A DNA stretch of 64,000 nt from Chlorobiota bacterium. Lineage in GTDB: Bacteria; Bacteroidota; Ignavibacteria; OLB7. The position numbers and the translations under genes were made by a program. The stretch is taken from the NCBI GenBank assembly GCA_028287785.1, contig JAQBOZ010000012.1, positions 1 to 64,000 of the forward strand, read 5' to 3'. Below, piece by piece: positions 1 through 64,000 of the stretch; the first letter of the stretch is position 1; each line of letters opens with the position of its first letter. Below the pieces are notes generated by a model. That model saw only the letters and a program-made list of their open reading frames with translations. It was not told the origin of the DNA and did no database searches.

Positions 1-161
1 CGACGACGGCACTGAGCGCGGACGCGAGCGGCGACGGGACCAACAGCGACGGGCTTGGGCAGGTGTATCTCTGGATCGGCGGCTCGGTCAGCCCGACGGC
101 GACGCAGCAGCGCGGGAACTACACCGGTACCTTTACCGTCAGTGCGGCATATTCTAACTAA
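1..161 (+). CDS. DUF4402-like exported subunit, C-terminal part
   Basis: The window opens inside this gene. The frame starting at base 3 runs to TAA at 159-161 and gives about 52 residues ending in NYTGTFTVSAAYSN. The ending, with a preceding stretch GGSVSPTATQQRG, matches the end of the protein at 1126-1620 (GGSVTASSTQQRGDYSG), so the two are paralogues. This beta-strand ending is typical of the DUF4402 family, small exported proteins that resemble archaic (spore-coat-U-like) pilins. The next gene is a PapD-like chaperone and the locus continues to an usher-like protein, so a fibre subunit role is likely. The N-terminus and signal peptide lie outside the window. Confidence 0.7.
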   Translation, partial: TTALSADASGDGTNSDGLGQVYLWIGGSVSPTATQQRGNYTGTFTVSAAYSN

Positions 162-249
162 CTTGCGGTCAGTGGGTCTGCAATCCCGCCGGAAGAGCGA
201 TCAACGTCCAGTTCGCTGAGAGTTCCGGCAGGTAGTCATCTCAACAACA

Positions 250-1110
250 ATGAACAGCACGTTTCTTTTCCGGTGCATCCTGATGGTGCTCCTCATCGCG
301 GGGACATCCATCGCGGCCAGGGCACAGATCGAAGTCTCCCCCACTCGCGTCCTCCTCAGCATGCGGGAGCGCTCCAGGGAGGTCAATGTCCTGAACACTA
401 CCGATAATCAGTCCGAGGTGGAGGTGGAGCTTGGCTACAAACTCTTCCGGTACGATTCAATCGGGGCGATTACGCTCGACTCGGCGCGGACGGAACTGGA
501 GCATGCGAAGTCGGGGAAGGAATGGCTGAAGATCTATCCGAAGCGATTTTCGCTTCCGCCGCATGGATCGCGGCTGGTCAGGGTGATGGTGACGATCCCC
601 GACAGCGCGGCCGAAGGGGAATACTGGGGTCGCGTGGTGGTTACGAGCACGCCGGTGGCCCGTGTCAACGCCGACGACACCACATCGGGCATCCAGACGA
701 ACCTGATGATGCGCCTCCAGGTCGATCTGCCGGTCATCATACGGAAGGGCGCCCCCGGAACGGGAATTGAATTCGACGCCATGCGTGGGATGGCGCGGGC
801 CGATGAGACGCTCTTTCTGCTGGACATGCACCGGACCGGCAACGCCGCCTACCGCGGAACGATCCGCGCGGCGCTCACCGGCGGAGGGACGGAGATTGCG
901 AAGGTGGAGGAGCAGTACACGGCCGAGTTCGCATACCGGCAGGCGCTCCACTTTCCGAAGCTCAAGGACGGAGGGTATAGACTGGCGGTCGAATCGGTCA
1001 GCGTCAAGAAAGGCGGGGCCAACGATGCGGTGATCCAGTCCCCCACGGTCTCGAAGAACTATGGCGTCACGGTTTCCGGCGGGAACGTGACGATCGTCCC
1101 CAGCAATTAA
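250..1110 (+). CDS. PapD-like periplasmic chaperone
   Basis: 286 residues. Residues 1-26 form a signal peptide ending in ARAQ. The mature protein begins IEVSPTRVLLSMRE, the first strand of a PapD-type immunoglobulin fold, with the conserved P-T-R whose Arg contacts the subunit C-terminus in fimbrial chaperones. Later strands (RFSLPPHGSRLVRVMV near residues 98-113) match the F-G region of that fold. Length is a little above the usual 230-250. In chaperone-usher systems such proteins hold pilus subunits in the periplasm by donating a strand. Genes for DUF4402-like subunits lie on both sides and an usher-like barrel follows, which supports that role here. No clear ribosome binding site precedes the ATG. 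Confidence 0.8.
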   Translation: MNSTFLFRCILMVLLIAGTSIAARAQIEVSPTRVLLSMRERSREVNVLNTTDNQSEVEVELGYKLFRYDSIGAITLDSARTELEHAKSGKEWLKIYPKRFSLPPHGSRLVRVMVTIPDSAAEGEYWGRVVVTSTPVARVNADDTTSGIQTNLMMRLQVDLPVIIRKGAPGTGIEFDAMRGMARADETLFLLDMHRTGNAAYRGTIRAALTGGGTEIAKVEEQYTAEFAYRQALHFPKLKDGGYRLAVESVSVKKGGANDAVIQSPTVSKNYGVTVSGGNVTIVPSN

Positions 1111-1125
1111 CAGCCCGGCGCCGAC

Positions 1126-1620
1126 ATGATATCGAACATCACATCACATTTCCGCTTCGCGATTCCGGCAAGAATCGCCGGCCTGCTGGCGCTGCTGATG
1201 ATGACGTTCGGCTCCGCGAAGGCGCAACTGGTGTTCGGCACGCAGTCGATCGCTTTCGGCAGCCTCAACAGGGCGGGAAGGTCCACTGTTCTTTACAGCG
1301 ACGCGGGATCGGCCCAGTTTTCGGTGATCGCGCGCTCCGGCAAGAAGACCCGGCTCACGGTCAGCTCCGCATCGCTCACGCGAAGCACGCGCACGCTTCC
1401 GATCACGATCAACACGGTGGACTGCGCCTTCAGCACCGACGGCGGCACAACCTGGACGGTCTTCTCGACCGGCACGCTCTTCCATGACGTGACCCCGCCG
1501 AACGGCCCGTTCAACCTGGGAACGATTCTGGTCAAGGTCGGCGGATCGGTCACGGCCAGCTCCACGCAGCAGCGCGGCGATTACTCCGGCTCCGTCACGC
1601 TTACGGCGGTGTATCGATAG
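1126..1620 (+). CDS. DUF4402-like exported subunit
   Basis: 164 residues with a signal peptide (about 1-34, ending in SAKAQ). The mature part starts LVFGTQSIAFGSLN and ends SGSVTLTAVYR, the beginning and end expected for DUF4402 domains. The rest is rich in Ser/Thr/Gly with alternating hydrophobic residues, which suggests an all-beta fold. It begins 15 bases after the chaperone gene and is a paralogue of the truncated protein at the window start, so the three are probably cotranscribed. Likely role: structural subunit of a surface fibre or a related exported beta protein. The family assignment is by motif; the pilin role is inferred from context. Confidence 0.75.
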   Translation: MISNITSHFRFAIPARIAGLLALLMMTFGSAKAQLVFGTQSIAFGSLNRAGRSTVLYSDAGSAQFSVIARSGKKTRLTVSSASLTRSTRTLPITINTVDCAFSTDGGTTWTVFSTGTLFHDVTPPNGPFNLGTILVKVGGSVTASSTQQRGDYSGSVTLTAVYR

Positions 1621-1974
1621 CGGGCGCAAAAAAGTCTTTCATGCGCGGATAATCCCCGCCCATGAAGCTCACTGAAGTTTTCCTTCCCTGCCCGGCGCCA
1701 TTGCTGCCTGGCAGTCTCCGTTTCCCGGCCTGCGTCCAGCACGGCCGATTGAAATGAGCCATATACTCCGATCGATCCTCCGGCCCCTGGTCAGGGCATG
1801 TATTCGCGGAAACCCAGGCGGATGTACGGAAACCGGATCGTGTACGGAAGCAGGTCACTCATCGCGACCCGAAAACCAGATTTTTAAGGGATTTTCGAAG
1901 ATTTTCCGCGTGGCATGTTCTTGATGGCAAGGTCTGTCAGACAGAATGATTCAACGCTTTTCCTACGTCCAGAA
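1621..1974. other. intergenic region before the usher-like gene
   Basis: About 350 bases separate the subunit gene from the likely usher start. The stretch at 1878-1905 is T-rich and could hold a promoter. I see no RNA gene, and no open frame with protein-like composition. Confidence 0.4.
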
Positions 1975-4605
1975 ATGATCAACAGCTCGCTCTCCTTCCG
2001 GTCGCTCATGATGCTCCTTCTCCTCGGGGGATTGGGCATTGTGATGTCCGGTCGCGCCATTGCGGGAGGCGGCGGAACCGACCAGCCGAAAGAGAGCGAG
2101 ATCATCGATATCGAGACCCTTTCTCCCTCCGAGGATGGCCCGGTGCGGGTCGATATCCCGGGGATTGCATCGAACGATCTTGGGGCGCGCTATGCCGGTG
2201 ACAGTCTCTTCCTCCCGTTTCTCGCGTTCTGCGACATGCTCCGCATCAGGACCGCCGTCTCGGACGATCGGATGACGCTGAGCGGCGAGAATATCTCCGG
2301 AGCGCCGTTCGAGATCGCGCGCAGGACCAGCATGGTCACGATCGGCGACAGGAGCATCGCGTTCCCCGGTTCATCGATACGGGTTGTGGCGGGGGAGATC
2401 TACATCGAGTCATCGCTTCTCAGCGCGACGATCGGCATCATCAGCAACTACGATCCCGCGTTTCTGAAGCTGACCATCTCCGCCGACGAGAAGCTCCCGG
2501 TGGTACAGCTTGTCCGCCGGAACGGGCACTACGGCGCGCTGGTGACAACCACCGGCGACGATGCCACGACGCAGGAGGCGAGCCTTGAGCGCGCGATCTT
2601 CAGCGCCCCGGTGATCAGCTGGCAGCTTACGAACTCCCTCAACGCGGGAATGCGGCAGTCGTACGGTGGTTTCCTGCGGCTTGGACAGGAGTTCCTCTTC
2701 GGCATCCTCGATGTCTCCGCCGTCGGCGGTTATCAGACGAACGTTCCCGGCAACCCCTTCACCGCGCGCATCGACGCGGCAAGCTGGCGCTATCAGCTCC
2801 CCGGATCATCGCTTCTCAGCCAGATCACGCTCGGCAGCATGGAGATCGCGCAGAAGCGGGTCCAGGGAATCGATCTGACCAATGTCCCGCTCACCCCGCG
2901 CGAGGGCTTCGGCACATACGATCTTCAGGGACGGACGCAGCCGACCTGGACGGTGGAACTGTACGATGGCGCCCGGCTGGTGGATGTAACGCAGGCGGAC
3001 GGCGACGGCCGCTATCATTTCCCGATCCGGACCGGCTACGGCACGGTGGACAGGACGACCAGGGAGATCGGCCCGCACGGCGAGATCGTGATGCAGAACC
3101 ATCGCGTGCAGCTCGACGCCACGATGCTCCCGGCCGGTGAGTTCGACTACGAGATCGGCGCGGGGATCGACAGCCTGAAGACCACTTCCATGATGAACGG
3201 GCGCGGCCATCTGGCGATCGGGCTGTTCGACCGCCTGACGGTTGGCGCCGACGCGCAGTACGGCGCAAGGAAGATCAACGAATGGAATCGCGACAGCCTG
3301 GACGCCACCCCGTTTGCCTCGCTCTGGATGGGAAGCGCCACATCGTTCAATGTTCGTTACGGGGTTCGCTCCAGGACATTCGGCGGAAGCCTTTCGACGA
3401 TACTTCCGAACAACGCAACGGTTCGCCTCGGCATCGACTCTCTCTCGATCGGCAACCGGAGCGGCTCCGGCACATTCGCGGGCACATTGCCGATCGGCGC
3501 CATCACCATCGGCGCAACCGGCGGCTATGACAAACGGTCGTTCGGGGATCGGTTGACAGTCGAGCCGCAGTTTTCAGGATATGTCGAGGGGATCAACTTC
3601 ATGGGGTCCACGCGATACACCCTCGTCAGGGAGAACGTCTCCGGGGCCGACGAGCTGACCGCCCCCGCCACGGCGACGCGGAGCCTTACAAGCGATCTGC
3701 GCCTGATGATCACCCCGGCAACCGGCCTCCTCCTCTCCGCCGACGCCCGTTACGATCACAATGTCAACAGGATCTCATCGCTCGACTTCTCCACGTATTA
3801 TCGCCTGACCGACGAGCTGGGGATCAACCTGAGCTACTCCGTTCCCGAGTTGGACTGGAAGCACGGCTCCGTTCAGGCGCAGTTGAGCATCGATCTGAAC
3901 GCGGTCCGCGTCTCCACCACGGCCGGCTACACGGGGAACGGCGTGACGAACAATTCCTTCGCGCAGGGAAGCCTGATCATCTCGCCGAGCGGCATCAAGG
4001 CGTTCAACACCACATCGGTCGGCGAATCGGCGATCATCATCCTTGCATTCAACGACCGGAACGGCAACGGCATCCGCGATAACGGCGAGGAGACGATGGC
4101 CGCCCCGCAGACGCGCATTTCATACCCCAACTCGCAGATGATCTCGGAGGATGGCACCTTTCACTCGCTCCCGGCCAACCGGAGTTGCGCCGTGGATATC
4201 GATCGGTGGCTCTACGCGAACGACAATCTCTTCCCGGCCCGCTCCCATTTCCTGATCTACACGCAGCCGAGCGGCCTGGAAGTGATTGAAATCCCGTTCT
4301 CGCAGGGCTACGATGTCACCGGCGCAACGCAGCCCGCAGGAGTCGCCGGCCTGATTCACGGCCTCCGTCTCCAGCTCATTTCCAGCACAACCGGCGCGGC
4401 ATACGACGGCGAGATCTTCTCCGACGGCACGATCTTCTTTGCCGGCGTGGGAACAGGCCAGTACCGCATCGTCTTCGACGACGAGCAGCTCACCGCGCGC
4501 CATCTCGCCGTAACGATCCCTTCCGGGCCGGTAACCATCACCGCGACGGAGCATCACCTGCCGACTGTGGAGTTTCGCAGGGTTGATGATGGGCGGGGAA
4601 AATGA
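1975..4605 (+). CDS. fimbrial-usher-like outer-membrane barrel protein
   Basis: 876 residues from ATG 1975, chosen because it gives a proper signal peptide (MINSSLSFRSLMMLLLLGG...); an upstream in-frame ATG at 1915 would add 20 residues with no signal character. After the signal peptide comes a region resembling copper-amine-oxidase-N-like folds (FLPFLAFCDMLRI, then a second half). A long run of amphipathic strands follows, interrupted by a plug-like segment (VELYDGARLVDVTQADGDGR, then IGPHGEIV) that resembles the first strands and plug of fimbrial ushers. Near the C-terminus is an SdrD-type acidic loop (FNDRNGNGIRDNGEE) and a carboxypeptidase-regulatory-like beta domain. Ushers form the outer-membrane pore that assembles chaperone-delivered subunits, and the neighbouring chaperone and subunit genes fit. 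The match to classical FimD is remote, so it may belong to a distinct usher branch. Confidence 0.6.
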   Translation: MINSSLSFRSLMMLLLLGGLGIVMSGRAIAGGGGTDQPKESEIIDIETLSPSEDGPVRVDIPGIASNDLGARYAGDSLFLPFLAFCDMLRIRTAVSDDRMTLSGENISGAPFEIARRTSMVTIGDRSIAFPGSSIRVVAGEIYIESSLLSATIGIISNYDPAFLKLTISADEKLPVVQLVRRNGHYGALVTTTGDDATTQEASLERAIFSAPVISWQLTNSLNAGMRQSYGGFLRLGQEFLFGILDVSAVGGYQTNVPGNPFTARIDAASWRYQLPGSSLLSQITLGSMEIAQKRVQGIDLTNVPLTPREGFGTYDLQGRTQPTWTVELYDGARLVDVTQADGDGRYHFPIRTGYGTVDRTTREIGPHGEIVMQNHRVQLDATMLPAGEFDYEIGAGIDSLKTTSMMNGRGHLAIGLFDRLTVGADAQYGARKINEWNRDSLDATPFASLWMGSATSFNVRYGVRSRTFGGSLSTILPNNATVRLGIDSLSIGNRSGSGTFAGTLPIGAITIGATGGYDKRSFGDRLTVEPQFSGYVEGINFMGSTRYTLVRENVSGADELTAPATATRSLTSDLRLMITPATGLLLSADARYDHNVNRISSLDFSTYYRLTDELGINLSYSVPELDWKHGSVQAQLSIDLNAVRVSTTAGYTGNGVTNNSFAQGSLIISPSGIKAFNTTSVGESAIIILAFNDRNGNGIRDNGEETMAAPQTRISYPNSQMISEDGTFHSLPANRSCAVDIDRWLYANDNLFPARSHFLIYTQPSGLEVIEIPFSQGYDVTGATQPAGVAGLIHGLRLQLISSTTGAAYDGEIFSDGTIFFAGVGTGQYRIVFDDEQLTARHLAVTIPSGPVTITATEHHLPTVEFRRVDDGRGK

Positions 4606-4667
4606 TGGTTCCCCCCAGCTCCCCCACTACCTTTACCTTTCCTTCACACTCCTTGACTTCCTGAGGC

Positions 4668-4696
4668 TTGACAGAGCCGGGGGTTCACCGTATCTT
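4668..4696 (+). promoter_or_regulatory. groESL sigma-70-type promoter
   Basis: TTGACA at 4668-4673 and TATCTT at 4691-4696 are separated by 17 bases. The expected start of transcription falls about 4703-4706, at the edge of the CIRCE element, so repressor binding would block initiation. Confidence 0.8.
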
Positions 4697-4705
4697 TGCG
4701 ATCTG

Positions 4706-4732
4706 TTAGCACTCTCCGAGTGAGAGTGCTAA
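4706..4732 (+). promoter_or_regulatory. CIRCE operator (HrcA site)
   Basis: TTAGCACTC at 4706-4714 and GAGTGCTAA at 4724-4732 form a perfect 9-base inverted repeat with a 9-base spacer, the exact CIRCE consensus. HrcA binds CIRCE and represses groESL until heat shock. hrcA itself is not in the window. Confidence 0.96.
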
Positions 4733-4801
4733 CCATCAATGCAGGGATTTAACGGCAACCGCCGACATAGTTTATAAGATCTTTCAATCAGGAGCACAAG
4801 C

Positions 4802-5089
4802 ATGAACCTTACACCGCTTCATGACCGGGTAATCGTAAAGCCGGCAGCCGCAGAAGAGATGACCAAGGGTGGCCTTATCATCCCCGATACCGTCAAGGAA
4901 AAGCCGCAGCGTGGCGAGATAATGGCAATCGGCAGCGGCAAAGTTTCCGAGGATGGCAAAACCACCCCGCTCAGCGTCAAGGTTGGCGACAACGTTCTGT
5001 ACGGCAAATATTCCGGAACCGAGGTCTCGGTGGATGGCACTGACTATCTGATCATGCGCGAATCCGACATCTTCGCGATCTACCAGTAG
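4802..5089 (+). CDS. groES: co-chaperonin GroES
   Basis: 95 residues, the usual GroES length. It begins [14 protein letters not shown], and carries the mobile-loop region ([16 protein letters not shown]) and the roof/core strands ending in [12 protein letters not shown]. GroES forms the seven-subunit lid of GroEL and closes the folding chamber in the cytoplasm. A ribosome binding site AGGAG (4790-4794) lies 7 bases before the ATG. The gene follows the CIRCE-controlled promoter and precedes groEL, so it is the first gene of a heat-shock operon. Confidence 0.98.
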
Positions 5090-5170
5090 GGGACGGTTTA
5101 AAACCGTTCTTTATCAGGGGGGACGGTTTAAAACCATTCTTTATCAGGGGACGGTTTAAAACCGTCCCCT
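5089..5170. repeat. three-unit palindromic repeat array in the groES-groEL gap
   Basis: Three tandem units start at 5089, 5117 and 5147. Each has the core ACGGTTTAAAACC preceded by a run of G, and the first two end in CTTTATCA. The third unit is a near-perfect palindrome (arms of 11 bases around one A). The first unit begins in the last base of the groES stop codon. In the mRNA each unit can fold as a hairpin and might adjust groES/groEL ratios or RNA stability. Related palindromes with other arm sequences lie at 26169-26197 and 32383-32425. Confidence 0.9.
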
Positions 5171-5181
5171 ACTAGATCTGA

Positions 5182-6870
<1,689 letters not shown>

Positions 6871-6910
6871 GATCCAGGCGTTCAGGCCCGGACGATGCTT
6901 CGGATACTAC

Positions 6911-6951
6911 AACGGCCCATCCCGTACATGCGGGGTGGGCCGTTTCTGTTT
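6911..6951 (+). terminator. intrinsic terminator after groEL
   Basis: The arms at 6911-6924 (AACGGCCCATCCCG) and 6931-6944 pair along 14 bases with one G-U, around a 6-base loop. The tract TTTCTGTTTA follows. This ends the groESL transcript 40 bases after the stop codon. Confidence 0.85.
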
Positions 6952-7050
6952 ATCGTCGCTCAACGAAATCCGGTGCGGACAGGCGGCGTCGGCATATGGT
7001 CAGGCCGGCCCGCGGACGGAGGATCATCTCCTGACTGTTGGCCTGGGCTG

Positions 7051-8703
7051 TCAGAACACCCACGTTGCCGTGATCACCGGCAGCAGCAGGCCGCTCCGCT
7101 TTTCTCCGCTCAACCCCAGATCCACTCCCACTCCCCCATCGATCGCCACGTGTCTGGTGAAATACCGGAGCGTCACCACCAGCGGCTGATAGTTCGCGTC
7201 CTGCAGGAGATACGCCTCCCCGACGATCTTCCAGTTCCCGCCGATACGGTAGTCTCCGCCAACCGCCACCACCGCGGCCTGCTGGCTGAAGGCCCCGAGC
7301 AGCGCATCCTTCGGCGTATGTCTCCGCCATGAATAGCCCGCGGCGATGCTCGCGCGCCGGTCATCATCACCCACGCTTATCACGGCGTATGGAGAGGCCA
7401 GGATGATCGACGAGATATTGCTCTCGGAATAGCCCGCCTGCGCCCCCACCGCGCCTCTGAGGATTCCCTCGCGATAGACCTCGTACCGCCCGCCGGCGGT
7501 GATCACCAGATTGTGGCCGGCGGAGCCCGGAACATAGAGAACCCCGCCAAGCAGCGTGGTCCTCTCCCCCAGACCCGCACCGAAGAGAAACCCGGCCAGA
7601 TCGTAGTTCGCGACGAAGAATTTTCCGGAATCGATCGAACGCGCGGTCGGCATCAGCAGCACGCGATGCGTGGTCGGATCGGTGACCGGCTCATCGGGGA
7701 GAGGAGGATCGGGAAGCGGCTCAGTAACCGCGACGGCGGAAACAGGCGGCGGCAGGATGACGGCGACGGAACGCGCCCGCGTGGCGATAACCTTCGGAAT
7801 CACCCTGGGCGTATCGACCTTCACGACGGGACGGGGTATGGCCCTGGGGATGATGATATCCACCGGCGGCGCCAGAAGCACCTGCGGCCTTGGTCGCACC
7901 GGGGGCCTGTTCACCGCGATCGGGCGCTCCTGTGGCGGAACCACGTTGATAAGCGCCGTATCGGCAACGATAAACGTTCCCAGCCCGCCGGATGGAGAGC
8001 TTCGACGGAGATAGGTGAAGATCGGCATCTTGATCTGGCCGGTGCGCGTGCCGATATAGCAGACATCGTAGTGATACTCCTGTCCGTTACGCAGCCGCTG
8101 GGGAGGAGGAAACGTTGTATAGTGAATCGTGAAGAGCTTCGACGGGCTGGCAACCGAATCGAGAATGAAATCCCCCATCCTCGATGCCACCGTGAACCTA
8201 TGGCAGGCAGGAGTCCCCAGCACCACCGTCCCGAAATCCTCGCGGAAGACCTGCCATGTTTCATCCATCGACAGTTGCAGCCGGCTGGAACTTCCCCCGC
8301 AATCGGCGACGCGGAAATAGAGAGTAAGAGGTCGGGAGATATCCTTCACATAGATCATGAAGGTGGTTTTGGTGGCACACCGCGTAAACGTGGGCCCGGT
8401 GATCACTCGGTACTGCGAGGTCTCCCTTCCGGTCAGCAGAGGGCCCGCCGCCGCTCTTCCATCGGTGAACTGAATGCTGGCAAGCCCCTCGGGAGCTGTA
8501 ATCGTGATGGTATTAAGCCCGGAATAGAGCTCTTCCGGATAGACGTTGATGCCGCTCCCGAAGAACTGCGCCCTGGCGGACAATGGAAGCATCATCAGCA
8601 GCAGGATCACGAACCGGGGACCGGACGAGCGGCCGGGAGCGTGTAATCGAGCGACCCTGAGTATCGGCCGGAGAGAAGTTATGAGCTGAATGTCGTACTG
8701 CAT
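7051..8703 (-). CDS. exported protein with proline-rich linker and barrel-like C-terminus
   Basis: 550 residues; I do not recognise a named family. The N-terminal 46 residues end in a hydrophobic stretch and SARAQ, a long but plausible signal peptide; a shorter start could exist. Residues 47-245 are beta-rich with several Cys. About residues 255-340 are rich in Pro, Arg and Val (for example RPPVRPRPQ), a likely extended linker. From about 350 to the end there are alternating hydrophobic strands ending in ITATWVF, with the C-terminal Phe expected of an outer-membrane barrel. It probably spans the periplasm and sits in the outer membrane. The next upstream gene (8885-9799) is on the same strand and is also barrel-like. 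Confidence 0.65.
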   Translation of the reverse strand: MQYDIQLITSLRPILRVARLHAPGRSSGPRFVILLLMMLPLSARAQFFGSGINVYPEELYSGLNTITITAPEGLASIQFTDGRAAAGPLLTGRETSQYRVITGPTFTRCATKTTFMIYVKDISRPLTLYFRVADCGGSSSRLQLSMDETWQVFREDFGTVVLGTPACHRFTVASRMGDFILDSVASPSKLFTIHYTTFPPPQRLRNGQEYHYDVCYIGTRTGQIKMPIFTYLRRSSPSGGLGTFIVADTALINVVPPQERPIAVNRPPVRPRPQVLLAPPVDIIIPRAIPRPVVKVDTPRVIPKVIATRARSVAVILPPPVSAVAVTEPLPDPPLPDEPVTDPTTHRVLLMPTARSIDSGKFFVANYDLAGFLFGAGLGERTTLLGGVLYVPGSAGHNLVITAGGRYEVYREGILRGAVGAQAGYSESNISSIILASPYAVISVGDDDRRASIAAGYSWRRHTPKDALLGAFSQQAAVVAVGGDYRIGGNWKIVGEAYLLQDANYQPLVVTLRYFTRHVAIDGGVGVDLGLSGEKRSGLLLPVITATWVF

Positions 8704-8884
8704 CCTGAAAAGATAGAAAGCCTGAGCGCGGCCCGTTTCCGCATTGCCGCTCCAACTCTATACCATCACGAAGCCCGGAAGTTGCTTCGCCGATCAGGAG
8801 CCATCAAAAGAATCTCCCCGGAAGCCGCGGCATATGCCATCGGCCCGCCCGTCACGGGCCTTCCAGGGGATATCGCCATCGACC

Positions 8885-9799
8885 CTAAAAGTTGTATCCC
8901 AGACCCATATATGCTCCCGAGAGCGCCAGGGTATTGACACCGGCAAGCCGCACGGAGAATTTACCACTGAGCACGAGATGATCGGTCAGCCCAAGATATG
9001 CTCCGGCGCCCAGGCCGATATAATTTTCCCGGTCGATGGTGTTGAACCGACCCGATCCCCCGTCCGAAATGGTCTGCTCGGCCGCGCTCCCGGATGTCCC
9101 CGCATAGAACGGACGGAGCGGCTGCGATGCGTCACCGGTGGACTGCACGCCGTTGAGAAGCACGAACACCCCCGTTCCCTCCACCTTCGACAGGCCGATC
9201 TCCGCGCTGTAGACGATCTCATCCAGCGGCTCCTCATCGCGATAATTATAGCCGACGCTCCCCTTCAGCCAGAGGGTATTGATGGTGGCCCCCACGTTCA
9301 CCGCCGTCAGAAGCTGGAAATAGCCATCGCTCAGAAACGATGGATGCTTCGGATCGTCGTAGATGCCGTTGTGAAACCCCGGCGGGATCTTCACCATGGA
9401 GCTTACCGAGGCGTCCACCACGCCGTGCAGCACCTGCCAGGTTGCCCCCACGCCATAATAACTCGGTGAGAAGATGCTCCGCTTCGGAAAACGGCTCTGG
9501 CTGACGATCGAGAAGTAGCCGACCGGGATCTCGACATCGAGCTGGAGATCGTTCGTCAGGCCGTAGTTCCCCGTCACACCGAATGTGGTGGCGGTCAGCT
9601 CGGTTTCAGACGTATCGAGATGCCGAAGCTCCCCATCGATTCCATAGTAGCGGGATGCCCTGGCCGATCCTCCGTAAATGAAAACGCTCCCCCGCCCTCG
9701 CGGTTTTGTCACCGGCTCGCCACCAAGGAGATTTGCGTGCATGAGCAGAAACAGAAGGAGGGATGGGATGACGAGAAAGGCGCGATATCGATCGTTCAT
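8885..9799 (-). CDS. outer-membrane beta-barrel protein
   Basis: 304 residues. The N-terminus has a basic start and a hydrophobic stretch (LVIPSLLLFLLMHANLLGG), a signal peptide. The mature protein consists of alternating strands with Tyr/Gly-rich turns (TFGVTGNYGLTNDLQLDVEI, then YYGVGATWQVL) and ends LGYNF, a typical outer-membrane insertion signal. The pattern resembles transporter-like porins of the phenol-degradation MetA/SphA type, but the substrate cannot be told. It lies between two other envelope genes on the same strand, with 181 bases to the next gene. Confidence 0.65.
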   Translation of the reverse strand: MNDRYRAFLVIPSLLLFLLMHANLLGGEPVTKPRGRGSVFIYGGSARASRYYGIDGELRHLDTSETELTATTFGVTGNYGLTNDLQLDVEIPVGYFSIVSQSRFPKRSIFSPSYYGVGATWQVLHGVVDASVSSMVKIPPGFHNGIYDDPKHPSFLSDGYFQLLTAVNVGATINTLWLKGSVGYNYRDEEPLDEIVYSAEIGLSKVEGTGVFVLLNGVQSTGDASQPLRPFYAGTSGSAAEQTISDGGSGRFNTIDRENYIGLGAGAYLGLTDHLVLSGKFSVRLAGVNTLALSGAYMGLGYNF

Positions 9800-9839
9800 A
9801 TCGATGAAAATGCGGTTCGCGAAGGAGATAAACGAAACC

Positions 9840-9870
9840 GGGCGCTCCTCGTACTCACCAGGAAGCGCCC
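9840..9870 (-). terminator. possible terminator of the sigma/anti-sigma operon
   Basis: GGGCGCTCCT at 9840-9849 pairs with AGGAAGCGCCC at 9860-9870 with a one-base bulge. Read on the minus strand, the stem is followed by GGTTTCGTTT, a weak U-rich tail. It lies 91 bases beyond the stop of the minus-strand gene at 9961. Confidence 0.45.
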
Positions 9871-9960
9871 GTTGATGGGCTCGAAACCCACATTGCCGGA
9901 AATCTTGGAACGTCTCATGAGACCTGTCCAGGGGCAGACTGCTCCATCCGTCCGAGCCGT

Positions 9961-11343
9961 TCAGAAGCCGGTCTCGATGCCGTAGAATATGCCGTAGTTG
10001 CCGCTGGTTGACGTCGACGCCTTGTGCGGCGTCAGGCTGTAGAGCGTGCCGCCACCAACACCCATCGTAAAGGTAAACGAGACACTCTTCGTGGTCGGGA
10101 TGGTGTAGGCGGCATAGGCGCGCACATTCCCGATCATCGCGTCATCGGCCGCGCCAACGGTCACGCGACCGCAGACATCCCACGAATGATTGAGCTTGAG
10201 GCGGCGATCGTAGAAAACCGCGCCGTAGGTAATGGGCTGCTGCGACCGCTGTTCCAGACTCCGAGGCTGCGTGAGCGAACGGTTTCCGGCGCCGACGTTC
10301 GAAGCATCATCGCTGATTGCCCCCGCCGTCCCCTTCGCAAATCCGGTCGATGGGGAGTTGCCCGGCGTGATCGTCTTCACCTGCTGGAACGATGATGCCC
10401 CCATCTCCACACCAACGCGATCGCTGCCGCTGACGGCGAAGGAGAAATAGTAGGAGTTCTGCAGAAGCGCCGTCGGGGACTTGGTCTCGGTGACCTGTCC
10501 GGAGCCAAGGGTGATGCCGAACGTCAGACTGCGACCATCATTCCCGGTAACAGCCTGGGGGAGCGAGCCCTCCAGCGGGACAATCGGGGAGCGGAACGAT
10601 GGATCGGGCGAAGCCGCGTATGCGCTTCCCTGCGTGTTCCGGCCGAAAAGATTGGCATGATCACGAGCCAGCAGCGACTCCGGAACCCTTGTCACGCTCG
10701 GCGAACGGCCGGCATTGTTCTCCGCGACATTCTGCGAGGATGCATCGGAGCCACCGGCCGGGACGATATTCCGCGACGGGAACTCATGCCCCAGCATCTG
10801 AAGATTATCGACGAACCGCGAGGCCCGCTCAGGAAGCGCGGAGGCGATATCGGCATGCGCAATCGAGCGGGAAACCGCCACGAAATGACGATCCGGGCCG
10901 GCGGAAGCAGCAGGCGTGCGATCGGCGGATGCCCGGCCGGATTCCGTAACCTGCGATCCCGCGGATTCTCCGCGGAGAATCCGCCGCGCCAGCGGCGGAA
11001 GCGTCGGCGTGAAGGCTACTCCAACCACGAGGCAGGCCGCGACGAAGACGCCGGCGGAGATCCGTGCCGCGAACGGCCAGAACGGCTTGCGATGATCACG
11101 CTGCTGGTCGACAATTGCGTCGGCGGCGAAGCTGCTGCCAACCGCGATGCGGATATGCTCGGACAGGTCCGCGGGGGCCTTCAGATTGAGAGCGTCGTCG
11201 TGAAGAAGCGAGCGGATCTCGAGCGTCTGACGCAACTCCATTCTATATTCAGGAACGCGATCCAGCAGAGCTCGAAACGTATCGAGCTCTCCCTCGGACA
11301 TCGACCCGTCCAGGTATTTCCTTAATAGCTGTTCAAACTCCAT
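9961..11343 (-). CDS. anti-sigma-like membrane protein with barrel-like C-terminus
   Basis: 460 residues. Residues 1-75 are helical and charged (MEFEQLLRKYLDGSMSEGEL at the start), like the cytoplasmic sigma-binding part of zinc-free anti-sigma factors. Residues about 92-112 (ISAGVFVAACLVVGVAF) form one transmembrane helix. A long Ser/Ala/Gly-rich periplasmic stretch follows, and the last about 180 residues alternate hydrophobic and polar residues and end in YGIETGF, like an outer-membrane barrel. The ATG lies inside the last codons of the sigma-factor gene (11-base overlap), so the two are translationally coupled. Probable role: holds the ECF sigma factor until an envelope signal arrives. 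The joining of an inner-membrane helix to a barrel-like end is odd; the last region might instead be a soluble beta domain. Confidence 0.7.
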   Translation of the reverse strand: MEFEQLLRKYLDGSMSEGELDTFRALLDRVPEYRMELRQTLEIRSLLHDDALNLKAPADLSEHIRIAVGSSFAADAIVDQQRDHRKPFWPFAARISAGVFVAACLVVGVAFTPTLPPLARRILRGESAGSQVTESGRASADRTPAASAGPDRHFVAVSRSIAHADIASALPERASRFVDNLQMLGHEFPSRNIVPAGGSDASSQNVAENNAGRSPSVTRVPESLLARDHANLFGRNTQGSAYAASPDPSFRSPIVPLEGSLPQAVTGNDGRSLTFGITLGSGQVTETKSPTALLQNSYYFSFAVSGSDRVGVEMGASSFQQVKTITPGNSPSTGFAKGTAGAISDDASNVGAGNRSLTQPRSLEQRSQQPITYGAVFYDRRLKLNHSWDVCGRVTVGAADDAMIGNVRAYAAYTIPTTKSVSFTFTMGVGGGTLYSLTPHKASTSTSGNYGIFYGIETGF

Positions 11344-11893
11344 TGTCGTAGACCACAGGATGAAGTAACGTACGTAGCAATTTGCGAGCGCGGAATATTC
11401 TGATCTTTACAGTAGCGATCGAGACACCCGTTATATCGGCGATCTCCTGGTAGGAGTAGCCGTCATATTCATACAGAACCAGCGCTTCGCGATGATCAAT
11501 CGGTAGCTGATTGAGGGCCAGCACGATATGTTCGTGAAGGACCACATCCCTGATCTTGGCGGGTGACTCATTTGCCCTGGATGTCTCAAACGGAACCGTA
11601 ACTTTTTTGTTACGACGCAGGTTCAGACAAACGTTCCTCACAATCGTGAAGAACCAGACCATGAAGTTGCGCCCGTCATAGCTATGGCGATGCTCATACA
11701 GACGCATGAACGCTTCCTGGAAGGCGTCGTGCGCCAGATCCTCGTCCAGAAGGACTCTCATGCAGTACATGAACACCTTCCGCTCGTAACGCTTGAAAAG
11801 CACATTGAACGCCTCGGTATCCCCATTCTGCGTGAGGCAGAAGAGGTCGTCATCGGACAGTTCAGAGCTTCGTATCGTAGAGGGTTTTGCCAT
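11333..11893 (-). CDS. ECF-type RNA polymerase sigma factor
   Basis: 186 residues. Region 2 (LFKRYERKVFMYCMRVL, then DLAHDAFQEAFMRLYEH) recognises the -10 element, and region 4 (LPIDHREALVLYEYDGYSYQ, EIADITGVSIATVKIRIFRA) has the helix-turn-helix for the -35. There is no region 1 or 3, as expected for ECF (sigma-70 group 4) factors. It directs RNA polymerase to a stress or envelope regulon and is presumably restrained by the anti-sigma-like protein encoded by the overlapping next gene. Regulons of such pairs usually include their own promoter. Confidence 0.95.
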   Translation of the reverse strand: MAKPSTIRSSELSDDDLFCLTQNGDTEAFNVLFKRYERKVFMYCMRVLLDEDLAHDAFQEAFMRLYEHRHSYDGRNFMVWFFTIVRNVCLNLRRNKKVTVPFETSRANESPAKIRDVVLHEHIVLALNQLPIDHREALVLYEYDGYSYQEIADITGVSIATVKIRIFRARKLLRTLLHPVVYDNGV

Positions 11894-13224
11894 TCTTCAT
11901 CAACATACACAAGAACTTCAAAATGGTTACTCACAATCTCCCCCGTTCTTTCGGCGGCCGGTCCGGCGCAGATGAGGCGCCCTCCCGGATGCCGCGGTGG
12001 GCAATGGTAAAGGCCGGCGCCGGCCCGCCGGAAGGTGCCGAAACGCCCGCACGAAAAAGCCGGCGCTCCAGATGAACATGGCGGCCGGCCCGGCATGCGC
12101 GTGGACTATAAGGGAAGTGGAGGATTCCTGTCATACGAATGGCGAGGGAACGGCGTGTGGTCGCCGATAACCGGCTACAATCTGATAGAACCCCCTCGCC
12201 GTATCGTCTGATCCGCGACGGCGGATCGCTCGGATGCCTCGGGACAGCATCAATAGACGTATCATCATCACCATTGGATAGCTGAAGTTCTTCACCGGAA
12301 ATAATATTTCATGCGAGGAGTATCATCAATCAATCCAGGATTCTGCCTTTATCGCGAATTCTGGCCGATTCATAATGCCACAGCCAATACCGAATTGAAA
12401 CTTGCCGATGGTATATTCTCCGGCAGAACGGATCCAACCGGATATTTATCACCACCGCCTGCCTCATGGCCCTGTTCTTGTACAACTGAAAGTCATGCGC
12501 GGGGAAATATTCCGCTGATGTGATGATGATGCAATCGCCCCCGGCAATGATGCGGGACGTGAACGATGAATGTCGCTGTGAATGGATTTCGGATGCGATG
12601 AAAATCTGCCGTGAGATGATAACTCAGGGACAACCTGCGGGATAAGATCCCGCTGAAAAATATCTTGATGAAGATGTCGGGGTAACAGAGGGTCGCTTGA
12701 ACTGCCGTTCGGAGTGTGCCAACCATCGAGGTGATGGGGAACTCCCCTGGAGGAGCAAGAGCTTGATGGCATGTGGTGATGGTATTTGTGGTGATGAACA
12801 GCCGGTGGTCCGGTGCAATCGCGAGCGGCGTAGTCAACGCGGGGGCGTCCCAACGGACGTCCCCGCGTTATGTTAACGGGCTTGCGTACTCCGGGGCCCG
12901 CCGGACCAGAGGCGTATCTTGCAACCGTCTGATAAGTCAGATACCGCCCCAAACTCGTATCTTCCCCCTCTGATGCCAGGCTCGGCCGGAATATTCGCGT
13001 GATGATATCGCGAACATCGGTGGCGCCGGCCAGCGTGGGGCCCATTGAACATGGTGCTCCGCGAACATACTCCTCCGCACGTCACTCCGCGTCTTAGCGG
13101 AGCGCACGGAATGCCGTAACGTCCGGAGCCATTTACAGCGAAAATGAAAAGGCCGATACGGTGATCCTCCCGGCCTCTTTGACGATAGCGTCAGGTGGCG
13201 ATCATTTTCGCGGTCAGACTGATT
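11894..13224. other. gene-poor 1.3-kb region
   Basis: No open frame here has convincing protein composition on either strand; those present are rich in Pro/Arg/His/Ser and have no start signals. The stretch 12637-12869 holds several inverted repeats (separate entry). The 3' end must contain the lon promoter; an imperfect hairpin AAAAGGCCG/CGGCCTCTTT lies at about 13147-13181. A decayed gene cannot be excluded. Confidence 0.5.
12637..12869. repeat. cluster of three intergenic inverted repeats
   Basis: Inverted repeats lie at 12637-12653 (GCGGGATAAGATCCCGC), 12744-12757 (CTCCCCTGGAGGAG) and 12836-12869 (AACGCGGGGGCGTCC pairing with GGACGTCCCCGCGTT, one G-U). Their GC-rich, short-loop form and their grouping in a gene-free region resemble the repeat clusters at 34.8-35.0 and 60.35-60.58 kb. 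Confidence 0.65.
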
Positions 13225-15753
13225 ATGAAAAGATCTACTAACAGAAGAACCAAACGAACCCCTTCCACCTCGATGGTGCTGCCGGTGCTGCCGCTCCGCG
13301 ACGTTGTGGTGTTCCCCAACATGATCTTCCCGGTCCTCGTGGGGCGCGAGTCCTCCCTCCGCGCCGCGGCCGAGGCGCTCAGCCGGGATAAATACATCTT
13401 CCTCGTCGCCCAGCAGAATTCCACTGTCGATGAGCCGAAAGGGGAGGATATCTATCAGACCGGCACGGTGGCGAAAATCGTGCAGATGCTCCGATTGCCG
13501 ACCGGGTTGATGAAGATCCTCGTGGAGGGGGAGTCCCAGGGGCTGATCAAATCGATCACCGATGCCGACGGATATATGGAGGCGGAGGTGACCACCTCCA
13601 TGCCGACAGTCCCGACCGACAAGAAGATGCAGGCGCTGCTGCGCCAGGCCTCGGAGCTTTTCCAGGAGTATATCCAGATGCACCGCGGGCTGCCGCAGGA
13701 AGTGCTGGTGGCGTATGAAAATCTCTCGGAGCCGGCCCGGAAACTCTACTTTATCGCGGCCAACCTGATGAGCAAGGTGGAGGCCAAGCAGAAGATCCTG
13801 GAAACGCAGGACATCCGCGAGCAGTATATCGAGCTGATCACGGTGCTGAAGGACGAGATCGAAGTGCTGAAGCTGGAGCAGGAGATCGACACCAAGGTGC
13901 AGGATACCATCCAGCGCTCGCAGCGGCAGTTCCTGATTCAGGAACAGATCCGCGCGCTTCAGACGGAGCTGGAGGAGGAAGGCGAGGTTTCCCCCGAGCT
14001 GGCGAAGCTGGTGGAGGCGATCAAGACCGCCGGAATGCCGGAAGAGGTTCGCGTGCGCGCCTTCGAGGAGCTGGAGAAGCTCCGGAAAACCCCGGTGATG
14101 TCGCCGGAGTTCGCCGTCAACAGGAATTATCTGGAGTGGCTGACGGCGGTGCCCTGGTCGGCGGAGACGGACGATCATCTCGATATCCATCATGTCAAGA
14201 ATGTGCTGGATGAGGATCATTTCGGCCTGGAACGCCCCAAGGAGCGGATTCTGGAGCATATCGCCGTCCTTAATCTCGTCAAGGAGATGCGCGGGCAGAT
14301 CCTCTGCCTGGCCGGCCCTCCCGGCGTCGGCAAGACATCGCTCGGCAAATCGATCGCGCGGGCGCTGGGGCGAAAGTTCGTCCGCGTTTCGCTGGGGGGG
14401 ATCAGGGACGAGGCGGAGATTCGCGGCCACCGGCGGACCTATATCGGCTCGATGCCGGGCAAGATCATCCAGTCGATGAAGCGGGCCGGCGTTGTCAACC
14501 CGGTGATGCTGCTTGATGAGATCGACAAGATGAGCGCCGATTTCCGCGGCGATCCATCCTCCGCCATGCTGGAGGTGCTGGACCCGGAGCAGAACTCGAC
14601 CTTCAACGATCACTATCTGGAGGTCGATTACGATCTCTCGAAAGTCCTCTTCATCACGACGGCGAATGTGCTCTTCAACATCCCCCTGCCGTTGCAGGAC
14701 CGGATGGAGATCATCGAGCTGAACGGCTATCTGGAACACGACAAGCTGGAGATCGCGAAGCGCCATATCATCCCGAAGCAGTTGAAGGAGCATGGCCTGG
14801 AAGGGCATCATATCTCCTTTACCGATGACGCGGTGATGAAGGTGATCCGCGAGTATACCTCGGAGGCCGGGGTACGCAATCTGGAGCGGGAGATCGCATC
14901 GCTCTGCCGGAAGATCGCCAAGGAGATCGTCGGCCGCAGAAGCCTGGAGCCGGTTGTCGCGGCGATGGTGTATGAGAACGGAAAGGCGCCGGCGCGAACC
15001 GCGAAGAAGGGACGGAGCGGGGCAAACGGCGCGGCTGGGAAGGCGATCGTGGTGACGCCGGAAGCCGTGGAGCGCTATCTGAAGGCGCCGCGCTACCGGA
15101 ACCGCCTGGGGGAGCAGGAGGATCTGATCGGCGCGGCCACGGGGCTGGCGTGGACATCGGTCGGCGGCGATACGCTCACCGTGGAGGTGTCGATCGTGCC
15201 GGGGATCGAGAAGCTGACCCTGACCGGCCAGCTTGGCGACGTGATGAAGGAATCGATTTCGGCGGCGATCACCTACATCCGCGCCAACGCGGAATCGCTG
15301 GAGGTTGCCAAGGACTTCTATCAGGGGAAGGAGATTCATGTTCATGTGCCGGAGGGGGCAATCCCGAAGGACGGCCCGTCGGCCGGCATCACGATGGCGG
15401 TGGCGGTCATCTCCGCGGCAACCGGACGCCCGGTCCGATCCGATGTGGCGATGACCGGCGAGATCACCCTCCGCGGAAAGATCCTTCCGATCGGCGGGCT
15501 CACCGAAAAACTCCTGGCCGCCCGGCGCACCGGGATCAGAACAGTGATCATCCCGAAGGATAATGTGAAGGATCTGGCCGATATCTCCGACAAGGTGAAA
15601 ATGGGGCTGGAGATCATCCCCGTCGATACTCTGGTGGAGGCAGTCCCCCATATCTTCCGCGGCGCGATGCGTGTGCCGGTCCGCGCGACGAAAAAAGCCG
15701 TAAAACCGGCCGTGGTGATGGCTCCGGCCCGAAAAGGACGAGGCGCAAAATAG
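13225..15753 (+). CDS. lon: ATP-dependent protease Lon
   Basis: 842 residues from ATG 13225; an in-frame GTG at 13195 would add 10 residues. I prefer the later start because Lon proteins begin shortly before the LPVLPLRD motif, present here near residue 20. Order: N-terminal substrate-binding domain, coiled coil, AAA+ domain with Walker A GPPGVGKT (residues 364-371) and Walker B VMLLDEID, then the protease domain with the catalytic Ser (PKDGPSAG, residue 719) and Lys (GGLTEKLL, residue 762). The Ser-Lys distance of 43 equals that in E. coli Lon. It degrades damaged and regulatory proteins in the cytoplasm. It carries a short basic, Lys/Arg-rich C-terminal tail. It is probably monocistronic. 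Confidence 0.97.
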
Positions 15754-15909
15754 ATTGAGGAATGGGGGAGCCATCTTTAAACTCCCCCACCTCTATCGGG
15801 TCATATCGCTACTGTTATGAATGGAGGTGCTGGAATCGATGTGGCTTCCGTTCTTACAAAGATTCTTATATATTGAAGAAGCATTGACTCGAATAGAGGA
15901 TATTCCGAT

Positions 15910-16305
15910 ATGAAGATGAAGATCACACGCCCCATTGTAGCCCTGCTTGCCAGCATGACGCTGATGGCGGGATCTGCCTACGCCCAGGAGGATGGCTCGA
16001 TCATGGATCGGCTGAACCTGAGCGCGCAGCAGAAAACCCAGATCAAGACTCTTCGCGAGCAGTTCCAGAGCGAGACAAAGCCGCTTCGCGATGATATCAA
16101 GAAGCTGCTGGAAACCGAGAGGCAGCTCAAATCGGCTACTCCTCTCAACGAAGCCGCCCTCCGTCCGGTGCTGAAGCAGCGCGCGGACAAGGAAATCGAG
16201 CTTTCGCTGGCGCTGACCCGCTTCAATGAGAACCTTGAATCGATTCTTACGGCGGATCAGAAAAATCTACTCAAGCAGATTCGCGGCCAGCGCAACCACA
16301 AGTAA
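15910..16305 (+). CDS. Spy/CpxP-like periplasmic protein
   Basis: 131 residues with a signal peptide ending SAYAQE. The mature part is wholly helical with two LTxxQ-type motifs (LSAQQKTQIKTL near the start, LTADQKNLLKQI near the end), the signature of the Spy/CpxP family. Spy is a periplasmic chaperone that limits aggregation, and CpxP tunes envelope-stress signalling; which role applies cannot be told. It has its own terminator and lies between lon and a rhodanese gene. Confidence 0.8.
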   Translation: MKMKITRPIVALLASMTLMAGSAYAQEDGSIMDRLNLSAQQKTQIKTLREQFQSETKPLRDDIKKLLETERQLKSATPLNEAALRPVLKQRADKEIELSLALTRFNENLESILTADQKNLLKQIRGQRNHK

Positions 16306-16334
16306 CGTTGTCCGCGACGAATCAGGCTTTATCG

Positions 16335-16375
16335 ATATCCCCCAGGCACCCCGGTTGCCTCGGGGATATTTCGTT
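16335..16375 (+). terminator. intrinsic terminator after the Spy-like gene
   Basis: ATATCCCCCAGGCA (16335-16348) pairs with TGCCTCGGGGATAT (16356-16369) with one mismatch and a 7-base loop, followed by TTCGTTT. It separates the Spy-like gene from the rhodanese gene. Confidence 0.8.
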
Positions 16376-16414
16376 TCCGGCAACTCCATCCCCAATGTTC
16401 GCAACAAGACGCCG

Positions 16415-16744
16415 ATGAACTTCCGCCAGCTCCCCCCGCGCGATCTCGCCATCTTCCTCCAGGATCATCCCGACGCCATCCTTCTCGATGTCCGCGAACC
16501 GTGGGAGTTCGCGCTGGCCACGCTCGAAGGCTCCACGCTGATCCCCCTCGGCCAGCTTGCCGATCGCGCGGAGGAGGAGCTTCCGAACGAACCGGGAAAA
16601 CCGATCATCGCCTACTGTCATCACGGCATCCGCTCCATCAATGCCTGCGCCGTTCTGAGCGCGCTCGGCTACGGCGAGCTGTTCAACCTCAGCGGCGGAA
16701 TCGACCGTTACAGCATGGAGGTTGGCTCGGTTCCCAGGTATTGA
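16415..16744 (+). CDS. GlpE-like rhodanese
   Basis: 109 residues from ATG 16415. The same frame is open upstream, but that part overlaps the Spy-like gene and its terminator and is not protein-like, so it is excluded. The single rhodanese domain shows ILLDVREPWEF and the active-site loop YCHHGIRS with the catalytic Cys, then the C-terminal LSGGIDRYSMEV. There is no signal peptide, so it is cytoplasmic. Rhodaneses transfer sulfane sulfur through a Cys persulfide; the donor and acceptor here are unknown. Confidence 0.88.
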   Translation: MNFRQLPPRDLAIFLQDHPDAILLDVREPWEFALATLEGSTLIPLGQLADRAEEELPNEPGKPIIAYCHHGIRSINACAVLSALGYGELFNLSGGIDRYSMEVGSVPRY

Positions 16745-16807
16745 CCCCGGGTTGCGGGCAATGGCGTTTTCTCACACCGCCCCGGCGCCGTAAGTTGTCG
16801 GCATCTT

Positions 16808-18358
16808 ATGCGACAACAACTGCGGCAGCTTTCCGGGGATACCGCCATTTACGGCGTGGCGACCATCGTCCAGCGGTTCCTTTCCTTTCTTCTGACCCCC
16901 TTTTACACGCACGTCCTGACACGCGCCGAGGTCGGCATTCAGGCCACGGTCTTCGTGATGATCGCCTTTGTGATGATCGTGGCGAACGCGGGGATGGAGG
17001 CGGCGTACTTCAGATATCACTCGGCGGCGGAATCGAACGATGAGCGGCGGGGCGTGTACTGGAACGCGCTGCTGATCAATCTGATCGTGGCGGCGGTGAT
17101 CGGGATCATCATCGTCCTGTTCCCGGCGGCGATCAACCGGATATCGTTTCTCGATCTCCCCCCCGACTACTTTCACCTTATCAGGATGGCCGGGGCGATC
17201 ATCTTCCTCGATTCCGCCGCCACCGTTACGATGGCCCTCCTCAGAATGTCGCGCCGTCCGAAAATGTTCGGCGGGATCAAGATCATCACCATCCTGGTCA
17301 ACGTCGGAATGAATATCCTCCTGGTTGCCTATCTCCGGATGGGGCTCAAGGGGGTCTTTATCGCCGGCATCGTCCAGTCGCTTGTCCAGCTCCTCCTCAC
17401 CCTTCCGCTTGTCGCCAGGATGCTGCCGGTGGTGTTCAGCCGGCAGACCGGCGAAAAGCTCCTCCGCTTCGGCGTGCCGACGATCGCCTCGGGGATCGCC
17501 ATGATCGCGTTGCAGGGGATCGACCGCCCGATCATGAAGCAGCTCACCAGCGATGATATCGTCGGGCTCTACTCCGCCACCTACCGGCTCGGCATCCCGA
17601 TGATGATGTTCGTCTCGATGTTCGAGTTCGCCTGGCGACCCTTCTTTCTCCAGCAGGCGAAGAAGCCGAACGCGAAGCATCTCTACGCCAGGATCTTCAC
17701 CTATTTCAACGTTGCGGCGGCGCTGCTCTTCCTGGCGATCTCCTTCTATATCGTCGATATCGTCGCATCCCCCCTCCCGTTCACGCATGGCCGGTCGATC
17801 ATCCCCCCCAACTACTGGAGCGGCCTCGCCATCGTGCCGATCATCCTGGCCGCGTACGCGTTCAACGGCTGGTATACGAACTTCATCGTCGGCATCTACA
17901 TCGAGAAGAAGACGAAGGCTCTTCCGTGGATCACCGGCATCGGAGCCGGCATCGAGGCGCTCCTCTGCTTCCTGCTGATCCCGTCGATCGGGATCTACGG
18001 CGGGGCGTGGGGGACATTCGCGGCCTATGTGGTGATGGCGGTCGTCCTCTACAGGTACGTCCAGCGATATTACCGGATCGATTACGAGTGGGGACGGGTG
18101 GTGAAGGTCTTCATCGGGGTGATAGCCCTCTACGGCGTCAACATGGCCCTCTTCAGGTTCGACGACCGATCGCTGACGGCGGCGCTGGTCCGCCTGGGGC
18201 TGCTGGCGGCGTTCCCGGCATGGCTGTTCGCGAGCGGCTTCTTCAAGCCGGAGGAGCGTCGCGAATTCGGGCGGATCATCTCACGGTTCCGGCGGACCCG
18301 CACGGCGCCGGAGCCGCCGTCGAGCGACCTCTCGCCCGACAATCCCCCCCGTCTCTGA
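16808..18358 (+). CDS. polysaccharide flippase (MOP superfamily)
   Basis: 516 residues with about 12-14 transmembrane segments and the N-terminal pattern of Wzx/RfbX flippases (TAIYGVATIVQRFLSFLLTP followed by an FYTHVLTRAEVG region). Such proteins move lipid-linked sugar units across the inner membrane. The C-terminal tail is polar and Pro-rich. It begins 63 bases after the rhodanese gene and is followed 22 bases later by a CPBP protease gene. No glycosyltransferase is adjacent, unlike the second flippase at 27211, so its polymer is unknown. Confidence 0.85.
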   Translation: MRQQLRQLSGDTAIYGVATIVQRFLSFLLTPFYTHVLTRAEVGIQATVFVMIAFVMIVANAGMEAAYFRYHSAAESNDERRGVYWNALLINLIVAAVIGIIIVLFPAAINRISFLDLPPDYFHLIRMAGAIIFLDSAATVTMALLRMSRRPKMFGGIKIITILVNVGMNILLVAYLRMGLKGVFIAGIVQSLVQLLLTLPLVARMLPVVFSRQTGEKLLRFGVPTIASGIAMIALQGIDRPIMKQLTSDDIVGLYSATYRLGIPMMMFVSMFEFAWRPFFLQQAKKPNAKHLYARIFTYFNVAAALLFLAISFYIVDIVASPLPFTHGRSIIPPNYWSGLAIVPIILAAYAFNGWYTNFIVGIYIEKKTKALPWITGIGAGIEALLCFLLIPSIGIYGGAWGTFAAYVVMAVVLYRYVQRYYRIDYEWGRVVKVFIGVIALYGVNMALFRFDDRSLTAALVRLGLLAAFPAWLFASGFFKPEERREFGRIISRFRRTRTAPEPPSSDLSPDNPPRL

Positions 18359-18380
18359 TCATCTCTTTGCACCGACGCCC

Positions 18381-19280
18381 ATGGATTTCTGGTCACGACG
18401 CCCCATTCGCACCAACCTCGCCGGCATGGGCCTCGTCGCCGTTGTCTGGCTGGTGCTGGCGTTGCTGCTCGGCGCCATCATCCCGCGCCAGTCACTTCTC
18501 GGCGGCGCCATCACCATCTACCTCTCACTGCTGATCGCGACGCTGCTGGCAGCCCGCTACTTCGACGGGATGCCGCCGGCGTGGACGGGGGCGGGGGCAC
18601 ATCGGTGGAGCGGCAGGGAGCTGGCGCAGGGGCTCGGGCTCGGCATCTGCATGGCGCTGCTGGCATGGGCTCCCGTCGCGATCATCGGCGGCGTCCACGC
18701 CGGGGAGCGGGACCTTCCCTCGAACTGGCTCTTCTGGACGGCGTTTATCGGCATCAGCGCGGCGGGCGAGGAGCTTCTGTTCAGGGGATATTTCTTTCAG
18801 CGGATCGCCGAGATGATCGGCCCCGGCATCGCCACGGTGATCGTCTCCGGCATCTTTGCCGTTGCGCATCTATGGAATCCCAACGTAACATTCGGGTCGG
18901 CATCCGTCATATTCCTGGCGGGGATATTCTTCTCGCTCTGCTATCTGCGGACCGGATCACTCTGGCTTCCGTTCGGCGCGCACTTCGCATGGAATTTCAT
19001 GATCGGGAAGATGCTGGGGATGCCGGTGAGCGGTGAGGATTTTGGCGCCGGGCTTCTCCGCACGGGAATCGCCGGGCCGAATTTCCTGACGGGGGGAGCG
19101 TTCGGCCCGGAAGGCGGGCTGGCGGGGATGATCGGGGTGGCGGCCGGCATCTACGTGGTTGCCACAATTCCGATGATCCGCTATTCGCCGTATGTCAATG
19201 CGACGGTGTTCCGCGCGATACATGCGCTGCGGATGAAGAGACCGGCCTCCGGTGACGACCGGAAGCAACAAACGTCATAG
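18381..19280 (+). CDS. CPBP-family intramembrane metalloprotease
   Basis: 299 residues, about eight transmembrane segments. The three CPBP (CAAX/Rce1-like) motifs are present: AAGEELLFRGYFFQRI (EExxxR), AVAHLWNPN (FxxxH type) and GAHFAWNF (HxxxN/D type). These residues form the active site within the membrane. Family members process prenylated proteins or bacteriocins, or act in envelope functions; no partner is obvious here. It probably forms a transcription unit with the flippase upstream. Confidence 0.9.
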   Translation: MDFWSRRPIRTNLAGMGLVAVVWLVLALLLGAIIPRQSLLGGAITIYLSLLIATLLAARYFDGMPPAWTGAGAHRWSGRELAQGLGLGICMALLAWAPVAIIGGVHAGERDLPSNWLFWTAFIGISAAGEELLFRGYFFQRIAEMIGPGIATVIVSGIFAVAHLWNPNVTFGSASVIFLAGIFFSLCYLRTGSLWLPFGAHFAWNFMIGKMLGMPVSGEDFGAGLLRTGIAGPNFLTGGAFGPEGGLAGMIGVAAGIYVVATIPMIRYSPYVNATVFRAIHALRMKRPASGDDRKQQTS

Positions 19281-19403
19281 CGGAAGATTCCTCTGTTTCA
19301 ACATGCTTCAGCGACCAAACCTTCGCGATGGTCGCACGTCATATTACCCGCACGATGTGATACGCTGCCGACCAGCAGCACAGAACGATTCAGGAGAACA
19401 ACG

Positions 19404-20684
19404 ATGAAGCATCTACGAAAGATTGGCCCTCTGGTGGCGCTTGCCATTGCCGGTTTCGCGCTTCCGATTGCCGCTCATGCCCAGCCGACCGATCCGCAGC
19501 CGGAGACCCAGGACGCCGGAACGGGGCTCAGAGGAGGCTGGGTGCTGCTGAACGCACAGGAGACGGCGCTGGTCAGGGCCGGCACCAACGCCATGTACAA
19601 TCTGCGGTACAACGAGGCGGACACCATGTTCAACAAGCTGATCGAGCTTGACCCTGAGCATCCGGCGGGATATTTCCTTCTGGCGCTGGTGGACTGGTGG
19701 CGGATCGTGCCGAACGCGGAGATCAAGGTGCAGTATGAATCCGCGCAGAAATCGTTCGACAGCCGTATCGACAAGGTGCTGGAAATCTGCGACAAGCGTC
19801 TGGCGAACAACCCGAACGATATCATCGGCCTTTTCTTCAAGGGCTCGGCCCTCGGCTATCGCTCCCGTCTGATGCTCCTGACCGGCTTCGATGCAACCTC
19901 CCCTCTGGCCTGGGTGAGGGCCGGAACCGAGGGAAAGGAGGCGTACGATATCATCCTCCAGTGCCAGCGCCTGGCGCCGAGCAACAGCGATATACTCCTG
20001 GGCTCGGGCCTCTACAACTACTTCAGCGCCCTTATCAACGACAAGTATCCGATTGCCAAGAGCGTGCTCGGATTTCTTCCACCGGGCGATAAAAAGATCG
20101 GGTTGAGCATGCTCCGCATCTCCGGGCAGCGCGCGGTATACGCCGGCACGGAGGCCCGTTATGCGATGATCGATATTCTGACGACGATGGAGGAGGATCG
20201 GGATTCCCACGAGCAGTCGCTGCTGGTGGCAAAGGCGCTCTATCAGCAGTATCCCGGCAACTCGGTCTTCGAGCGGTTCCTGGCGAAGAACTACTATCAG
20301 ACCGGCGATCTGGTAAACGCGGACTCCACGTATACCGACATCCTCCGCCGCGTGCAGCGGCGCGATCCCGGCTACGAGCTCTCCCTTGCCTGGAGGGGCC
20401 TCTACTATCTGGGCGATATCCGCCTCCGCCTGGGACAATACATCGATGCCGCCAAATACTTCCAGCAGGCGGATGTGCTGGCCCACAGGATCGGCAGCGA
20501 CGAGGCGGAATCGAACTGGAATATCCTGACCAACCTGAAGATGGGCTACGCGCTCGACAAGCAGGGCCGTCATGATGACGCGGTCGCCCAGTACAGGAAA
20601 GTGCTCTCGATGGATGATTATTCGGACTCGCGCAACAAGGCGAAGAAGTATATCGCCCAGCCGTACAACGGCACCGGCGACTGA
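19404..20684 (+). CDS. exported TPR-repeat protein
   Basis: 426 residues with a signal peptide (MKHLRKIGPLVALAIAGFAL at the start, cleaved after AHAQ). Several tetratricopeptide units follow (for example NLRYNEADTMFNKLIELDPE, then KALYQQYPGNSVFERFLAKN). The TPRs suggest a periplasmic scaffold. A ribosome binding site AGGAGA lies before the ATG at the right distance. The gene stands alone and ends at a strong bidirectional terminator shared with the convergent rhodanese gene. Function not known. Confidence 0.8.
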   Translation: MKHLRKIGPLVALAIAGFALPIAAHAQPTDPQPETQDAGTGLRGGWVLLNAQETALVRAGTNAMYNLRYNEADTMFNKLIELDPEHPAGYFLLALVDWWRIVPNAEIKVQYESAQKSFDSRIDKVLEICDKRLANNPNDIIGLFFKGSALGYRSRLMLLTGFDATSPLAWVRAGTEGKEAYDIILQCQRLAPSNSDILLGSGLYNYFSALINDKYPIAKSVLGFLPPGDKKIGLSMLRISGQRAVYAGTEARYAMIDILTTMEEDRDSHEQSLLVAKALYQQYPGNSVFERFLAKNYYQTGDLVNADSTYTDILRRVQRRDPGYELSLAWRGLYYLGDIRLRLGQYIDAAKYFQQADVLAHRIGSDEAESNWNILTNLKMGYALDKQGRHDDAVAQYRKVLSMDDYSDSRNKAKKYIAQPYNGTGD

Positions 20685-20713
20685 TCCGGCAGGCGGAAGA
20701 GCGGCCTGAACAA

Positions 20714-20755
20714 CGCAAAGGCCCTTCGGAAATCATACTCCGAAGGGCCTTTGCG
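20714..20755. terminator. bidirectional terminator between convergent genes
   Basis: CGCAAAGGCCCTTCGG (20714-20729) and CCGAAGGGCCTTTGCG (20740-20755) are perfect 16-base complements with a 10-base loop. The stem contains AAA/TTT near its base, but no long U tract follows, so it is a strong hairpin of moderate terminator quality serving both sides. Confidence 0.75.
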
Positions 20756-20779
20756 GTTATACGTACCAGCGGAACCGGA

Positions 20780-21211
20780 TCAGCTCTGCGACTTGCTCCA
20801 CTCGGCCCAGCCGCCGCGGAAGACCATCACATTCTTGTATCCCTTCTGGATCGCGGTCTTGGCGGCCTTGGCGGCCATCGGGCACTTCAGCCCGCCGCAA
20901 TAGAAGACCAGCGCGGCGTTCTTGTCGACCGGAAGCTGCGCGGTGCCGAAGTTGACGGCGCCATCGATATGGCCGGCGGCGTAGGACTCGGCGTCGCGGG
21001 CGTCGATCACGGTGACGTTGTTCGTCTTGATCAACTTGACGACTTCATCCTTGTTCACCGTCTTCATCTCGGAGAGCTTGGCCTTCTCCTTGTCCTTCGC
21101 CATGCAGCAGGCTTTTCCCTTCTCGCATGTCTTTCCGGTCTGCGCGTGCAGATCGCCGGCATACACGAACAATCCGGCGGCAACGGCCAGCATGGTAAGA
21201 TGCTTGATCAT
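20780..21211 (-). CDS. exported rhodanese-like protein
   Basis: 143 residues. The signal peptide ends in LHAQ. A short Cys-rich stretch (CEKGKACCMAK, about residues 29-39) precedes one rhodanese domain (VTVIDARDAESYAAGHIDGA) with the active-site loop YCGGLKCP and the C-terminal FRGGWAEWSKS. It acts in the periplasm or on the envelope, unlike the cytoplasmic rhodanese at 16415. The Cys cluster before the domain might bind metal or take part in persulfide relay. It is convergent with the TPR gene. Confidence 0.88.
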   Translation of the reverse strand: MIKHLTMLAVAAGLFVYAGDLHAQTGKTCEKGKACCMAKDKEKAKLSEMKTVNKDEVVKLIKTNNVTVIDARDAESYAAGHIDGAVNFGTAQLPVDKNAALVFYCGGLKCPMAAKAAKTAIQKGYKNVMVFRGGWAEWSKSQS

Positions 21212-21361
21212 GATTCTCTCCTCAAAAATGGTTGAGATATGTTGGTTGAGACATGTACAAAATGGACCGGATGGGAGCGCTCGGCGCCATGAAATCGAAC
21301 GACGCGACTGAAGAGCCCGGATTGCACCGGGCCCGTTCGACCGCGTATTGCGACTATTGAT

Positions 21362-21703
21362 TCAGAACCGCACTTCGGTATGAAGCGCGATTTCCTCCAG
21401 AATCCCGCTGACGCGCAGGCAATCGGCCACCTCCCCCTCGAAGACACAGGCCAGACCGGTGGAATCGACCTCCAGCGCGATCTGCTCCCCCTCGCTGATG
21501 GAGCACCCGGTCGCTTTCATCAACTGGAAGATCACCTCATCGAAGGTATGGATCTCATCATTGTAGAGGATCACCCGGGCGGCCATCAGCACGTCCGTCT
21601 CCTCCGCCAGAAGAGTTTCGGTATCAGGCAGTTCCACTCCGAACGAGCTCATGAATGCTCTGCGCACCGCTTCTGCAAATTCTCGCGAAATAAACTTCAT
21701 CAT
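21362..21703 (-). CDS. clpS: ClpS-family protease adaptor
   Basis: 113 residues. The core VILYNDEIHTFDEVIFQLMK matches ClpS (V-x-L-x-N-D-x-x-T-F), as do the helical middle and the C-terminal ISEGEQIALEV region. ClpS delivers N-end-rule substrates to ClpAP/ClpCP. The usual VHxxG motif is VDSTG here, so the conserved His that contacts the N-degron is replaced by Asp-80. N48 and D49 of the ND motif remain. Neither clpA nor clpC is in the window. The N-terminal extension (about 40 residues) is of usual size. Family assignment is firm; activity toward N-degrons is uncertain. Confidence 0.85.
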   Translation of the reverse strand: MMKFISREFAEAVRRAFMSSFGVELPDTETLLAEETDVLMAARVILYNDEIHTFDEVIFQLMKATGCSISEGEQIALEVDSTGLACVFEGEVADCLRVSGILEEIALHTEVRF

Positions 21704-21787
21704 AGTGCATCAACTGGAACATGGCTTATGAAATTGCGCCGCTATTCTACAAAAGAACGGGCTCCGACGCAATGGCATCGCACGAAA

Positions 21788-23065
21788 TTACAGTTTCGAA
21801 ATCTTGTAGATCGCCCCGGCCCTGTCATCGCTCAGGTAGATCGTCCTTCCATCCTGCGATATCACGATCCCGACCGGACGACCCCAGACATGCCCCTGCT
21901 GATCGGCGAAGCCGGTGATGAAGTCGGCCTGGCGCGCGTTCGAGCCGTCGGCATTTGCCCGGAGACGGATCACCTTCGGGTTGTTGTGATAGGTGATCAG
22001 CATCGCGTTGTGGAAATCGGCGCCCAGCGCGCTGCCGGGATAGAAGACCATGTCCAGCGCCTCGGAATGCCCTTCCAGGTCGATGATCGGCTTTACCGCG
22101 TTCGTTGGAGCATCGCCGGCATCCTTGTACCGCGGATCGCGGAATCCCTCCGCGTAGAAGTAGGGCCAGCCGTAATGCTTGTTCAGCTTGATCACGTTTA
22201 CCTCTTCCGGCGGCAGGATATCGCCGATCTGCTCCGTCCCGTTGTCGATACCCCAGAGGTCGCCGGTCTCCGGGTTGAAATCCATCGCCACCGTGTTCCG
22301 CAGCCCGCCAAGCGTCACGCCATCCAGCGTCCCCCCCTTCTCCGCCATCCGAAGCACCGTCGCGTGCGCCTTGTCATCCTCCACCCCGTTGTTCGACGTG
22401 GAGCCGACGGAGATATAGAAACGTTTGTCGCTCGGCGACCAGCGGATGGTCCGCGTGTAGTTGGTGCCGCCCCCCGGAAGCGCCGAGGAGAGCTTGGTGC
22501 TGCTGCCGGTCATGGAGGTCGGCGAGGAGAAATCGAACCGGAAGATGTTGTGCTCATCGGTGTAATAGAGCGCGCCGTTATGCAGCTCGATGCCGTGCGG
22601 GGAGCTGAGGCCGGTCACGATCGCGGTCTTGGTGCCGGATGGCGCCAGGGCGTAGATCGATCCGTCGAAATCGCTGTAGAAGAGCGTTCCATCATCGCGG
22701 AGCGCAAGATCGCGCGGACGCCCCAGATCGTATGCGTAGAGGCTGGCCTTGTAGCCGGAGGGGAGCATCAGCGTCCGCGCCTGATCGAACGGCGATCCCG
22801 GCGTGCCGCTTACCTCCAGAGTCACCGGCTGAAGGTCGAGCGATTCCACCGGCGCCAGCCTGATGATCCCGTTGGCGCTGTCCTGCGGGTTCTGCAGGAA
22901 GCTCACCATGCCGGATGTCTTGATCGTGTCGCGACGGATCGCCTGAAGATTGGTGCCGGTGTAGAGAAGTCGCGATGCGCCGCAGCCGGAAAGGAGGATC
23001 GAGGTGGAGAGGGCGGCCGCACCCAGGGAGAGCACAAGGCAGGAGCGCGAGAATTGCAGAGCCAT
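21788..23065 (-). CDS. PQQ-dependent sugar dehydrogenase-like lipoprotein
   Basis: 425 residues. The N-terminus has a hydrophobic segment and lipobox LSGC, so it is a lipoprotein. The rest is a six-bladed beta-propeller of the soluble glucose/sorbosone dehydrogenase type: GLSSPHGIELHNGALYYTD, LNKHYGWPYFYAEGFRD, then GRPVGIVISQDGRTIYLSDD. Enzymes of this type oxidise sugars or alcohols with PQQ and Ca2+; substrate and real PQQ use are not shown by the sequence. It starts 84 bases upstream of the clpS side of the cluster on the same strand. No PQQ biosynthesis genes are in the window. Confidence 0.82.
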   Translation of the reverse strand: MALQFSRSCLVLSLGAAALSTSILLSGCGASRLLYTGTNLQAIRRDTIKTSGMVSFLQNPQDSANGIIRLAPVESLDLQPVTLEVSGTPGSPFDQARTLMLPSGYKASLYAYDLGRPRDLALRDDGTLFYSDFDGSIYALAPSGTKTAIVTGLSSPHGIELHNGALYYTDEHNIFRFDFSSPTSMTGSSTKLSSALPGGGTNYTRTIRWSPSDKRFYISVGSTSNNGVEDDKAHATVLRMAEKGGTLDGVTLGGLRNTVAMDFNPETGDLWGIDNGTEQIGDILPPEEVNVIKLNKHYGWPYFYAEGFRDPRYKDAGDAPTNAVKPIIDLEGHSEALDMVFYPGSALGADFHNAMLITYHNNPKVIRLRANADGSNARQADFITGFADQQGHVWGRPVGIVISQDGRTIYLSDDRAGAIYKISKL

Positions 23066-23426
23066 AGCGTAGTGTTGTATAGAGGATTCTGCTGAACGAT
23101 GCCATCACCGCCCTGAAAGCCGGAGCGCATCGCGGGTTGTGTGAGAGGCGCCCGCCGGGTGATTGGCAGGCCGCGGCGATTGAGCCGGAAACTACGATGT
23201 TTCTCCCATGTTCCCCAATATGTCATGCCGTTGCAGCCGCGCCGTACGCCACGATAAGCACTGATGGTTCCTCCAATGCCGGCATGGACATCTCCAGACT
23301 TCGCTCCGGGATGGTGGCAGCCGGTTAACATGCCCCATGCAATGATAAACCGCGCACATCAGAAAATCCCCGACATCCGTTGTATCGGATGCCGGGGATT
23401 GCCCATAAGTCCCAATGATTTCCAGA
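23066..23426. other. intergenic region with one terminator
   Basis: About 360 bases with no convincing gene. It holds the terminator of the minus-strand gene at 23427 (separate entry) and presumably the promoter of the sugar dehydrogenase gene. Confidence 0.4.
23365..23400 (-). terminator. intrinsic terminator after the T9SS lipoprotein gene
   Basis: AATCCCCGACATCCG and CGGATGCCGGGGATT (ending at 23400) pair with one mismatch. Read on the minus strand the stem is followed by GGGGATTTTCTG, a U-rich tail. Confidence 0.75.
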
Positions 23427-24044
23427 TCAGGGTTCTGTCGATCTCTGCCGGACCACCGTCATCATCCGCGTGCTCGAAAAATCACCTGATGTAAGGCGGT
23501 AATGATATATCCCCTGGGGAAGTTCCTTCAGGTTTACACCGATCACATAATCCCCGCGCGTCTGGATCTTATCCACCGGCATCATCACCAGCGTCCCCGC
23601 CGCGTTATAGATTTCCAGCCGCACTGGCCCATCCGCGCCGATCGCATAGCGGATCGTTGTGGTTCCGGCAAACGGATTCGGGATATTCTGCTCCAGCGCA
23701 AAGCCCCGGTCGGCACGTGAAGGAACCGATGCGGCAACCGGAACAATCACGGAGCCACCGCCATACACCGAATCCCCGAACGATCCCGCCAGCGACAACA
23801 TATAATCGCGAACCCAGCCGGCGCGCGATGAATCGATCCGCACCAGCGAATCCGCCACCGCGACAGCATCGCCGGTGTAAACAGGATCATCGAACAGGAG
23901 CGAAAGGCTGTCGTGATCGCGCATATGATCGGAGATCGTCTCGAAACGATTATGCCACGCCCCCTTCAACGGCAGCTCCTCCATCCCGTATGGGAACCTG
24001 TCATCAGGAATCAGAATATTGTTGCTGTCGCGCCGCATGATCAC
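23427..24044 (-). CDS. T9SS sorting-domain protein, C-terminal part of a frameshifted gene
   Basis: 205 residues. The last 85 form a type IX secretion C-terminal domain: FALEQNIPNPFAGTTTIRY, VRLEIYNAAGTLV, then LPQGIYHYRLTSG, close to the TIGR04183 pattern. The N-terminal part has no signal peptide. The frame is open upstream of the first ATG (reading RVVVIM just before RRDSNN), and it overlaps the lipoprotein N-terminus encoded at 24004-24255 in another frame. The simplest reading is one gene of about 275 codons broken by a one-base shift near 24050-24060. The intact product would be a lipoprotein-signal T9SS protein of unknown function. Confidence 0.65.
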   Translation of the reverse strand: MIMRRDSNNILIPDDRFPYGMEELPLKGAWHNRFETISDHMRDHDSLSLLFDDPVYTGDAVAVADSLVRIDSSRAGWVRDYMLSLAGSFGDSVYGGGSVIVPVAASVPSRADRGFALEQNIPNPFAGTTTIRYAIGADGPVRLEIYNAAGTLVMMPVDKIQTRGDYVIGVNLKELPQGIYHYRLTSGDFSSTRMMTVVRQRSTEP

Positions 24045-24255
24045 AACTACTCTTACCGGTCACTGTTGGATAACACCGAGTAGTGATGGTGGTTATCTGA
24101 TCGGGCGACATCCTGAGCGGATCGGCCGTACCAATAACATCAGCGGTTTTGAATGACGGTATCGGCTCATCAAAACCATCGTAAACAGTATTGTCCCTGC
24201 ATGCCGCCAGCAGACAGCACACAACCAGGCAACTGAGCATCGGCCACGCTTTCAT
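24004..24255 (-). CDS. lipoprotein N-terminal part of the frameshifted T9SS gene
   Basis: 83 residues. It begins MKAWPMLSCLVVCCLLAACR, a lipoprotein signal peptide with lipobox LAAC, and continues with plausible periplasmic sequence to about residue 68 (TVTGK). The last 15 residues (SSCDHAARQQQYSDS) look like out-of-frame translation. They coincide with the overlap to the T9SS frame at 23427-24044. This indicates a frameshift mutation, a sequencing error, or less likely a programmed shift. Confidence 0.6.
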   Translation of the reverse strand: MKAWPMLSCLVVCCLLAACRDNTVYDGFDEPIPSFKTADVIGTADPLRMSPDQITTITTRCYPTVTGKSSCDHAARQQQYSDS

Positions 24256-24460
24256 CGTTCAATCCTCATGGAAGTTGTCATAGTGCTGCGGGAGGTGCCG
24301 GGAGTCTCGCAGTGGTTTTCAACATCGATATATAAAGGTATATCGCAGAGTGGCTGTCGAGCAAGTGCCATGCGATTGAACCGGCCGTCGGCAGCAACCG
24401 CTCCCCCCGAACATCCCCATCTCCCTTTGCCACCTCTCGTGAATCGGGTAAGTTGATCGC

Positions 24461-26158
24461 ATGAACAGAACAACGACCGAGGCATCGCCGGAGGCATTCA
24501 CCCGGCGGAGCGATCGCGTGATCCGCGCCCCCCGTGGCCCCGAGCTTACCTGCCGCAACTGGCAGATCGAGGCCGCCTACAGGATGATCCAGAACAATCT
24601 CGATCCCGAGGTGGCCGAAAAGCCATCCGATCTCATCGTCTACGGCGGGCTTGGCAAGGCCGCGCGCAACTGGGAGTGCTTCGACGCAATCCTGGACGCG
24701 CTCCGCAACCTCGCCCCCGATGAAACCCTCCTCGTCCAGTCCGGCAAGCCGGTCGGCATCTTCAGAAGCCACACGGATGCCCCGCGCGTCCTGATCGCCA
24801 ATTCCAACCTGGTCCCCAAATGGGCGACCTGGGAGGAGTTCCGCAGGCTCGATGAGCTTGGGCTGATGATGTACGGCCAGATGACCGCCGGAAGCTGGAT
24901 CTATATCGGCACCCAGGGAATCCTCCAGGGAACCTACGAGACGTTCGCCGCCTGCGCCGCGCAGCATTTTGGCGGAACGCTGGCCGGAAGGCTCGTCGTC
25001 ACGGCCGGACTTGGCGGCATGGGTGGCGCGCAGCCGCTGGCCGCAACCATGAACGATGCCGCCGTGCTGACGGTGGAGATCGATGAAAGCCGCATCGACA
25101 AACGGATTCATGACCGCTACTGCGACCGGAAGACCGCCAGCCTGGATCAGGCGCTGGAGTGGCTTCGCCAGGCGCAGAAGGAGAGGACGGGGCTCTCCGT
25201 GGGATTGCTCGGCAACGCCGCCGAAATCCTCCCGGAAATGGTCCGCCGCGGCATCATCCCCGATGTGGTCACCGATCAGACGGCCGCCCACGATCCCCTG
25301 AACGGCTACTATCCGGTCGGGCTTCGGAAGGAGGAGGCTGATCTGCTCCGCCGCGTGGCGCCGGGGGATTATCTCCAGCGCGCCGCCGGCTCCATCCGCA
25401 CCCACGTGGAGGCGATGGTCGCCATGAAGGACGCCGGCGCCGTGGTGTTCGATTACGGCAACAACATCCGCGCTGAGGCGGAGAAGGCCGGGTTCGACCG
25501 CGCGTTCGAGATCAAGGGGTTTGTCCCCGAGTATATCCGGCCACTCTTCTGCGACGGCAAGGGCCCCTTCCGCTGGGTTGCCCTCTCCGGCGATCCCGAG
25601 GATATCTACGCGACCGATCAGGCGCTCAAGGAGCTGTTCCCGGATGACCTCCAGCTCCACCGCTGGCTGGACATGGCCCGCGAACGGGTCAACTGGCAGG
25701 GGCTCCCCTCCCGCATCTGCTGGCTTGGCTACGGCGCCCGCGAGCGCGCCGGCCTCCTCTTCAACCGGATGGTCCGCGATGGAAAAGTATCGGCGCCGAT
25801 CGTCATCGGCCGCGATCATCTCGACTGCGGATCGGTCGCCAGCCCGAACCGGGAGACCGAGGGGATGATCGATGGCTCCGACGCCATCAGCGACTGGCCG
25901 CTGCTGAACTTCGCGCTCAACGCGATCGGCGGGGCCACATGGGTCTCCTTCCATCATGGCGGAGGCGTGGGCATGGGCTACTCGCAGCACGCCGGAATGG
26001 TGGTGGTGGCCGATGGAACCCCGGAGGCCGACGCGCGCATCTCCCGCGTCCTTACCTACGATCCCGGCATGGGAATCATCCGCCACGCGGACGCCGGCTA
26101 CGAGCGGGCGATCGACAACGCGCGGAAGTTCGGCGTGAACGTCCCGATGATGAAGTGA
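24461..26158 (+). CDS. hutU: urocanate hydratase
   Basis: 565 residues, full length. Family signatures: [20 protein letters not shown], the NAD+-binding [20 protein letters not shown], and [19 protein letters not shown] followed by [15 protein letters not shown]. It hydrates urocanate to imidazolone propionate, the second step of histidine breakdown, with a tightly bound NAD+. No other hut gene (hutH, hutI, hutF/G) is in the window, so they lie elsewhere. It ends 11 bases before a palindromic repeat that precedes the polysaccharide operon. Confidence 0.98.
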
Positions 26159-26168
26159 TCGGCCCTCT

Positions 26169-26197
26169 GTCGGGGGACGTTTGAAACGTCCCCCGAC
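26169..26197. repeat. intergenic palindrome between hutU and the polysaccharide operon
   Basis: A perfect inverted repeat: GTCGGGGGACGTTT, one G, then AAACGTCCCCCGAC. The TTT-N-AAA core and GGGG/CCCC flanks match the arrays at 5089-5170 and 32383-32425, while the inner arm bases differ and stay complementary. It begins 11 bases after the hutU stop and could act as a terminator. Confidence 0.85.
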
Positions 26198-26222
26198 CAC
26201 CTTTTTCAGTAAAGCCACATCA

Positions 26223-27218
26223 GTGCAGAGCAAACGCTTACGGGTACTCGTAACGTCGACGGCGGCATCCCCGTTTATCCGGGATGATGTGGAGATTCTT
26301 CGCCGGCACTTCGATGTCGATTTCTACATCGGCAGCGGCATCCCCGCGCTCTTCGCCAACCTCCGCCGCGCCTTCCGCGCCGATGTCACCCTCTGCTGGT
26401 TCGGATCGGTCTACGCCTTCTTCGCCGTGCTTGGCTCGCGGCTCGCGGGGAGGGAATCGATGATCATCCTCGGCGGCGTCGATGTGGCGCGGGAACCGGA
26501 AATCGGCTACGGCATCTGGCGGAGCCGGTGGAAAAGCGCGCTCCTTACGGCGGCGCTCCGCTGGACCGGCAGAATCTACGCGGTCGATCTCTCCCTCCGC
26601 GATACGCTCGAATCCTCCAGCGGCCGCCCCTGGCCCTCCATCCTCCCACTCCCCACCGGCTACGATCCCGCGCTCTGGAACCCGCCCGGACCAAAAGAGG
26701 ATCTCGTCCTTCTGGTCGCCGGCTGCGACACGATGCAGCGCGCCAGGATCAAGGGGGTCGATCTCCTTATCGCCGCCGCGTCCAGGCTTCCCGGTCGGCG
26801 ATTTCTCATCGTCGGCCTGAAGCCGGAGCTGATCGATCTCCTTCGTCCCGGCGCGCCGGCCAACGTCGGGTTCCTTCCGCCGACCCCGCGCCGGGATCTT
26901 CCGGCGCTCTATGGCAGGGCACGCATCTTCTGCCAGCCATCCCGTCGCGAGGGGCTTCCCAATGCGCTCTGCGAGGCGATGCTCTGCCGCTGCATCCCCG
27001 TGGGAACGGATGTTGGAGGGATACCCACCGCGATCGGGGATGCCGGGTTTATCGTGGAGCCGGAGAACCCGGAGGCGCTCGCCGATGCCATCGAACGGGG
27101 ATTCGCCGCGCCTGAGCAACTCGGCGATGCCGCGCGCGCCAGAATCGCCGCGAACTTCACGCTGACGCTCCGGGAAGTCCGGCTGGTGAATGCCATCACG
27201 GAGCTTGCCGATGCGTAG
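26223..27218 (+). CDS. glycosyltransferase, family-4 like
   Basis: 331 residues from GTG 26223, which begins MQSKRLRVLVT (a Rossmann first strand). An open frame reaches back to 26181, but that part is the palindromic repeat. The C-terminal half has GT-B features: a donor-site strand (DLVLLVAGCDTMQRARIKGV), FCQPSRREGLPNALCEAMLC (the E-x7-E type motif) and GIPTAIGDAGFIVEP. It adds a sugar from a nucleotide donor to a lipid-linked or other acceptor in the cytoplasm. First gene of a tightly packed operon that overlaps the flippase gene by 8 bases. Confidence 0.9.
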   Translation: MQSKRLRVLVTSTAASPFIRDDVEILRRHFDVDFYIGSGIPALFANLRRAFRADVTLCWFGSVYAFFAVLGSRLAGRESMIILGGVDVAREPEIGYGIWRSRWKSALLTAALRWTGRIYAVDLSLRDTLESSSGRPWPSILPLPTGYDPALWNPPGPKEDLVLLVAGCDTMQRARIKGVDLLIAAASRLPGRRFLIVGLKPELIDLLRPGAPANVGFLPPTPRRDLPALYGRARIFCQPSRREGLPNALCEAMLCRCIPVGTDVGGIPTAIGDAGFIVEPENPEALADAIERGFAAPEQLGDAARARIAANFTLTLREVRLVNAITELADA

Positions 27219-28605
27219 GATATCGGCCAACGCAGGGCTCATCTTCCTTGGCGATGCCGCCGCCCGCGCGCTCGGCTTCTTCACCACGATCCACCTTGCC
27301 GCGGAGATGGGGAAGGAGGGATACGGCATGGTCACCGTCGGCTTCGCGATCCTCTCCTACGCGCTCTGGTTCTCCGATCTCGGGCTCGGCACGCTCGGGA
27401 CCAGGGAGATGGCGCGGCCGGAGGAGGAGCGGGAGTTCAGCCCCGGCGATATCTTCGCCTCCCGGCTCATCCTCGGCATCATCATTCTTATTGCGTCGTA
27501 TCCGATTGTCCTTGCCATCTATGGCAGGGTGGGTAGAACCTTCTACATCTGGTTCCTCTTCGCGATCATCCCCTACGCATTCTCACTGGAATGGTACTAT
27601 CAGGGGAAACAGAGGTTTATCCCGTTTACCATTTCCCGCTTCATCGCCTCCGCGATCTACTTCGCGGTGGTCTTCAACGTTGTGAAAGGGGAATACTTCT
27701 GGGGGCTTGTTCCGGGGAGCTACACGCTGGCAACGCTTGTCGCGGCCTTTGTTCTCATCTTCTGCAAAAAGGAACGCTTCTCCTTCGAGGGATTCTCGCC
27801 GGGCAGGTTCTTCGCCGCCATCCGGAGCGCCGCGGTGATCGGCATCGGCGGGATTCTGGCGCAGTCGGTGCAGCTTCTTCCGCCGCTGGTGCTGGGAGCG
27901 GGCGGATTGGGAGAACCGATACGGGAGGCCGGCGTGCTGGGGGCGGCGCTGAAAATAATCTTCGTGATCCTGATCATCGATCGCGTCTTCGCCACGGTCT
28001 TTCTCCCTGCCATCACGCGACTCTGGAGCGCCAACCGCGCCGAGGCCGAGCGGAGCCTCGAGCGCGTGCTTCGCCTGGTGATCGTCCTCGGCTTCGGGAT
28101 CGGAACGGTGCTGACGATTCATGCCACGGAGGTGATGCGGCTGATCTATACATCGAGCTATGCCGATGGCGGCCCCACGCTCGCCATCCTGAGCTGGTTC
28201 GGCGTGGCGACCCTCGTCAACTCCATCTTCTCCTTCGGCCTGATCGGCACCGGCCATGAGCGCGAGTATTTTCGCGCGACCGTGATCGGCGGAATCGCCA
28301 CGCTGCTCCTGACCTTCCCCCTGATTCATCTCTTCGGGCTGACCGGCGCCGCGCTGGCGATCGTCGGGAGCGAGATCTGCCTTGTCGCCCTTACCTACGC
28401 CGCGTTCCGGCGTCGCGTGAAGGTCCGATTCATCCGCGCGCTGGCGATAGCGATTCTCACGGCCGCGGGGGTCATCCTCGCGGCGCACTATCTCCCGGTC
28501 AGTGCCCTTCCGTTCCTGCCACTGACCGGCATCACCTTCCTCGCCGCGACGTGGGGGCTTGGCGCCTTCAGTCGCGAGGATATCCTCTGGGTGATCAAAC
28601 GATGA
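27211..28605 (+). CDS. polysaccharide flippase
   Basis: 464 residues from ATG 27211; an upstream ATG at 27190 would add 7 residues and overlap the previous gene more. About 12-14 transmembrane segments start with LIFLGDAAARALGFFTTIHL, the MOP-superfamily (Wzx-like) beginning. The start lies inside the previous gene's last codons and the stop overlaps the next start (ATGA at 28602), so three genes are translationally coupled. It probably flips the lipid-linked repeat unit made by the neighbouring transferases. Confidence 0.88.
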   Translation: MRRISANAGLIFLGDAAARALGFFTTIHLAAEMGKEGYGMVTVGFAILSYALWFSDLGLGTLGTREMARPEEEREFSPGDIFASRLILGIIILIASYPIVLAIYGRVGRTFYIWFLFAIIPYAFSLEWYYQGKQRFIPFTISRFIASAIYFAVVFNVVKGEYFWGLVPGSYTLATLVAAFVLIFCKKERFSFEGFSPGRFFAAIRSAAVIGIGGILAQSVQLLPPLVLGAGGLGEPIREAGVLGAALKIIFVILIIDRVFATVFLPAITRLWSANRAEAERSLERVLRLVIVLGFGIGTVLTIHATEVMRLIYTSSYADGGPTLAILSWFGVATLVNSIFSFGLIGTGHEREYFRATVIGGIATLLLTFPLIHLFGLTGAALAIVGSEICLVALTYAAFRRRVKVRFIRALAIAILTAAGVILAAHYLPVSALPFLPLTGITFLAATWGLGAFSREDILWVIKR

Positions 28606-30152
28606 ACGCACGGCTGACAATCGGCGTGGTCTCTCCGGGACCGGGATGGCGGATCATCCTGGGACAGCTCGGCGTGGCGTGGGAGCGCATCTCCCGCTGG
28701 GACGCCGTCACCCCCGGACAGTACAGCGCGATCCTCGTCAACGCGCCGCTGGATGATGATCAGATCGGCTCGATCGACCGCTACATCCGCGACGGCGGCG
28801 CGGTGCTGGATGCCGGACACTTCCTGCCGAGGATCGATCGCGGAGCATTCACCCGCGCGTCGATCGGCTCGATAGCCCCCGCTTCCGGCGACGACATCTT
28901 CCGCGATGTCTGGCTTGCCGATATCCACGCCACGGTTCTCCGCCACAACGCGGCCGGACACATGGGAGGGCTGGTGTATCTTGCCACGTTCGGCGACGGC
29001 CGCATCGCCCACGTCCCGCTCGATGCCGATGCGTTGATGAGCGACAGGCGTTCCGGGCGGAAACGGTTCTATCTCCCCGGCGGGAACGACCCGAGCGAGA
29101 TCACCGCGCGCGTATCGAAGGGGGAGATCAGGAAGATCATCGGCATCGCGCTCCGCTGGCTCCATACCGATCGCGGCCTTCCCTACGTTCATCTTCACGA
29201 TTTCCCCGGCCGGCTCGATTCCCTCTTCTGCTACCGGATCGACAGCGACTACGGAACGCGCGGGCAGATCGATGAGCTCTACCGCGTGGCGCGCCAGCAC
29301 GAGATGCGGCTGACATGGTTCCTCCACGTGGAGGCGCACAGGGAATGGCTGGATCGTTTCAACGACTTCCAGGAGCAGGAGATCGGCGTTCACTGCTTCC
29401 GTCACCGGACGTTCGGGAGCTACGAGGAGAACCGCGCAAATATCTCCGAGGCCATGTGGCATCTGAAGCGCGAGGGAATTCCGTTCGATGGGTTCGCCGC
29501 CCCCAACGGCTTCTGGAACCGCCCGCTCCAGCGCGCCATCGATGATCTCGGCTTCCTCTACTCCTCCGAGTTCTCCCTCGATTACGACAACCTCCCCTGC
29601 CATCCGCCGATGCCCGGCGGGTTCGCGTCGGCGCTTCAGGTTCCGGTACATCCCGTCTGCATCGGCAGCCTCCTCCGCGTCAAGGCATCCGGTGGCGCGA
29701 TGAAGAGCTATTTTCGATGGATGATCGATCGAAAACTTCAGACGTCGGAGCCGGCCATGCTCTATCATCATCCGGGCCACGAGCATTTCGAGGTGATGGG
29801 AGATACGTTTGCCCACGTCCGCGAGCTCGGCATCCCCAACATGACCCTCTCGGCCTACGCGCGCTGGTGGCGCGCCCGAAGCGCCGTCCGGTTCAACGCG
29901 CAACTGACCGGCGATGAACTCTCCACAACCGCGACCGGCGATCTCACCGGCGTGGCGATCGCCGTGGAGCGCGACGCCGGGAGCTACGGATTTCCCGATA
30001 TCGGCCGGCCGTCACGTCTCGACGATATCGCATGGATACACCGGAGGGGACGCGGGGTTGCGATGCCTGAGGATATCGGCCGCGTGCGACGATTCAGCCT
30101 GCTGGCGCTCCGCCATGCCATCGAGGATTATAATTCGCGAGTTCGCCAATGA
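28602..30152 (+). CDS. NodB-like polysaccharide deacetylase with N-terminal domain
   Basis: 516 residues from ATG 28602 (ATGA overlap with the flippase). Residues about 1-200 form an alpha/beta domain (AILVNAPLDDDQIGSIDRYI; VLDAGHFL) that resembles glutamine-amidotransferase-like folds, without a recognisable catalytic triad. From about residue 205 a NodB-type carbohydrate esterase 4 domain carries YRIDSDYG (metal-binding Asp motif) and GVHCFRHRT (His-containing motif). CE4 enzymes remove acetyl groups from N-acetyl sugars. The lack of a signal peptide suggests cytoplasmic action on precursors. Coupled to the next gene by a second ATGA overlap at 30149. Confidence 0.75.
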   Translation: MNARLTIGVVSPGPGWRIILGQLGVAWERISRWDAVTPGQYSAILVNAPLDDDQIGSIDRYIRDGGAVLDAGHFLPRIDRGAFTRASIGSIAPASGDDIFRDVWLADIHATVLRHNAAGHMGGLVYLATFGDGRIAHVPLDADALMSDRRSGRKRFYLPGGNDPSEITARVSKGEIRKIIGIALRWLHTDRGLPYVHLHDFPGRLDSLFCYRIDSDYGTRGQIDELYRVARQHEMRLTWFLHVEAHREWLDRFNDFQEQEIGVHCFRHRTFGSYEENRANISEAMWHLKREGIPFDGFAAPNGFWNRPLQRAIDDLGFLYSSEFSLDYDNLPCHPPMPGGFASALQVPVHPVCIGSLLRVKASGGAMKSYFRWMIDRKLQTSEPAMLYHHPGHEHFEVMGDTFAHVRELGIPNMTLSAYARWWRARSAVRFNAQLTGDELSTTATGDLTGVAIAVERDAGSYGFPDIGRPSRLDDIAWIHRRGRGVAMPEDIGRVRRFSLLALRHAIEDYNSRVRQ

Positions 30153-31183
30153 GAGTCTCCATGATCGCCCCGCACAGCGTCACGATGGTTCGCGGCGGCC
30201 CCTGGGTGCAGGCGCTCCAGACTGCGCGCTATCTTCCCGATTACGGCGTGGATGTGGATCTTTTCAACCCGTGGACCGAGTATCCCCCCGGCGCGTTCGA
30301 TCTGGCCCATATCTTCGGAGCCAGCCTGATCACGTACGACATCGCGATGCGGCTCCATCAGTTCCAGCGCAGGTTCGTGGTCTCGTCGATCTTCTACACG
30401 ATGCGATCGCCGGGATTCATACGGCTTACGCGGCGGATGGAGGGGATGGCGAAGCGCGTCTTCAGCGGCATCTGGACCGATTACTCCATGACCGCGAAGG
30501 TCTGCGAACTGGGAAATGCCGTGCTGCCGAACACATCGGATGAGGGTCGGCTGATCGAGCGGGGAATGGAGATCGATGCGGGGAAGATCACGATGATCCC
30601 GAACGGCGTTGAAGAGCGCTTTGCCGATGCCGATCCCGGCCTGTTCGTAAAGACCCACGGGCTGCGCGATTTCATCCTCTGCGTCGGGCATATCGGCTCG
30701 GCCCGGAAGAACGTGCTGGCGCTGATCAACGCGCTGGCGAAGATCGATCATCCGGCGGTGATCATCGGTCAGGTGCATCACAACAGCTACTCCCGGCAGT
30801 GCCTGGCGGCGGCGGCGAAGAACCGGAACATCACGATCATCGAAGGGCTCGCCAACGACTCACCGATGCTGGCCTCGGCATACGCGGCGTGCGATCTCTT
30901 CACCCTCCCATCGCTCTTCGAGACGCCCGGCATCGCGGCGCTGGAGGCGGGGCTGGCGGGGGCGAAGGTATCGATCACGAAATACGGCGGGACGCGGGAG
31001 TATTTTCTGGACTATGCCGATTACGTGGAGCCTTCCTCCGTGGCATCGATCGCCGGGGGGATCGAGCGGGGGCTGAACCGTCCGAAGACCGATGCGCTCC
31101 GCGAGAGGATTCACCGGGAATATCTCTGGCGGCGCGTGGCGGAGAAGACCGCGGCGGTCTACCGGAATGTCCTGGGGACGTAG
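30149..31183 (+). CDS. glycosyltransferase, family-4 like
   Basis: 344 residues. It starts MRVSMIAPHSVTMVRGGPWV, with the N-terminal Gly loop of GT4. The C-terminal half has the donor-binding strand (LRDFILCVGHIGSARKNVLA) and LPSLFETPGIAALEAGLAGA, the E-x7-E like motif, then SITKYGGTREYF. It overlaps the deacetylase by 4 bases and lies in the same operon. Donor sugar and linkage are unknown; the adjacent epimerase makes UDP-ManNAc a candidate. Confidence 0.9.
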   Translation: MRVSMIAPHSVTMVRGGPWVQALQTARYLPDYGVDVDLFNPWTEYPPGAFDLAHIFGASLITYDIAMRLHQFQRRFVVSSIFYTMRSPGFIRLTRRMEGMAKRVFSGIWTDYSMTAKVCELGNAVLPNTSDEGRLIERGMEIDAGKITMIPNGVEERFADADPGLFVKTHGLRDFILCVGHIGSARKNVLALINALAKIDHPAVIIGQVHHNSYSRQCLAAAAKNRNITIIEGLANDSPMLASAYAACDLFTLPSLFETPGIAALEAGLAGAKVSITKYGGTREYFLDYADYVEPSSVASIAGGIERGLNRPKTDALRERIHREYLWRRVAEKTAAVYRNVLGT

Positions 31184-32344
31184 GTGCAATCGCGGATCTC
31201 CGGCATGCCGGTCATCGATCAGTCAAACCAAATCAATCAGACCGTGCAGCGCATTCTCGTGGTGATGGGCACCCGCCCCGATGTCGTGAAACTTGCCCCC
31301 GTGGTACACGCGCTTCGTCGCGCCGGCGACCGCTTCGATACGCGCGTCCTCTTCACATCGCAGCACCGCGATCTGGCCGCGTCGATGATCGACTACTTCG
31401 GCGTCCACCCGGATCACGATCTGGATATCATGACCGCGGGACAGTCCCCGTCCGGCATCGCCGCCCGTCTTCCCGGCCTGCTGGATGATCTCTACCAGGC
31501 GGAGCGTCCCGACCGCGTGATCGTGCTGGGAGATACAACCTCGGCGATGGCGGCGGCGATGGCGGCATTCCACCGGAGGATCTCCGTGGCGCATGTGGAG
31601 GCCGGGCTGCGGACCGGCTCGCGCTACAATCCCTTTCCCGAGGAGATGAACCGCCGTCTGATCACCCAGCTTGCCGATCTCCATTTCGCGGCCACGGAGG
31701 CCAACCGGGCGAACCTGCTGCGCGAGAACATCAGCCCCGAAAGCATTCACATCACCGGCAACCCGGTGATCGACGCGCTGGGACATATCCTGAACGATCC
31801 GGCCGCCGCCCCGCCGCGCCGGGCATCGGAGATTCTGGCGCGGGGGAACAGGATCATCCTTCTGACCACGCACCGCAGGGAGAATTTCGGCGAGGCGCAG
31901 CGGGCGATCTTCGCGGCCATCGGCGCGATCGTGGAGGAGCATGAAGATGTGGAAGTGATCTTTCCGGTGCATCCGAATCCCGCCGTGGCGGAGGCGATCG
32001 CCGAGTGGCTTCCGGCGCATCCGAGAATCCATCGCATCGAGCCGCTCGATTATCCGGCGTTCATCCGCCTTCTCTCGCTGGCTCATCTGGTCCTCAGCGA
32101 TTCCGGCGGATTGCAGGAGGAGGCCCCCGCGCTCGGCCGGCCGCTGCTGGTTCTCCGCACCACCACCGAACGCCGCGAGGCGGTCGATGCCGGCGCCGCG
32201 CTGCTGGCCGGCGTGGATGAGGAGGCGATCGTGCGTCATGCGCGCCATCTGCTGACCGATGCCGATGCGTACGCGGCGATGGCGGTCCCCCGGTTTCCGT
32301 TCGGCGCCGGAGGCGCCGCGGATCGGATCGTGGAACTGCTGTGA
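31184..32344 (+). CDS. wecB: UDP-N-acetylglucosamine 2-epimerase
   Basis: 386 residues from GTG 31184, which directly follows the previous stop; a GGGGA sequence 9 bases upstream favours it. ATG 31205 is an alternative. Family motifs: VVMGTRPDVVKLAPVVHAL (usually GTRPE), VLGDTTSAMA, HVEAGLRTG, NPFPEEMNRRLI and LLTTHRRENFG. The acidic residues and His used in catalysis are kept. It interconverts UDP-GlcNAc and UDP-ManNAc in the cytoplasm. As the last gene of the operon it likely supplies ManNAc for the polymer. Confidence 0.94.
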   Translation: MQSRISGMPVIDQSNQINQTVQRILVVMGTRPDVVKLAPVVHALRRAGDRFDTRVLFTSQHRDLAASMIDYFGVHPDHDLDIMTAGQSPSGIAARLPGLLDDLYQAERPDRVIVLGDTTSAMAAAMAAFHRRISVAHVEAGLRTGSRYNPFPEEMNRRLITQLADLHFAATEANRANLLRENISPESIHITGNPVIDALGHILNDPAAAPPRRASEILARGNRIILLTTHRRENFGEAQRAIFAAIGAIVEEHEDVEVIFPVHPNPAVAEAIAEWLPAHPRIHRIEPLDYPAFIRLLSLAHLVLSDSGGLQEEAPALGRPLLVLRTTTERREAVDAGAALLAGVDEEAIVRHARHLLTDADAYAAMAVPRFPFGAGGAADRIVELL

Positions 32345-32382
32345 TAAGAACGTGTCGTTGATTGTTAAACGATACGTTGTTT

Positions 32383-32425
32383 GTCGGGGCAGGTTTGTCG
32401 GGGCAGGTTTCAAACCTGCCCCGAC
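32383..32425. repeat. palindrome plus half copy downstream of wecB
   Basis: A half copy GTCGGGGCAGGTTT (32383-32396) is followed directly by a full palindrome at 32397-32425: GTCGGGGCAGGTTT, C, AAACCTGCCCCGAC. It lies 39 bases after the wecB stop, between convergent genes, and shares the TTT-N-AAA and GGGG/CCCC layout with the repeats at 5089 and 26169. Confidence 0.88.
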
Positions 32426-32460
32426 TGCGACAACTGACTACAACTACGCTCTATCTTCCA

Positions 32461-34461
32461 CTACCGTCCCGGAACCACCTCGATCACGACCGTCCGGTTG
32501 TAGAAGCGCTGCTCCGGCAGCGTGTTGTTGAACGGCGAGCGCCGCTCGTCCTCGCCGAAACCGTAGGTATCGAACGTGACGTTCTTTCCGGCCTTCGTCA
32601 GCTCGCGGGTCAGAATCCGCTGGGCTTCCTCGGAACGGCCCTGCGAGAGCTTGGTGTTGTATTCAGGCTCGCCGGTAACGTCGGTGTGGCCGTGAATGAT
32701 CACCGAGGCGCCATTGGGAATGGCGGGCGCCACCGTCTGCGTCAGGAATGTCTCGTAGGTCTGCACCGTCTTGGAATCATCGAACTCGAAGAGGATCGAG
32801 TAGCGATTTGCCACCTGCGTCTCCCCCTCGTCCCCATGAACCAGACGGAACTCCCTGCTTGCCGAGCTGGTGCTCTTGCCGTCACGACCCAGGATCGTCA
32901 CCTTGGCGTCGTAGCGGGCATCGCTGCGGGAGCCGAGGAGCTGCTTCGAGTTGAGGCGGGCGGTGTTGGTGCCGCTGTACGGGCCGAACGTCTGCGTATT
33001 CGCCGTGCCGCGCTCGGTGACATCGACGCTCCATGAGATCATGTCGGAGCGGGTCGGGACGGTGATCACGATATCGTTGTCGATCGGCTCATCCTGAACG
33101 GAGCTGATGTTCACCGGCTGCATGATATCGGCCGGCGTCCCCTCGATCTCCACCCGGTAATTCTCGGCATCAACCAGCTTCTTGTCCTCACCCTGCGCGT
33201 TGCCGGAGCCCGACTTGTGGCCCGGCATGGCGCGCCCGTCGGTCTTGATCCGTGCCGCGTCGATGCCGAATGTCGAGACGAGATAATCGCGCACCTTGTC
33301 GGCCATCTTTTTGCCGGTGGCGGCATCGCCGTTGGCGGAGCCGGTCAGCTTGATCGTGGCGGACGGGTTCTTCCTGAGGCGATCGGCGAAGATGTTCATC
33401 ACCTGATAGTACACCTCCATCTGACGGCGCGAGCGGACCTGCGTGGCATCGGTGCCGCCGGTTTCCACGGTCGGCCGGATAAGCTGGTCCTCGCGGAACG
33501 TGGCCGCATCGGCCGTGGAGATGGTCTTGTAGCGCGACGGGATCTCCGTGGAGCCGGCATCGAAGAAGATATAGTTCCGCAGCGGGAAGGTCTCGTTCAG
33601 CTTGCGGCTTTCGGTGACCACATTCGGGGCGCGGAGCGCGAACTCCGGCGCCGGGCCGTTGGTATCCTCGACGATCGGCCTGCCGGCCTCCACGCCGTAC
33701 TTCGCCTGCACGCCGATACGGATGGTGTTCAGGCCGTACTTGTTGCTGTTGCCGGCGGGCACATCCAGCAGATCCTGCGAGATATGGAACTGCGCGAACG
33801 GCGTGATGATGACCTGCGAGGCCGCGTGATAATCGTGCAGCGGGATATCATAGCCAAGCCCCGCCTGCGCGCCGGTGACAAAGCTCCTGATGTTGGCGAA
33901 ATCGCCCTTGCTCGTCACCGGAGTGGTCGGGTTGGCGTCGTCATTGTAGGAGTAGTCATACCCCTTCGAGAGGAGAAGCCGGAAGCTCGGGCCCACTGTG
34001 AAGTGAAGGAGTTGCAGCCCCAGGTTGATCCGCAGGTTCGGCTCGATCGTGAAGTAGCCGACGCGGGCGGTGAGCTTCTCCGCGGTGCGGCCGCTGGTGC
34101 TTCCGTTCTTGGTGTCGAAGATCACCCCGCGGCTGTCATAGCCGAACATCACATTTCCGCCGAGCAGCTTGCCGTTGTTGTACTCGATGATCCCGCCAAG
34201 CGCCAGCGCCAGCCCGTTTCCGGCATCGAACCCGGTGGTAACAGCCACGCTCGTGTCGGCCGTTCCAAGGCTGTGAAGCGCCCCGGAGAAGAGATTGATG
34301 TTTACGCCGCCGTACAGCCCGTACCACCATCCGCTCCAGTGGTCCCAGTGCGCCCATCGGTCGGCGGTTTCCTGTGCCCTGGCCACGGGCGATGCGGTTG
34401 CGATCAGCGCCAGCAACGACGCGGTGAGCACAGCACGAAGGATGCTGCCAGATTTCTTCAT
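32461..34461 (-). CDS. OmpA-family outer-membrane protein
   Basis: 666 residues with a signal peptide ending ARAQ. The first about 220 residues alternate hydrophobic strands (YGLYGGVNINLFSGALHSL), a likely small barrel. A first OmpA-like segment (LTGSANGDAATGKKMADKV, about residue 380-400) is partial or degenerate. The last about 120 residues form a clear OmpA peptidoglycan-binding domain: FEFDDSKTVQTYETFL, VIIHGHTDVTGEPEYNTKLS and TYGFGEDERR. It anchors the outer membrane to the cell wall. AAGGGGG before the ATG is a good ribosome binding site. It is convergent with wecB. Confidence 0.88.
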   Translation of the reverse strand: MKKSGSILRAVLTASLLALIATASPVARAQETADRWAHWDHWSGWWYGLYGGVNINLFSGALHSLGTADTSVAVTTGFDAGNGLALALGGIIEYNNGKLLGGNVMFGYDSRGVIFDTKNGSTSGRTAEKLTARVGYFTIEPNLRINLGLQLLHFTVGPSFRLLLSKGYDYSYNDDANPTTPVTSKGDFANIRSFVTGAQAGLGYDIPLHDYHAASQVIITPFAQFHISQDLLDVPAGNSNKYGLNTIRIGVQAKYGVEAGRPIVEDTNGPAPEFALRAPNVVTESRKLNETFPLRNYIFFDAGSTEIPSRYKTISTADAATFREDQLIRPTVETGGTDATQVRSRRQMEVYYQVMNIFADRLRKNPSATIKLTGSANGDAATGKKMADKVRDYLVSTFGIDAARIKTDGRAMPGHKSGSGNAQGEDKKLVDAENYRVEIEGTPADIMQPVNISSVQDEPIDNDIVITVPTRSDMISWSVDVTERGTANTQTFGPYSGTNTARLNSKQLLGSRSDARYDAKVTILGRDGKSTSSASREFRLVHGDEGETQVANRYSILFEFDDSKTVQTYETFLTQTVAPAIPNGASVIIHGHTDVTGEPEYNTKLSQGRSEEAQRILTRELTKAGKNVTFDTYGFGEDERRSPFNNTLPEQRFYNRTVVIEVVPGR

Positions 34462-35157
34462 GAATCCCCCTTGTCTCTATGAAATAAATATGAGATTCGA
34501 ATTCCTTGAAACTTCAGATATGCACTATTGATTCTCTTCGCCGGAACGGTTCGTGGCATCGATCGCGAGGATCTCCGTTCAGGCTGTGACTGCCGCGAAT
34601 ATAGGCCACGCGCGGCTTTGTGGCGGCAGAGTAAAACGTGAGGAGAAGTATAGCCGGAAGGTAGGGAGACGCCGGACCGAGCGCGCCGTAACGCGCCGGC
34701 GATCGTTCCCATCGCGATCCGCGGGGAGTCCAGGCTGGCAGGAGCGATATTCCCCGACGGTGAGAAGGGGTGAAATCAATGATCGTGACTCAGTTTGGGA
34801 TGCTGTGGATGATGCTCAGTGTCATATCCGGCATCCGTCTTCCCAGCCCCATCGGGGCGTACCGGTTGCAGCATCGCCACGCCTCCCATGATTCCACGCT
34901 CCAGAGGAGCGTGCCATTCTTCTCTTCATGGATGCGAGGATGGTACGCTCCGATGGAGCTTGTGTGGGAAACGGAGGTATCGTTGCTACAACCGGCACGC
35001 TCCTGACGGAGCTTGAAGAGTGATAAGGAAATTGCGCTCGACGATCGTTCGGCAGATCGGAGGAGGGATACACATTGAGTCACTACCGAATCAACGGCTC
35101 CGTTGAAAAGGCCCTGAAGTCCGAACAGGTGACTGGGGCGAAAGCTCGTCCGCGCCG
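34462..35157. other. intergenic region with a repeat cluster
   Basis: About 700 bases between the ompA-like start and the stop of the large regulator, both on the minus strand. The middle holds a cluster of inverted repeats (34846-35012). No protein-like frame is evident on either strand. Confidence 0.45.
34846..35012. repeat. cluster of four intergenic palindromes in inverted pairs
   Basis: GCCCCATCGGGGC (34846-34858), ACGCTCCAGAGGAGCGT (34896-34912), GCTCCGATGGAGC (34947-34959) and GCTCCTGACGGAGC (34999-35012). The first is followed by CGTACCGGTTGCAGCATCG; the last, read on the minus strand, is followed by GTGCCGGTTGTAGCAACG. The first and last are therefore diverged inverted copies of one element with a conserved tail, with the other two also oppositely oriented inside. 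Confidence 0.75.
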
Positions 35158-38100
35158 CTATCCCTCCGGGACGTCCTCCACGGACCGCATCCTGACGCGC
35201 GCCGCCTCCGTCCGATCGCCGCTTGTCTCAAGCGCCCGGCAGAGCAGCTCCGCGATCTCATCATCCCCGGCCATCATCCGGCTCCCCGATCGGAGAATCT
35301 CCGCGGCGCTGACGGCATCCCCCTCGCGGAGAAGCTCGCGGGACAGCCCCAGCACCGCATCGCGCAGCCTGTTCTCGAAATCCTCCCGCAACGCCTCGAA
35401 GAAATCATCATAGAGCGATGGAAAGGGAACATCGCCGCCGATGATCTCCAGCGCGCGACGGAGCGATGAGTGCGCCCGTATCAGCGATCCGCTCCGCAGC
35501 GCCGCGCGCGTCTCCGTCAGCTCCCGGTGCGCTTCAAGCAGATCGACCTTCACGATCGAGGGATCGAGGCGCGGCGTCTCGGCGTCGGTCAGGATGGCGG
35601 CCGCGCCCAGCACGTCGCGGAGACGGTGCACGGCCACCGGAAGGGCGCGCTTTGCGCGGTCGATGTTATCATCCCCAAGCGCCAGACGGCAGAATTCCCT
35701 GTGGGAAAGAGGGGTGGCGAGCATCTCGTTGGCGACCATCATCCCCACCAGCGCGCGAAGCCGCGCGCCGCGCAGCCGGAGCATCTCCCCGTCCGTTCCG
35801 CGCGCCTCGATCGTTCCCAGAAGCGAAAGAGAGAGGAGGCCGCCAACCGGCTTCGCGACGGCGGAGCCGGCCCGTTCATCGGCGATCTCCTGAACGCGCC
35901 CGTGCCAGCGCGCCTGATCGCCGGGCTCCAGCAGGGCTCCGTGCCGGCCGATCAGATGCCGCATCATATCGTCGAGTGATCGCATGGAGAGGAGTTCCAG
36001 ACAGGCCGTGAGCGCGCCATGCGCCTCGGCGTGAAGCAACGAAGCGCGGTCCCCCCGGCGGTCTGCAAGGGAGATCAACTCAATCAGCGCGATCCGTGGT
36101 GCGATTTCGCCGAGGCGGAGGAGCGGGGTCGCAAGCAGCGCGCGAACCTCGTCCAGCACCGCCACGGGGATCGGGCTTCCGGCGATGATCGCCTCGCAAA
36201 AGCGTTTCAACGGCGGGGTGATGGCGCGGTCGGTCGCGATCCGCGGAAGCTCATCGGCCAGCCTCTCCTCCATCGCGGCCAGGATGATCCGGTCATCCGG
36301 TGCAAGGGCATCCGGATCGCCGAACAGAATATCGGCCAGGGAGCGCGCCCATTCCGGCCTCCCCAGAAGAAGCGCCGCCGGCACAAGCCGCCGTCCGAAA
36401 TTGAGGCGAAGGAGCGCGCCATCGGCTTCCGGCGCGGAGGTGATGAGCGCCCGCATCTCCTCCTCGATCGTCGCGGGATCGGCCCCCCGCGTCGCCAGGG
36501 CACAGAGCCGCGCCGCGCCGGCGCTGATCACCGTCTGCCGGTGCCCGCGCCGCCTGCATTCCGGCAGCACGCGGTCGATGGTCTCGATAAGCTCGTCGAT
36601 CGCGCCAAGATCATCCAGAAAGATGATCCCCGCCGTAAGAAGGGTCAGATCGGGATCGGCGTTATCGTGTTGCAGATCGGCGAGGAGGGCGCGGCGTTCG
36701 GCAAGCTCGCCGGGCGTATCGTAGATGGTAAGGAAATGCTTCATGATCCGCTGGCGCGCGATGTTCCGAAAATTCTCCGTCGCCCCGGGATCGGCCATCA
36801 GCTCGTGAACCCGCCGCTCCACGCTTCGCAGGGTCGCCATGTCGGAATGTTCAGTGGCAAGATGCGCCACATCGGAGAGGAATTCGACATAGAGCCCGTT
36901 GAATCGAATCTCCGGGATGCGGGCCACCAGCGCCTCGACCTCCTCGCGGATCACATCGCAACCGGCATAATCCCGCCGCGCGAGGAAGCGGAGCTTGAAG
37001 GAGAGGGCGCTGATGCGTATCGCCGCCACATTCGGCGGCAGATCGCCCGCGGTCAGATCCAGATAGTTCAGCATCAGCCGTTCGTACTCGCCGGAATCCT
37101 CCGAGCGGCGAAGCATCAGAAGCCTGCCGCTGACCATCCGCGTCTCCATCATGAAGAGAAGGTTGGCATCGCTCCGCTCGCGGATCGCTTCCAGCATCGC
37201 CACACCGGCGGCATGGACGTACTCCGCCATCTCCCAGTCGCTCCCCAGGTCCAGTGCCTGCGCTATCCTCATGCTGCGGAAGAAGGCCGGGGATACCTCC
37301 CTGGCCGCAAGGCCGGAACCGATATCATCGCCGGAGATGAGCTGAAACGGGAGGGTGGAATAGAGAGGGAGGCCACGGGCGATCAGGCGTATCATGCCAT
37401 CCGTGTTCAGCTTCGCATCCTGCACGATATGCCGGTGAATCAGCGTATGCGTGAAGGCGATCAGCGGCAGACGGCTGGCCTCCTCCGGAAGCGGCGCGAT
37501 AACGTTCGGCGCGGCGGCCAGCACCCCCTTGAACTGAAGCTGCCGGATCAGATGATGGGCATCCTCCACCAGCGCCTCCGCCGCCTCCATCGCGAACACC
37601 TCGCCGAGAGATGCAAACTGCTGGGCCGCATGACGGTCCTCGGCCGTCAGATGCGCCGACATCCCCTCGGCGAGAAGCCCGACGTTCTGTTCCAGCATCG
37701 ATGCCAGCGAGGAGGGGGAGATGGCAAGCCTGAAGATCCCCTGGGCGTGCTCCAGCGCGCCGGAGCCGTAGAGCGATCGGAGAGCTGTGCGGACCGCCAG
37801 CAGGTTTCCCGCGGTGACGCGATGAAGCGCCGCGATGATCTCCCGTTCCGCCTCCGACCCGAACAGCCGTATCCAGAGCGTGTTCAATCCGTCGGCGTCC
37901 AGCCCCTCCAGCGCCATCTCCTCGGTAAGATAGGGGCTGACCGCCGCGGTCACCAGCTGCTCCACGGGACGCGCGACGGTGAGGACGGAGATGGTTTCGT
38001 CGGCAAGCGAGGCAAGGATGATGGAGAGATCAGCGACGGCATCACGGCTGAGAAGATGGGCATCCTCGATCACCAGCAGCGTGGGACGGAGGCGCGCAAG

Positions 38101-38463
38101 GCGACGCAGAGCATCGATCACCGGGGAAAGGTTCTCCTCTATTTCTCTCCCCAGCAGCGCGCGGGCGCCGCCGGAGCGCCCAAGCGCCCGGGCGATCAGC
38201 GGCGACAGCGATGTGGCGGCGGCGGGATAGAGCTTTACGTGGATCACCAGCCCGCCGTTCCCGGTGATCGCGGGGATCGTCTCCTCCAGAATGCGGCTCT
38301 TCCCTCCCCCCGCCTCGCCTGTCAACTGCAATACCCGCAGGCCATGCGCATCGACAGTGCTCCGCCAGAACGCCATCAGACGCTCGATTTCGGCCGCACG
38401 GCCGGTAAAAGGGAGGATTCCGTGATTGAGAAAATCGACGAGTGGCCCTATCGCGCCCGTCAT
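35158..38463 (-). CDS. ATPase regulator with C-terminal winged helix and BTAD
   Basis: 1101 residues. The N-terminus has an AAA/STAND ATPase: PFTGRAAEIERLMAFWRST, Walker A GEAGGGKS (residues 49-56) and Walker B LLVIEDAHLL. The middle (about 350-860) is helical and repeat-like, probably TPR-type. From about residue 870 an OmpR-like winged helix (LSLLGTIEARGTDGEMLRL) is followed by a bacterial transcriptional activator domain (RALEIIGGDVPFPSLYDDFF, a helical repeat region). The parts match SARP/AfsR-type activators, but here the DNA-binding and BTAD portions lie at the C-terminus rather than the N-terminus. It is divergent from a small zinc-ribbon gene, a possible target. Signal and regulon are unknown. 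Confidence 0.8.
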   Translation of the reverse strand: MTGAIGPLVDFLNHGILPFTGRAAEIERLMAFWRSTVDAHGLRVLQLTGEAGGGKSRILEETIPAITGNGGLVIHVKLYPAAATSLSPLIARALGRSGGARALLGREIEENLSPVIDALRRLARLRPTLLVIEDAHLLSRDAVADLSIILASLADETISVLTVARPVEQLVTAAVSPYLTEEMALEGLDADGLNTLWIRLFGSEAEREIIAALHRVTAGNLLAVRTALRSLYGSGALEHAQGIFRLAISPSSLASMLEQNVGLLAEGMSAHLTAEDRHAAQQFASLGEVFAMEAAEALVEDAHHLIRQLQFKGVLAAAPNVIAPLPEEASRLPLIAFTHTLIHRHIVQDAKLNTDGMIRLIARGLPLYSTLPFQLISGDDIGSGLAAREVSPAFFRSMRIAQALDLGSDWEMAEYVHAAGVAMLEAIRERSDANLLFMMETRMVSGRLLMLRRSEDSGEYERLMLNYLDLTAGDLPPNVAAIRISALSFKLRFLARRDYAGCDVIREEVEALVARIPEIRFNGLYVEFLSDVAHLATEHSDMATLRSVERRVHELMADPGATENFRNIARQRIMKHFLTIYDTPGELAERRALLADLQHDNADPDLTLLTAGIIFLDDLGAIDELIETIDRVLPECRRRGHRQTVISAGAARLCALATRGADPATIEEEMRALITSAPEADGALLRLNFGRRLVPAALLLGRPEWARSLADILFGDPDALAPDDRIILAAMEERLADELPRIATDRAITPPLKRFCEAIIAGSPIPVAVLDEVRALLATPLLRLGEIAPRIALIELISLADRRGDRASLLHAEAHGALTACLELLSMRSLDDMMRHLIGRHGALLEPGDQARWHGRVQEIADERAGSAVAKPVGGLLSLSLLGTIEARGTDGEMLRLRGARLRALVGMMVANEMLATPLSHREFCRLALGDDNIDRAKRALPVAVHRLRDVLGAAAILTDAETPRLDPSIVKVDLLEAHRELTETRAALRSGSLIRAHSSLRRALEIIGGDVPFPSLYDDFFEALREDFENRLRDAVLGLSRELLREGDAVSAAEILRSGSRMMAGDDEIAELLCRALETSGDRTEAARVRMRSVEDVPEG

Positions 38464-38682
38464 ACACTATCCACGATTGATGATTGCCCGATCCGCATCG
38501 ATGCGGTTTCCACGACCGCGACCCCTCCGCCCAGGGCTTCCGGGCGCGGATATTCTAGCGGGAAAATTGTAACGGCGACTTCTGTAAGCAGCTTCCGCCG
38601 GTTTCGTAAGCACCCGACAGTACCTTGTAGCAACAGATCCGCTCGAAGCCCCGAGGACGGGGAGGACACAAGGAGGAGATTG

Positions 38683-38910
38683 ATGGAACCCTATATCCTG
38701 AAGACGGAACCGAGAAACATCTCTCACACCGAAACCGGAAGCCTGGCTCACTGCCCGCGGTGCAGTTCGGTCGGTTACGCGGGAGATAAATTCTGTGCCT
38801 GCTGCGGCGCCGCGATGCCTCTCCTCTGCCCGCATTGCCGCACGGTGATCCGCCAGCGCATCGCCCTCTACTGCCCGCATTGCGGGCTGGGGCTGGAACG
38901 GAAGGAGTGA
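38683..38910 (+). CDS. small double zinc-ribbon protein
   Basis: 75 residues starting MEPYILKTEPRNISHTETGS. Four Cys pairs follow: CPRC, CACC, CPHC and CPHC, arranged as two zinc ribbons (CPRCSSVGYAGDKFCACCG, then CPHCRT...CPHCGLGL). A strong ribosome binding site AAGGAGGAG lies just before the ATG. The protein is found within a longer open frame that is an opposite-strand shadow of the regulator gene, but this start is well supported. Zinc-ribbon proteins of this size often bind nucleic acid or act as adapters; the role is unknown. Divergent from the BTAD regulator. Confidence 0.8.
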   Translation: MEPYILKTEPRNISHTETGSLAHCPRCSSVGYAGDKFCACCGAAMPLLCPHCRTVIRQRIALYCPHCGLGLERKE

Positions 38911-39048
38911 TGCCCCCGGTGCGGGAACCGATCCGGGGACCGGAGAACAGGCAAACTACTAAAAGTAAAAGCTCCAAACAGAACCGGCCGCCGGGCCGTT
39001 GAGCAACGCTCGTCCAGGGCATTTTATCATTAGTTGAAGGAACATGAA

Positions 39049-39582
39049 ATGAACGATATGCAACGCATCGCCGGATGGTCCGCTGCGCTTCTGCTGGCGC
39101 TGGCAACCGGCGCCGGAGCGCAGACACGCACCGGCGCGGTGGTGATCGGCTCGGGCGCGGCAGTCGGCGCAAACGGAACAGTCAGGATGGCCGGAACGCT
39201 CGGCCAGACGATCATCGGGCCGACAGGCCGGGCCGGGATTGTGGCGAACCAGGGCTTCTGGTACACGCTTCCCCCCGCCGCCCCGATCGCCGCCTCCCCG
39301 GATGAGCATTCGGCGACCGCCGCCACGCTCGGCCTCCGCTGCGCGCCGAATCCGTTTGCCGGAAGCGCCCTGCTGCGGGCCGATCTCCCGACGCGCGGAC
39401 ACATCCTGCTGGAGATCTACGATCTGCTCGGACGCCCCGTCAGAACCATCATCGATGAGGAGCGGGAGGCCGGGCCGCTGAACGTGACGGTCGCCGCCGA
39501 CGGCCTGGAATCGGGTCGCTACACGGCGGTGCTGACCGCCGGGGGCAACCGGACGACAACACAGCTCATGGTGATCAGATAA
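39049..39582 (+). CDS. short exported protein with T9SS sorting domain
   Basis: 177 residues from ATG 39049, chosen because GAAGGA lies about 8 bases upstream. An earlier in-frame TTG at 39034 would add 5 residues. The signal peptide ends GAGAQ. The mature part is Gly/Ala-rich beta sequence (VVIGSGAAVGANGTVRMAG), then a T9SS C-terminal domain (LRCAPNPFAGSALLRADL; LEIYDLLGRPVRTIID; LESGRYTAVLTAGG). It should be exported and anchored or released by the Por system. The next gene is in the same direction 95 bases later. Confidence 0.85.
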   Translation: MNDMQRIAGWSAALLLALATGAGAQTRTGAVVIGSGAAVGANGTVRMAGTLGQTIIGPTGRAGIVANQGFWYTLPPAAPIAASPDEHSATAATLGLRCAPNPFAGSALLRADLPTRGHILLEIYDLLGRPVRTIIDEEREAGPLNVTVAADGLESGRYTAVLTAGGNRTTTQLMVIR

Positions 39583-39677
39583 CAACGATACGACACCGGG
39601 CACGCCCTGGCGGCGCGCCGGAATGCAACATCTTCAATCGACATCCCTTTTATCAGACAAACAAGGAACAGAAACCG

Positions 39678-41972
39678 ATGAGGTCCATTCGATCGATTCT
39701 TCCACTCGCATTTCTCTGCACGCTGGCCGCGACGCCGGCAATAGCGCAGGTCCCACGCCAGATCAGCTTTCAGGGGGTTCTGACCGATCCCGCCGGCACG
39801 CTTGTCCCCGATGGCAATCACTCCCTCACCCTCAGGATCTATGATGGCTCCGCCGGAGGAAATCTTCTCTTCACCGAGAGCCAGAATGTGGCGGTGGTGC
39901 GCGGCGTGTTCAACGCGATCATCGGATCGAACACGCCGATCCCGACATCGATGACCTTCGACCGCGCATACTTTCTGGGCGTGACGGTGGACGGCGGGGC
40001 CGAGCTTGCGCCACGGACCGCGATGACCGCTGTCCCCTACGCGCTACGCGCCACCACTGCCGATCAGGCGCTCAGCCTTGCCGCCGGAGCCAGCGGCGTG
40101 GTGACAAACGTGAACGGCGGCGACGGGGCAATCACCCTTCAGGGCGGAGGGGGAACCACGATCAACCGATCGGGCAACACCATAACGATAAGCTCCGCCG
40201 GTGGAAGCGGAGGAAGCGGGATCCAGGGGGTACAGAACAGTGATGGAACGATCGCGATCACAAACCCCAACGGGCCCGTCGCGACGCTCGGCGTGGCGGA
40301 CAACGCCATCACCAGCGCCAAGATCGCCGACGGGACGATTACCTCCGTAGACCTCGCGGCAGGCATCATCCCCACCTCCCTTCCACCCAGCGGCAGCGCC
40401 GGCGGCGACCTGGTGGGAAGCTATCCATCGCCAACGCTGGGCGTCGGCGCGGTGACCACCTCCAAGATCGCCGATGGGACGATCACCCTGGCCGATATCG
40501 CGGCCGGCGTCATCCCGACAACGCTTCCGCCAAACGGCGCGGCGACGGGGGACCTTTCGGGCACCTATCCCGCGCCGACGGTGGCGCGCATCCAGGGACG
40601 CGGCGTAGCGGCGACGGCGCCGACCAACGGGCAGATTCTGAAATGGAACGGCACGGCCTGGACGCCGGCCCCCGATGATCAGCTCCTCCTCCCGTATACC
40701 GGCATGCACACGGGGGCGGGCGCCACCAGCTTCACACTCACCAACAGCGGCACCATCGACAACTCGCGCGGCATCGTTGGAGTGCTGGGGAGCGTGGGGC
40801 TGGCCGGCACTACAACGCCGATGGCGATCGCGGGCTTTGCCCAGACCGGGCACGGCATCTACGGACAGAGCAACGGCGGCGGCGCCGGGGTGTACGGCTC
40901 CGGCAGTGGCGGATCGAACGGTGTTTCAGCGGTGACATTCGGAAGCGGCAACGCCCTGGAGGCGGTGACGCCGTCCACCGCGGCGGACGTAATCTACGCC
41001 CACACGAGCGGCACGGGACGGGCGGGCTTCTTCCAGAATCAGAACGCGGCCAACGGCTCGAATGTGGTGTTTGCCACCACCCTCGGCGCCGGCAACGGCG
41101 TCGTGGGACAGACCACCCTGACCAGCAGCCCGGCGGCGGGTGTCTACGGTGAAAGCAACTCCACCATCGGAGGGAATCAGCAGGCGGGCCCCTCCGGAGT
41201 GCTCGGCACAATCGTGTCCACCGCCACGGGCGCGTGGTCGGCCGGGGTGCGCGGGATCAACAACTCAACGACAACAGCCGGTGTCGGTGTGCTTGGATAT
41301 CAGGCCGGAGGCGGGTTCGGAGTCTATGGCGAGACGCCGAGCGGATATGGAACGGTGGGGCGGAGCACGAGCGGCACGGGCGTGCTGGCCGAGGGGAATG
41401 GCGCGGGGAGCAACGCGCTGATCGTATCCTACGCCGGTGGCGTTGTCAGCACGGTGGCCGCCAACAACTGCGCGATCTTCCGCAACAACGCCGTCAACGT
41501 GGCCCGCATCGATAACACCGGCAAGGGATTCTTCAACGGCGGCACGCAGAACAACGGCGCCGATGTGGCCGAGGCGTTCGCCGTGGAGGGGGAGCGCTCC
41601 ACCTACGAGCCGGGGGATGTCCTGGTGATCTCCACGCGCAGCGACAGGACGGTGGAGAAATCGTCAACGCCATATTCGACGGCCGCCGTCGGCGTCTACG
41701 CCACAAAGCCGGGAGTGCTGCTGACCGACCGGAGCTTCGATGCCAGCATCGATGATCTGGTGCCGATGGGCGTCGTGGGCGTGATCCCGACCAAGGTGTC
41801 GTCGGAGAACGGACAGATCCACCGGGGCGACCTGCTGGTGACCTCCGCCACCCCCGGCCACGCGATGAAGGCGGGCGCCAGCCCGGCCGTCGGCACGGTG
41901 ATCGGCAAGGCGCTGGAGAATTTCGAGAAGAATGGCACCGGCATCATCAAGGTGCTGGTGAACGTAAAGTAG
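39678..41972 (+). CDS. long repeat-rich exported protein
   Basis: 764 residues with a signal peptide ending AIAQ. An N-terminal beta domain (RQISFQGVLTDPAGTLVPDG, then SLTLRIYDGSAGGNLLFTES) resembles those in Bacteroidota and Chlorobiota cell-surface proteins. The middle contains phage-fibre-like repeats: SAKIADGTITSVDLAAGIIP, GDLVGSYPSPTLGVGAVTTS, GDLSGTYPAPTVARIQGRG. A Gly/Ser-rich stretch follows. The C-terminal about 120 residues (ERSTYEPGDVLVISTRSDRT, then NGQIHRGDLLVTSATPGHAM) resemble peptidase-G2/tail-fibre chaperone-like domains. Probably a trimeric or fibre-like surface protein. It shows no T9SS tail. Confidence 0.75.
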   Translation: MRSIRSILPLAFLCTLAATPAIAQVPRQISFQGVLTDPAGTLVPDGNHSLTLRIYDGSAGGNLLFTESQNVAVVRGVFNAIIGSNTPIPTSMTFDRAYFLGVTVDGGAELAPRTAMTAVPYALRATTADQALSLAAGASGVVTNVNGGDGAITLQGGGGTTINRSGNTITISSAGGSGGSGIQGVQNSDGTIAITNPNGPVATLGVADNAITSAKIADGTITSVDLAAGIIPTSLPPSGSAGGDLVGSYPSPTLGVGAVTTSKIADGTITLADIAAGVIPTTLPPNGAATGDLSGTYPAPTVARIQGRGVAATAPTNGQILKWNGTAWTPAPDDQLLLPYTGMHTGAGATSFTLTNSGTIDNSRGIVGVLGSVGLAGTTTPMAIAGFAQTGHGIYGQSNGGGAGVYGSGSGGSNGVSAVTFGSGNALEAVTPSTAADVIYAHTSGTGRAGFFQNQNAANGSNVVFATTLGAGNGVVGQTTLTSSPAAGVYGESNSTIGGNQQAGPSGVLGTIVSTATGAWSAGVRGINNSTTTAGVGVLGYQAGGGFGVYGETPSGYGTVGRSTSGTGVLAEGNGAGSNALIVSYAGGVVSTVAANNCAIFRNNAVNVARIDNTGKGFFNGGTQNNGADVAEAFAVEGERSTYEPGDVLVISTRSDRTVEKSSTPYSTAAVGVYATKPGVLLTDRSFDASIDDLVPMGVVGVIPTKVSSENGQIHRGDLLVTSATPGHAMKAGASPAVGTVIGKALENFEKNGTGIIKVLVNVK

Positions 41973-42000
41973 CCGGTCGCCGGACCCCGACTGGCTACAA

Positions 42001-42040
42001 AAAAGGGCGCCGGAGAGAGAACTCCCCGGCGCCTTTTTCA
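42001..42040. terminator. terminator between the repeat-rich protein gene and mdh
   Basis: GGCGCCGG (42006-42013) and CCGGCGCC (42025-42032) form a stem with flanking A-run (42001-42004) and T-run (42033-42037). The hairpin can end both the plus-strand gene and the convergent mdh. Confidence 0.8.
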
Positions 42041-42087
42041 TATCGGATATTCCGCGTGACGGATATTCGAGGCCATCCTCGAAGGCA

Positions 42088-43077
42088 TCACCCCTCGATC
42101 AGCCCCTGCACCGCCTCGCGCTCCTCCTCCAGCTCCTTCACCGACGCCATGAACTTCTCCTGGCCGAACTCATTGTGCTCCACTCCCTCCACAATCTCCC
42201 AGCTTCCATCGGCGCCGGTGCGGACCGGGAAGCCGATCATCAGCCCCTCGGGCGTGCCATACTCCCCCTTCGAGCAGACCGCCACCGAATGCCAGTCGCC
42301 GGCCGGGGTGGGGTTGATCAGGGAGACAACGGTATCGATGGCCGCGTTTGCCGCCGACGCCGCGGAGCTGAGGCCGCGCGCCTCGATGATCGCCGCGCCG
42401 CGCTTCTGAACGGTGGAGATGAAATCCCCCTTCAGCCAGTCGTGATCGCTGATCACATCGGTTGCCGGAGCGCCGCCGATCTTCGCGTTATAGAAATCGG
42501 GATACTGCGTGGCCGAGTGATTTCCCCAGATGGCGAGGTTGGTCACCTCGGAAACAGGCCGGCCGGATTTCTGCGCGAGCTGCGTCATGGCGCGGTTCTG
42601 GTCCAGACGGGTCATCGCGAAGAAGCGATCGTTCGGGACATCGGGGGCGCTGTTCATCGCGATCAGCGCGTTGGTGTTGCAGGGGTTTCCCACCACCAGC
42701 ACGCGGACATCGCCGGCGGCGTTGTCATTGATGGCGCGACCCTGCTTCGTGAAGATGCCGCCGTTGATGTTCAGAAGATCACCCCGCTCCATTCCGGCCT
42801 TGCGCGGAACCGAGCCAACGAGCAGAGCCCAGTTCACATCACGGAATCCCTCGTCGATATCGGAGGTCTGGACCACTTCCTGAAGCAGCGGAAAGGCGCA
42901 GTCATCCAGCTCCATCACCACGCCCTGAAGCGCCTTCAGCGCCTGCGGAAGCTCGATCAGGTTGAGCGATACCTTTGTGTCAGGACCGAAGATCGCTCCC
43001 GAGGCGATGCGAAACAGGAGTGAATAGCCGATCTGGCCGGCTGCCCCGGTCACCGCGACACGAACATGTTTACTCAT
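42088..43077 (-). CDS. mdh: malate dehydrogenase
   Basis: 329 residues from ATG at 43077 ([20 protein letters not shown]). The open frame continues 19 codons upstream but those residues are unlike the family. Motifs: NAD-binding [52 protein letters not shown] and the catalytic [11 protein letters not shown] (His). It oxidises malate to oxaloacetate with NAD+ in the TCA cycle; length and motifs fit the dimeric, cytosolic-type MDH. It lies alone, convergent with the repeat-rich protein gene. Confidence 0.96.
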
Positions 43078-43218
43078 GGGACTATCGAATTGAAGAGTTT
43101 GAAAGATTGAACGATCGACAATGAAGATCGGCAAAATACCGAACCCCAGCCTTTCGCGACGCCGATTTTCGATTGCGGATTGTGAATGCGATGGCTCTTT
43201 TCAACGCCACGGCCGCGT

Positions 43219-43842
43219 CTACTGAAACGACCTCCACCCCTGAAGGTTCTTCACGTCGATCTCCACCACCGGATAGCGCCCCGATACCCGCTCGCCATAG
43301 ATCCACGCGATCATCTCCTGCATGCCGGCCGTCGCCAGCCCCACCCGCCCGATGGCGCAATCGCTGGCGTCGATATCGTAGCAGAAGTACCACCAGTGTT
43401 TCGCCGACGCCGCCAGCACATGAATCACGGTGCCGAACTCGTGAAAATGGGTATAGAACCGGTTGGACATCGAGATATGCCGCTCCTCCTCCTCGGGATC
43501 GCGCTCGGTGATCACCGCCCTCAGCTCCACATAGTTGATATAGCAGTTGAGCACATCCACCGAGACGAACTCCAGCAGCGATCCCGGCGGCAGGATATCA
43601 TCCACCAGCAATCCCGTGGACGCCGTGCCGATCCGTCGTTCAAACGGCGATGTGCGCCCCGGAACGCGAACAGTTCCCGAGGATTTCTCCGGACGCGCGG
43701 CATTGCCGCCTTCCACGTGGGAGCCGGGAAGTCCATCATGATCGATATCGCGCATTCCTGCCATTGAATCGTTCGTCGTCCGCCGTATCATCGCCGTTCG
43801 GCGATATCCCGCCGCAAGCCGCTCTTCCGATAACGATATCAT
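43219..43842 (-). CDS. unknown cytoplasmic protein
   Basis: 207 residues with no signal peptide or membrane segment. The first about 80 residues are polar and poorly ordered (EGGNAARPEKSSGTVRVPGR). Residues 80-207 look folded (LPPGSLLEFVSVDVLNCYIN; YTHFHEFGTVIHVLAASAKH; WWYFCYDIDASDCAIGRVGL). I do not recognise a family. It lies 141 bases from the mdh start on the same strand, possibly cotranscribed upstream of it. Internal starts near residue 65-80 cannot be excluded. Confidence 0.55.
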   Translation of the reverse strand: MISLSEERLAAGYRRTAMIRRTTNDSMAGMRDIDHDGLPGSHVEGGNAARPEKSSGTVRVPGRTSPFERRIGTASTGLLVDDILPPGSLLEFVSVDVLNCYINYVELRAVITERDPEEEERHISMSNRFYTHFHEFGTVIHVLAASAKHWWYFCYDIDASDCAIGRVGLATAGMQEMIAWIYGERVSGRYPVVEIDVKNLQGWRSFQ

Positions 43843-43980
43843 CGCAACCGGAGCCGGCGTGGGGATAAACTACGGAATGGAAGGGAGATGGTCAGCCGGA
43901 GGGACGGCTGCTGACCCTGACAGCATTGATACACCAAACGCCCGCTGGCCCAGTAACGAACCAGCGAGCGCCCGGTTGAT

Positions 43981-44012
43981 GATACGGACGGCATACCAGA
44001 ACCGTCCGTATC
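43981..44012 (-). terminator. hairpin at the 3' end of the giant T9SS gene
   Basis: GATACGGACGG (43981-43991) and CCGTCCGTATC (44002-44012) are perfect 11-base complements with a 10-base loop, 20 bases beyond the stop codon at 44033. There is no U tract, so termination is plausible but not certain. Confidence 0.5.
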
Positions 44013-44032
44013 GCCGTTCATCATGGAACGAT

Positions 44033-47000
44033 TTACCGCACCACCACCAGCTTCTCCACCAGCCGGTTCTCACCGTAGCGGAACTCCACCAGATACGTCC
44101 CCGGCGGCAACGCGCCGGCGTTCAGATCGATTCCATACCGCCCCGCCTCGGTCACTCCGTCCAGCGGCTGGGTGATCCGCCGCCCCATCGCATCGTAGAT
44201 CGTCACGCTCGCCCGCTCCTGCTCGGGAACCGAGAAGACGATCTGCGTTCCCCCCGGTGTTGGATTTGGATGCACCGACAGACGGCCCGCTGCTCCGGTC
44301 ACCGCCTCGATGCGGTGGAACTTGCCGATGATGCTGTCGCCAATCTCCCCCGATACCTCCGCCACCGGAAAGCGTGAATCGCTTATCGCCGCAAGCACCG
44401 GAAGGTTCACCGGAACGATCCGCATCCGCAGGTAGTAGGTGCCGGATAGCAGATCAACCACCGTGTCGCGTGGCATGTAATCATCATGCGTGGTGTCCGA
44501 CAGCTCCACCGAATCAAACGTTCGCACCACGCTGTTGGTGGCGGAGTCAACCAGCTCGATCACGAAGGTGATCCTGGCCGAATCGATCAGCGAGGAATCG
44601 CCAAAGCGGTGGCTGTTGATCGTGCAGCTGATCTCGGTAGAGTCGTGGGCCTGGAAATACTCCGTCCGCATCAGCGCATGCACCTGGGGCAGACTGTCGA
44701 TGCGATGCACCGAATCGGGGTAGGCCGCCATCGCCAGCGGGTGCGATGCGCTATTGTCCGCCACCCACGCATCGAACATCCCCATGCTGAAGCCCGCCGG
44801 CATCGAGTCGTTGACCGGAATGGAGACCGCCCGCCCCTGCGCGGTATAGCCGGTGGGCCGAAGCCGCGCAAAGAACTGCCGGGAGGTCTGCATCAGGTTC
44901 GACCCGTCGTTGATCCGGTAGATGACCGCCTCCCGTAGCGGCTGGCGCGTGGGGGAGGCCGCTCCATTCGGCATGAACCCTCCCAGCAGGTAGGTGCGGA
45001 ACCCCAGATAGTTCCGCACGGCGTACTCGCGGAACATTTGCGCCATCGCGGTGGAGTAGAAGTTATTGGCCGCAGACGGTGCTACCGCTGATGTCACCAG
45101 GGAGAAGTGAATCTTCTCATTGGGATGCAGCGGATCGCGTGCGTTCAGCGAGCTGGTGTTCGGATAGTAATCGATGAAATAGCGGTTGCCGCCGGTCTCC
45201 TTCATCTCCTTGCGGATCGTCCAGTCGTAGGTCCACTGCCGCGTCGGCTTGATATCGTCCCAGAAGGGATTCCAGTAGGATGTGTTCGCGCTGTTGGCCG
45301 GATCGGTGCGGCGCGTGGTTGGGGTGAACAACGAGGAGAAGCCGACGATGCTCTGATCCTTCGTCAGCGGGATCATGATCGGAGGGAAGTGTACCCAGCG
45401 CCAGAGTTCCGGCTCCAGCCGCCGCCGTGCGTCCCAGGTGACCGCTTCCTGAACATCATACCAGACGTCCTGCGCCGCGTCGATCGACGGATGCAGGTTG
45501 ATCGGCAGATCCCCCTGGTTGATGATGCGCGTGTTGGTAATCCCCACCCAGTTCTGAGGGCCGGTGACGCGATGGACCAGCCGTGCATAGTCGATCCGGC
45601 TGGTGCCGGTCCCCGTCTGCATATCCTGCCAGACGATGCCGATGTTGGAGTCAAGCCCCCGCACGTGTGCCGATGCCGGCATCGAGGGGAACATGCAGAC
45701 ACCGGGCGGTGATGGCCAGCCCCAGGTAAACATCGGCGAGCTTGGAACGATGACCGACGTGTAGCCCACATTCGGTGCGCTCGACTGCCACCATGTTGTT
45801 CCGGTGCCGAGCATGCGGAGACGGGCACAGATCCCCTGCGCAGAATCGCTCCAGGCCACCATATCGCCGCCGTCCAACCGGCTCACCACCGGCGTTCCCC
45901 AGGCGGGTTCGCCGCTGTAGCCATCGTTGACGCCGGTGTAGATTCCCATCACCTCCTGCCGGTTCGAGAGCTGCACCGGGCCATCCCCCTTCGAGCGAAC
46001 GTTGCGCAGCGCCACCGAGCGGGTGCCCGGCCCTCTGTAGCGTGTCCAGACGATCGTCACCACCGTATCGCCCCCAATTGGGACCGGCGACAGGCGATCG
46101 TTCTGCACACGGACGCTCATCGAGGGGAAGCGATTCTCCCGCACCGTCGAGTCGGCGGTGGTGTCGGAGACCATATAGTCGATCGGTTCCCATCGGATGC
46201 CGCCGGTGGTGTCGGTCATCGGCAGCGAGCGCCGGTAGAAGACCGCGTCCTCATTGCCGGCGAACTGCTTCCAGTGGGGATCGGTCTTCGAGAAGGGGTA
46301 GTAATACGTGATCGGCCTGAAATAGCAGGCGTGATAGCGGAGGCCGTCGAAGACCATCTTCCGCTGGTTGTTATAGCGCAGATCGCCGCCGGGGAAGGAG
46401 GTGCCGGGAGGTGCATAGGTGATCCTCAGCAGCGCGCCGCCGCCGGGGCGGATGGTGAGGGCAACCGTGCTGTCGCCGAAGAGGATCGTGTCGAGTCCCT
46501 TGCGGCGTCCAATCAACGGCAACGGCGTGCTGTCCGGCTCGATCTCGGTGACACGCACGAAGTTGTAGCTGGACTGGTCGGGGTGTTGAAGATGGAGCTT
46601 CAGCGCAATGGTCCTGGTCTCGGCCAGCGTGTCGAGCTTCCGGCCGTAGGCGCTCGATGCCGTGGTATCGTCGGGCCGCTCGAAGACGCGGCGGTTGACG
46701 ACAAACATGTAGTTGGTGTCCAGCATCCGGTTGCTGGTGTCGGCGCCCTTGACCGTGTTGAAGAAGCCCAGCTCCACGTAGGTCTTCTCCGGTGGATCGA
46801 TATGAATCGGCTCGTCGTCGATCGATGGTTTCCATGACTGCACCGCCGTGACGATCTCCGTGGATGGCAAGGGGCGGTGGTCCGACTGGTAGGGTTTCTG
46901 GAGATACGACTGCGGGTGCGTGAAGTGGACCGAGTAGCCATCGCACCATCGGAGTTTCAGCATATATTTCCCCACGCTCGGGAACCAGGTCTTGTCCAGC

Positions 47001-49489
47001 CATTGCATCTCGCGCAAACGTACTCCCCATCCGGTGTAGAAGTTGGGAATGGTTGCACGATGGCTCAGATCAAAATCGGTCATCACGGTGAACAGCGGGA
47101 TATGATCCTGGGTGCGATCGGTGAAATAACCGACCGGACCCCAGTTGCAGAAGAACTTGGTGGGATGGCTCGCATCGATCGGAGTGGCATCGGTCTGGAA
47201 TTCGCTGGTGTCGGAGCCGACCCAGGGATAATGCACACCGCGCGCGCCGTAGCAGAGCGCCAGGTTCCCCTCCAGCCGCAACTGCGCCGCCTCGACGATC
47301 CACTGCAACTCGGGCTGCGGAGCGATCGCGCCGCTGGGGTCATGTCGCCAGAGGATGCTGAGATCGCCATGCACACCGATCCATGGGATCAGCCAGCGTC
47401 CGCTGCGGCTGGCGGCGTGCGCGGCCATGCCCAGATCGGTCAGCTTGGTGTACTGGAAGGGGAAGATGCTTGCCCCAGGGTTGTACTCGCAGATCGTTGC
47501 GCGCTGATAGGCGGTTTCGAAGAGTTCCACGCTGTCGGCGGTCTCGCCAAGCGCGGGCACGTTCCAGCATCCGCCATCGTGCATGCGGAGCACCGGCGGC
47601 TGTGCGTAGGAGTCCGGAAGGCCGAACTGCGCGGTGATGTCCCTGGCGCTCGTCTGATAGAAGCCCGGCTCGACGATGGCGGCATTGCTGATCAGCACCT
47701 TGTGGGGAATCACCTGGTTCATCTCGAAATGCGGCCTGAGGCTGCGCGTGGTATCGCCGCCGGGGGCGGTGCTGTCGCGCAGAAGGCGATCGATGGCGTT
47801 GAAGCCCGCGTATTCGGTGAAGGTGGGCTCATCGCCGAAGTACGCCAGGGGGATATTCTCGCGGGGCTGCGTGGTGGGGCTGGGGTTGGGCGTACCGAAG
47901 TAGAGCGTCTGCGCCATATTGACCAGATCCTGTCGATACGTGATGCTCTGTGGTTCGTTGCCGAGGAGCATCTCACCAAGGGTATCGCGGATGGCGATGC
48001 TTCGCAGGGCGAGCTTCTCCTTGCCCATCCATCGGATGCGGATGTCGAAGCGCCGGGAGCCGAGGGCTGCATTGGCCGGGCCGGAGATGCTGCCACGTTC
48101 GCGCGCCAGATTGATCTGGTAGACGGGTGTGCTGTACTGGTTATAGTTTGGCCGACCTAGAATCTCAACAGGCGGCAGATCGCTCTTGCGGACCCAGATG
48201 GTATGATAGAGCAGTGCCTGATCGGAGGTGGAGGTATGGAGATGGGCGTTGTAGGAGCTGTCATTGCGCCGCTGTCGGTCCTTGCGGACATTCCGTTCCT
48301 CCAGCTCCAACGGGTAGCGGAGGGCTGTATCGCGCCGGGCATGGAGCGCGCCGAGACGCTGATCGGGCGGAAGGGGATCGTTTGGAGGATTGTCGAAGCT
48401 GTGAAAATCGATATCCGGGAAGGTTGAGTCGCGGATGATGACCGGCGTCGGCGCATAGGTTGCCGTGACCGAGTCGATGAACGCGGCGCGGGCCGTCGCC
48501 TTGATGATGGCATCGGTCTCCGTGAACGGCCCCTTGGTTGCGTCGGCGACGTTCCAGACCTCGCAGTGGATAACCGAATCGATGGATGTTCCATCGATGG
48601 TCTTTGCCTTGGTCAGATAGAGGATCACCGGCATGGTGGCATCGAAATACCTGGAGCCGTTCGGTATCTCGTTGTAGATGTCGATCGCCAGGAGGGCATC
48701 GGTATCGGCCGCGCCGCCACCACCACTACCGAGTTTATTCGGATCGAACAGATGAGCGGTGACGGCGATATACCAGCTTGTCTGCCCGTAGTTGAAGTGC
48801 GATCCACTCAGGATGGTCTCGACATTCTGGGTGAGCGGATAATTGCCACCATCATGACCAGGATAGCGGTTGACCTGCATCGGATCGTAGCCGAAGGCGA
48901 TCTGTTGTGCGACCGTTGCGCCGCGTGTCGTGTTCGTCGAGTCATAAACTTGTTCGGGTGCACGATTTTTATGATCGTCCTTCACCTCAAGGTTAGAATC
49001 TAACGTTCCATCCGACCGCGTGAGGAACTTGCACTTCCAGTAATAGGACTCAGCATAATCAAACGGATAAAACGTCACCTGCCGTCCCCAACCTGACTCC
49101 CCCGAGTATTTATCAATCCAGCACATCAGACGACGTACGCCAATCGTCCCGTTCGGCCCCGTGTCCTTGGCTAATGAGTCTACGTGCTGCATCGACTGAT
49201 CTCCGCGATACTCCATCACGTTCAGCCCCAGCGAGTCGCCGGCGAACTTCCACATATCGCGCACATCGCCGCTGGTGGTGTTGGTCGCCATCTCCCCGCC
49301 GATAAAGAAGGTGGTATCGCTGAGACCGTGGATATGGATCAGTGGCAGGAACAGATTATCGGGCAATGGTTGATCGGGATAATACTTGCCCTGCGCCGAA
49401 AGACGCCCGGAAGCAAGCAGCAGAAGCAGAAGGATGAGGGATGCCCATCGTCGTCGGACGACGGCAAAAGAATAGCCCGGAGAATTCAT
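44033..49489 (-). CDS. giant exported T9SS protein
   Basis: 1818 residues from ATG at 49489 (MNSPGYSFAVVRRRWASLIL), chosen because it gives a signal peptide ending LSAQG; an earlier in-frame ATG at 49564 adds 25 atypical residues. The last about 90 residues are a T9SS C-terminal domain (LSVHPNPTPGGTQIVFSVPE; VTIYDAMGRRITQPLDGVTE; GALPPGTYLVEFRYG). The rest has many Trp/Tyr and aromatic motifs (for example WKFAGDSLGLNVMEYRGDQS and YPFDYAESYYWKCKF) but no domain I recognise; it could be an enzyme or adhesin. It lies 118 bases downstream of another T9SS gene on the same strand. Confidence 0.8.
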   Translation of the reverse strand: MNSPGYSFAVVRRRWASLILLLLLLASGRLSAQGKYYPDQPLPDNLFLPLIHIHGLSDTTFFIGGEMATNTTSGDVRDMWKFAGDSLGLNVMEYRGDQSMQHVDSLAKDTGPNGTIGVRRLMCWIDKYSGESGWGRQVTFYPFDYAESYYWKCKFLTRSDGTLDSNLEVKDDHKNRAPEQVYDSTNTTRGATVAQQIAFGYDPMQVNRYPGHDGGNYPLTQNVETILSGSHFNYGQTSWYIAVTAHLFDPNKLGSGGGGAADTDALLAIDIYNEIPNGSRYFDATMPVILYLTKAKTIDGTSIDSVIHCEVWNVADATKGPFTETDAIIKATARAAFIDSVTATYAPTPVIIRDSTFPDIDFHSFDNPPNDPLPPDQRLGALHARRDTALRYPLELEERNVRKDRQRRNDSSYNAHLHTSTSDQALLYHTIWVRKSDLPPVEILGRPNYNQYSTPVYQINLARERGSISGPANAALGSRRFDIRIRWMGKEKLALRSIAIRDTLGEMLLGNEPQSITYRQDLVNMAQTLYFGTPNPSPTTQPRENIPLAYFGDEPTFTEYAGFNAIDRLLRDSTAPGGDTTRSLRPHFEMNQVIPHKVLISNAAIVEPGFYQTSARDITAQFGLPDSYAQPPVLRMHDGGCWNVPALGETADSVELFETAYQRATICEYNPGASIFPFQYTKLTDLGMAAHAASRSGRWLIPWIGVHGDLSILWRHDPSGAIAPQPELQWIVEAAQLRLEGNLALCYGARGVHYPWVGSDTSEFQTDATPIDASHPTKFFCNWGPVGYFTDRTQDHIPLFTVMTDFDLSHRATIPNFYTGWGVRLREMQWLDKTWFPSVGKYMLKLRWCDGYSVHFTHPQSYLQKPYQSDHRPLPSTEIVTAVQSWKPSIDDEPIHIDPPEKTYVELGFFNTVKGADTSNRMLDTNYMFVVNRRVFERPDDTTASSAYGRKLDTLAETRTIALKLHLQHPDQSSYNFVRVTEIEPDSTPLPLIGRRKGLDTILFGDSTVALTIRPGGGALLRITYAPPGTSFPGGDLRYNNQRKMVFDGLRYHACYFRPITYYYPFSKTDPHWKQFAGNEDAVFYRRSLPMTDTTGGIRWEPIDYMVSDTTADSTVRENRFPSMSVRVQNDRLSPVPIGGDTVVTIVWTRYRGPGTRSVALRNVRSKGDGPVQLSNRQEVMGIYTGVNDGYSGEPAWGTPVVSRLDGGDMVAWSDSAQGICARLRMLGTGTTWWQSSAPNVGYTSVIVPSSPMFTWGWPSPPGVCMFPSMPASAHVRGLDSNIGIVWQDMQTGTGTSRIDYARLVHRVTGPQNWVGITNTRIINQGDLPINLHPSIDAAQDVWYDVQEAVTWDARRRLEPELWRWVHFPPIMIPLTKDQSIVGFSSLFTPTTRRTDPANSANTSYWNPFWDDIKPTRQWTYDWTIRKEMKETGGNRYFIDYYPNTSSLNARDPLHPNEKIHFSLVTSAVAPSAANNFYSTAMAQMFREYAVRNYLGFRTYLLGGFMPNGAASPTRQPLREAVIYRINDGSNLMQTSRQFFARLRPTGYTAQGRAVSIPVNDSMPAGFSMGMFDAWVADNSASHPLAMAAYPDSVHRIDSLPQVHALMRTEYFQAHDSTEISCTINSHRFGDSSLIDSARITFVIELVDSATNSVVRTFDSVELSDTTHDDYMPRDTVVDLLSGTYYLRMRIVPVNLPVLAAISDSRFPVAEVSGEIGDSIIGKFHRIEAVTGAAGRLSVHPNPTPGGTQIVFSVPEQERASVTIYDAMGRRITQPLDGVTEAGRYGIDLNAGALPPGTYLVEFRYGENRLVEKLVVVR

Positions 49490-49606
49490 AGAGATGACTC
49501 CCATAACAAGAAATGAGGAAAAGAAAAGAAATGATGGCGTCGAGACCCGGGATGACTCACACAAGAGCCATCCCTATGCTGTTGGTGTTGGTGCAGCGGG
49601 TATGAG

Positions 49607-51244
49607 TTATTCTTTCAGAAGACGAACGGTGTGCAGCAGTGAACCGGCATCGTTGAAGATGCTTAGCATATAGACGCCGGGTGGTACACCGGCACAGTTC
49701 CAGAGGGCTTCCCCTCGCCATGATTCCACGGAACCACGAGCAATCTCGCGTCCCATCAAATCATGAACCACGAACGACGATGGCATCTTTTTCAAGTCAC
49801 CGCGCCAGGCGATGTGGAGTTCATCGTGAGCTGGCATCGGCCAGAGGCTGATGGCTGAGGCGTAGCCTTCACCGGCAACAGCTTCGATGCCAAGCGATGG
49901 ATCACGGGGAATCTCTGGCCCTCCACCGACGACGATCGCAATCCCTCCGTTGAATTTGTATTGAAAATTGTAGACAAGAAGATCACTCCACCCATCTCCA
50001 TTAATATCCCCGAGCGGCGCAACATCATTGATCACATTATCGCCGCTGACCGGCCCATCATACGCTCCGCCGTAATAGGCGTCATACATCGCATCAGGTC
50101 CGTTGGGTCCACCGGCTAGGGCAAGTTCTTCTCCATAGCTGTCGACCGGTGACTCCCCACCGAAGCCGAGCATGTCATAGCGTCGGCTTGCATCATTCAG
50201 CGGACCAAGATTATCGACGATCTGGTGCCGTGGACAGAAGAATGCGGCATCAGCCCGTGAGCGTGCGAGATCGCGATGGCGGAAGTCGTGTCCCGAGCCG
50301 GAGCGATACAGGTACAGCGAATCAGCTCCCGGCACAGCCCAATCGAGGATGCCGTCGCCATCGCAGTCGAGCGCGGCCATCCACACGATACCGAAGTCGA
50401 TCGTGGTATCCGGCCTGCTCCAGTTCCACGGGGAGCCATCACGACCCCACCAGATTTTCTGCCTCTCAATTCCGCCAGCGTAGTCACTATTGGTCATCAG
50501 ATCGATGTGATCATCGCCATCGATACGACCGATGTAGAGTTTTTGACGACCTCGTCCCCCATATCGCTCAGAGTCACGGAGAATCACGGTGGGAGAATCT
50601 ACCTGAAAGTTCGGTCCTCCTCGGTAAATCCAGATCTGCCCATCGTAATCGAGTTTGGTAGCGCTGACTGTGCCCGCGAAATACAACAGAAGTTCATCGG
50701 CCCCATCTCCGTCAAGATCCCGACCGATGATCTCATCAGGGAATGTCCTGATCCCTGTCGTCTTCTGCATATCAATCACCGCTGATGGCAGGCTGTCAAT
50801 TCTGTTCGAGTCGGTGCGATGAAACTCCACATGCAAATAATGATTGTTCGCGCTATCCTTCGTCCCGGACGAGAAGCCGATAACATTATGTCCCGTGCCG
50901 TAGAAGTCTCCAACGATCGGCCGCCTATCGGCCCCGTAGAAGACCGCTCGTGGTGGTGGGTTGACCGTTGCGGAGCTGTCATAGGTAAAGATTTGCCACT
51001 CTCCGGTTTTGCCGACGCAGACGCCCCAGGCATTGCGGCCTGTGCCGAAGATATCCCCCAAGCCACCGCCGCCGTAGCCGACCCACTGGCCGGTGCCGGT
51101 CTTATCGCCCATCAGCCAGAGACGATGCAGCAGCGTTGCCTTCGGGTTCTTGGTGATGGTTGTCACCTGAGCATGCGCCGCCACGCGGCAGAACGCAAGG
51201 CAACAGAAGACGATTAGAAATCGGCGTGTTGAGAACATTGTCAT
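49607..51244 (-). CDS. FG-GAP-repeat protein with T9SS domain
   Basis: 545 residues from ATG 51244; ATG 51238 is nearly equal. Signal peptide ends AAHAQ. The body has FG-GAP/VCBS-type calcium-binding repeats: RDLDGDGADELLLYF, IGRIDGDDHIDLMTNSD, ALDCDGDGILDWAV and LGDINGDGWSDLLVYN. The C-terminus is a T9SS-type sorting domain (LHIAWRGDLKKMPSSFVVHD; LMGREIARGSVESWRG; GVPPGVYMLSIFND). Such beta-propellers are common in surface-adhesion or recognition proteins. Same strand as the giant protein gene. Confidence 0.85.
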   Translation of the reverse strand: MTMFSTRRFLIVFCCLAFCRVAAHAQVTTITKNPKATLLHRLWLMGDKTGTGQWVGYGGGGLGDIFGTGRNAWGVCVGKTGEWQIFTYDSSATVNPPPRAVFYGADRRPIVGDFYGTGHNVIGFSSGTKDSANNHYLHVEFHRTDSNRIDSLPSAVIDMQKTTGIRTFPDEIIGRDLDGDGADELLLYFAGTVSATKLDYDGQIWIYRGGPNFQVDSPTVILRDSERYGGRGRQKLYIGRIDGDDHIDLMTNSDYAGGIERQKIWWGRDGSPWNWSRPDTTIDFGIVWMAALDCDGDGILDWAVPGADSLYLYRSGSGHDFRHRDLARSRADAAFFCPRHQIVDNLGPLNDASRRYDMLGFGGESPVDSYGEELALAGGPNGPDAMYDAYYGGAYDGPVSGDNVINDVAPLGDINGDGWSDLLVYNFQYKFNGGIAIVVGGGPEIPRDPSLGIEAVAGEGYASAISLWPMPAHDELHIAWRGDLKKMPSSFVVHDLMGREIARGSVESWRGEALWNCAGVPPGVYMLSIFNDAGSLLHTVRLLKE

Positions 51245-51696
51245 CGGATGAGAACTCCAGAATACTCTTCGATCACTATATACATTACGAACACTGCAAG
51301 CGGGCAAATTGCTCAGAATCGTTGCGTGGAAAGATTATCGGCAATTGTAGTCAGCCGGTCCGGCAACTCTTGAAACTACGCTACGAGGTGATGAGAACCT
51401 ACTGATCTCAATAGTGTATTTTCAGAGACAGTATATCCTTCATCGATGTGAATCGGCTCGTCGTCGATACGAGACGCTGATCGGAAGGAAAACGATCGCG
51501 AGATAAATATCACGAGACGCTACCATCATACTCCAGCATAAACATTCACGTAGCGGCCGCCAATGCCTACGCGCTGGTGATGGCAATGGAACCAAAGCAC
51601 GGGCGGTGAATAGATCTCTTCGAGGAGACGAATGAGCATACCTGAGCAATGAACGACCATCCCGCAGCATAAACTTCCTGGCGATAGCGCAATGGC

Positions 51697-52100
51697 GCGG
51701 ACGAAGAGTTCGCACCCAGTCACGCAAAAAGAATCCGAACGCCACGTCACGAAAAAAAACTGAGCCCGGCGTCGGCTGTGCAAAAAAATTCCTGGAGCCA
51801 TCGCCTATTTTTTTTCACGCACGCACGGTGCCGGAAATAATGTTGTGGAGCGGGGCGTTGAAATCTTTCCGTGCCGGTCCGCGGCGTTGTGTTGCGGCGG
51901 AAGAGCTCACACGCGGCCACGTGAAAAAATCCCAGCGTCAGGCCGCGCAAAAAAATCTGAGCGACGACGCTGGCTGCAAGAAAAAAATCTCGGCGCCATA
52001 GCACGAACATTTTCCACGCACACGCGGCGCCGGAAATAATGTTGCGGAGCACAGCATTCAGAGTTTTAAAAATTTCCGTACTGGTCCGCTCATTCCATGC
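51697..52100. repeat. two-copy tandem array of a ~198-base element with A-tracts
   Basis: Copy 1 runs from about 51697 to 51893, copy 2 from 51894 to about 52100. Matching pieces lie 197-199 bases apart: GAAGAG at 51703 and 51900, A-run+CTGAG at 51752 and A-run+TCTGAG at 51949, A-runs at 51782 and 51981, and GCCGGAAATAATGTTG at 51830 and 52029. Each copy holds several 6-8-base A runs about 30 bases apart in a GC-rich background. Copies are perhaps 65-75% alike by eye. A more decayed upstream copy may be present (about 51500-51696). Confidence 0.8.
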
Positions 52101-52146
52101 ACACAGTGGAGAATGCGGCAATCATTTTTGTTGGTTTAGTGAAATG

Positions 52147-52189
52147 AAAAATCCCTCTCCACCTTCGGTAAGGCGGAGAGGGATTTTTT
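52147..52189. terminator. terminator of the Cys-rich exported protein gene
   Basis: AAAAATCCCTCTCC (from 52147) pairs with GGAGAGGGATTTTTT (52175-52189). On the minus strand the stem is followed by a U-rich tail, 29 bases beyond the stop codon; it can also work on the plus strand. Confidence 0.85.
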
Positions 52190-52217
52190 GTATGCAGGAG
52201 ATATTGATTCAGTGGTA

Positions 52218-52691
52218 TCAGGGACAGTTGTGCCAGAGTTGATTCTGGATGTCCGGCGGATTTGGTTGACATGGGTGCACTGTAATCTCGATCCGAAGAC
52301 AGGGAGTACAATGGATCTCGACCTCAAGGCACAGCCCCGCCGGAAGACCGGGATCGGTGATATAATATCGCGGCCCTATTGCCGGAATTGGAATCCATTG
52401 GTTGTTGATGCAAATGCCCCATGCCGATCCCCCAACAATGCTTTCAGGATAGGTATACGACCCATCGCTGAAGGCGCTCGTATAACTGACATCACCTCCC
52501 GCAAAGTAGACGGCACAAATAATGGGGCTTGCAGCAGTCTCGAACACGGAGTGATAGGCGATCGTGTATTGTGAGCAGGCATCCGGCGTACAATTGAACT
52601 GCGCCAAGGCACTCGTTGTACAGGCACTACAGGCAAGCATCGCCAAAACGATTTGAATAAAGGCCAGCTTCAGAATGGTTGAGATATTCAT
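52218..52691 (-). CDS. small Cys-rich exported protein
   Basis: 157 residues from ATG at 52691, which has GGAG about 8 bases before it and gives a signal peptide (MNISTILKLAFIQIVLAMLA, ending ALAQ). An upstream open frame to 52832 is not protein-like. The mature protein has about eight Cys (FNCTPDACSQYTI; CLEVEIHCTPCLRIEITVHP; CQPNPPDIQNQLWHNCP), so disulfides are likely. No family recognised. It ends at a strong terminator. Local composition is less GC-rich than the window average. Confidence 0.7.
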   Translation of the reverse strand: MNISTILKLAFIQIVLAMLACSACTTSALAQFNCTPDACSQYTIAYHSVFETAASPIICAVYFAGGDVSYTSAFSDGSYTYPESIVGGSAWGICINNQWIPIPAIGPRYYITDPGLPAGLCLEVEIHCTPCLRIEITVHPCQPNPPDIQNQLWHNCP

Positions 52692-52930
52692 AGGAAGGCT
52701 CCGTGACCGGGTGAATAAAGTTATGCAACGGACAGAAGAGCACGGCCGGAGTATTCCTGGTGCGGAAAGGATGAGTGCCGTGTTGCTCTCTTTCAGGTAA
52801 GAGGACATTAGTGGAGAATTATACACATACAACAGGCCAGCAACCAGAGTGTTCCGTTGCGTGGATGTTGATCTTCCGGGATTCCCTCGCGGCGTTGTGG
52901 GTATATCAATGCGTCATGCACAAAAACAGA

Positions 52931-52969
52931 CCCGGCGCGCCCGCGGTGTTCAACCGCCGACGCGCCGGG
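52931..52969 (-). terminator. terminator downstream of the small membrane-protein genes
   Basis: CCCGGCGCG (52931-52939) and CGCGCCGGG (52961-52969) form the stem base. Read on the minus strand it is followed by TCTGTTTTTGTG, a U tract. It lies 27 bases beyond the stop at 52997. Confidence 0.75.
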
Positions 52970-52996
52970 CATTCAATGCTGCTCTATTGCCGAAAT

Positions 52997-53434
52997 CTAT
53001 TTCCGAATCCTCCAGTCGCCACGCTTCTTCGATTTCTCCACCGTATCACCGGGGCGGACGTAGACCGTACCAAGCCCCGTGCCGGAACGCTTTGCTGTTG
53101 GCTCCTTCGTCGTGGTTTCCGTTGCCGGTATCACGGCTGGCGGCTGATCGCCGAGTTTCAAATGTGTCATGGTATCCATCCTTGAAATATTCGTTATCTC
53201 TACTCGCTGTGCATCCGCATGATGTTCCGTTCTGATGATAACGTACGGAACAGAGGTCGCCAGCGCAATCCCCGAGCCAATCACAAGCCACCGCATTGCC
53301 GACGTGATATACGCCGCGCGATCCTGATTACACCGATAGTTTGCCGACGTGGTCCGTGCATACAGGGTGAGAATCTCCTGGCTCGATTCCTCACTCGTCT
53401 GCCTCCCTCGATTTCTCCCCCTCGATCGTCTCAT
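52997..53434 (-). CDS. membrane protein, likely C-terminal part of a frameshifted gene
   Basis: 145 residues. One transmembrane segment (RWLVIGSGIALATSVPYVII) is followed by a polar C-terminal tail. The first about 18 residues (MRRSRGRNRGRQTSEES) are basic and look like out-of-frame translation of the previous gene's acidic end; protein-like sequence starts at EILTLYARTTSANYRCNQDR. The combination of that helix and TM segment with the two-TM protein in the overlapping gene resembles single proteins of about 240 residues with the pattern 2TM-acidic linker-helix-TM. A +1 shift near 53391-53410 would join them. Confidence 0.55.
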   Translation of the reverse strand: MRRSRGRNRGRQTSEESSQEILTLYARTTSANYRCNQDRAAYITSAMRWLVIGSGIALATSVPYVIIRTEHHADAQRVEITNISRMDTMTHLKLGDQPPAVIPATETTTKEPTAKRSGTGLGTVYVRPGDTVEKSKKRGDWRIRK

Positions 53435-53738
53435 TTGGGATCAGAAATCCGTATGTGTGACGGAACCAGAGAAATTTTCCGGTATACCAGCCGGAGACCA
53501 GCAGCGCCAGTGCTTCCAGTCCCAGCCCTGCGCGGAGGCACCAGACCTCCATGTTCTCCTCGCGACTCGGGAGGCTTTCGATGGAGGCGGCCATGACACT
53601 CAGAAGAATCGAGTACACGGCCAGCAGAATCGGCGCGCGGGAGAATAAAGGTTCCTGGCGATCATGCTCGAAATAATAGACCTTCTCATAGGTTTCGAGC
53701 AGCCGCTCCTGTTGCGTCCTGCCGCTCATAGTCATCAC
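53391..53738 (-). CDS. two-TM protein, likely N-terminal part of a frameshifted gene
   Basis: 115 residues. A helical, charged N-terminus (RLLETYEKVYYFEHDRQEP) leads into two hydrophobic segments (FSRAPILLAVYSILLSVMAA and LGLEALALLVSGWYTGKFLW). It ends in an acidic stretch IEGEKSREADE that stops just where the next frame continues with EESSQEIL. This supports one original gene with a frameshift, though two coupled genes are possible. Similar 2TM proteins occur in membrane-effector and signalling contexts, but I cannot assign a role. Confidence 0.6.
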   Translation of the reverse strand: MMTMSGRTQQERLLETYEKVYYFEHDRQEPLFSRAPILLAVYSILLSVMAASIESLPSREENMEVWCLRAGLGLEALALLVSGWYTGKFLWFRHTYGFLIPNETIEGEKSREADE

Positions 53739-53801
53739 CTTCCATACCGTGGGGTGTCAGTTATCAGACTGTTGCACAACATCATCCACTGCAAATCCTC
53801 T

Positions 53802-53852
53802 CAAGCCCCGGAGGGGCGCAATAGCTGGTGCCAGGGGCATGGCCCCTGGCAC
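53802..53852. repeat. composite palindromic repeat after a small ORF
   Basis: CCCCGGAGGGG, then CGCAATAGCTGG, then a second palindrome TGCCAGGGGCATGGCCCCTGGCA. The element ends 1-2 bases before the stop codon (TAG at 53856-53854 on the minus strand) of the 103-residue protein. Same family as the copies at 60350-60577 and 62427-62475. Confidence 0.85.
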
Positions 53853-53853
53853 A

Positions 53854-54165
53854 CTATCCCCGCTTTCCGGATCGGGCATCGGATAAACCATACCGATAGG
53901 GAATCCAGGACTCCGGCTTTGGAAGCACGACCACATAATATTTGTCCGGGTTCCGCTGGGACATCTGCAGTTCGCGCAGCACGAAGAGCGTAAAGGCGTG
54001 GAGATATCCCATGTTGAATTTTCGGAGGATCGGCATAAACTGGTGCAGGGTGATATCGATCTCCGCGACGCGGTTCCCATCGAGCGTATGAAGCGAAAGA
54101 CAATACATCTTCGGCTTTACGAGTTCAGCGACAAATCTCCTGTTCATAGGTATCGGGGCACTCAT
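53854..54165 (-). CDS. small protein of unknown function
   Basis: 103 residues with mixed, protein-like composition and no signal peptide (CLSLHTLDGNRVAEIDITLH; QFMPILRKFNMGYLHAFTLF; PDKYYVVVLPKPESWIPYRY). The ATG has no strong ribosome binding site. The stop codon abuts a composite repeat. On the same strand as the two membrane-protein fragments, 116 bases before them, so it may be the first gene of a small operon. Not recognised. Confidence 0.5.
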   Translation of the reverse strand: MSAPIPMNRRFVAELVKPKMYCLSLHTLDGNRVAEIDITLHQFMPILRKFNMGYLHAFTLFVLRELQMSQRNPDKYYVVVLPKPESWIPYRYGLSDARSGKRG

Positions 54166-54549
54166 ACCTGATAATACCGGCGGCTGTCAGAGTACCGGGG
54201 GAGAAACATCCGCTCGGGCTTTGGTGATCACCCGCAACAAAAATATTTGCAAACGCAAGCGGTTTCAATAAAAATCGAATATCAACATATGGTTGATATG
54301 TATTTTTTTCGCCGGGTTAGTCAACTGGCTCGTTCAGCACAAGACGAGTATTACTTCATATAAGGATGGCATCAATCGTAGCGGTGGGAATTCCATATAA
54401 CAGAAACGGCGAGACACACCGTGTCCCGCCGCCACTTGGCAGAGAAATTCCACCTCAGTTCTTTCGATTAATCAAAAGAAGAAGCCGGAGGATGATCGGC
54501 TGGCGATGCATCGGTTCCGGCTCATGCGCGTTCGCGGGATATTGAAATA
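54166..54549. other. AT-richer intergenic region
   Basis: About 380 bases, clearly richer in A+T than the rest (54241-54360 holds runs like GTATTTTTTTCG and ATCAACATATGG). It likely contains the promoter for the minus-strand genes downstream. No RNA gene or good open frame is seen. Confidence 0.4.
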
Positions 54550-55359
54550 CTACCGCAGGCTGAACTCGAACGGGATCGTGGCGGTCTGCGCGATCTGCGG
54601 CACGTTGTCAGGCAGCGGCCGCGCCTTCGCGCGACTGAGCCCGGAGATGGCGGCCCTGACCAGCGCCTCGTCCGCCCGCTTTACCGGCGTGATCCCGACG
54701 ATATCGCCGGTGGGAAGGACGGTAAAGCGGAGCATCACGGTTCCGGTGGCGTTCATCCCGCTGGGATAGGTCGCTCTTGGACGGACCACCCAGCCGCGGT
54801 TGCCAAGGCCGGTCGCCGATCCCACCAGAATCCCCACGCCCGGCCCCCCCGGTCCCAGCGCCGGCGATTTCCCCTTGCCGTTTGGATCGCCCGTAGAGCC
54901 GACGATATGGGGCATCGTCTTCGAGGAATCCCTCTTCAACCCCGCGACGCTCGTCTGCTCCGGCTGCTTCTGTACCGGCCTGATCTTCGTGGGGACATCG
55001 ACCCTCACCGATCGCTTCGGATCGATGGTGTTCTTCGTCGGGTCGGGCTGCGCGTCGCGATGCCCCTTCATCGATGGGCCGACCGGTCCCGTCTTCACCG
55101 TGGGATCGCCCCCGCCCCCCTGCTTGTCGTTCAACGACATCAGCGTGATGGGGATGCTGGTGGTATCGCTCGACGGGCGCGGAAGCTCGCCCAGAGCAAT
55201 CCTGCCGGTGGCCGATCTATCAGGGGAGGAGCCGAGGAGGTATCCGATGATGCCGCCATGAAGCAGCAGGGAAAGGGCAAGCGCCGTTACCAGGTTTCGG
55301 TTGAACACCCGTTTCAGCTCCACCGCTCCGTATCGATTGTTCCGTTCAGTCGTTTCCAT
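54550..55359 (-). CDS. TonB-like energy transducer
   Basis: 269 residues. Residues about 20-45 form one transmembrane helix (NLVTALALSLLLHGGIIGYL). A long polar, Pro/Lys/Gly-rich periplasmic stretch follows (PTKIRPVQKQPEQTSVAG), then a TonB C-terminal domain (ATYPSGMNATGTVMLRFTVL, then PTGDIVGITPVKRADEALV). TonB proteins carry energy from the inner-membrane ExbBD complex to outer-membrane transporters. exbB/exbD are not in the window. It lies downstream of the barrel gene, separated by 104 bases. Confidence 0.9.
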   Translation of the reverse strand: METTERNNRYGAVELKRVFNRNLVTALALSLLLHGGIIGYLLGSSPDRSATGRIALGELPRPSSDTTSIPITLMSLNDKQGGGGDPTVKTGPVGPSMKGHRDAQPDPTKNTIDPKRSVRVDVPTKIRPVQKQPEQTSVAGLKRDSSKTMPHIVGSTGDPNGKGKSPALGPGGPGVGILVGSATGLGNRGWVVRPRATYPSGMNATGTVMLRFTVLPTGDIVGITPVKRADEALVRAAISGLSRAKARPLPDNVPQIAQTATIPFEFSLR

Positions 55360-55463
55360 AGGTATTACACTCCAATCTGCTTCTTCACGCTCCTTCCCAC
55401 CCGTTCGGATTCCCCAAAGTCCTCAGTCGCCCGCGCTTCTTCCGGGAATGCGACCGAAAGATA

Positions 55464-57098
55464 TTAAAATGTTCCTTTAACTCCCCCGCGTATCTCGAAC
55501 CGTGGCACGGAATAATTCTGCCACAGTTCGTACTGATTGGCAAGAAGATTCGTGATCTCCGCGAACACCGAGAGATGTTCCAGCAGCCGGTAGGAGCCTC
55601 CGGCGCCGAGCAGGAAGCGCATCGGCAGGCGAAGTTCGCCCGTTGTCGCGGCACTGTCAGATAGCACGGTCCGCTCTTCGGTTTGAACGAGAAGCGATCC
55701 GAAGAGATCAATTTCCCGATTGAGCGCGAAATCCGCCCGCGCGCGCAGATCGACGGCCGGGATCATCGGCATCGCGCGATTCAGGCTGTCGACGGCCGAA
55801 CGGATCACCGCGTCGGCATCGAGCGTGAGCGTCGGGGTGATGAGGAGGCGGGCGGCGGCCATCGCGCCGATCGTCCGCGAGGCGATGTAATCGTAATGAA
55901 GCTCCCCCGGAAGACCGGAAGCGGTCACGATCGGCGTATTGCCCGCGCTCTCGAAGAAGACGCGACCTTCCAGCGTAATGCTCTCAAGGCTCAGGCGTCC
56001 CCCGGCCGCCAGCCGGACCGGCACCCGCTCCGGGCGGAGGACGATATCACGATCGACGTACGGAGCCGCCATGATCCTGTCGCGATAGGTGGCCGCGCGA
56101 AGTTCCGGGGCAAACCATCCGAAGAGCGAGAGCGCCCTGCTGGCCTCATAACGGAGGGAGAGGCGGGGCATGATCAGGCTGCTCGATCCACTGTCGGAGT
56201 TATCGCCGTTGGCGACCACAATCCCGCCCGTGAGAAACAGCGATCGCGACGGCCGCCACTCCGCGTCGCCGTGAAACGAGAGGAAGGTCGGCGTGTTGGT
56301 CGCGGCCGTGTAGCGGAGCGATGTCGATGAGAACTCCATCCCACCGTTGAATCCCCACGATGAATCGATCCGCCCGGCAAGCCCCACCATCAGCGTCGGC
56401 GATGTCGAGGTCGCCTCGCGAACGGTATCCACATCCGTATCCACGACGCTCATGCCGTCGAGTTGAAACGCGAGCCGGTAGCTGAACGGAAGCTCCTCTT
56501 CGCTCTTCAGCATCACGTTTCCGCTGTTGCCGGTGCGGGAGCGATCGAACCGCGTCCTGGCGTTGCCGTAGAGGAAATAGCCATCCCCCAGATGCTGAAA
56601 CCCGCCGGCGAGGCGGAGACCCCGCAGCGGCTCGATCCCATCGCCGATCAGCAGGCTGCCGCGCGCGCCGATCAGCAGGGAGCTGGCCTTCGCGCTGTCG
56701 ATATGCCCGGCGGTGCCGCGATAATCCAGATCGCCCGCCACATCGAATCTCTTTCTGATGTATTCGGCGTTCACCATCGCGCGCGGCGAGAGGTAGCTCC
56801 CCAGGCTTGCCTCATAGCTGGTCTTCAGCGGCGCCTCGTACTCCCGGTATCCGGGAAGCGACCCTCCCGAACCGCCGAGATTGGAAACACGATCGCCGAA
56901 GAGCATCACATCGTTCGGGGGAAGTTGATAGAGTGATGTATCAATCACCTCCCCCTTGCGCGCCTTTGGAAGCGTGACCACCCGCTTGCCGTAGACCGGC
57001 ACGGGGTTCAGGTCCAGCGGCGGCAGATCCTGCGCCAGCAGCGGTGCCGACGCCAGGAGCGCAAGTGCGATGATGAGACGAGGGAGAGATCTGTTCAT
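55464..57098 (-). CDS. outer-membrane barrel protein, TonB-linked locus
   Basis: 544 residues. The signal peptide ends LLAQ. A short N-terminal region (VPVYGKRVVTLPKARKGEVI) is followed by about 20-22 alternating strands (SLGSYLSPRAMVNAEYIRKR, SWGFNGGMEFSSTSLRYTAA) and the end FEIRGGVKGTF, the Phe signal for barrel insertion. The C-terminal part (LSVFAEITNLLANQYELWQN) resembles TonB-dependent receptor barrels, but there is no canonical plug domain. It lies between a large TPR gene and tonB in one direction, so it may be a simplified TonB-linked transporter or a separate barrel. Confidence 0.75.
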   Translation of the reverse strand: MNRSLPRLIIALALLASAPLLAQDLPPLDLNPVPVYGKRVVTLPKARKGEVIDTSLYQLPPNDVMLFGDRVSNLGGSGGSLPGYREYEAPLKTSYEASLGSYLSPRAMVNAEYIRKRFDVAGDLDYRGTAGHIDSAKASSLLIGARGSLLIGDGIEPLRGLRLAGGFQHLGDGYFLYGNARTRFDRSRTGNSGNVMLKSEEELPFSYRLAFQLDGMSVVDTDVDTVREATSTSPTLMVGLAGRIDSSWGFNGGMEFSSTSLRYTAATNTPTFLSFHGDAEWRPSRSLFLTGGIVVANGDNSDSGSSSLIMPRLSLRYEASRALSLFGWFAPELRAATYRDRIMAAPYVDRDIVLRPERVPVRLAAGGRLSLESITLEGRVFFESAGNTPIVTASGLPGELHYDYIASRTIGAMAAARLLITPTLTLDADAVIRSAVDSLNRAMPMIPAVDLRARADFALNREIDLFGSLLVQTEERTVLSDSAATTGELRLPMRFLLGAGGSYRLLEHLSVFAEITNLLANQYELWQNYSVPRFEIRGGVKGTF

Positions 57099-57155
57099 GC
57101 CGGTCTTGATTCGGAAATAGGTATCGATATGCCTTGCTGACGCGAGGCGCGCGGA

Positions 57156-60155
57156 TTATTTCTTCAGCTTCTTCAATCGCGTCTCCGCCTCCTTCTTGAC
57201 CGCGGGGTTCTCGCTCTGCGTGGAGAGCTGCGTGTAGATATCGCGCGCCGCCGCGTAGTTGGTCAACTGCTCGTAGACGCCGCCGAGCCTCATCAGCCCC
57301 GGCTCCGCGAACTCCGTATAGGAGGCGAAATCGGTGGTAAACCGGCGAAGCTCCACAAGCGCGGCGGAGAGATCGTTGCTCTTGATAAGCAGCTCTCCGC
57401 GGAGCAGCAGCGCCTCGGCGGCGACATCGTCCAGGCGGCGGTTGACGACCGCGGCAAGGAGATCGAGCGCCCGATCGGTCTCGCCACGCGGGGCGATAAG
57501 CCGCGCCGTTGCCACGCGACTTTTGTCGAGGAAGAGATCATCCTCCTTTCCCCTGCTGGAATCGAGCACCAGACGGAACTCCTCCAGAGCGCCGAGCGTA
57601 TCGCGCAGCGCCAGCCTGGCCTGGGCAATCCCGTAATGCGCCTCGTTTGCCCGTTCCTGATCGGCATATTTCGTCAGATACTGCTCGTAGCTGTTGGCGG
57701 CCTCGCTCCACTGGCCGGCGCGGAGCATCAACCCCGCCGCCTCCACCTGGGCATTTGGCGCGGCGGCGCTTGCCGGGTAGCCATCCACCACGCGACGATA
57801 GTAGAGCGCGGCGGAATCGCGGTTGCCCAGATACTCATAGCCGCGCGCAACCTGATAGATCGCGTCCGGCACCACCGGGCTGTTCGGATACTGTTCGGCG
57901 ATGCGGTTGTAGAGCGCGATCGCCCCCGGAAAATCACCCCCCTCCAGCACGATCCCCGCCTTCCGGAAATCGAGCGAGTCGGGGGGAATCCTGTTCGGGT
58001 TCCGCACCTGGAAGCTGTCGATGATCGCCACCGCCTCCTGCCCGCGCCCCATGGCGTTGAGGGTGAAACGGACGGCATCGAGCGCCGGCGGGACAACGAT
58101 GCTGTTGGGATAATCATCCAGCACGCGACGGTAATAGACCAGGGCGCTGTCGTAGCTCTCGTTGTTGTAGTAGATATCCCCCAGGGCAAAGGCGACCTGC
58201 GGCAGCAGCTTGCTTTCGGGATAGCGGCCGGGGAAGGCCATGAACTCCGCGATCGCCAGCGAATCCCGGTTGTTCCCCTGATAGATCGACCCGATGTTGA
58301 ACCCATAGCCATCGCGACGGGGGGAGCTGGGATAGTCGGCGATCAGCTTCCGGAACACCTCCACGGCGCGGTCCACCTCCCTGAGCTGGAGAAGCGCCTC
58401 GGCGATATGGATCTGCGCCTCCTCATCGCGCGCCCCCTTGCCGGAGAGCCCGCCCACCGATTCGTAGGTTTCGATCGCCTTGCCGTACTCCCCCAGGAAC
58501 CTGTAGGAATCGGCAAGGCGGAGCGTGGCCTCCACCGCCAGATCGCTCTTCGGGTTGTTCTCGATAAAGCCGCTGAAGGCGAGCGCCGCCTTCCTGAACT
58601 CCTTCTGCTGGAAATTGGACCACGCCAGACCGTACAGCGATTCCTCGCGCCAGCGACCGGAGGCAAACCGCTCCACGTACATCGCGTAGTAACGCTCCGC
58701 CTCATCGTACGCATGATCCTGATAGAGCGCCTCCCCCAGCCAGAAGGTCGCATCGGCGATCTGCTCCCCCTTCTGCTGCTCGGAAACATACTCGCGGAAG
58801 CGCTCCACCGCGCTGTGAAAACGCCCCACCCTGTAGAGCATCACCCCCTCGCGATAGAGGGCGCGACGATAGAGATCCCCCGTGGCGCCGATCTTCTGCG
58901 CGCGGGCAAATGCGTACTGCGCGTTTCCCGCGTCGTTGAGCGCGGCATACGATTCGCCAAGGAGATAGTAGGCATCGGGGCGGACATCGCTTTCCGGGAA
59001 CTGGCGGGCGGCGATCAGCAGATAATGGCGCGCGGAATCGTACTGCGCGCGACGGTAGAAGATGCGTCCAAGCTGGTAGTAGGCGTTATCGCTGAACGAT
59101 TCGTACGGGAGCTTTTCCACCAGCGACTCGAACGTGCGGAACGCGCCGGCCGTATCCCCCTGCTTCACCTGAACCGCGCCGATCTGGTACGATGCCGCCG
59201 CCGCGATCGAATCGATCCCATCCTCCAGCAGCCGGAACGTCGCCACGGACTCCGGGTATTTCCCCAGTTGCAGCTCCGCCCATCCCACGCCATACCGCGC
59301 CGAGCGGACGCGGGGGCTTTTCGGGAAGGTGCGGAGGAATTCGTTGTCGTAGCGGAGCGCGTCATCGTAGCGGCCGAGCGCCGAGCTGATCTCGCCGAGA
59401 TAGAAGAGCTGCTCCTCCGTCTGGCGCTCGCTACGCGGGGTGATGCTTGTAAGGAGCCTCAGGGCCGATTCATTGTTCCCCCGCCGGGCCTCCAGCACTC
59501 CAAGCCGGAGCTGTGCATCCAGCAGAAGATCGCCTCCAGGATCGCTATCGATCAGCCTCCGGTAAAGGTGCGCGGCGCTGTCAAGCTCCCCTCGTCCCTC
59601 CATGATCCACGCCTTCAGATAGAGCGCGGCATCGGTGAACTCGAAGCGGTCCCCCTCAAGCGCCCGTCCCGCGTAGAGTTCGGCCTCATCCAGCCGGTTG
59701 CTGTCGGCGGCGATGCGGGCAACCCAGTAGAGCGCGTTCCGGCGATCGGCCCCGGTGTCGACGGCAACCTCGCGAAAAGCCTCGGCGGCCTCCCCGCGAA
59801 GCCCCTCCTGATACGCCGCGGTCCCCTCCAGATAGCGCATCTCCCCCCGCCGCGCATCGAACGGATACGACGCCAGGAAGGACCGACTGCCGGCGTAGGC
59901 GGCGCGATAATGTCCCAGCATGAACTCGGCGCGGGTGAGGAGATAGATCGCATCGGCGATATTCTCACCGGGAGCGGCGGAGTCCAGCGCCATCTGAAGG
60001 CCGGCGGCGGCATCCACATACGAGCCGTCCCGGATAAGGCGCGCGGCCTCCCTCACGGCGCGCGGAAGCGGGCGCTGCTCCTGAACGCGGGGCTGCGCCG
60101 CAAGCGTAACCGATAGCAAGAGGAAGAGAATCGGAAGCGGAGAGAATATCTTCAC
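57156..60155 (-). CDS. large exported TPR protein
   Basis: 999 residues from GTG at 60155, which gives the signal peptide MKIFSPLPILFLLLSVTLAA. An earlier ATG at 60218 would add 21 non-signal residues. The mature protein is almost wholly tetratricopeptide-type repeats (for example YRAAYAGSRSFLASYPFDAR and AQYAFARAQKIGATGDLY), with 20 or more units. It resembles the large TPR proteins (TolA-binding/YbgF-like) found next to TonB genes in Bacteroidota. Probably a periplasmic scaffold for envelope machinery. The barrel and tonB genes follow on the same strand. Confidence 0.85.
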   Translation of the reverse strand: MKIFSPLPILFLLLSVTLAAQPRVQEQRPLPRAVREAARLIRDGSYVDAAAGLQMALDSAAPGENIADAIYLLTRAEFMLGHYRAAYAGSRSFLASYPFDARRGEMRYLEGTAAYQEGLRGEAAEAFREVAVDTGADRRNALYWVARIAADSNRLDEAELYAGRALEGDRFEFTDAALYLKAWIMEGRGELDSAAHLYRRLIDSDPGGDLLLDAQLRLGVLEARRGNNESALRLLTSITPRSERQTEEQLFYLGEISSALGRYDDALRYDNEFLRTFPKSPRVRSARYGVGWAELQLGKYPESVATFRLLEDGIDSIAAAASYQIGAVQVKQGDTAGAFRTFESLVEKLPYESFSDNAYYQLGRIFYRRAQYDSARHYLLIAARQFPESDVRPDAYYLLGESYAALNDAGNAQYAFARAQKIGATGDLYRRALYREGVMLYRVGRFHSAVERFREYVSEQQKGEQIADATFWLGEALYQDHAYDEAERYYAMYVERFASGRWREESLYGLAWSNFQQKEFRKAALAFSGFIENNPKSDLAVEATLRLADSYRFLGEYGKAIETYESVGGLSGKGARDEEAQIHIAEALLQLREVDRAVEVFRKLIADYPSSPRRDGYGFNIGSIYQGNNRDSLAIAEFMAFPGRYPESKLLPQVAFALGDIYYNNESYDSALVYYRRVLDDYPNSIVVPPALDAVRFTLNAMGRGQEAVAIIDSFQVRNPNRIPPDSLDFRKAGIVLEGGDFPGAIALYNRIAEQYPNSPVVPDAIYQVARGYEYLGNRDSAALYYRRVVDGYPASAAAPNAQVEAAGLMLRAGQWSEAANSYEQYLTKYADQERANEAHYGIAQARLALRDTLGALEEFRLVLDSSRGKEDDLFLDKSRVATARLIAPRGETDRALDLLAAVVNRRLDDVAAEALLLRGELLIKSNDLSAALVELRRFTTDFASYTEFAEPGLMRLGGVYEQLTNYAAARDIYTQLSTQSENPAVKKEAETRLKKLKK

Positions 60156-60349
60156 GGTAATCGAATAATTCTTGGAGATGCCCGGCGGCGTTCCGGCCAC
60201 CACCGGCATTGACGGCATCCCCTGGGGAGGGGCAAAGATAGCAAAACCGGGAAGTCGCCCGGAGAATGATCAAACCATCGCGTCCCGTGAACATGGACTC
60301 GATCGGGGAGATTTGTGACGATGGGCTGAACGCGCAGGGGGTTGATTAT

Positions 60350-60577
60350 GCATGGGTTGTACCTCATGCGTGAGATATTGCGCCCCTCCGGGGCTCAGAC
60401 CCTTTACTTCTTCGAGCCTCGGAGGGGCGCAATCCCTGCTGCGCGGGGAAATGTGCATGGGGTTCCACCCCATGCACGAGCTATCGCGCCCCGTTGGGGC
60501 TCAGGATTCATCCTCCCGCATCTTCTTCAAGCCCCGGAGGGGTGCAATCCCTGGTGCTCGGGGCGATGCCCCGAGCA
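60350..60577. repeat. four composite palindromic repeats, some inverted
   Basis: Units: GCATGGGTTGTACCTCATGC (60350-60369) with GCCCCTCCGGGGC (60382-60394) in inverted order; CCTCGGAGGGGCG (60417-60429) leading to GTGCATGGGGTTCCACC... (60453-60477), which is shared with an inverted unit ending GCCCCGTTGGGGC (60488-60500); and a forward unit 60528-60577 (CCCCGGAGGGG, CAATCCCTGG, GCTCGGGGCGATGCCCCGAGC). Each unit combines a short GC palindrome, a CGCAAT-type linker and a second longer palindrome. Confidence 0.85.
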
Positions 60578-60611
60578 AAAAAAGGCCGGCAATCATCCCG
60601 ATCGCCGGCCT
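60577..60611 (-). terminator. intrinsic terminator of the LCP gene
   Basis: AGGCCGGC (60583-60590) and GCCGGCCT (60604-60611) form the stem; on the minus strand it is followed by seven U (A run 60577-60583). It lies about 40 bases beyond the LCP stop and directly abuts a composite repeat. Confidence 0.88.
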
Positions 60612-60649
60612 CTCGAACTATCATTCCCCGCTCTCCGGACCCCGGAGAG

Positions 60650-62107
60650 TCAGGGCTTTCCGCCATCCGGCTTGATGTCGTGCACGGTCGGCTCGGCGGG
60701 GGCTTCGTGCTTTGGAGCCTCCTGTTTCGGAGATTCCTGTCTGGGCGCCTCCTCATGATGCTCCTCCTTCGGCGTGCTCGCGGACGCGCCGTCGATCGTC
60801 GGCGTGGACTCCACATGCGTCTGCTTCTGCCCGATGTTATCGATGCGGGCGCGCTTTATCGCCGCCTGATCCGGTTTGTCGTGATGCTTCACCTGTCGCA
60901 TGCCGTAGCTGAACCGGCGATCCTCACGTTCAGTCTCGCTGAACGCCTTCCGTTCCTCGGCCATGTATTTGGTCACATCGTTTGCCTTCGCCGGCTGTTT
61001 CAGCGCGGTGTAGGCACGGACCATCAGATCCTCCACGCTGTCGCGGATCGCGCGGCGGAGTGGACGCTCCTGCACCTGAAGCCACGCCTTCTGCACATAA
61101 ATCGGCTCGAGCTGGGCAATCACGGCCTTCGCCGATGACTGGCCCGCGGCGCGCTGCACGATCTCGTGCATCTTCGGATACGGGTTGTAGCGACCCAGAT
61201 CATCGATCTGCTCGCCGGTCCTGCGTACCAGCTTGTTCACCACGTCCGCCACCTGATCCGGGTCCGGCACCGCGACGCTGTCCAGACGGGCAAGGTTGAT
61301 CCTCGGCATCATCGTCAGCGCGATATGAGACTCGTTCATGGCATCGGCGTGCTTGAGCGTGTAGACCAGTGCCTGCGCGGTTTCCAGGTTCAGATCGGTA
61401 TCCACCATCCCGAGCCCCATGCGGATCAGGAGATCGCCCTTGGCGCCGGTGAGGAGATCGCCACGGCGGATCACCTGCTGCCGGAGAAACTTGCCCTGAT
61501 TATAGCTCCGCTGCACATCCCCCAGCGCGTACGATTTACGATGGCGAAGAAACTGAAGCGCGGTGGCGGGGTCCTTGTAGCCCAGCAGCTCCAGCACCCC
61601 CATCACCTGGCTGAACGTCACTTCCACGTAGTAGTCGATCGATCTCTTGTGGCAGAGCTTCGCAACCGCCTTCATAAAGGTCTTCCGCCCTTTCAACGCC
61701 CTGACATTCGCCATGAAGGAGAGATCGTCATCGATGCCGTAGCCGGTCACTTCCGTCCCGCGGGGGATGGAGGTGATGGTGGCGCCGACCGAATCCTTCG
61801 TGCGGATGGTGATGAGATGGATGGCGTCGGCGTGATTATCGGTGGAGGCAAGCCTGTTGTCCAGCCCGACCACCAGGATGTTCACTTCCTTCGGAAGCGC
61901 CGCCGCCGCCTTCGCGATATCATCATCATACACGGCCTCGTACACCTTGTCGGTCACCGCCGCCGCGGATGCCAGCGGCGTGGGCATGGGGGTGACCCAG
62001 CCGACGAACTGCCATGCACAGAGAAATGTGAAAACAATCGCGATGTACCACGGCCAGCGCCGACGGCGACGCGGTTGAGCCGCGACGTTCGTATCATCAG
62101 TTTTCAT
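60650..62107 (-). CDS. LytR-CpsA-Psr (LCP) family protein
   Basis: 485 residues from ATG 62107 (MKTDDTNVAAQPRRRRRWPW); an open frame upstream to 62173 is not family-like. One transmembrane helix (YIAIVFTFLCAWQFVGWV) is followed by the LCP domain: VNILVVGLDNRLAS, HADAIHLITIRTKDS and SIPRGTEVTGYG, with the later LRHRKSYALGDVQRSYNQGK and RQQVIRR motif. LCP enzymes attach undecaprenyl-linked glycopolymers to the cell wall or surface. The C-terminal tail is Lys/Glu/Pro-rich and low complexity. Its presence fits the polysaccharide operon at 26-32 kb, although the polymer is unknown. It has a strong terminator. Confidence 0.9.
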   Translation of the reverse strand: MKTDDTNVAAQPRRRRRWPWYIAIVFTFLCAWQFVGWVTPMPTPLASAAAVTDKVYEAVYDDDIAKAAAALPKEVNILVVGLDNRLASTDNHADAIHLITIRTKDSVGATITSIPRGTEVTGYGIDDDLSFMANVRALKGRKTFMKAVAKLCHKRSIDYYVEVTFSQVMGVLELLGYKDPATALQFLRHRKSYALGDVQRSYNQGKFLRQQVIRRGDLLTGAKGDLLIRMGLGMVDTDLNLETAQALVYTLKHADAMNESHIALTMMPRINLARLDSVAVPDPDQVADVVNKLVRRTGEQIDDLGRYNPYPKMHEIVQRAAGQSSAKAVIAQLEPIYVQKAWLQVQERPLRRAIRDSVEDLMVRAYTALKQPAKANDVTKYMAEERKAFSETEREDRRFSYGMRQVKHHDKPDQAAIKRARIDNIGQKQTHVESTPTIDGASASTPKEEHHEEAPRQESPKQEAPKHEAPAEPTVHDIKPDGGKP

Positions 62108-62426
62108 AGACGGGAAAGAAATAGTGGGCCGCAAATATAACAGAAATATAATTGCCGCATGATATAGAGGCAACGCCGGCGTGGGCCGATACGCGGCGGG
62201 GCGGGGGAACCACAGCCGCGCCGAACGTGATCATCGACCACGTTCCGCTCGGACAAAGGGGGAATGGCAACGCGAAATCGGGGGGAAACGAAAACGGCCC
62301 GTGCTGAGCCGAACACGGGTCGTCAGTGCCATATCTGGTGCGCGGGACATTCTGATGGAGATGTACCCCATGCAGGAGCCATGACGCCCCGTCGGATCTT
62401 GGGGCACATCTATGTTCTCTCTTCTT
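62108..62426. other. intergenic region before the LCP gene
   Basis: About 320 bases. It should hold the LCP promoter. A degenerate inverted copy of the composite repeat may lie at about 62362-62393 (ACCCCATGC then GACGCCCCGTCGG). No gene or RNA seen. Confidence 0.4.
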
Positions 62427-62475
62427 CAAGCCCCGGAGGGGCGCAATCCCTGCTGCGCGGGGCGATGCCCCGCGC
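62427..62475. repeat. composite palindromic repeat at a stop codon
   Basis: CAAGCCCCGGAGGGGCGC, then AATCCCTGCT, then GCGCGGGGCGATGCCCCGCGC. It ends two bases before the stop codon (62480-62478) of the minus-strand Old Yellow Enzyme gene, the same placement as the copy at 53802-53852. Confidence 0.85.
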
Positions 62476-62477
62476 AA

Positions 62478-63698
62478 TCAGACAGTGACGCCATCGAGCT
62501 GGCGGAGAGTTTCCACCGTGTCCAGCTCGGGGCAGAGGGAGAGCCAGCCGGGGCGACCCAGCATTTTCCGATACATCGGCGGCGGGATGGTCAGGGATTC
62601 CGCCCCGCCTGAAAGCGGCAGGCATGTGCGAATGGCATCCTCATCGCCCTCCAGGACCTTCGCGACCCATTCCGGCTCGATCACCAGCTCGCGACCGAGC
62701 GCCACCAGCGACGGCCCATCCTCCAGCACGCGCACCGCATCCTCCGGCGTCACCACCGATCCCACGCCGATCACCACCGTTTTCCCGGCCACCCGCTCGG
62801 CAATGACCGATGCCCGTGGCCGAAGATCGGCGCGATCGCGGAGGGAGCCGGCGAAATAGTTCGCGGTGGAGATATGGAGCCAGTCCAGACGGCAGGCCAC
62901 AAGCCCCTCCACAAGCTGAAGCGTATCCTCCATCGTGATGCCGGGCTCCTCGATCTCCTCCGGCGATAGGCGATAGCCGATCGAGAAGGGGCGATAGGCG
63001 TTTCTGCGGACCACCTCCTGCACCTCCTCCAGCACGGCAATCGGAAACGCGGCGCGGTTCTCGATGGAGCCGCCCCAGGAATCGGCCCGCTGGTTGGCGT
63101 GGGGGGAGAAGAACTGCTGGAGCAGATAGGTGTTGGCGCCATGAATCTCCACGCCGTCGAAGCCGGCCTGGATGGCGCGCCGGGCGGCGCGACCGAACGC
63201 CTTGATCGTCTCCTCGATCTCCGCCGAGGTCATCTCCCTGGGGATATCGGCGCCGGGACGGAGCGCGGCGATGGCGCTCGGGGCAAGGGGCGCATATCCC
63301 AGCAGCGACGCCGGGGACATCCGGCCGCCGTGATGGATCTGGAGCACCGCGCGCGCTCCGGCGCTGTGGATCGCGTCGGCGGCGAGCTTCAGGCTTGGGA
63401 TCATCGCATCATCAGCGCAGCTCCACTGCCCCTCGAACGCATGTCCGTGATCGATCACATAACAGGCGGCGGTGATCACCATCCCCAGGCCGTGCGAACG
63501 ACGCCGGAGAAACTCCACTTCCTCCGGCGTGATCGTGCCGTCGAGGTTGGAGGAATAGGTGGTCATCGGGGCGAGCACAAGCCGGTTCTTCAGCGTGATA
63601 TCACCCGCCAAAAACGTAAGAGGCTCGAACAGAGGGGCGTAGGCCGGATTGGTCACGTTCGGATATAAATCGTACGGAGTTGAATGATAGATCGACAT
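62478..63698 (-). CDS. Old Yellow Enzyme-type flavin oxidoreductase
   Basis: 406 residues. It has the (beta/alpha)8 FMN fold of the NADH:flavin oxidoreductase/Old Yellow Enzyme family: LVLAPMTTYSSNLDGTITPE, the active-site EIHGANTYLLQQFFSPHANQ with His-186 and Asn-189, RADSWGGSIENR, and GVGSVVTPEDAV. These enzymes reduce electron-poor alkenes, nitro compounds and similar substrates with NAD(P)H. There is no C-terminal NADPH/ferredoxin-domain extension, so it is the short OYE type. It stands alone at the window end. Confidence 0.93.
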   Translation of the reverse strand: MSIYHSTPYDLYPNVTNPAYAPLFEPLTFLAGDITLKNRLVLAPMTTYSSNLDGTITPEEVEFLRRRSHGLGMVITAACYVIDHGHAFEGQWSCADDAMIPSLKLAADAIHSAGARAVLQIHHGGRMSPASLLGYAPLAPSAIAALRPGADIPREMTSAEIEETIKAFGRAARRAIQAGFDGVEIHGANTYLLQQFFSPHANQRADSWGGSIENRAAFPIAVLEEVQEVVRRNAYRPFSIGYRLSPEEIEEPGITMEDTLQLVEGLVACRLDWLHISTANYFAGSLRDRADLRPRASVIAERVAGKTVVIGVGSVVTPEDAVRVLEDGPSLVALGRELVIEPEWVAKVLEGDEDAIRTCLPLSGGAESLTIPPPMYRKMLGRPGWLSLCPELDTVETLRQLDGVTV

Positions 63699-64000
63699 CG
63701 GGATGGTCCCGCGCGGGTTATCGGGGGTTGATTTCCCCGGCGTTTCCCGGCGAACCGGAGCCCTTGCGGGGCATTGTCATCGGGTCCGTTCCGGGCGGGC
63801 CGGACGGGATATTCGGAAGAGGGGACAAATATACCTCTATGACGGATATCGGCCGGGAAATGTGCCACCCCCGCGCGCTCCGTTGACGATTGGCCGGGCG
63901 CCATGTTGCTCCCTTCACCATTCTTCATATTTTCGGCATCTGTCCGCATCAATCATCAGGAATCCCCAGGGCGTTCAACGGAATGGGTCGCCGGCCCGTC
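63699..64000. other. window end, no gene seen
   Basis: Upstream region of the Old Yellow Enzyme gene. Open frames here are in Pro/Arg-rich shadows without start signals, and I see no RNA gene. Confidence 0.4.

Follow-up and report, generated by a model that had tools for sequence, protein, structure and literature searches.

Classical chaperone-usher pili, such as type 1 pili (FimA/C/D) and P pili (PapA/D/C), are encoded by a gene set of subunit, chaperone and usher. The subunits of this pathway have an incomplete Ig fold, and those that polymerise carry an N-terminal donor extension. The C-terminal motif of classical pilins consists of a glycine at position -14 and a penultimate tyrosine. 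The ushers FimD and PapC have 24 strands, with the plug inserted after strand 6. Their layout comprises an N-terminal domain (NTD), the pore, the plug inside the pore sequence and two C-terminal domains (CTD1 and CTD2), and the tip adhesin of the classical pathway is without an N-terminal extension (PMC3960871). Archaic systems (Csu, CupE) have small operons of few subunits, a chaperone and an usher, and are spread widely beyond the Gammaproteobacteria. They have been placed in Proteobacteria, Cyanobacteria and Deinococcota (PMC4654587, PMC10104325). The archaic chaperone anchor combines an arginine of the F1 strand with a tyrosine and an arginine of domain 2. Archaic and alternative (Ecp/Mat, CFA/I) chaperones use another arginine, and the archaic ones are without the first-strand arginine (PMC4654587). 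Cytophaga hutchinsonii has been stated to lack chaperone-usher genes (PMC7906972). DUF4402 is not mentioned in the open-access literature searched, and no title or abstract there concerns a chaperone-usher system in Bacteroidetes/Bacteroidota, Chitinophaga or Flavobacter; an earlier description is possible.

The locus described here opens a stretch of 64,000 nucleotides (the window) from contig C9 (JAQBOZ010000012.1) of a Chlorobiota bacterium of the class Ignavibacteria (GCA_028287785.1). The best reading is a chaperone-usher system of a remote branch that has gone unannotated, with DUF4402 proteins as pilins.

Organization of the locus and its paralogue

Four frames on the plus strand occupy positions 1-4605: the 3′ end of a DUF4402 gene, a PapD-like chaperone gene, a second DUF4402 gene, and a gene of 896 codons for an outer-membrane protein (Table 1). 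An earlier note, made from the sequence alone, had read them as adjacent chaperone-usher genes for two DUF4402-like subunits, a PapD-like chaperone and an usher-like barrel with a plug. This gene set stands. All four frames are present, and both DUF4402 matches exceed the Pfam cut-off of 25.2 bits (PF14352). The gene order recurs in a full paralogue and across Bacteroidota, so the arrangement is not due to chance. For the usher gene, an alternative start at 1975 (876 aa) places a signal peptide directly at the N-terminus, as in the paralogue. No terminator was found between the genes of subunit B and the usher. Outside the locus, GroES and GroEL are encoded at 4802-6870, 3′ of the usher gene.

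Table 1. Features of the chaperone-usher-like locus (window positions; residues refer to the usher-like protein)
Feature	Position	Strand	Evidence
DUF4402 subunit gene, 3′ end (A type, proposed shaft subunit)	1-164	+	PF14352, 27.5 bits
PapD-like periplasmic chaperone, 286 aa, signal peptide	250-1110	+	PapD_N at cut-off; hhalign 92.5%
DUF4402 subunit (B type), 164 aa, proposed tip or specialised subunit	1126-1620	+	PF14352, 36.5 bits; C-terminal signature; N-terminal comparison
Usher-like outer-membrane assembly platform, 896 codons	1915-4605	+	AlphaFold2; Foldseek and VIA-align to FimD/PapC; hhalign 88% to K-12 ushers
Usher N-terminal domain, predicted periplasmic, residues 73-190	2131-2484	+	Secondary structure; block pLDDT mostly 70-87
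Predicted barrel strands 1-6, residues 233-322	2611-2880	+	DSSP on model
Predicted inserted six-strand plug-like sandwich, residues 334-399	2914-3111	+	DSSP; block pLDDT low, 54-62; plug on plug in hhalign
Predicted other 18 barrel strands, residues 410-690	3142-3984	+	DSSP on model
Two predicted C-terminal beta-domains, residues 704-896, position of usher CTD1/CTD2	4024-4602	+	Model; FimD alignments by VIA extend to residue 888

The first DUF4402 gene is truncated because base 1 of the contig is position 1 of the window. Its frame comprises positions 3-161 plus the stop codon (52 codons). Further subunits had been expected upstream of the window; the contig offers no such sequence, and a complete A subunit is found in the paralogous locus (L009) on contig C11. 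This locus has the identical order of DUF4402 A, chaperone, DUF4402 B and large protein. Its chaperone and large protein are about 46% and 37% identical to those of the window, and residues 155-206 of its A subunit are 73% identical to the fragment in the window. DUF4402 3′ ends similar to that of C9 lie at the beginning of contig C30 and at the end of contig C25; over 120 bases, they are 93% identical to C9 and identical to each other. Contig C27 begins within a DUF4402 5′ end. The assembly is broken at these places because the DUF4402 gene is present in multiple copies. The upstream A subunit of the window is cut at an assembly repeat, not absent.

The usher-like outer-membrane protein

The large protein shares about 12% identity with FimD and had no identifying match in Pfam, NCBIfam or the PDB sequences. 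The window proteins matched nothing in NCBIfam, and profiles of the usher, the chaperone and the subunits retrieved nothing relevant from the PDB sequences. The Pfam Usher profile (PF00577), by which the protein is missed in difference to classical ushers, gave no hit anywhere in the genome up to an E of 10 and matched one of 29 family members (E 5e-4). Profile-profile alignment with hhalign matched the usher family to seven ushers of E. coli K-12 with 88% (E 3e-6) over 530 columns, plug on plug. A TonB receptor as control reached 0.1%.

A structure was predicted by AlphaFold2 with 28 relatives, and strands were assigned by DSSP. The model is of moderate confidence (mean pLDDT 69, pTM 0.52). 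It predicts a barrel of 24 strands, 6 before and 18 after an inserted beta-sandwich, and would thus share the classical layout of NTD, six strands, plug, 18 strands and two CTDs. The predicted NTD is without superposition on a known usher NTD, as the ranges aligned by VIA begin at residue 213 or later. In a Foldseek search of the PDB, ranks 1-19 were occupied entirely by FimD and PapC (E 6.9e-25 to 3e-8), followed by ZnuD as the first non-usher match (E 1e-5). VIA-align yielded a Z of 18.4 for FimD with an rmsd of 7.8 over 537 residues. Its ranks 1-15 were fifteen usher entries with Z values of 15.9-18.4, and other barrels reached at most 13.6. Large barrels resemble one another and this margin is therefore modest, so weight is placed on the order of the matches and on the presence of inserted and extra domains. 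The outcomes set beforehand as refuting the proposal, a model without barrel or plug or profile matches to unrelated families only, did not occur.

A different barrel, LptD-like or porin-like, could lie merely beside the DUF4402 genes. This is very improbable. Shared strand patterns of large barrels, the modest VIA margin and an LptD match of 16 bits, rejected as it is below the cut-off of 22.4, are in its favor. They are opposed by the lead of FimD and PapC in Foldseek, where their E values are for the most part at least ten orders of magnitude lower than those of other barrels, by the inserted sandwich together with two C-terminal domains in the model, and by the strict co-occurrence with DUF4402. 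By its predicted fold, the protein is an usher.

The traits by which the earlier note had called the usher remote fared differently. Similarity to SdrD falls below the threshold in the window protein (14.5 bits) but is shared by 28 of 29 family members (E<=0.1); the SdrD-like segment DRNGNGIRDNGEE lies within the C-terminal beta-domains. A carboxypeptidase-regulatory-like domain (CarboxypepD_reg) is present in 24 of the 29 members and absent from the window protein. This SdrD/carboxypeptidase-like C-terminal region distinguishes the window family from classical ushers. A copper-amine-oxidase N-terminus was rejected as unreliable (one match among 29, E 0.08).

Chaperone and DUF4402 subunits

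The chaperone matches PapD_N with 23.0 bits, exactly the Pfam cut-off (E 8e-5), and 17 of 21 family members match at E<=0.1. Its hhalign score given in Table 1 refers to the K-12 fimbrial chaperones. Thr32-Arg33 aligns with the Thr-Arg of the first strand of FimC, in support of the first-strand motif noted before, and Pro97 aligns with a FimC proline. Arg33 is invariant among 21 sequences. Residues 148-162, approximately, show alternating hydrophobics and are followed by Arg165; from this pattern, they are a candidate for the donor strand G1. The Thr-Arg pair is shared with the classical pathway. In contrast, the chaperone alignment has the invariant Pro161 where classical chaperones place their second anchor, a lysine in the G1 strand. 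In the relatives, a GEYR segment contains an arginine close to where archaic and alternative chaperones have their anchor arginine (near F1). The DUF4402-linked chaperones thus seem to mix anchor signatures of the classical and the archaic/alternative type.

It is possible, though rather unlikely, that the locus belongs, in diverged form, to the archaic (sigma, Csu/CupE) or the alternative (Ecp/CFA) class, both already known to be widespread, and represents no separate branch. The GEYR arginine points in this direction, given the role of the anchor arginine in these classes (PMC4654587). The alternative usher EcpC aligned with the usher family over its C-terminal half (hhalign 63%). The match to the classical K-12 ushers (88%) is not weaker, in a comparison of seven classical sequences with this single alternative one. 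No match to the SCPU subunit profile was found in the genome or among the subunits of DUF4402 loci. The first-strand arginine is conserved here, in difference to the archaic chaperones, which are reported to be without it (PMC4654587). The alternative systems differ further in their subunits, which are not DUF4402 proteins, and an EcpD-kind tip protein is absent from the window locus. With subunits outside SCPU and an usher missed by the Usher profile, the locus is filed as a new variant of the chaperone-usher pathway, which may belong within or beside the three known classes. Very probably, it encodes a fibre assembly system of the chaperone-usher type, on a remote branch with DUF4402 subunits.

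The DUF4402 proteins carry signal peptides and a C-terminal strand, whose glycine at -14 is present in 15 of 16 B subunits. Among the A-type rows, tyrosine at -2 occurs in 22 of 26; their glycine is found at -14 or, where two residues are inserted, at -16, and A subunits from the window genome have one additional residue. The K-12 pilins have the glycine in 10 of 10 and the tyrosine in 9 of 10 cases. Both residues are found in the window B subunit, and most other B subunits have glutamine at -2. The classical signature is thus shared in glycine -14 and, for the A subunits, in tyrosine -2. By profile, DUF4402 proteins are not FimA-like (10.7% in profile-profile comparison with FimA-type pilins, not significant), and the AlphaFold2 model of the B subunit is of low confidence (pLDDT 53). 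Therefore, the pilin identity of DUF4402 is based on the context and the C-terminal signature. The stretch before a conserved FG comprises mostly 24-32 residues in A subunits and 18-24 in B subunits, lengths that depend on automatic cleavage-site guesses with several rows unread. The window B subunit has about ten residues before its second FG. Because of the shorter N-terminus, which recalls the classical tip adhesin without extension, B is proposed as tip or specialised subunit.

In the proposed mechanism, DUF4402 subunits would reach the periplasm via Sec. The PapD-like chaperone would cap a subunit by donation of its G1 strand and would anchor the subunit C-terminus near Arg33. Chaperone-subunit complexes would dock on the usher N-terminal domain, and the plug would then move. 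Linked by donor-strand exchange, the subunits would be threaded via the 24-strand pore to form a linear surface fibre, which may serve adhesion. The A-type subunits with their N-terminal extension would form the shaft, and the B-type subunit, whose gene adjoins that of the usher, would be placed at the tip or have a specialised role.

The DUF4402 proteins might instead be assembled as a thin coat or a short surface decoration and not as adhesive fibres. Each locus has one or few small subunits, and no recognisable adhesin is encoded at the window locus. Chaperone-usher systems for capsule-like or spore-coat layers exist as precedent (Caf1, Myxococcus Mcu). The presence of an extended A beside a B with a shorter N-terminus resembles a set of shaft and tip, and relatives add a giant surface protein; a coat is therefore considered unlikely. 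The fibre remains the preferred product of the locus.

Distribution and association with type IX secretion

Among 296 Bacteroidota genomes, the usher was found in 62, a chaperone match in 79 and DUF4402 in 47. The usher occurs in every one of the 47 DUF4402 genomes (Fisher p 8e-42) and is accompanied by the chaperone in 59 of its 62 genomes (Fisher p 8e-41); both p values are inflated, as related genomes are counted as independent. At 62 of 71 usher places, the chaperone gene is located on the same strand within 8 kb upstream. The co-occurrence of DUF4402, usher and chaperone spans several families. A scan of genome contigs identified 107 related stretches; the 80 retained come mainly from Bacteroidales and Chitinophagaceae and include one Ignavibacteria record.

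Like operons are located on plasmid 2 of Polaromonas sp. JS666 and on a plasmid of Pseudoalteromonas xiamenensis. They consist of DUF4402 genes, a PapD-like chaperone gene and an usher-like gene in that order. The Polaromonas usher matched the usher family with 99.9% (hhalign). These operons differ in their Pseudomonadota hosts and in the annotation of the usher, which is named only a carboxypeptidase regulatory-like domain protein; the Pseudoalteromonas operon adds separate SPOR proteins. The DUF4402 usher branch is widespread in Bacteroidota and present in Pseudomonadota. It is not peculiar to the source organism.

The source organism had also been taken for a bacterium with a type IX secretion system (T9SS). 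Its genome has 150 matches to T9SS C-terminal sorting domains, most of them above the curated cut-off. Within the assembled sequence, neither of its two loci has a sorting-domain gene in the operon. Most Bacteroidia loci run from DUF4402 A and the chaperone through a large gene to DUF4402 B and the usher; in the clearest example (L034), the gaps between the genes do not exceed about 60 bases. Of 50 such large genes directly upstream of B, 49 end in the T9SS type A sorting domain (TIGR04183); their loci are often close kin (28 groups at 60% usher identity) and thus not independent. PF18962 was found in 46 of these 50 genes. Both domains were scored in the last 110 residues at E<=0.01, and six short open reading frames upstream of B (96-199 aa) were judged spurious and excluded from the count. 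Some of the T9SS-tailed large proteins contain lectin-like, glycine-rich or PKD-like stretches. In a locus of another family (L152), a 1548-aa invasin-domain protein with the same T9SS tail is encoded upstream of the DUF4402 genes.

From the operon structure, we infer a functional partnership of the chaperone-usher operon and the T9SS giant in Bacteroidia. A more far-reaching and doubtful proposal is a composite organelle, in which the chaperone-usher fibre and a giant adhesin secreted by T9SS would be built together in Bacteroidia and connected by subunit B. In that case, the window locus, which has no giant, would be a reduced version.

The analysis proposes a function for DUF4402, a family of no known function. 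It extends chaperone-usher assembly to a phylum unlisted in the reviews (PMC4654587, PMC10104325). Many proteins named only for a carboxypeptidase-like domain are probable ushers. Pili are predicted in soil Chitinophaga and in environmental Bacteroidales, and it becomes directly testable whether the chaperone-usher pathway is linked to type IX secretion.

Subunit genes and spacing in the window genome

Several DUF4402 genes of the window genome are not located near any usher gene (Table). Those at contig ends have near-identical 3′ ends and unassembled middle parts, which suggests a recent duplication or gene conversion of the subunit genes. In the window locus, subunit B is separated from the usher gene by 294 bases (1621-1914), whereas the two genes touch in the paralogous locus on contig C11. 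The gap contains TGTACGGAAACCGG, which recurs on contig C27, 5′ of the DUF4402 fragment there. A search for a terminator-like site in 1621-1914 found none.

Usher neighborhoods in related loci

In G044, another Bacteroidota genome, the chaperone and usher genes lie near the ends of different contigs, C31 and C65, which probably represent a single locus broken by assembly. Two further families of the phylum have, immediately 3′ of the usher, a gene for a protein of 630-690 amino acids with FliG-like C-terminal domains.

Coordinates of DUF4402, FliG-like and SPOR genes (C, contigs of the window genome; L, related loci)
Gene	Location	Position to usher
DUF4402	C25, end	remote
DUF4402	C30, start	remote
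DUF4402	C27, start	remote
DUF4402	C35:64923-65438	remote
DUF4402	C10:3830-4390	remote
FliG-like-domain protein	L151:13502-15571	directly after
FliG-like-domain protein	L152:11012-12895	directly after
Separate SPOR protein (Pseudoalteromonas)	L132:8448-9083	downstream

SPOR domains and possible usher location

A peptidoglycan-binding SPOR domain is present in 11 of the 29 ushers of the DUF4402-associated family (e.g. L014, L015, L035 and L059), C-terminal in those inspected. Together with the separate SPOR protein of Pseudoalteromonas, it may locate the ushers at the division septum or the poles.
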